A stretch of DNA of 19,496 bases, taken from assembly GCA_030445695.1 (NCBI GenBank), contig JASUTF010000017.1:1-19496 (forward strand). Reading direction: 5' to 3'. Positions 1-19,496 of this stretch are shown here, piece by piece. The first letter of the stretch is position 1. Each line of letters starts with the position of its first letter. This stretch comes from Candidatus Iainarchaeum sp. (GTDB taxonomy: Archaea > Iainarchaeota > Iainarchaeia > JAADDC01). The position numbers and the translations under genes are program-made. The notes under the pieces were generated by a model, which saw only the letters and a list, made by a program, of their open reading frames with translations, was not told the DNA's origin and made no database searches.

Positions 1-375
1 AACTCCACCGTCAATTCCGCCGAGGATTCCCCCTACAACGCCACCTACAACTTCGACGAAGACGCCACAGTCCGCTCCAGCTATAACTCCGGCGACGACG
101 GCACGTATGACGCCACAGTCCGCTCAACTAATGACGGTACTGTGTACTCAACCAACGATGGTGCATATGACAGCGGCGACGACGGCACAGTTCGTACAGC
201 CAACAAGATCGGATACTGTTCTGGTGATGATTCATCATACTTCTCCGGCGACGACGGCACAGCGTACTCCACGTACAAAACCCCTGATGATAGCGCAAAG
301 GATCTTGCGTATAATAGTGGCAACGATGCAGGCGTTTACTCCAACCATGATTCAGGCGTGAATAGTGGCTATTGA
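1..375 (+). CDS. C-terminal part of a Tyr/Ser/Asp/Gly repeat protein (5'-truncated by window edge)
   Basis: The frame is open from base 1 to a TGA at 373-375, giving 124 visible residues with no start. The product is low-complexity, rich in S, D, G, Y, N and T, and has almost no long hydrophobic stretch. A degenerate unit Y-x-S-G-D-D-G-T recurs: YNSGDDGT, YDSGDDGT, YCSGDDSS, YFSGDDGT, YNSGNDAG, with looser copies such as YSTNDGA and YSNHDSG. The reading frame is supported because the repeat serine switches between TCN and AGY codons while the protein motif is kept. SxDxGT resembles an Asp-box or calcium-binding turn, but the 7-16 residue spacing is too tight for classical Asp-box propellers. 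It may be a secreted surface tail or a multi-core substrate for the radical SAM enzymes that follow. No family is recognised and the function is unknown. Confidence 0.6.
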   Translation, partial: NSTVNSAEDSPYNATYNFDEDATVRSSYNSGDDGTYDATVRSTNDGTVYSTNDGAYDSGDDGTVRTANKIGYCSGDDSSYFSGDDGTAYSTYKTPDDSAKDLAYNSGNDAGVYSNHDSGVNSGY

Positions 376-390
376 TCGAGCGTAACAGCG

Positions 391-399
391 TTAAAAATA
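391..399 (+). promoter_or_regulatory. TATA box of the radical SAM operon
   Basis: TTAAAAATA is centred about 26 bp upstream of the ATG at 421, the same spacing as other leaderless genes in this window. It implies that the operon is transcribed separately from the repeat protein, whose stop lies at 375. A GGTGAT string at 412-417 is too close to the ATG to act as a normal ribosome binding site. Confidence 0.6.
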
Positions 400-420
400 C
401 AACGTCCCCCTGGTGATATA

Positions 421-1737
421 ATGCCCCATAACTTTGAGGCCGCAGAGATCCTTACCACTGGTTGGTGTCCCCTTAACTGCAAGTACTGTTACATACCAAA
501 GACAGACAAGATGAAAGATCTCCACGTGAGTATCATCGAGAGCATAACTGCAGATGATCTTGTTGACCGTATAAGATCCATCCCCGGCCCTAAAACCGTT
601 ATCGGTCTGTGGGGCACGGAGCCGATTCTCACCATGTTGATGATTGCAAAGCACCTTCCACGATTGAAGAAAGAATTCCCTGAGCTCAAGACAATTGCGT
701 TCTCGACAAGCCTTGTTCTGGACCCAAAAGTAATTGCTGACTTTGCGAGAGAGGCAGACAAATACGGGGTTGGCCTCCAGATTCAGATTTCTCTGGACGG
801 GCCGGCGTTCATTACCGATGAAAACCGTGCACCCGGCGTTACAGAGAAGGTGGTGAACAACGCTAAGCGCTTGGTCGACCTGCTCAATGAACATGGGGTA
901 AAGAGCGACACCCAAGTGCGCTGGAAGGCAACACTCACGATAGAAAACATCCGAATGATGAACGAAAACCCTGAACGCATACACGAGTACTTCCATTTCT
1001 TCGAAGAACTCACGAACGAGTTGCGAGAGCGCAACAAATTACCGAACATCCGTATTGAGAACAGCAGTGCCCCAACACTCACAGTTCCCGGAAAGTATAC
1101 TTCCGAAGATGGGAAGGAACTCGCAAAATTCTTCGAATTCCTTGCGGAGCACAACTATCCGAACACATATGTCTTCCGTTTCCTCCGGCTCATGAACTTT
1201 TACAAGGAACTTTACAAGACAAGGATGTTCACTTGCTCTGGCGGAGACAGCAACATTGGCTTTGACGGCAGATATATGCACATCTGCCACCGCACGTTCT
1301 ATCTGAATCGTCCAGAGTATGTGGAGTCTATAATGGGGATGCCAAAGTATCAAAACTGGGATGTTTCCCATCTTGATCGCGGAAACCTCAAAGAGATCGA
1401 GCAGTATTACATCGTGGATCCGAGCGATGAATTTAACTTAACCCGCTTCCAGTACGTTCTGCGCGGATACCACGATTTCATCCGCATGAAACTGGCAACC
1501 ACGTACGTTCTTGTGAAGGAGCTGGCATTGGCTGGTCAGGCATCGGAGGTTTATCTCTATGACGATGCAATGGCTGAGCTCCTTTCACTCTTTGTGAACA
1601 CGGCTTTGTCGTGTCCAATGGAGAATTTACTCAACACTGGGAGCCTTCACATTCCTCCTGTGAGCATGGTGAGGATATTTGCGAACGGTGCCTTTGAAGT
1701 CGTGCTTAGAGAGGCGGTAAAGTATGCCAGGGTTTGA
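421..1737 (+). CDS. radical SAM protein with incomplete SPASM-like C-terminus
   Basis: This 438-aa protein carries the radical SAM 4Fe-4S motif CPLNCKYC (C16, C20, C23; CX3CX2C). A GTEP variant of the SAM-binding GGE motif follows at 65-68, and ISLDGP at about 123-128 is a typical barrel strand. The C-terminal part has C272 and C289 around a GFDGRYMHIC segment, resembling the first half of a SPASM domain and ending in CHRT. The CX2CX5CX3C cluster is missing; only C398 remains. It may therefore bind one auxiliary cluster or none. The start at 421 fits a leaderless TATA-driven transcript. The 3' end overlaps the next radical SAM gene by 14 nt, so the two are probably translated together and may work as a pair. 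SPASM-type enzymes usually modify peptides or proteins. The substrate here is unknown; the adjacent repeat protein is a candidate. Confidence 0.88.
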   Translation: MPHNFEAAEILTTGWCPLNCKYCYIPKTDKMKDLHVSIIESITADDLVDRIRSIPGPKTVIGLWGTEPILTMLMIAKHLPRLKKEFPELKTIAFSTSLVLDPKVIADFAREADKYGVGLQIQISLDGPAFITDENRAPGVTEKVVNNAKRLVDLLNEHGVKSDTQVRWKATLTIENIRMMNENPERIHEYFHFFEELTNELRERNKLPNIRIENSSAPTLTVPGKYTSEDGKELAKFFEFLAEHNYPNTYVFRFLRLMNFYKELYKTRMFTCSGGDSNIGFDGRYMHICHRTFYLNRPEYVESIMGMPKYQNWDVSHLDRGNLKEIEQYYIVDPSDEFNLTRFQYVLRGYHDFIRMKLATTYVLVKELALAGQASEVYLYDDAMAELLSLFVNTALSCPMENLLNTGSLHIPPVSMVRIFANGAFEVVLREAVKYARV

Positions 1738-3106
1738 AGAGGAGAACGACGCACTTGTTCAAAGTTTCCTTGAACACAGTTTTTTCAAAGGATGGCGGGA
1801 GAACATACCGAACTGGAATCGTTTAGAGCTTTACATGGATCAAACCTGTAACCTTGATTGTGCATATTGTTACCTTGCAAAGTACGGCGACCGGTTGTAT
1901 CCTCCGTATCTGCGCAACCCCAAGACAATAGTCAAGAACGCCAAGATGCTTATTGATTGGCTTGTGGAAAACGGGTTCGCCCCAAGCATTGACATATTTT
2001 CGGGAGAGCCTACGATTCATCCAGAGTTCTATGACATCGTCCGCTATATCAACAAAGCATACAAGAATGCAGACCGCAGACCCGCTGCAATTGTCGTACC
2101 CACGAACTACTCTTTTCTCATGTCTGAACACTTGACAAAGAAAGTGGAGGATCTGATACATGAGAGCGAAATCCCCATTTTCCTCTCAGCCTCGGTTGAT
2201 GGCAAATATATGGAACAGAACAGACCTTTCAAGACGCACCCCGAACTTGATCCCCGTGGCGACAAGTTTTATCAGAAACTCTTTGAGTTCAACAAGAAAT
2301 ACGGGTTTGGTTTCCACCCTATGATCTATGCAGATTACATTGACAAGTGGAAGATCAACTTTATGTGGTTTCAGGAGAATTTCAGGGACTATCGTATTCC
2401 TTTCTGGAGTATCTACCTCCTCGAGGTTAGAAACCCCGAGTGGCGCCCTTGGCAACTACGTGAGTTTGGCAAGTTCCTGAAATTCCTTGTCTACTATACG
2501 TATTACGATATCCTTGAGGAGAGCAAACGAAAGTTCGTCAACTTCATCTACAATCTTCGCGGTTATAACATTTTGAACGTATTTTCCATTGTGGGTCGCG
2601 GCCTTGGCTGTTCAATTCAAGCGATGCTCTATGTACGGCTTGGGGACCTCTCCATTGTTCCGTGCCACAGGACATCTTACGATCAGTTTGTACTCGGGAA
2701 ATTTGTTGTGGATGACGGAAAGATAAAGGGTATAAAGGCGTTGAATCCTGAGCTCTTTTTGACTGTGTTTTCCCTTGATGCCAAGAATTTCCCATACTGT
2801 GAATCTTGTCCAATAAAACACGTTTGCTCTCATGGCTGTCTCGGAGCCCAGTATGAGTTTACAGGAGACCTATTCACCCCATTCCCGACTCTCTGTCAGC
2901 TTGAGTTGACGAAGGTTGCATCTATAGTCCAAGCGATGAAGGATATTGGTGTGTATAAGGATATATATCATCTTGCCCACCCAAATGTTCAGTCGGATCT
3001 TAAAAATATTGAAATGATCCTGGAGGAGATGGAAGATGAGACCCGAAGAGATGTACAACCAAAAGAAGGCGCAACTGCGTGCCCTTCTGGCAAACCCTGC
3101 ATTTAA
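1724..3106 (+). CDS. radical SAM/SPASM peptide- or protein-modifying enzyme
   Basis: This 460-aa protein has the radical SAM motif CNLDCAYC (C42, C46, C49) and SGEP at 93-96. Its SPASM domain looks complete: C296 and C314 (ending in CHRT), then the CX2CX5CX3C block C359, C362, C368, C372, and C391. Full SPASM domains hold two auxiliary 4Fe-4S clusters and are typical of RiPP maturases and anaerobic sulfatase-maturing-type enzymes. The tail after residue 440 ends ACPSGKPCI, adding C453 and C459, which are unusual extra cysteines. A GAGGCGGT ribosome site at 1711-1718 supports the ATG at 1724 inside the upstream gene. The shared CHRT motif suggests this gene and the upstream one are divergent paralogues. 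It overlaps the next gene by 71 nt. The class is clear; reaction and substrate are not. Confidence 0.92.
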   Translation: MPGFEEENDALVQSFLEHSFFKGWRENIPNWNRLELYMDQTCNLDCAYCYLAKYGDRLYPPYLRNPKTIVKNAKMLIDWLVENGFAPSIDIFSGEPTIHPEFYDIVRYINKAYKNADRRPAAIVVPTNYSFLMSEHLTKKVEDLIHESEIPIFLSASVDGKYMEQNRPFKTHPELDPRGDKFYQKLFEFNKKYGFGFHPMIYADYIDKWKINFMWFQENFRDYRIPFWSIYLLEVRNPEWRPWQLREFGKFLKFLVYYTYYDILEESKRKFVNFIYNLRGYNILNVFSIVGRGLGCSIQAMLYVRLGDLSIVPCHRTSYDQFVLGKFVVDDGKIKGIKALNPELFLTVFSLDAKNFPYCESCPIKHVCSHGCLGAQYEFTGDLFTPFPTLCQLELTKVASIVQAMKDIGVYKDIYHLAHPNVQSDLKNIEMILEEMEDETRRDVQPKEGATACPSGKPCI

Positions 3107-3713
3107 CCAGAATTTCCCTGGTCAGAGGGGCAGTTTGATTCGCCAGTCCCTTAATGTTGTTTTTAGGGATCTGGATATGCTGGTTCAGGGCAGACAGCCA
3201 AACCCTGGCCCCAATGAGGTGCGTCTGGTAGCGCATGCTGCTCGTATAGTACAAGAAATCGCCACTTACGAACCATTGAACAAGTACATGGCAGATCTAA
3301 TAAGCGTCTATGTCGAGGTTGTAAAAAACTGGAACGCACAAGTGGTACGAGCGAGGGACATAGACCTAATGCTCGACACCACTGCGAGACTTGTCGCAGG
3401 ATACATGACTTTCCTTGATGCGATAAACATTATGCGCCGATTTGTTGACCGCTTTGAGCGTATGATGCGATACACCCCACCATCCTTCGACCTCGCCAGG
3501 CATTATCTGCAGTTGGTTCTTAAGAAATATGAGCGTGGTGAACCTATCAACAAGTATGAGGAGGCGAAGCAGCATATTGTGCAGCAGAAGCAGGAATCTG
3601 AGAAGGACAGTGACCCCAACTCACAGGACAAGTCCGGGAAGAAAATGAAAGGGCGCAGCAAGAAGGAACCATCCACTGCAGATTCGCAACAATCCTCAGC
3701 CGGTAGTTGTTGA
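3036..3713 (+). CDS. helical protein of unknown family, third gene of the radical SAM operon
   Basis: This 225-aa protein is rich in amphipathic helix-forming sequence to about residue 180 (long Leu/Val/Arg/Lys-spaced segments). A hydrophilic low-complexity tail of Gln, Lys, Asp and Ser follows, ending SAGSC. I see no signal peptide, membrane segment or catalytic motif. The ATG at 3036 lies 8 nt after a GGAGGA site (3022-3027), so the 71-nt overlap with the radical SAM/SPASM gene looks real. An alternative ATG at 3051 lacks such a site. The tight coupling suggests a partner, substrate-binding or scaffold role for the two radical SAM proteins, but this is inferred from position only. Its end overlaps the convergent gene at 3696-4136 by 18 nt. 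It is not a recognisable RiPP recognition element by eye. Confidence 0.72.
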   Translation: MRPEEMYNQKKAQLRALLANPAFNQNFPGQRGSLIRQSLNVVFRDLDMLVQGRQPNPGPNEVRLVAHAARIVQEIATYEPLNKYMADLISVYVEVVKNWNAQVVRARDIDLMLDTTARLVAGYMTFLDAINIMRRFVDRFERMMRYTPPSFDLARHYLQLVLKKYERGEPINKYEEAKQHIVQQKQESEKDSDPNSQDKSGKKMKGRSKKEPSTADSQQSSAGSC

Positions 3714-4136
3714 TCCGCACGCCTCTGGATTTTCTTTCAAATCTTTCTCATTCGCCGCGTTCACAGTAATACATACTGCATTGCCATTGTAGATAAACTC
3801 GAAGATATAGTTCCCGATTTGGTTTGACAGCCTGAGCGAGGATTTTCCGATTGCCTCTGGCTCTCCGTAGTTTTTTATGGTATATTTATATGCCTCTATG
3901 AATGCTTTGTTACAATCTACTGCCCAGAACGGCGGTTCAATTCCCTCACACGCGATATTGATTACATCCTCTGGTACTTTAGGACTCATATTGGCAGTTG
4001 CAAGAAATACTGCGCCCACAGCAAATATTGCAACGATGGCAAGCAACCCACCGAGTAGTTTTGCATCTATCTTTTTACTGCTGTTTTTCTTGTTTTCACT
4101 TTTTGCATTTCCTGAGGTAGTTTTTTGCCTTGCCAT
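3696..4136 (-). CDS. single-pass membrane-anchored hypothetical protein
   Basis: This 146-aa protein has a Lys/Ser/Asn-rich N-terminus of about 27 residues. One hydrophobic segment follows (LLGGLLAIVAIFAVGAVFLA), then an exposed domain with four cysteines (in ACEG, VDC, AVCI and EAC), consistent with two disulfides. I chose the ATG at 4136 rather than an upstream in-frame start at 4295 for two reasons. The longer version would run through tatC and the promoter region, and 4136 sits 27 bp from the palindromic TATA element centred at 4163. It diverges from tatC. Topology is probably N-in, C-out. No family recognised. Confidence 0.7.
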   Translation of the reverse strand: MARQKTTSGNAKSENKKNSSKKIDAKLLGGLLAIVAIFAVGAVFLATANMSPKVPEDVINIACEGIEPPFWAVDCNKAFIEAYKYTIKNYGEPEAIGKSSLRLSNQIGNYIFEFIYNGNAVCITVNAANEKDLKENPEACGSTTTG

Positions 4137-4157
4137 ACCTGAAATAATGTCAAACTG

Positions 4158-4168
4158 AATTATAAATT
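4158..4168. promoter_or_regulatory. Palindromic TATA element shared by tatC and the divergent gene
   Basis: AATTATAAATT is nearly self-complementary and is centred at 4163. It lies 25 bp before the GTG of tatC (4188, plus strand) and 27 bp before the ATG at 4136 (minus strand). It is the only AT-rich box in the 51-bp gap, so it probably serves both leaderless transcripts. Confidence 0.6.
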
Positions 4169-4187
4169 TGAACGCTGAATAATCTTT

Positions 4188-4907
4188 GTGGATGAACGCT
4201 TTGCGCGGCACATGGAGGATTTTCGCCGATTGATCGTGACATCCCTTGCCATATACGTGGTTACATATATCGTATCTTTGCTGTTCTTCCCTCACATTTA
4301 TCGTTTCATTGTTTCCTCAGTTGGCGCGACTATATCGGACGTTTATGCCTTTGGGATCGGTGATATTATTGGTTTTTATTTTACAGCTCCAGCGGTTGTG
4401 GCAATCCTGATCGCGTTTCCTGTAATATCAATTCTGTTTTACCAGTGGGTGAAAGATGCTCTGTTTCCGCAAGAAAAATCATTTATTGTAAAATATGCGC
4501 AAATATCTGCCCTATTTTTCCTTTTCGGTGTCGTTTTGAGCTTTTTCCTTGTTCCTCGCCTCGTAGATTTATCGGCATACTTCGGAAGGCTCTTGGGTGT
4601 AACGATCATATATTCTGCCCGTGAGATTTTCAACATCTGGCTTGCTCTCGCCGTCGTTCTTGGAATTGTCTTTCAATTTCCCATTCTGATATCACTCCTT
4701 ATCCGTGCAGGTATTGTGTCGAAGGAGGCTCTTAGGGCGGCGCGTTTGTACCTTTATCCACTGTTCTATCTTGTATCTGCGGTTATTACCCCTGGCGACC
4801 TGTTGGTAACAGACCTATTGCTCCTTTTGATATTCGTCGTGCTTTATGAGGGGAGCATTGTGTTTAGCAAACCCCGTACCCATGCCAAACAACGCTCCAG
4901 AAGATAA
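4188..4907 (+). CDS. tatC: Sec-independent protein translocase TatC
   Basis: This 239-aa polytopic membrane protein is the receptor of the twin-arginine translocase, which exports folded proteins. Diagnostic segments are HMEDFRRL near the N-terminus (the HLxELRxR region), QWVKDALFPQEK after the second membrane segment, LGIVFQFPILI in the middle, and ITPGDLLVTD then LYEGS near the C-terminus. Six hydrophobic segments can be counted. The GTG start at 4188 is 25 bp from the shared TATA element and gives a leaderless message. tatA follows with its own TATA box overlapping the end of tatC. The ITPGD motif differs from the more common ITPPD. Confidence 0.93.
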   Translation: MDERFARHMEDFRRLIVTSLAIYVVTYIVSLLFFPHIYRFIVSSVGATISDVYAFGIGDIIGFYFTAPAVVAILIAFPVISILFYQWVKDALFPQEKSFIVKYAQISALFFLFGVVLSFFLVPRLVDLSAYFGRLLGVTIIYSAREIFNIWLALAVVLGIVFQFPILISLLIRAGIVSKEALRAARLYLYPLFYLVSAVITPGDLLVTDLLLLLIFVVLYEGSIVFSKPRTHAKQRSRR

Positions 4908-4909
4908 TC

Positions 4910-4917
4910 TTTATATA
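4910..4917 (+). promoter_or_regulatory. TATA box of tatA
   Basis: TTTATATA is centred about 25 bp upstream of the ATG at 4939. This decides the tatA start in favour of 4939 over the upstream in-frame ATGs at 4846 and 4882. Confidence 0.62.
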
Positions 4918-4938
4918 CCTCCTCCCCCATTTTGGATC

Positions 4939-5097
4939 ATGTTCAACATGGGTCTTACGGAGATCATAATTCTTGTGCTGATAATTATTGTGCTGTTCTT
5001 CCCACAGAAAACGAAGGATCTTGTAAGAAACATGGGAGTTGCTATTGGTGCTTTCAAGGAGGGGGCAAAGGAAGTAGAAAAGGAAATAAAGAAATGA
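4939..5097 (+). CDS. tatA: Sec-independent protein translocase TatA
   Basis: This 52-aa protein has the TatA plan: a short N-terminus, one membrane helix (GLTEIIILVLIIIVLFFPQK) and an amphipathic helix (VRNMGVAIGAFKEGAKEVEKEIKK). TatA oligomers form the transient Tat channel with TatC, which is encoded just upstream. The start at 4939 is set by the TATA box 25 bp upstream. A frame open to 4846 is longer but lies inside tatC and would add a proline-rich non-TatA segment. The protein is short for the family because it lacks the usual acidic tail. It is followed at 8 nt by a small membrane protein gene. Confidence 0.88.
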   Translation: MFNMGLTEIIILVLIIIVLFFPQKTKDLVRNMGVAIGAFKEGAKEVEKEIKK

Positions 5098-5104
5098 GGT
5101 GGTT

Positions 5105-5272
5105 ATGTTGGTCAATGAGGAAAAGCGCAAGTTCCTTCGCTTTCTTCTTGCTGCCCTTGCAGTTGTTGTTGCGTACATCGTCTTTGGTAATGCAAAGGAA
5201 ATTCCCAAATCATCTTTCAATCTGAAGGGCAGTAGTGTCCGTGTTGAAGGCGACACACTCGTAGTGGGCTGA
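5105..5272 (+). CDS. 55-aa single-pass membrane protein downstream of tatA
   Basis: This small ORF begins MLVNEEKRKF, has a membrane helix of about 20 residues (residues 11-29) and a hydrophilic end (SVRVEGDTLVVG). The ribosome site GAGGTGG at 5096-5102 overlaps the tatA stop, so it is probably translated from the tatA message. I do not recognise the family. Position suggests an accessory Tat component or an unrelated membrane peptide. It ends 23 bp before the convergent cdc48 stop. Confidence 0.62.
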   Translation: MLVNEEKRKFLRFLLAALAVVVAYIVFGNAKEIPKSSFNLKGSSVRVEGDTLVVG

Positions 5273-5291
5273 GGTGGCCAATGTTTCTACA

Positions 5292-5303
5292 GGGGTTAAC
5301 CCC
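5292..5303. terminator. Perfect 12-bp palindrome at the cdc48 stop
   Basis: GGGGTTAACCCC contains the cdc48 TAA and lies in the gap between convergent genes. It could form a small hairpin in either transcript, but no T-run follows, so terminator function is a guess. Confidence 0.25.
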
Positions 5304-7623
5304 ACCCCCACCTCTTCGCCAGTTCCTCGTACTCCTTGATCTGCTCGGGGGTGAGGGAGGGGTGGATCTTCTTTAACGCCTCCTCGAAGTGGCGCATGGA
5401 GACGCCATCAATGTGTTCTTTCCCTTTTCGGACCGCCTCACGTATGGCAGCCATTCCTGCCTCCCTGCAGACGGCTGCTATGTCTGCACCGGTGTATCCC
5501 TCTGTTCTCTTGGCTAACTCGCGGAGATCCACGTCGTCCGCCAGTTTCATACCCCTTGTGTGGACCTTGAAGATCTCGTACCTCCCCTCCTCGTCGGGTG
5601 GCGGCACGAATATGAGTTTTTCTAGCCGTCCTGGCCTGAGAAGCGCTGGATCGACGAGGTCTGGACGGTTAGTCGTTGCGATGACCACCACGTCCTTCAT
5701 CTCCGCCACGCCGTCCATTTCGGACAGTAGTTGCGCCACGATGCGCTCCGTAACCCTGTTCGTGTCGCTGCCACGGACGGGAGCAATGGCATCTATCTCG
5801 TCGAAGAACACAATGGATGGCGCCACGAGCTTGGCCCTTCGGAATATCTGGCGCACAGCCTTCTCGCTCTCACCCACCCACTTGCTCAGTATCTCTGGAC
5901 CCTTGATGGCGATGAAGTTGGCGTTCGCCTCGTTGGCCACAGCCTTCGCTATGAGGGTCTTGCCTGTTCCAGGTGGACCGTAGAGCAGTATTCCCCTCGG
6001 TGGCTCAATTCCCGCCTCCTTGAAGAGCTCCGGGTACTTCAGGGGCCACTCTATCGCCTCGCGGACCTCCTGCTTGACGTGCTCGAGTCCGCCTATGTCG
6101 TCCCAGGTTACCTTGGGCACCTCGATCATCACTTCGCGCATGGCGCTCGGTTCCACCCTCTTCAGCGCCTCTATGAAGTCGTTGTATGTGACGAACATCT
6201 TCTCGAGGACTTCCTTTGATACGGGGCCCTCTCCCGCCTTCTTTATGTCGGGGATCGCTCTCCGCAGTGCTATCATGCCTGCCTCCTTGCAGAGCGCTGC
6301 GAGGTCCGCACCTGTGTATCCGTGGGTTCTGTCCGCTATCTCCTCGAACATCCGGTCCTTCAACCGGTCCTCGAACTTCCTCCTCTTCTCCTCTGGCAGC
6401 TTCTTGGCAAGTTCCCTTGCCTCTTCGAGCGTCTTGGCCTTTGTTATGCCCTCGAAGTCCTTGTCTTCCCTGGCCAGTTCTTCTGCCACGCTCTTCACTG
6501 CCCCGAGGTCGTAGTAGACGTCGAGCGGCATGTTCCTGCTGTGTATCTTGAGTATCTCCACACGCCCTTCCCTGTCAGGTATGCCTATCTCTATCTCACG
6601 GTCGAAGCGGCCGGGACGGCGGAGTGCGGGGTCTATGTCGTCGGGACGGTTGGTCGCCGCGATGACGATGACGTCTCCCCTGCTCTTCAGGCCGTCCATC
6701 AGTGTGAGGAGCTGTGCCACGACTCTTCTCTCGACGTCGCCCTTGGTTTCCTCGCGCTTTGGTGCGATGGCGTCTATCTCGTCGATGAATATGATGGCCG
6801 GCGCGTTCTGCTGTGCCTCCTCGAAGACCTTGCGCAGGTTCTCCTCACTCTGGCCGTAATACTTGCTCATGATTTCAGGACCGTTAATGGACAGGAAGTG
6901 CGCGTTCGCCTCGTTCGCAACGGCCTTTGCCAGGAGCGTCTTGCCCGTTCCGGGGGGACCGTAGAGGAGAACGCCCTTGGGCGGCTCAATGCCCAAACGT
7001 TTAAACACCTCCGGGTGCTTCAGCGGGAGTTCCACCATCTCGCGTATGAGTTCGATCTCCTTCTTCAGGCCGCCGATGTCTTCATACGTAACGTCGCTCA
7101 CGTGTGCCTGTACGGGCTTGTCGGATATGCGCACCTTCGTCTTTTCCGTTATGATCACCGCGCCCTGCGGCTTTGTCTTGGCAACAACGAAGGGTACCGC
7201 CAGGTACTGGTAGCCGTAGGGAATGTATATGTTCACGATGTCGCCTTGGACCACGGGCGTGTTTATGAGTTGCTCGTGGATCTCCGCGCTGTATTCCTTT
7301 ATCTCTCGCGGGTACTCTCCCTCGGGCGGTGCGAGGAGGACTTCATCTGCCTTCTTGACCTCTGCCTTTACCACTTCCACCATCTCGTCAAGGGAGGTTC
7401 CCGCGTTGTGTCTCATTGTTCCGTCCATGCGTATGATGTTGGGGTTGTGGAACTCGTCGTCCGGCGCGAGGCGCAACGCTTTGGCCACCGTTTCCCTTTC
7501 GCCGCGGATGAGCACGATATCCCCCTGGGATATTCCAAGTTCGTCGAATATGACAGATGGAATGCGAACCACCTTTCTGCCCACGTCCCGGTCGTATGCC
7601 CTCTTTACCTTCAGGTATGCCAT
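5296..7623 (-). CDS. cdc48: Cdc48/VAT-type double AAA+ ATPase (p97 homologue)
   Basis: This 775-aa protein unfolds substrates with ATP, in archaea often feeding the proteasome. It has a Cdc48 N-domain (about 1-185). D1 has Walker A GPPGTGKT at 222-229, Walker B IIFIDE, and the [17 protein letters not shown] region. D2 has a second GPPGTGKT and [16 protein letters not shown]1 carries an extra segment of about 53 residues (roughly 370-423) between the RNMPL and THGYTGADL motifs. From memory, Thermococcus-type Cdc48 proteins have a comparable insertion. The ATG at 7623 is preferred over 7650 because GGAGGTGAT at 7627-7635 sits just before it, overlapping the stop of the upstream wHTH gene. It lacks a C-terminal HbYX tail and ends RWGWG. 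Confidence 0.95.
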
Positions 7624-7627
7624 TCCA

Positions 7628-8026
7628 TCACCTCCTTCTTGGCAGTCCAAGCGCGCTATCTATGGCACGGGCCACAGTTTTCATGTCCTCGAAGATGCGG
7701 AGCACGTCACGCTCCATCTCCTCGATGGTTCTGAGGAGCGTGCTTGCCCGCAGGCGGTAGCCCCGCCCGTCCTTTGTGATGAGCCCCATGTCCACGAGTT
7801 TTGCCACGTGGTATGCCACGGACGTCCTTGGATCCCCCCTCCGTCCCGCGAGCTCCGTTGCCGATATGCTGTCGCCTTCCTGCAAGATCTCCAGCAGGAT
7901 TTCTCTGTACTTCTCAATCATGCTCTCTGCAATCCCCAGTGTCCTGAGGAGCCACTCTACGGACTCTTCAAGGTCATCGCTGTAGGGCCTCTCCACGTAT
8001 GCGAGTGTGATATTTTTTACTGTCAT
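7628..8026 (-). CDS. winged-helix transcriptional regulator, probable heat-shock repressor (HSR1/Phr-like)
   Basis: This 132-aa protein has a winged HTH at about residues 44-92 ([18 protein letters not shown], then [19 protein letters not shown] and a basic wing GYRLR), followed by a C-terminal helical segment likely used for dimerisation. It is shorter than the roughly 200-residue Archaeoglobus HSR1 and Pyrococcus Phr that I recall. Context drives the call: it lies upstream of cdc48 in one operon and diverges from hsp20. Archaeoglobus HSR1 is likewise encoded with cdc48 and hsp20, and Phr represses hsp20 and an AAA+ ATPase gene. The ATG at 8026 is 26 bp from TTTTTAAATATT; the in-frame TTG at 8032 is less likely. 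TTTACTGTCAT is repeated twice at the transcription start and looks like its own operator. Confidence 0.8.
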
Positions 8027-8046
8027 CGACAATAATTTACTGTCAT
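8016..8046. promoter_or_regulatory. Candidate operator of the heat-shock regulator
   Basis: TTTACTGTCAT occurs at 8016-8026 and 8036-8046, exactly 20 bp apart, about two helical turns on the same face. The first copy extends into the dyad TGTCATCGACA (8021-8031). The copies flank the predicted start site of the wHTH-cdc48 operon, where a bound dimer would block initiation. Confidence 0.5.
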
Positions 8047-8058
8047 AATATTTAAAAA
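8047..8058 (-). promoter_or_regulatory. TATA box of the wHTH-cdc48 operon
   Basis: On the minus strand it reads TTTTTAAATATT, centred 26 bp upstream of the ATG at 8026. The second operator-like repeat directly abuts it. Confidence 0.65.
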
Positions 8059-8067
8059 CTCGTCTCT

Positions 8068-8079
8068 GATATAATATTA
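8068..8079 (+). promoter_or_regulatory. Rightward TATA box upstream of hsp20
   Basis: GATATAATATTA predicts transcription from about 8098. The message would begin near a GTG-GCC-ATG mini-ORF and carry a hairpin at 8107-8145 ahead of hsp20. A second weaker box, GTTTTTATG near 8172-8180, could start a shorter hsp20 message. Confidence 0.5.
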
Positions 8080-8106
8080 TTGGACGGAGAGGGGGTGGTG
8101 GCCATG

Positions 8107-8145
8107 ATCAGGAGGTGGGACAGAATCTAGGTCTCATCTCCTGGT
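8107..8145 (+). ncRNA. 15-bp hairpin in the hsp20 leader or a separate small RNA
   Basis: Bases 8107-8121 pair without a bulge to 8131-8145 (12 Watson-Crick and 3 G-U pairs) around a 9-nt loop. A mini-ORF in frame from GTG 8098 or ATG 8104 runs through the 5' arm and stops with TAG (8128-8130) at the end of the loop. Pyrimidine-rich sequence follows. It could be a temperature-responsive leader, an attenuator or the start of a separate RNA. The fold is visible; the function is inferred. Confidence 0.45.
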
Positions 8146-8206
8146 CTGGCTGCCTTTCCCCTTCTTCGTCCGTTTTTATGCTCAACTGATGCGAGGGGGT
8201 GGTAGC

Positions 8207-8644
8207 ATGATATACGACCCGTTTGAGGAGATACGCCGGCTTCACGAGTACATAGACCGTATGTTCAGCGACATGTTCACTCGGATGCGCGAGCCGGAGA
8301 TATCGTTTACAAGGGCACCTCTTGTTGACGTGGTGGACGAGGGGGACAAGTTCCGCATCGTTGCAGAGATCCCCGGGGTTAACAAGGAGGATCTCGACGT
8401 CAGGATAATGGAGGACTCGGTGGTGATCCGTGCAGAGAAGAAGATGGACAAGGAGGACAAGGGCAAGAACTACTACGTCCGCGAGAGGGGGTACACGTCG
8501 TATTACAGGACGATAGCCCTGCCGGAGCCCGTAGTGCCGGAGAAGGCAGAGGCGACGTATAAGAACGGCGTGCTCGAGATCGTGGTGCCCAAGAGGGCGC
8601 CCAAGGAGGAGGAAGGAAAGGGCTTCAGGGTACAGATCAAGTAA
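8207..8644 (+). CDS. hsp20: small heat-shock protein Hsp20 (alpha-crystallin family)
   Basis: This 145-aa ATP-independent holdase has an N-terminal region starting MIYDPFEEI, an alpha-crystallin domain from about residue 40 (APLVDVVDEGDKFRIVAEIP through NGVLEIVVPK), and a C-terminal FRVQIK in place of a strict IxI motif. A GVNKEDLDVRI segment and the A-x-x-x-N-G-V-L motif (KAEATYKNGVLEIV) are diagnostic. GAGGGGGTGG at 8193-8202 supports the ATG at 8207; the in-frame ATG at 8189 precedes that site and is less likely. The gene diverges from the wHTH-cdc48 operon, so control by the same regulator is likely. Confidence 0.93.
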   Translation: MIYDPFEEIRRLHEYIDRMFSDMFTRMREPEISFTRAPLVDVVDEGDKFRIVAEIPGVNKEDLDVRIMEDSVVIRAEKKMDKEDKGKNYYVRERGYTSYYRTIALPEPVVPEKAEATYKNGVLEIVVPKRAPKEEEGKGFRVQIK

Positions 8645-8669
8645 TAAACAGGGCCTCCCATCTTTTTCT
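8645..8669 (+). terminator. Possible T-run terminator after hsp20
   Basis: The 25-bp gap contains CATCTTTTTCTG (8660-8670). Archaeal termination often needs only a T-run. No clear promoter for the next operon is visible here, so readthrough is also possible. Confidence 0.35.
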
Positions 8670-9086
8670 GTGCGGGGTGTGTATGCACTTGCCCTTGTGA
8701 TCGCCTCCATCCTCGTTCTTCTGGGCCTCTCATCGTCGTTCTTTTCCGTTGACAGGATGAACACCGGCTTCATGGACTACAGGAAGGCCGTGTACCAGTC
8801 GTATCTCCAGCACGACGTCGAGTATTCGCTCAGGAAGACGTTCGAGGCGATAAAACAGCAGTGCGTTGCCCTCGCTGCTCTGGGGAACCCCGACAAGTGC
8901 CAAGGAGAGGCGGATATAATGTATGCAAACTTCGTTGCTGCCTGGTCGCTCCACGGCTTTGTGATGGCGGGCGGGGGCGTTTCTGCCATCGTGACGCCGG
9001 CGGGGGCAGACGTGCGCCTCGTATCGGACCTGCACTGGAAGAAGGGGGAATACGAGGGGACGATCCCCAAGGGATACGGTGGTTGA
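8670..9086 (+). CDS. small membrane-anchored pilin-like or secreted protein
   Basis: This 138-aa protein starts at GTG 8670. Its short basic N-terminus (MRG) is followed by a hydrophobic helix (YALALVIASILVLLGL) and an exposed domain with two cysteines (QQC, DKC). It is first of three tightly spaced genes: the next ATG follows its TGA directly. The MRG-hydrophobic architecture is shared with two neighbouring proteins. The region also encodes true class III pilins, so I read it as a minor pilin-like subunit. The QxSxE motif is absent, so the call is tentative. No family is recognised. Confidence 0.62.
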   Translation: MRGVYALALVIASILVLLGLSSSFFSVDRMNTGFMDYRKAVYQSYLQHDVEYSLRKTFEAIKQQCVALAALGNPDKCQGEADIMYANFVAAWSLHGFVMAGGGVSAIVTPAGADVRLVSDLHWKKGEYEGTIPKGYGG

Positions 9087-9341
9087 ATGGACTGGTGGTT
9101 CGTGGTCATATACGTGGCGTTCGTTCTCGTCGCCCTTGGCATCGTCGCGTCCACGCCTGATATCGCGTCTTTCACGGACTTCGGCTGTGCCCTTTCGGCG
9201 GATGCTGCCTCCATACACTTGTACTCCAACGTGCACGGCGACGGCTGTCCTTACGCTGGGGACCACGTGGGGGAAGTGCCCCTTGTGGGAAAGGCAGCGG
9301 TGACGCCGTTGGGAGTCGTCTATGAGGCGGTGGGTAAATGA
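9087..9341 (+). CDS. small membrane protein in the pilin-like operon
   Basis: This 84-aa protein has an N-terminal membrane helix (WWFVVIYVAFVLVALGIVA) and an exposed part with two cysteines (GCAL, GCPY) that could form a disulfide. Its ATG directly follows the upstream TGA, and its TGA overlaps the downstream ATG (ATGA at 9338-9341), so the three genes are translationally coupled. I do not recognise the family. Confidence 0.62.
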   Translation: MDWWFVVIYVAFVLVALGIVASTPDIASFTDFGCALSADAASIHLYSNVHGDGCPYAGDHVGEVPLVGKAAVTPLGVVYEAVGK

Positions 9342-9598
9342 GGGGGTTCGTTCTCTTCCTTGAGGGGTTGCTGGCCTTCCTCATACTCGTTGCATTTCTC
9401 CTGCAGTTCTTCGTCCCGCTGCCCGACACGCAGGGCATCGTTTCCTTCGTCCAGAAGAACGACGATTTCACGGCAGCCCTTGAATCGGGGGTGCCCCCGC
9501 CCTATCCTCCCTATCTTCCCGGGATGGAGTGCGAGGCGGTCCGTTACTCCACGGCAACGTCTCCCTTGGTTACCGTTACTGCATACTGCGTCAAATAG
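9338..9598 (+). CDS. prepilin-like small membrane protein
   Basis: This 86-aa protein begins MRGFVLFLEGLLAFLILVAF. A basic Gly-ended leader followed by F and a Glu within the hydrophobic helix resembles the prepilin pattern, though the Glu lies at +6 rather than the usual +5 if cleavage follows MRG. The exposed part is proline-rich (GVPPPYPPYLPG) with two cysteines. It is third in its operon, and its last 8 bp overlap the convergent class III pilin gene. Inference: a minor or initiating pilin. Confidence 0.62.
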   Translation: MRGFVLFLEGLLAFLILVAFLLQFFVPLPDTQGIVSFVQKNDDFTAALESGVPPPYPPYLPGMECEAVRYSTATSPLVTVTAYCVK

Positions 9599-9926
9599 GC
9601 GTTATGTTGCACCCTTCTACCCTGAAGGCCCGTGATTTTCCACCACCGCTGCAGCTCTCGTCCAGTTCTACGCTTGCCTCCCCTACCTTTACCGTGCCGG
9701 AGGAGCAGTCGATCTCCACCTCGTAGGGCAGGCGGACCGTCAGTTTGGAGGCGGGGCAACCGTGGAGGGCATCTGATATTAGGGCCGCAGCGTATTCCGC
9801 TTTCTTTTTATCCATTCCGCCCATGACCACGTCGAAAAGGTTTGTGTAGTTGTCAAGAAGAATTAGAAAAATCCCTGCAAAGGCGGCGATGACGATTATC
9901 GTCTCCAGCGATATCTGTCCCCTCAT
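9591..9926 (-). CDS. class III signal peptide archaeal pilin
   Basis: This 111-aa protein begins MRG then QISLETIIVIAAFAG, the archaeal QxSxE class III signal. Known prepilin peptidases cut before the Q, leaving the hydrophobic helix at the mature N-terminus for fibre assembly. The C-terminal domain is beta-rich by eye, with three cysteines (GCPA, DCSS, SCSG) plus GCN near the end. Its ATG overlaps the upstream pilin stop (ATGA at 9923-9926), so the two are co-translated. It is convergent with the three-gene operon. Likely function: a type IV pilus or adhesive surface filament subunit. Confidence 0.82.
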   Translation of the reverse strand: MRGQISLETIIVIAAFAGIFLILLDNYTNLFDVVMGGMDKKKAEYAAALISDALHGCPASKLTVRLPYEVEIDCSSGTVKVGEASVELDESCSGGGKSRAFRVEGCNITPI

Positions 9927-10096
9927 TCAGACCCCATGTTCTCGATCTTCTTCTCGATCTCTGAGATCTTCGTGGAGTAGGTCTCGTTCATCTCGGTCGC
10001 CGTTGTGTTGAGCTGATCGATGAGGAACAGTGCGAGGGCCGCCATCGCCGCCAGAATGATGAGGAGTTCCGCGGAGATCTGGGCACGGTCGTCCAT
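9923..10096 (-). CDS. short class III signal peptide pilin
   Basis: This 57-aa protein is MDDRA followed by QISAELLIILAAMAALALFL, a clean QxSxE class III signal, then a short hydrophilic helical tail (TEMNETYSTKISEIEKKIE). ATG 10096 is preferred over the in-frame ATG 10123: it gives a typical short leader, and the minus-strand TATA-like CTTTTTATG at 10121-10129 would start transcription near 10100. The mature product is mostly one helix, comparable to minimal archaellin or pilin stalks. It is co-transcribed with the 111-aa pilin and diverges from the M50 protease gene. Confidence 0.8.
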   Translation of the reverse strand: MDDRAQISAELLIILAAMAALALFLIDQLNTTATEMNETYSTKISEIEKKIENMGSE

Positions 10097-10100
10097 TGCA

Positions 10101-10110
10101 ATTAAATATT
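10101..10110 (+). promoter_or_regulatory. TATA box of the M50 protease gene
   Basis: ATTAAATATT is centred 27 bp before the ATG at 10133 and sits next to the start site of the divergent pilin operon. Confidence 0.58.
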
Positions 10111-10120
10111 GTTTCCTGTT

Positions 10121-10129
10121 CATAAAAAG
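10121..10129 (-). promoter_or_regulatory. TATA-like box of the class III pilin operon
   Basis: On the minus strand this segment contains CTTTTTATG, 25-30 bp upstream of the pilin ATG at 10096. It lies next to the start site of the rightward protease transcript, so the two promoters are interleaved. Confidence 0.42.
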
Positions 10130-10132
10130 CTG

Positions 10133-10699
10133 ATGCTCAGCTCGAGAGAGGCCGTTGATCTTCTTGCTTCGTGGCTCACCATTTCGGCAGCGTTCTCCAT
10201 AGTGGTGGAACCGTCGAATCCCCTTGCCGTCTTCCCGCTATACCTCATCGTGGTGGGCACCGCCTTTGTCCTGCACGAGCTGGGCCACAAGTTCGCCGCA
10301 ATACGGCTGGGTTACTACGCCGAGTACCGGCTCTGGACGGCGGGCCTCGTGCTTGCCCTGTTCATGGCAATCTTCACGGGCTTCGTGTTCGCCGCCCCGG
10401 GAGCCGTCTACGTTCTCGGGTACCCCAACCGAAGGGAGAATGGTATCATTTCCCTCGCCGGGCCGCTGGTCAACTTCATTGTGGCGGTGACCGCACTTCT
10501 CATACGGTATCTGCTCTCCCCAGCCCCCCTCATCAATACGGTTCTATACGCCGTTTTCACAGTGAACGCGTTCATTGGCTTCTTCAACATGCTTCCCTTC
10601 TACCCCCTTGACGGCTCCAAGGTTCTTGCATGGTCCCCGACTGCCTATTTCTCCCTGATGGTCCCCCTCTTCCTTCTAGTGTTCTTCCCGGTTCCGTGA
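10133..10699 (+). CDS. site-2-protease-like intramembrane metalloprotease (M50 family)
   Basis: This 188-aa polytopic membrane protein has the zinc motif HELGH (48-52) in a membrane helix and the second M50 motif NMLPFYPLDG (152-161), where D160 is the expected third zinc ligand. A SLAGPLVNF segment between them is also typical. It should cleave membrane-spanning substrates in or near the bilayer. It is small for the family and has no PDZ or CBS domain, like the compact archaeal members. The ATG at 10133 fits a leaderless transcript; the upstream TTG at 10109 would lie within the TATA box. Confidence 0.9.
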   Translation: MLSSREAVDLLASWLTISAAFSIVVEPSNPLAVFPLYLIVVGTAFVLHELGHKFAAIRLGYYAEYRLWTAGLVLALFMAIFTGFVFAAPGAVYVLGYPNRRENGIISLAGPLVNFIVAVTALLIRYLLSPAPLINTVLYAVFTVNAFIGFFNMLPFYPLDGSKVLAWSPTAYFSLMVPLFLLVFFPVP

Positions 10700-10719
10700 C
10701 GTCATTATGTAGAACTGTT

Positions 10720-10737
10720 TTCACCACCGGGGGTGAA
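10720..10737 (+). terminator. Hairpin after the protease gene
   Basis: TTCACC (10720-10725) pairs with GGTGAA (10732-10737) around a 6-nt loop, 21 bp after the protease stop. No T-run follows. It may help end the transcript or protect its 3' end. Confidence 0.3.
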
Positions 10738-10745
10738 CAATATTC

Positions 10746-10754
10746 TTTATATAT
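10746..10754 (+). promoter_or_regulatory. TATA box of the candidate structured RNA
   Basis: TTTATATAT is one of the best TATA boxes in the window, yet no normal gene starts downstream. Its predicted start at about 10773 coincides with the ATG of a 14-codon ORF and the start of a strongly structured region. Confidence 0.6.
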
Positions 10755-10772
10755 CCGGAAGCCCTTCTCCAA

Positions 10773-10915
10773 ATGCGGACGGAGGGGGTGATGGAAAAGG
10801 ATCTTAGGCCCAGATAAGGACCCCGGGACGGCAAGCCAGCCCGCGTAGGGGTCTACGGGATAAATATCGCGCGCCATCCCGGGTCCTTGGACGGAAAACC
10901 CACATACAACCCCTT
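10773..10915 (+). ncRNA. Candidate structured RNA with a 14-codon ORF at its 5' end
   Basis: Transcription from the TATA box at 10746-10754 would begin here. ATG 10773 to TAA 10815-10817 could encode MRTEGVMEKDLRPR. A long hairpin follows: 10816-10832 pairs with 10873-10888 (16 bp, one bulged C and one C-A mismatch). Inside it a second stem pairs 10841-10842/10858-10859 and 10844-10848/10853-10857 with a GGGT loop. The internal loops are 8 and 13 nt. A CCCCTTTT run at 10910-10917 could end the RNA just before the next gene. I do not see SRP, RNase P or box C/D signatures. The structure and promoter are visible; the RNA class is unknown. Confidence 0.5.
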
Positions 10916-10922
10916 TTAAATT
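10914..10922 (+). promoter_or_regulatory. TATA box of the coiled-coil membrane protein gene
   Basis: TTTTAAATT is centred 24 bp before the ATG at 10942, which sets that start over the in-frame codon at 10927. Confidence 0.6.
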
Positions 10923-10941
10923 CTGGTTGCGTATTCTCATC

Positions 10942-11508
10942 ATGGCTGACATCCTGGAAACCATAAAGGCAATGATCCGTCAGGGAGCCAGTTCTGACGA
11001 GATCGTCGACACGCTGAAGTCCATGGGCATTTCTGAGGACGAGGCGAGGAAGCTCATTCTCCTTGCAGAGCGTGACATGCTCCGTGTTCTCCGCAACGAG
11101 ATACGGGAGATCGCAGCCGACGCTTTCATCGAGCAGGCGGAGCGTATGAAGAAGGATCTCGCCGCTGAAGTGGACAGGATGGTGGACACCCGCCTGAAGC
11201 TCGCCCAGAAGACCCTGACAGACATGATACGGAAGGAGATGAACGCATACGTGTCGTCTATCTCCCGCGCGGAGGACCGCCTCTCGCTCATAGAACGCAA
11301 GGTCTACGATCTGGAGGACCGTGTCGCCCGTCTTGAGACATACAGGCCAAAGAAGCAGGGCAACGTGGCAATAAAGTACCTCGTTCCCATCATCGGCATC
11401 GGTTTCCTCGTCGCATCCGTCATACTATCAGCAGACAAGACGCTGGCCACGTATCTGTTTGCCGCCGGCATCCTCTTCGTCCTCGGGGGTGTGATTTTTG
11501 GCAGGTAA
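10942..11508 (+). CDS. coiled-coil protein with two C-terminal membrane helices
   Basis: This 188-aa protein has an N-terminal helical motif (MIRQGASSDEIVDTLKSMGI, then SEDEARKLILLAERD) that looks like a small helical-hairpin interaction module. A charged coiled coil runs from about residue 48 to 138, including heptad-like LSLIERKVYDLEDRVARLE. Two hydrophobic segments follow near the end (YLVPIIGIGFLVASVIL and YLFAAGILFVLGGVIFG). It is probably anchored by the C-terminus with the coiled coil in the cytoplasm. No family recognised. Its end overlaps the next gene by 11 nt. Confidence 0.78.
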   Translation: MADILETIKAMIRQGASSDEIVDTLKSMGISEDEARKLILLAERDMLRVLRNEIREIAADAFIEQAERMKKDLAAEVDRMVDTRLKLAQKTLTDMIRKEMNAYVSSISRAEDRLSLIERKVYDLEDRVARLETYRPKKQGNVAIKYLVPIIGIGFLVASVILSADKTLATYLFAAGILFVLGGVIFGR

Positions 11509-12127
11509 GGTTCTTGACCCCTGGCGGTCGCAGCGGATGCTCGAGCGGTTCGTCCCCTTTGCCCCCACTTACGTGACCTCTGACGTGGACGCGGCACTCC
11601 GCTTCGCGCGTGCAAACTACCCCGTCGTCCTGAAGGCGGTCAGCGGGGAGATCGTTCATAAGAGCGATGCGGGGGCAGTCGTCCTTAACGTGAGGAACGA
11701 CGACGAGCTTCTCCATCACTTCTACCAGTTGCAGAGCCGGTTCGGGCCAACGGTGATGGTCCAGAAGCAGTTGAAGGGTGTTGAACTCTTCGTCGGTGGG
11801 AAGAGGGATCCCCAGTTCGGACCAGTTGTCCTTTTCGGGCTCGGAGGCATATTCGTAGAGGTCTACAGGGACGTGGTAGCCCGTGCCGCACCAATAACGG
11901 AGGAGGACGCGTTCGAGATGATGGACGAGCTCAGGGGTGCCCCCATCCTCAGGGGTGCCCGCGGCGTCAGGGTGGACAGGGATGCCCTTGCCAGAGTTCT
12001 CGTCCAGTTTTCGCGGTTCATGGCAGAAAGCGAAAATGTGGAGGAGGTGGACCTGAACCCCGTTATAGCCACGGCGGACGGGGTCTTCGCGGTGGACGCC
12101 CGCGTGGTTCTATCCGGTGGGTCGTAG
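11498..12127 (+). CDS. acdB: acetate/acyl-CoA ligase (ADP-forming), beta subunit, ATP-grasp
   Basis: This 209-aa protein matches the separate beta subunit of archaeal ADP-forming acyl-CoA synthetase. That enzyme turns acyl-CoA, ADP and phosphate into acid, CoA and ATP. ATP-grasp features visible are YPVVLKAVSGEIVHKSDAGA, VMVQKQLKGVELFVGGKRDP, GPVVLFGLGGIFVEVYRDV and a C-terminal VEEVDLNPVIA. The TTG start at 11498 is supported by GGGGGTGAT at 11486-11494, inside the upstream gene. The alpha subunit, which carries the CoA-binding and phosphohistidine domains, is not in the window, as is usual where the two are unlinked. Substrate range cannot be read from the sequence. Confidence 0.9.
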   Translation: MAGKVLDPWRSQRMLERFVPFAPTYVTSDVDAALRFARANYPVVLKAVSGEIVHKSDAGAVVLNVRNDDELLHHFYQLQSRFGPTVMVQKQLKGVELFVGGKRDPQFGPVVLFGLGGIFVEVYRDVVARAAPITEEDAFEMMDELRGAPILRGARGVRVDRDALARVLVQFSRFMAESENVEEVDLNPVIATADGVFAVDARVVLSGGS

Positions 12128-14239
12128 TATGCCCGGCCTTGGCTCGTAGATTTCTCCGTTCTTCTTCAGTTTCTCCACGAGCTCGTGTACCTCCGTGTCG
12201 TCTATACCGTAGCCGCGTGCCTCTTCTATGAGGTCTTCGAGCGGCATGCTGTCGTGTTCCTGCGTGTAGGAACGCACGATGTTCAGTATGATCTTCATCT
12301 TCTCACGCTTGCTCTTGGACTCGCCCGTGGCAAGTATGTCGTAGTCGAAGACGCCCGTCTCCCTGTCCTTGAGCACCTCTTCCATGGACGCCTGTGCCAG
12401 CCGTATTGCCCTTTCTGCGTCCTCCTCCGTTATGACGTTTGAGAGCCGGACGCGGGCCGACGCCTCTGCCAGTCGTATCAGTGCCTCGAGCTGGCGGGCC
12501 GTTGTGGGCACCGTTCCGCTCTTCTTGCCCATCTGGCGGAGCGTTACGTAGAACTCTTCTATTTTCTTCATGGCCTCCTCCGTCATCTGCGGGAAGACGT
12601 GGGACCGTGCGTAGGCGATATACTTCCTGAGCAGGTCTATGTCTATCTCCGGCTTCACGTGCTTCTCCGCTTCCTCCACTTCCTCCGCCGTCAGCTCCTC
12701 GCTGGCCCCCTTGGTGTATGCCATCCTTTTTTCTCCCGCCAGGTGCGTCTTCAGTATGTGGCGTGCGATCTGCCTGTCCCTCTCTGCGTCGAGCACTTCG
12801 CGGACGATGAACATGAGGTCGAAACGCGACAGAATCGTCGGCTCTATGTTTATCTGCTGTATGGGGTTCTCATACGGGTCGAAACGGCCGAACTTCGGGT
12901 TCGCCGCTGCCAGGATTGCCGTGTCCGCCTTGAATGTCGTGACGATGCCTGCCTTGGCAACGGATATGGTCTGCTGCTCCATGGCCTCGTGCAGTGCCGC
13001 CCTGTCCTTGGGGTCTATCTTCTCGAACTCGTCGACGCAGGCGACTCCCCCCGAGGCGAGTACGAGGGCACCCGCCTTTATCACCCAGCCGCCTTCGCCC
13101 ATCTCGTCCTTTTCGGCGGAGGCGGTCAGTCCTGCACCGGATGCCGTCTTTCCCGCGACGTATATGCTCTTTGGGGCTATCTGTGAGACGTGCCTCAGTA
13201 TCTGCGACTTACCCGTGCCGGGGTCTCCCATGAGGAGTATGTGGATGTTCCCCCTTATCCTCGACTGGTCGGGTAGCTGCTTGGGCACTCCGCCGAAGAG
13301 CTGGAGCGCCACCGCCTCCTTGATCTTCTCGTGTCCCCAGATGGTGGGTGCAATGGACTTCACAAGCTTCTCGTATATGTTGGGATCCTTTGCCAGCTCC
13401 TTTATCTTTTTTATCTCCTCGGGCGTCGGTTCTAACTCTTCAAACTCCTTCTGGACGGGCTCTATGTGCAGTGCCTGAATGTATTTGCCGTAGACGGTCC
13501 TTCTCCCCTCCGGCTGCAGGAGTTTCAGTATTCCCACAAGGTAGACGCGGTCCCCCGGCTTCACTGTGTTTACAAGGTCCCCCTCGAGGTAGACGTCTAT
13601 GAAGCGTGCCTGCTCGCCGCCCCTCAGATATTCTATGGGTTCCTGTATCTGGATCTTCTGGAAATCAACCCATACCGACTGATCCGGGACCAGTTCAAAG
13701 TCCTTCTTCCCGCAGACGCAGACGAACGGTTTTTTCACCCTGTTTCCGTCCTGCAGGATGTCATACGTTCTCCCGCAGTGGCGGCAGGCCCATCGTGCCA
13801 CCTTGAGTTTGGGCATTACCGTCGTGATCTGCCGGACGAGGCCCTCCGCCCCTATGATCTTCCCTATGTACTCGGCCCGTATGTCGCGGACCAGCAGTAT
13901 CCTGTCCTCCGGGATGTTCGTGAGGCGCACCTTCAGCCGTGTGCCGGGCTCTACACCAGGGATCTCGATGCGTGAGAGCGCTTCCTCCATGGCGTCGAGA
14001 TAAACGTCCGGGTTGTCCAGGAGAGCGTCCGCCAGCTCGTAGTCGAACGCCTCCAAGCGGCGGAAGTCCACGAGGATGCTCGTGGCGTTGGGGTGCATCA
14101 TGGAGAAGTCAGAGAGTTCTTTCTCGTATGCAATGCGGAAGAACTGCTCAAAACGGGATACAATTTCGTCCACTGCTCCCTGTCCCGGCTCAGAAACCGG
14201 TACGGGGGCAGGCACTGTCCCGACGCCCTCCTCGTCCAT
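12110..14239 (-). CDS. mcm: replicative DNA helicase MCM
   Basis: This 709-aa MCM has all usual parts. An N-terminal domain carries a zinc site (C152, C155, C174, C176). The AAA+ core has Walker A GDPGTGKS at 338-345, Walker B CVDEFEKID near 402-408 and the arginine finger SRFD at 471-474. The C-terminal winged helix ends IYEPRPGILRPTG. Before the conserved domain is a Pro/Val/Gly-rich stretch (TVPAPVPVSEPGQG). ATG 14239 is chosen because the minus-strand GTTATAAT box at 14263-14270 lies about 27 bp upstream; the in-frame GTG at 14254 would fall only 12 bp from that box. No inteins. The 3' end overlaps the convergent acdB gene by 18 bp. Confidence 0.97.
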   Translation of the reverse strand: MDEEGVGTVPAPVPVSEPGQGAVDEIVSRFEQFFRIAYEKELSDFSMMHPNATSILVDFRRLEAFDYELADALLDNPDVYLDAMEEALSRIEIPGVEPGTRLKVRLTNIPEDRILLVRDIRAEYIGKIIGAEGLVRQITTVMPKLKVARWACRHCGRTYDILQDGNRVKKPFVCVCGKKDFELVPDQSVWVDFQKIQIQEPIEYLRGGEQARFIDVYLEGDLVNTVKPGDRVYLVGILKLLQPEGRRTVYGKYIQALHIEPVQKEFEELEPTPEEIKKIKELAKDPNIYEKLVKSIAPTIWGHEKIKEAVALQLFGGVPKQLPDQSRIRGNIHILLMGDPGTGKSQILRHVSQIAPKSIYVAGKTASGAGLTASAEKDEMGEGGWVIKAGALVLASGGVACVDEFEKIDPKDRAALHEAMEQQTISVAKAGIVTTFKADTAILAAANPKFGRFDPYENPIQQINIEPTILSRFDLMFIVREVLDAERDRQIARHILKTHLAGEKRMAYTKGASEELTAEEVEEAEKHVKPEIDIDLLRKYIAYARSHVFPQMTEEAMKKIEEFYVTLRQMGKKSGTVPTTARQLEALIRLAEASARVRLSNVITEEDAERAIRLAQASMEEVLKDRETGVFDYDILATGESKSKREKMKIILNIVRSYTQEHDSMPLEDLIEEARGYGIDDTEVHELVEKLKKNGEIYEPRPGILRPTG

Positions 14240-14262
14240 GTTAGAATTTGGCACGTTTCTGG

Positions 14263-14270
14263 ATTATAAC
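14263..14270 (-). promoter_or_regulatory. TATA box of mcm
   Basis: On the minus strand it reads GTTATAAT, about 27 bp before the mcm ATG, implying a leaderless transcript separate from the upstream rnp4 gene. Confidence 0.58.
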
Positions 14271-14308
14271 AAGATCATTAGAGATCCTTACCCCTGATCC
14301 CCTGAGCT

Positions 14309-14653
14309 TCATTTTCCTTCTTCGCGTGCTTTTAACTTTTCCCTCAGGTAGGGGAAGCGGTAGCGTGCACCGCATTCGAGGCAGATATACTCCACGTGGG
14401 GCTGCGGCCGCGGTTTTACCCTCACCACGAGGTTCCTTCCCGGGATCCAGAACGCCCCGCACTTCTTACAGAATCGCCGCTTCCATTTTCTGGGTATAGG
14501 AACCTTGTTTTTCATGCTGAGTTTCCTCGCCAGTTCCACGTAGCGTCTCGCTCTGTCAGGGTGTTCCTCGGCGTTCGCCTCCGCCATTTGGAACAGTTTC
14601 TCGATCCTTTCCGCGACGATGCGCTGGATCGCCCTTCTGTCTGCCCTCTTCAT
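14309..14653 (-). CDS. rnp4: ribonuclease P protein component 4 (Rpp21/Rpr2)
   Basis: This 114-aa protein is a subunit of archaeal RNase P, which removes 5' leaders from pre-tRNAs. An N-terminal helical region (RRAIQRIVAERIEKLFQMAE, ending in RYVELARKLSMK) precedes a zinc ribbon with C62, C65, C91 and C94 (CKKCG, CLECG). RKWKRRFCKKCG is a hallmark of the family, and length and basic charge fit. AAGGTG (minus strand, near 14659-14664) supports the ATG at 14653. The gene lies upstream of mcm in the same direction and diverges from bud32 over a 40-bp gap. Confidence 0.92.
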   Translation of the reverse strand: MKRADRRAIQRIVAERIEKLFQMAEANAEEHPDRARRYVELARKLSMKNKVPIPRKWKRRFCKKCGAFWIPGRNLVVRVKPRPQPHVEYICLECGARYRFPYLREKLKAREEGK

Positions 14654-14693
14654 GGCAACACCTTGATAAGATGATACCTACAAAAGATGGAAC

Positions 14694-15299
14694 GTGGAGC
14701 TCATAAAGAAGGGGGCGGAGGCGGAACTCTACAAAATTATGTATAAGAATCGCCCCGCCGTTCTCAAGAGGAGGATACCGAAACGCTACCGTGTTCCAGA
14801 GCTGGATGAGCACATAAGGAAGACAAGAACACGTCGCGAGGCACGCCTGCTTGAGAGGGCCCGCCGTTCCGGAGTTCTGGCACCGGAGGTCTACCACGTG
14901 GACGATAAGAAGATGGAGATCGTTATGGAATACGTTTCGGGCGAGCGGGCCAAGGAATATCTTCTCAGAACTGGTGACGCAGGCCTGATGCGCAAAATAG
15001 GCGAACTCATTGCTATTCTTCATGAGAACAACATTGTGCACGGTGATCTCACGACGTCTAACATCATCCTCTCCGGTAAGGACATATACTTCATCGACTT
15101 CGGCCTCGGCTCCGTCTCCACGTCCATAGAGGACAAGGCGGTGGATCTCGTCTGTTTCGAGAAGTCCTTCATTGCCACGCACTCGGACATTGCGGAGGAG
15201 GGGTGGAACGCCCTTGTGGACGGTTACGGAAGGTATTCGGAGGCGCCGCTCATATGGAAGCGTTTCGAGGAGGTCAAAAGAAGGGCGAGGTATCTCTAA
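14694..15299 (+). CDS. bud32: KEOPS complex kinase/ATPase Bud32
   Basis: This 201-aa small kinase is the Bud32 (PRPK) subunit of KEOPS, which with Kae1 makes the t6A modification at tRNA position 37. Visible motifs: GAEAELY loop, K25 (AVLK), the RYRVPELDEHIRKTRTRREARLL signature with E49, catalytic HGDLTTSN (H116, D118, N123) and metal-binding DFG (135-137), then the C-terminal VKRRARYL. In many euryarchaea it is fused to Kae1; here it stands alone and no Kae1 gene is in the window. The GTG start at 14694 lies about 25 bp from a weak TTGATAAGAT box, so leaderless initiation is plausible. Confidence 0.94.
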   Translation: MELIKKGAEAELYKIMYKNRPAVLKRRIPKRYRVPELDEHIRKTRTRREARLLERARRSGVLAPEVYHVDDKKMEIVMEYVSGERAKEYLLRTGDAGLMRKIGELIAILHENNIVHGDLTTSNIILSGKDIYFIDFGLGSVSTSIEDKAVDLVCFEKSFIATHSDIAEEGWNALVDGYGRYSEAPLIWKRFEEVKRRARYL

Positions 15300-15308
15300 T
15301 GGTAAGCA

Positions 15309-15317
15309 TTTTATAAC
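15309..15317 (+). promoter_or_regulatory. TATA box of the uS15 operon
   Basis: TTTTATAAC predicts a start near 15336-15338, giving a leader of about 25 nt before uS15. An ATG lies right there and opens a four-codon ORF (MTSF, 15336-15350) whose TGA overlaps the uS15 ribosome site GAGGGGAG (15349-15356). Confidence 0.58.
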
Positions 15318-15361
15318 CTACGCTACTTCCTGATTATGACTTCTTTCTGAGGGGAGAGTAC

Positions 15362-15817
15362 ATGGCACGCATGCACGCACGCAGGAAGGGCAAGTCGGGC
15401 TCCAAGCAGCCGCCCACGAAGGTTCCGCCCAGCTGGGTCACTGCCAAGCCGGAAGATGTGGAGAACCTCGTGGTCGAACTCGCGAAGAAGGGTTACTCCC
15501 AGGCCATGATCGGCCAGATCCTCCGAGATCAGTATGGAATTCCTTCTGTGAAGGCGATCACCGGTAAGAAAATCAAACAGATCCTCAAGGAGCACGACCT
15601 CGCTCCCCAGATCCCCGAGGATCTCATGAATCTCATCCGCCGCGCCATGCGCATACGCAAGCACCTCGAGGCAAACCGCAAGGATATGCACAACAAGGTG
15701 GCTCTGGCGCGCGTGGAGTCCAAAATCCGCCGTCTCGTCAAATACTACAAGAGGGTTGGCGAGCTTCCACCCAACTGGAAGTACTCGCCCGAGACGGTGG
15801 CAGTGCTGGTGAGGTGA
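15362..15817 (+). CDS. rps15: 30S ribosomal protein S15 (uS15, archaeal type)
   Basis: This 151-aa protein has the archaeal/eukaryotic N-terminal extension ([17 protein letters not shown], then PPSWV) and the core S15 helices, including the [20 protein letters not shown] region that contacts 16S rRNA. A GAGGGGAG ribosome site precedes it, in contrast to the leaderless genes nearby. It is first in an operon with a 35-codon ORF, eS1, carS and the archaeosortase. Its TGA overlaps the next ATG (TGATG at 15815-15819). Confidence 0.97.
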
Positions 15818-15924
15818 TGCGCCTTACCCTTTTCCACAACGGTGAAGTCGTGATCATCGAGGGAGAAACGGAAGAGGTATTGCAGAAGGCAGACAGGAAG
15901 GTGGTTGAATGGCAAAGCGCGTAA
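15817..15924 (+). CDS. 35-codon ORF between uS15 and eS1
   Basis: This ORF encodes [20 protein letters not shown] and ends KADRKVVEWQSA. It is coupled to uS15 by a TGATG junction and overlaps eS1 by 16 nt, with GGTGAGGTG just before its ATG. The pattern suggests it is truly translated. In several archaea, as I recall, a DHH nuclease and the KEOPS subunit Pcc1 lie between rps15 and rps3ae. This short ORF could be a remnant of such a gene or a coupling peptide. No family can be assigned at this length. Confidence 0.5.
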   Translation: MRLTLFHNGEVVIIEGETEEVLQKADRKVVEWQSA

Positions 15925-16526
15925 GGGCTGTTGACCCCTGGAAGCTCAAGCGTTGGTATAAGATCGTTGCGCCCCGCATATGGGACGAGCGTGAGGTGGG
16001 GGAGACCGCTGCTTCTGACGAGAAGCTCCTCTACGGCAGGACCGTGGAGATTCCCGCCTCCATGCTTACCGGCTCTATAGGGCACGCACAGTACCTTGTT
16101 CGCTTCCAGATCCGCCAGGTGGTCGGTTCTGAGGCGAGGACGGAGTTCGTGGGATACGAGCTTGACCGTGCGTTCATCAAGCGTCTCACGAGAAGGCACT
16201 CGTCAAAGGTGGAGCACGTCTTTGACGTTACAACACGCGACGGCCACGTTCTCCACGTGAAGGCAATCACGTGGACCGCAGTCAAGATATCCAACCCCAA
16301 GAAGACGGCGATCCGCAAGATCATGCAGGAGATGATCGAGGACCGCGCCAGCAAGCTGGGAAAGGACGAACTCATGAAGGAGTTCATTATAGGTGACCTC
16401 ACGCAGAAGATCGCCGCGGAGACGAACAAGATCGCACCGACACGCAGGGTGGAGGTCGCCAAGGTCAGGGTCGTCTCGGCGCCCAGCGAGGAGGCAAAGG
16501 AAGCGGTTGCAGAGGCGACCGCATGA
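15909..16526 (+). CDS. rps3ae: 30S ribosomal protein S3Ae (eS1)
   Basis: This 205-aa protein shows the eS1 signatures DPWKLKRWYKIVAPRIWDERE near the N-terminus, LTRRHSSKVEHVFDVTTRDG in the middle and KIMQEMIEDRASKLGKDELM toward the end, with an Ala/Glu-rich tail. eS1 sits at the small-subunit mRNA exit region. Its TGA overlaps the carS ATG (ATGA at 16523-16526). Its 5' end overlaps the 35-codon ORF, so its translation may depend on readers of that ORF. Confidence 0.97.
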   Translation: MAKRVRAVDPWKLKRWYKIVAPRIWDEREVGETAASDEKLLYGRTVEIPASMLTGSIGHAQYLVRFQIRQVVGSEARTEFVGYELDRAFIKRLTRRHSSKVEHVFDVTTRDGHVLHVKAITWTAVKISNPKKTAIRKIMQEMIEDRASKLGKDELMKEFIIGDLTQKIAAETNKIAPTRRVEVAKVRVVSAPSEEAKEAVAEATA

Positions 16527-17002
16527 ACTTCTCCTTTCTTCTCTGGGTAATCCCCGCATACATCGCTAATTCCGCCGCCACATTCTCCAAATACGTTCCC
16601 TGGAAGCGACACCCTGTGGACTTCGGGCTCGTGCTGGGGGACGGACGCCGCCTCCTCGGTGATGGGAAAACGTTCGAAGGCCTTTTCATCGGCGTGCTGC
16701 TCGGTACTGCTGCCGGATACATTGTTTTTACCCCCTTTGGACTTCCCTATAACCCTTTCCTCATATCTCTCGGTGCCCTGCTCGGCGATATGGTTGGCTC
16801 CTTCGCCAAGAGGAGGATAGGGCTGCCAAGAGGGGATCCGGCCCCCGTTCTGGACCAGCTGGACTTTATTCTGGGCGCCCTCGCCCTTGCAGGCCCCTTC
16901 ACAGCAGCAGAGACCGCAATCATCATTCTGATCACCCCCCTCATCCACGGGGCCGCCAACATCATTGGATACTTTATAGGTGTGAAGAATGAGCCGTGGT
17001 GA
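16523..17002 (+). CDS. carS: CDP-archaeol synthase CarS
   Basis: This 159-aa integral membrane protein belongs to the CarS (former DUF46) family, which transfers CTP to unsaturated archaetidic acid to make CDP-archaeol, the precursor of polar archaeal lipids. Motifs: IPAYIANSAATFSKY, then LGDGRRLLGDGKTFEGLFIG with the DGKT element, a LGDMVGSFAKRRIGLPRGDP loop and VLDQLDFILGA, the likely metal and nucleotide site. Length is normal. It is translationally coupled to eS1 and overlaps the archaeosortase by 14 nt. Confidence 0.95.
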   Translation: MNFSFLLWVIPAYIANSAATFSKYVPWKRHPVDFGLVLGDGRRLLGDGKTFEGLFIGVLLGTAAGYIVFTPFGLPYNPFLISLGALLGDMVGSFAKRRIGLPRGDPAPVLDQLDFILGALALAGPFTAAETAIIILITPLIHGAANIIGYFIGVKNEPW

Positions 17003-17414
17003 CTACATACGCTTTGTGGTGGCGTTTCTCCTTCTTTATGTTGCCCTCCGGTTCACGATGGGTTATCTGCTCCGCTCTCCTACGGCTTACATCGTTTCCC
17101 TTCTCAGCGGCTGCGAATACGGGGGCGAAACTGTTGTCTGTGGCTATGAGGAGTACAGGATCGTTCCGGAGTGCACGGGCATCGTCTCAATATCGCTCTT
17201 GCTGGCCCTCCTTTTTGTTCTGCCACTTTCCAGCGAAAGGAAGATCCGTGCCGCTGTCCTTGGATCGATCTTCCTCTACATACTGAACGTCCTCCGCGTT
17301 TACGCCCTGATAGAACTTACGCAGTCGATCTTCGCCTTTGATCTCGTTCACGCATTTTTCTGGCTCACATCCCCCGTTCTGGTGATACTTTACGTGCTCT
17401 GGCTCCTCAAGTAA
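16989..17414 (+). CDS. archaeosortase/exosortase-family transpeptidase
   Basis: This 141-aa polytopic membrane protein carries the exosortase/archaeosortase triad: C62 in VPECTGIVSISLLL, R103 in ILNVLRVYALI and H121 in FDLVHAFFW. In haloarchaea, archaeosortase A processes C-terminal tripartite signals of surface proteins and helps attach them to lipid. At 141 residues this is a compact member, matching short archaeosortase subfamilies. It overlaps carS, whose product makes the lipid precursor; a functional link is attractive but inferred. I see no complete substrate with a sorting tail in this window. The upstream repeat protein ends NSGY with no membrane helix and is not a candidate. Confidence 0.87.
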   Translation: MSRGDYIRFVVAFLLLYVALRFTMGYLLRSPTAYIVSLLSGCEYGGETVVCGYEEYRIVPECTGIVSISLLLALLFVLPLSSERKIRAAVLGSIFLYILNVLRVYALIELTQSIFAFDLVHAFFWLTSPVLVILYVLWLLK

Positions 17415-17432
17415 TTTAACCTTTTCTCGACG

Positions 17433-17439
17433 CTATACC
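17433..17439 (+). promoter_or_regulatory. TATA box of tRNA-Gln
   Basis: CTATACC is centred 25 bp upstream of the tRNA 5' end. Confidence 0.5.
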
Positions 17440-17460
17440 TAATGCGCGTGATGCGCGGAT

Positions 17461-17533
17461 AGCCCCGTGGTGTAGCGGCCAAGCATTCGGGACTCTGGAT
17501 CCCGAGACCCCGGTTCGAATCCGGGCGGGGCTA
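17461..17533 (+). tRNA. tRNA-Gln (CTG anticodon)
   Basis: This is a 73-nt cloverleaf. Acceptor AGCCCCG (17461-17467) pairs with CGGGGCT (17526-17532), discriminator A. Anticodon stem CGGGA/TCCCG encloses loop CTCTGGA, giving CTG. The T-arm is CCCGGTTCGAATCCGGG. CCA is not encoded and there is no intron. It is convergent with tRNA-Arg. Confidence 0.95.
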
Positions 17534-17574
17534 CTCTTCTTCTCTCTTCTATCTCTTTATTTTAAGAGAAACAG

Positions 17575-17649
17575 CGGGCCCGGGGGGATTCGAACCCCCG
17601 ACCTTCGGGTCCGAAACCCGACGCGCTGTCCAGGCTACGCCACGGGCCC
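17575..17649 (-). tRNA. tRNA-Arg (TCG anticodon)
   Basis: On the minus strand GGGCCCG (17643-17649) pairs with CGGGCCC (17576-17582), discriminator G. The anticodon stem TCGGG/CCCGA encloses TTTCGGA, giving TCG. The T-arm is GGGGGTTCGAATCCCCC. No CCA and no intron. No TATA box is visible 25 bp upstream, where the sequence is GC-rich. The gene is probably transcribed with the structured leader upstream. Confidence 0.95.
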
Positions 17650-17782
17650 AGGTCCGATTCTCTGCCCTAGCGACGGACAGTCTTCGCTTCCGCTCGACCG
17701 CCCACAGCGGATGTGCGTGGGGTCGCAGACCCCACCCGCGGGCGCCCCACCGAAGCACTCGGTGGGCTACGCCACGGGCCCC
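17650..17782 (-). ncRNA. Structured leader of tRNA-Arg beginning with a copy of the tRNA 5' end
   Basis: On the minus strand it begins G then GGGCCCGTGGCGTAGCC, identical over 17 nt to the start of the tRNA-Arg at 17649. It then forms clear hairpins: 17759-17766/17746-17753 (8 bp), 17728-17735/17717-17724 (8 bp perfect, 3-nt loop), 17706-17711/17689-17694 (6 bp) and 17674-17678/17652-17656 (5 bp). GGGCCC at its 5' end can pair with GGGCCC of the tRNA itself. A minus-strand TTTTAACA box lies about 28 bp upstream. It has no T-arm or 3' acceptor of its own, so it is not a second tRNA. Class unknown. Confidence 0.5.
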
Positions 17783-17789
17783 TGAAGAA

Positions 17790-19034
17790 CTATTCAGCTG
17801 ATGTGTTGTTAAAAGCAAACCACTCCGTAATTTTCCTCTGCTTCATCTTCTCCCCTATCAGCACGCTCTTGGACACCCAGCGCTCCACAGGGATCCGTAA
17901 CTTTGGCCGGAGGTAGTCAAAGACCTCGTTCAGCGTCCCAAACCGCTCCGGCTTCTGCTCAAACGCGTTCCTCACGTTCTCCCTGACCTGCCAGACGCCC
18001 AGTGGTATGTAGTAACCCTCGTGGACCTCTCGGAAGATGACGGTCCGTGCCTGCCTCTTCGTTCTGAGGAGGTGTTCGATGACTGCTATGCGCGCCGCGT
18101 AGTATGATCCGCCCACGTTGTCCGCGTAGCCGTCCCGTCCGCCGTATCCCTCCCAGTCGTTTATCAGGTACGGCTCCCGTCCGGAATACCAGACAGACCC
18201 CGGTGCCCACGCCTCTATCAGTTCGAAGCCCCAGACGTCGGGCATAAGGATTATGTAGAAGTGGTTGTCGAAAAGGTGGCTCTCGTAGAGGTAGTATGCG
18301 TCCACGGGTTCGTAGTGCTTTATCTCGGCCACCTTTCTTCGGTATATGATGTCGTCCGTTGCCGTGATCGCCCAGCGCGTCGGCACGAGCTTCCTGTTCC
18401 TTGGAATGCCAAAGATTCCTGCAGATAGAAGCCGGGAGAGCTGGTAGACGTCGTAACCCCTGTCGAACAAAGATACTATAGCGTCCTCCGCCTTTACCTC
18501 GTCGTAATAGTATTTCTCTACCTTTCTGTCCGCTTTCGGGTTTTCCTGTGGCTCTATTCTCCTCGCAGGGGCCTTAGGTCCCATGGGTGCTATTAACTGC
18601 CCGAATTCCACTGTTTGCTTCGGTAATTTCTCCAGTTCCGCCTCCACCAGGACTGGACGCCTGCTCATGACGAGCTCCTGCACTGTCAGCAGTTTTTCAG
18701 GGGGGTTTGAGGCGCTGTAGACGTCCGCCTGCAATGTCGGTCTGAGGAGGGCAGTCCGTATGTCAACGATTTCTTCTATACCCAGTTCCCGCCACCTTTT
18801 CGGATCCTCTGCCATCTCCACGTGTTTTACTGCCTCCATGGGGGATACTTCTACCTTTGGATAGTTATGCCAGCCCACGAAAACGGCCGGTGGTGTTGGG
18901 GCATCAATCTCCACGTCTTTCGGAGTGTAACTCTGGATTCTGGCCCTCTGCTCCAGTATCGGGCATCTTGGCAGTCCGCACCAGAGGCGACCCTTGCATT
19001 TAACGCAGAGCTTCGGGTCGATAATCTTTACCAC
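17790..19034 (-). CDS. nre: Nre-family DNA repair protein with PCNA-binding tail
   Basis: This 414-aa protein matches the archaeal Nre (NreA/NreB) family, implicated in DNA repair together with PCNA in Haloferax. It has an N-terminal zinc site CVKCKGRLWCGLPRC (C10, C13, C19, C24). The family core includes AVFVGWHNYPKVEVSP, the IPRNRKLVPTRWAITATDD segment, and conserved aromatic stretches such as NHFYIILMPDVWGFELIEAW. A C-terminal PIP box QRKITEWF (399-406) fits QxxhxxWF. The GTG start at 19034 is 24 bp from the palindromic TATA centred at 19058. A promoter for the tRNA-Arg leader overlaps its 3' end. Confidence 0.9.
   Translation of the reverse strand: MVKIIDPKLCVKCKGRLWCGLPRCPILEQRARIQSYTPKDVEIDAPTPPAVFVGWHNYPKVEVSPMEAVKHVEMAEDPKRWRELGIEEIVDIRTALLRPTLQADVYSASNPPEKLLTVQELVMSRRPVLVEAELEKLPKQTVEFGQLIAPMGPKAPARRIEPQENPKADRKVEKYYYDEVKAEDAIVSLFDRGYDVYQLSRLLSAGIFGIPRNRKLVPTRWAITATDDIIYRRKVAEIKHYEPVDAYYLYESHLFDNHFYIILMPDVWGFELIEAWAPGSVWYSGREPYLINDWEGYGGRDGYADNVGGSYYAARIAVIEHLLRTKRQARTVIFREVHEGYYIPLGVWQVRENVRNAFEQKPERFGTLNEVFDYLRPKLRIPVERWVSKSVLIGEKMKQRKITEWFAFNNTSAE
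17807..17814 (-). promoter_or_regulatory. TATA-like box for the tRNA-Arg leader
   Basis: TTTTAACA on the minus strand lies within the last codons of nre, about 28 bp before the first base of the duplicated tRNA 5' end (17782). Confidence 0.4.
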
Positions 19035-19052
19035 GATCTAATCAGGTCGTTA

Positions 19053-19063
19053 GTATTAAATAC
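19053..19063. promoter_or_regulatory. Palindromic TATA element shared by nre and the downstream ATPase gene
   Basis: GTATTAAATAC is palindromic except for its central base, which is 19058. The nre GTG (19034) is 24 bp to the left and the ATPase GTG (19084) is 26 bp to the right. No other TATA-like sequence lies in the 49-bp gap. Confidence 0.62.
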
Positions 19064-19083
19064 AGGTGTTGCGTTATGGAAAC

Positions 19084-19496
19084 GTGGGGTATCTAAAGGA
19101 TCTCATTGAGCAGGTAAAGGAGCCGGAGAAGTCAGAAACACCAGCTAAGGAGGAGAATGAGAATAAAAAGTACGTCCCGCAGGGCGAGGAGGAGGTTCTC
19201 GCAGACAAGAAGAAGATCCTCGTGGATCAGTACGGAGAGGTGAAGATATACAAGGTAATTGGCGATCCACTTTACTGGTATGTTGTTCCGGTTCCACGAC
19301 CCACAAGCGGGGAGCGGAAGATCATAAACCTTTTGAAGGAGGCGGCCACACGTCTGATTTCTTTAACGACTTCCCAGATTCGTGATCTTGAGGCAAAGAA
19401 GAACGTTTACCGCCAGAAGGTCCTGGAGATCATAGATAATGTTCCTGACCTCGGGATTCCAAGAACGAAGCGTGAGTTCTATGCGGAGATTGTCGT
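19084..19496 (+). CDS. N-terminus of probable type IV pilus/type II secretion ATPase (3'-truncated by window edge)
   Basis: About 137 residues are visible. A charged start (VGYLKDLIEQVKEPEKSE) is followed by KILVDQYGEVKIYKVIGDPLY, WYVVPVPRP and a helical region (KIINLLKEAATRLISLTTSQ). This resembles the N-terminal domain of archaeal GspE/FlaI/PilB-type ATPases; the Walker motifs that would prove it lie beyond the window. GTG 19084 is chosen by TATA spacing; upstream in-frame GTG 19066 and TTG 19069 lie within or next to the TATA element. If correct, this motor could serve the pilins at 8.7-10.1 kb. Confidence 0.6.
   Translation, partial: MGYLKDLIEQVKEPEKSETPAKEENENKKYVPQGEEEVLADKKKILVDQYGEVKIYKVIGDPLYWYVVPVPRPTSGERKIINLLKEAATRLISLTTSQIRDLEAKKNVYRQKVLEIIDNVPDLGIPRTKREFYAEIV

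Follow-up and report, generated by a model that had tools for sequence, protein, structure and literature searches.

An apparently undescribed radical SAM cassette, probably for the maturation of viral fibres, in an archaeal chromosome

Most of what is known of radical SAM chemistry on peptides comes from enzyme cofactors and small natural products. The locus studied here raises the question of what two radical SAM proteins, encoded beside a repetitive protein in an archaeon, might modify, and whether the genes involved form one system. The window, i.e., the whole stretch of DNA that was analysed (19,496 bp), is the entire contig G000:C28 of a source assembly with a total of 664 kb and 88.6% completeness. 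Its genes look archaeal, among them TatC, an archaeosortase-like protein and, recognised by eye, CDC48, MCM and S3Ae. Positions 1-3713 of the window had originally been predicted to encode a repeat protein followed by three overlapping genes, and the four ORFs were confirmed at these coordinates: a tetrad-repeat protein (1-375, + strand), of which 124 aa are visible, the N-terminus being lost at the 5′ contig end; rSAM1 (421-1737, +), a radical SAM maturase with a reduced SPASM region; rSAM2 (1724-3106, +), a radical SAM protein with a complete SPASM domain; and an all-helical protein of 225 aa with the C-terminal motif PPAFxLSRHYL (3036-3713, +). The ORFs of rSAM1 and rSAM2 overlap by 14 bp and those of rSAM2 and the helical protein by 71 bp. 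The original prediction gave the operon its own promoter, for which a TATA-like sequence, TTAAAAATA (391-399, +), about 26 bp upstream of the rSAM1 ATG, is a possible archaeal candidate. In viral relatives of like gene order, the last repeat gene mostly lies -16 to +17 nt from rSAM1, which argues for a single transcript in those relatives.

These relatives were found by scanning IMG/VR with rSAM1, with the degenerate pattern CPMENLLNTG and with alignments of rSAM2 and rSAM1. The cassette is present in 28 IMG/VR contigs of uncultured viruses, 22 of which are non-redundant after the removal of near-identical contigs. When every ORF of these loci was surveyed, both rSAM1 and rSAM2 were present in each of the 22, and when their neighbours were listed, as the original prediction had proposed, one or two tetrad-repeat proteins stood beside the pair in 21/22 and a helical homologue was detected in 20/22 (as two copies in four of these). 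This is the reverse of what would have refuted the original prediction, a constant absence of such repeat proteins beside homologous rSAM pairs, and it strongly supports the earlier view of the repeat protein, the enzyme pair and the helical protein as one modification system. Tetrad-positive ORFs numbered 78 of 2,043 (redundant loci included), all within cassette neighbourhoods, the loci having been fetched around the rSAM genes, so that the association is gauged only as seen from the enzymes.

Tail, fibre or baseplate genes neighbour the cassette where this was tested, and nearby matches include tape measure, portal, major head protein, baseplate, tail-fibre families and terminase. The usual order is repeat-repeat-rSAM1-rSAM2-helical; in L056, L057, L058 and L060 it is rSAM1-helical-repeat(s)-rSAM2-helical. 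A variant group (L065, L066 and L068), to which the one contig of the 22 with no tetrad protein belongs, has instead a YcaO gene and a 334-aa protein of nine-residue TCSNGSHSN-like repeats, which in L065 (3760-6571, +) adjoin the rSAM pair. Some hosts of the cassette viruses may be bacteria, as suggested by a ClpP encoded in L057 and by the DnaB and DnaG domains of L048. The window enzymes had no match among 50,697 GenBank phage records, a distant cassette member gave one weak partial match (30%) there, and in phage and plasmid records together there was nothing or weak partial matches. A group 1 glycosyltransferase lies in or just after some cassettes (L038 8134-9069, L067 9272-10198 and L055 11096-12091) and may possibly act on the same fibre. 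The rSAM1 of L032 (2955-4311) is broken into two frames that overlap, either by a true frameshift or by an assembly error.

Both window enzymes exceed the cut-off of the Radical_SAM family (PF04055; 38.8 bits for rSAM1 and 34.2 for rSAM2, cut-off 29.5). rSAM1 is 25-49% identical to 21 viral homologues and rSAM2 32-57% identical to 22. The original prediction of an incomplete SPASM region in the first enzyme and a full one in the second holds at the level of conserved residues. Across 22 homologues, rSAM1 has exactly six invariant Cys: those of the CxxxCxxC motif (C16, C20 and C23; 466-489, +), C272 and C289 in a C-S...C-H-R region (1234-1287, +), and C398 (1612-1614, +), which in closer members lies within CPMENLLNTG. 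In rSAM2, ten Cys are invariant across 23 homologues, comprising the CxxxCxxC motif (C42, C46 and C49; 1847-1870, +) and seven SPASM Cys (C296, C314, C359, C362, C368, C372 and C391; 2609-2896, +). The seven-Cys SPASM motif is thus present in rSAM2 and absent from rSAM1, and the score of rSAM2 against the SPASM model TIGR04085 is slightly under the cut-off (26.4 against 27). The C-S...C-H-R region is common to both enzymes, and rSAM1 looks like a relative in which the ligands of a single auxiliary cluster have been retained and those of the other are gone.

By sequence, the solved structures nearest to rSAM2 are CteB (5wgg, E 3e-13), then 8vpo (TigE) and ChlB, and those nearest to rSAM1 are ChlB, CteB, 8vpo and anSMEcpe. 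An AF2 model of rSAM1 (pTM 0.89) gave its best fold matches to CteB (Z 23.2), anSMEcpe (22.4), ChlB (21.3) and TigE (19.0). Most of these relatives modify peptides or proteins, which would fit a protein substrate, the reaction itself not being given by the fold. Across all enzyme members PapB is the commonest family match, and neither window enzyme reached the cut-off of a curated NCBIfam equivalog. The third protein, also predicted earlier to be helical, is all-alpha in its AF2 model (mean pLDDT 88), and fold searches with it gave no significant match. The pairing of each enzyme with a helical gene in L056, L057, L058 and L060 suggests a role as an enzyme partner or in substrate presentation.

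The candidate substrate of the enzymes is the repeat protein, whose link to them is genetic. The visible part consists of about 30 tetrads (e.g., YNSG DDGT YDAT VRST NDGT), and its best 80-residue stretch carries 1.00 bit of residue-phase information at period 4 (z=22.6 against shuffles). The periodicity noted originally is therefore borne out, and the unit proposed, YxSGDDGT, is not: the repeat unit is a four-residue tetrad with an eight-residue superperiod, YxSGDDGT being one form of the octad. Pooling 40 proteins and 996 tetrads gave a consensus of roughly [YVHDE]-[DN]-[STAG]-[TGS], with Y, V, D, H or E at position 1, mostly D or N at position 2, S, T, A or G at position 3, and T, G or S at position 4. 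An excess of identities is clear at lags 4, 8, 12 and 16 only and is stronger at 8 and 16, and hydrophobic and polar residues alternate at position 1 (484 alternations against a mean of 383 and a maximum of 426 in 500 shuffles).

The original prediction also proposed an aromatic three-residue crosslink, which is only partly supported: the underlying enrichment of aromatic-x-Ser is real. Ser occupies position 3 in 168/383 tetrads with an aromatic position 1 (44%) against 180/613 others (29%; p=4e-6, an optimistic value, as related repeat proteins are not independent). The window protein has mainly Tyr-x-Ser/Thr, with nine aromatic-x-Ser/Thr against 4.2 in shuffles (z=3.0), and a single His and a single Cys in 124 aa. 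However, position-1 residue types differ strongly among cassette members; aromatic tetrads amount to 1% in L060 and 10% in L057, where Val, acidic or other residues are used instead. An aromatic crosslink therefore cannot be the universal product and was rejected as such, and a single chemistry common to all members is not obvious from the differing residues. A per-repeat thioether was likewise rejected, being impossible with the one Cys of the window protein.

The repeat proteins span 98-594 aa, and many of the viral ones start with a common domain (MGFSWTxIxxGDI...NEI). LamG lectin domains occur in two repeat proteins, and one from L060 passes the Pfam cut-offs for Gp5_trimer_C and DUF2345, the octad families of T4 gp5 and VgrG. 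This match, which could reflect low-complexity similarity, suggests a trimeric beta-helical shaft for that member; neither family matched the window protein (1-372) or the other repeat proteins scanned with Pfam. The kinship of the window protein with viral fibre proteins rests on its repeat and its position, its N-terminus being missing. In L061 (5179-6577), the stretch that separates rSAM1 from the second tetrad protein seems to carry further repeat-like sequence in different frames, which suggests a broken reading frame.

In the rSAM1 and rSAM2 trees, the window copy nests within viral diversity, as the sister of viral L031 in both (support 0.97 and 0.995). Over 22 pairs, the distances of the two enzymes are correlated at 0.868 (Mantel p<=0.0005), as would in part be expected of any two co-inherited genes. 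At E 1e-20, rSAM2 was found in 1/87 genomes of the phylum, and no relative emerged when genome contigs were scanned with rSAM2 or with its first alignment. Weak, local rSAM matches in related genomes belong, where they were followed up at fibre loci, to different cassettes (G001, G005 and G002), and those of L092-L095 represent further rSAM proteins whose surroundings are unrelated. The GC3 values of the cassette (0.52-0.60) are lower than those of CDC48 and MCM (0.74-0.76), which fits a horizontal gain. The simplest reading of these comparisons is that the window cassette would be of viral origin, by horizontal transfer. Further along the window, 16989-17414 encodes an archaeosortase-like protein (exo_archaeo signature, 42.6 against 23 bits; the archaeosortase D model is under its cut-off).

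In the archaeon, the cassette is bordered by an opposing gene for a small protein (3696-4130, −) in which a membrane segment was recognised by eye near the N-terminus, and which has weakly similar and similarly placed counterparts in G001 and G005, and then by TatC (4188-4907, +). TatC is rare in the sample of the phylum: it occurs in five of the 55 genomes searched, three of which have it beside an rSAM/repeat cassette. On the corresponding side of TatC, G001 and G005 have fibre-like genes together with a DUF483-like protein, an rSAM of another kind and a repeat protein (L089 6268-9294, −, and L090 4867-7971, +, respectively). Aromatic-x-Asp units are enriched in their repeat proteins (z 8.8 and 11.1), and the single rSAM of each locus ends in HxDG repeats. 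In G002, of the same genus, a separate contig (L091, ~5253-7878, +) encodes PHSSSS-type His-x-Ser repeats and an HxsB-like rSAM (275 bits, under the cut-off of 370), together with apparent homologues, recognised by eye, of window genes 8670-9598, including a pilin-like one. In our reading, these are fibre loci that would differ between relatives in their modification module. Searches of the archaeon's own genome, made with no positive control, found neither the viral N-terminal fibre domain, which the truncation could explain, nor the pilin-like gene of G001 and G005. In summary, the original prediction had missed the viral tail-module cassette, the tetrad unit and the archaeal chromosomal locus beside TatC.

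Taken together, we consider it likely, with a probability of roughly 75%, that the four genes constitute a maturation cassette for a fibre, a virus-derived system in which radical SAM enzymes would modify the fibre repeats. The helical protein would present or chaperone the nascent repeat chain in the reducing cytoplasm, where tetrad side chains would be oxidised by rSAM1, which has the ligands of a single auxiliary cluster, and by rSAM2, which has those of two. The likely product would be a carbon-carbon or similar link in each repeat or each octad, at aromatic-x-Ser in most members and at Val or acidic residues in others. Such a modification may stiffen the shaft or shape its binding surface, and the conserved N-terminal domain of the viral repeat proteins would attach them to the tail. 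The archaeon would have acquired the cassette from a virus and now probably uses it to modify a surface fibre, relatives filling a like locus with other pairs of rSAM and repeat protein. Export of the modified fibre by the adjoining Tat machinery is a guess from the adjacency in three genomes. It also seems somewhat probable that, more generally, tailed viruses of anaerobic prokaryotes use rSAM pairs to modify every tetrad or octad of their fibre shafts, and that archaea have captured the cassette for surface fibres.

The viral affinities could also mean that the window cassette is the end of a provirus or of a chimeric contig, with a role solely in viral tail-fibre maturation during infection. 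The closest relatives are viral, with the window copy nested among them, and the cassette lies at a contig end with a GC3 unlike that of the core genes. However, the site beside TatC in G001 and G005 holds an analogous cassette, fibre-like genes and a small membrane protein, so that it looks like a cellular fibre locus, and no L031-like portal was found in the archaeon's own genome, a weak argument as this search had no positive control. We regard a provirus or chimeric end as possible, though less likely than not.

The same enzymes could have another target, such as a different tail protein, a glycan or a cofactor, while the repeats do nothing but bind metal ions, e.g., calcium. The acid-rich repeats (SGDDGT) might indeed bind Ca2+, and several cassettes include a glycosyltransferase. 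Yet the repeat proteins are constant neighbours of the enzymes, even when reordered between the two, and the fold relatives of rSAM1 are mostly enzymes acting on peptides or proteins, which makes another target unlikely. More improbable still is that the repeat protein is a usual RiPP precursor, of the cyclophane (triceptide) or ranthipeptide kind, cut and secreted as a bioactive peptide. SPASM enzymes, repeated cores and weak similarity to PapB and cyclophane-forming families would agree with a precursor of this kind, but the size range of the repeat proteins, their place among tail genes, the LamG domains of some and the T4 gp5/VgrG match of one do not, and no protease or transporter was seen to recur as a fixed member of the cassette.

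If fibre maturation is the correct reading, virion fibres would be a target of radical post-translational modification, and the cassette would represent a type of modification, of virion and cell-surface proteins, of which we found no description. It would also explain why paired SPASM genes are kept among the tail genes of some viruses. The aromatic, Val and acidic tetrads and the YcaO variant would offer enzymology a rich set of substrate/enzyme pairs, and for the archaeon the cassette points to a fibre locus with a modification module swapped between relatives.

Open-licence papers, searched for radical SAM proteins in connection with tail fibres or with RiPPs of phages, gave no published description of the system, which appears to be a conserved and apparently undescribed radical SAM maturation system of viral fibres that is present in an archaeal chromosome. 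The Campylobacter phages CP220 and CPt10 are, like the cassette viruses, tailed phages, and carry many radical SAM genes, which their authors interpreted as metabolic (PMC2853527). HxsABCD resembles the window in having two radical SAM maturases and a repeat protein of the aromatic-x-Ser type. However, rSAM1 scores 33.6 bits against the HxsB cut-off of 370 (TIGR03978) and 17.6 against the HxsC cut-off of 267.9 (TIGR03977), and membership was rejected on these scores; the matches listed for rSAM2 at E 1e-5 include neither HxsB nor HxsC. The window repeats, moreover, are Tyr/Val/Asp tetrads and not His-Xaa-Ser, the context is that of viral tails, and the partner protein is different. The PapB ranthipeptide maturase and the SCIFF maturase CteB are close in that PapB is the commonest family match and CteB the nearest solved structure, yet rSAM2 (67.8 bits) and rSAM1 (33.7 bits) are far below the PapB cut-off of 340. 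Against the cyclophane (triceptide) models AmcB, YhhB, GrrM and FxsB, the window enzymes reach at most ~36 bits, with cut-offs of 310-445. The octad superperiod is shared with the C-terminal beta-helix of T4 gp5 and with VgrG DUF2345, families that, as noted, the window protein does not match.

The remaining comparison is with TvgA/TvgB, in which a radical SAM enzyme modifies Val in repeated TVGG tetrads with a change of −2 Da per site, the product being cyclopropylglycine (PMC9062424). As would be the case for the window, a radical SAM/SPASM enzyme of TvgA/TvgB acts on short-repeat substrate units, and TigE (8vpo) is among the nearest solved structures to both window enzymes. Unlike TvgA/TvgB and TigE, the window has two enzymes and a helical partner, and its presumed substrate is a long protein in a fibre locus; its repeat protein contains no TVGG. 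The action of TvgB on TVGG is the nearest precedent for a radical SAM chemistry carried out repeat by repeat.
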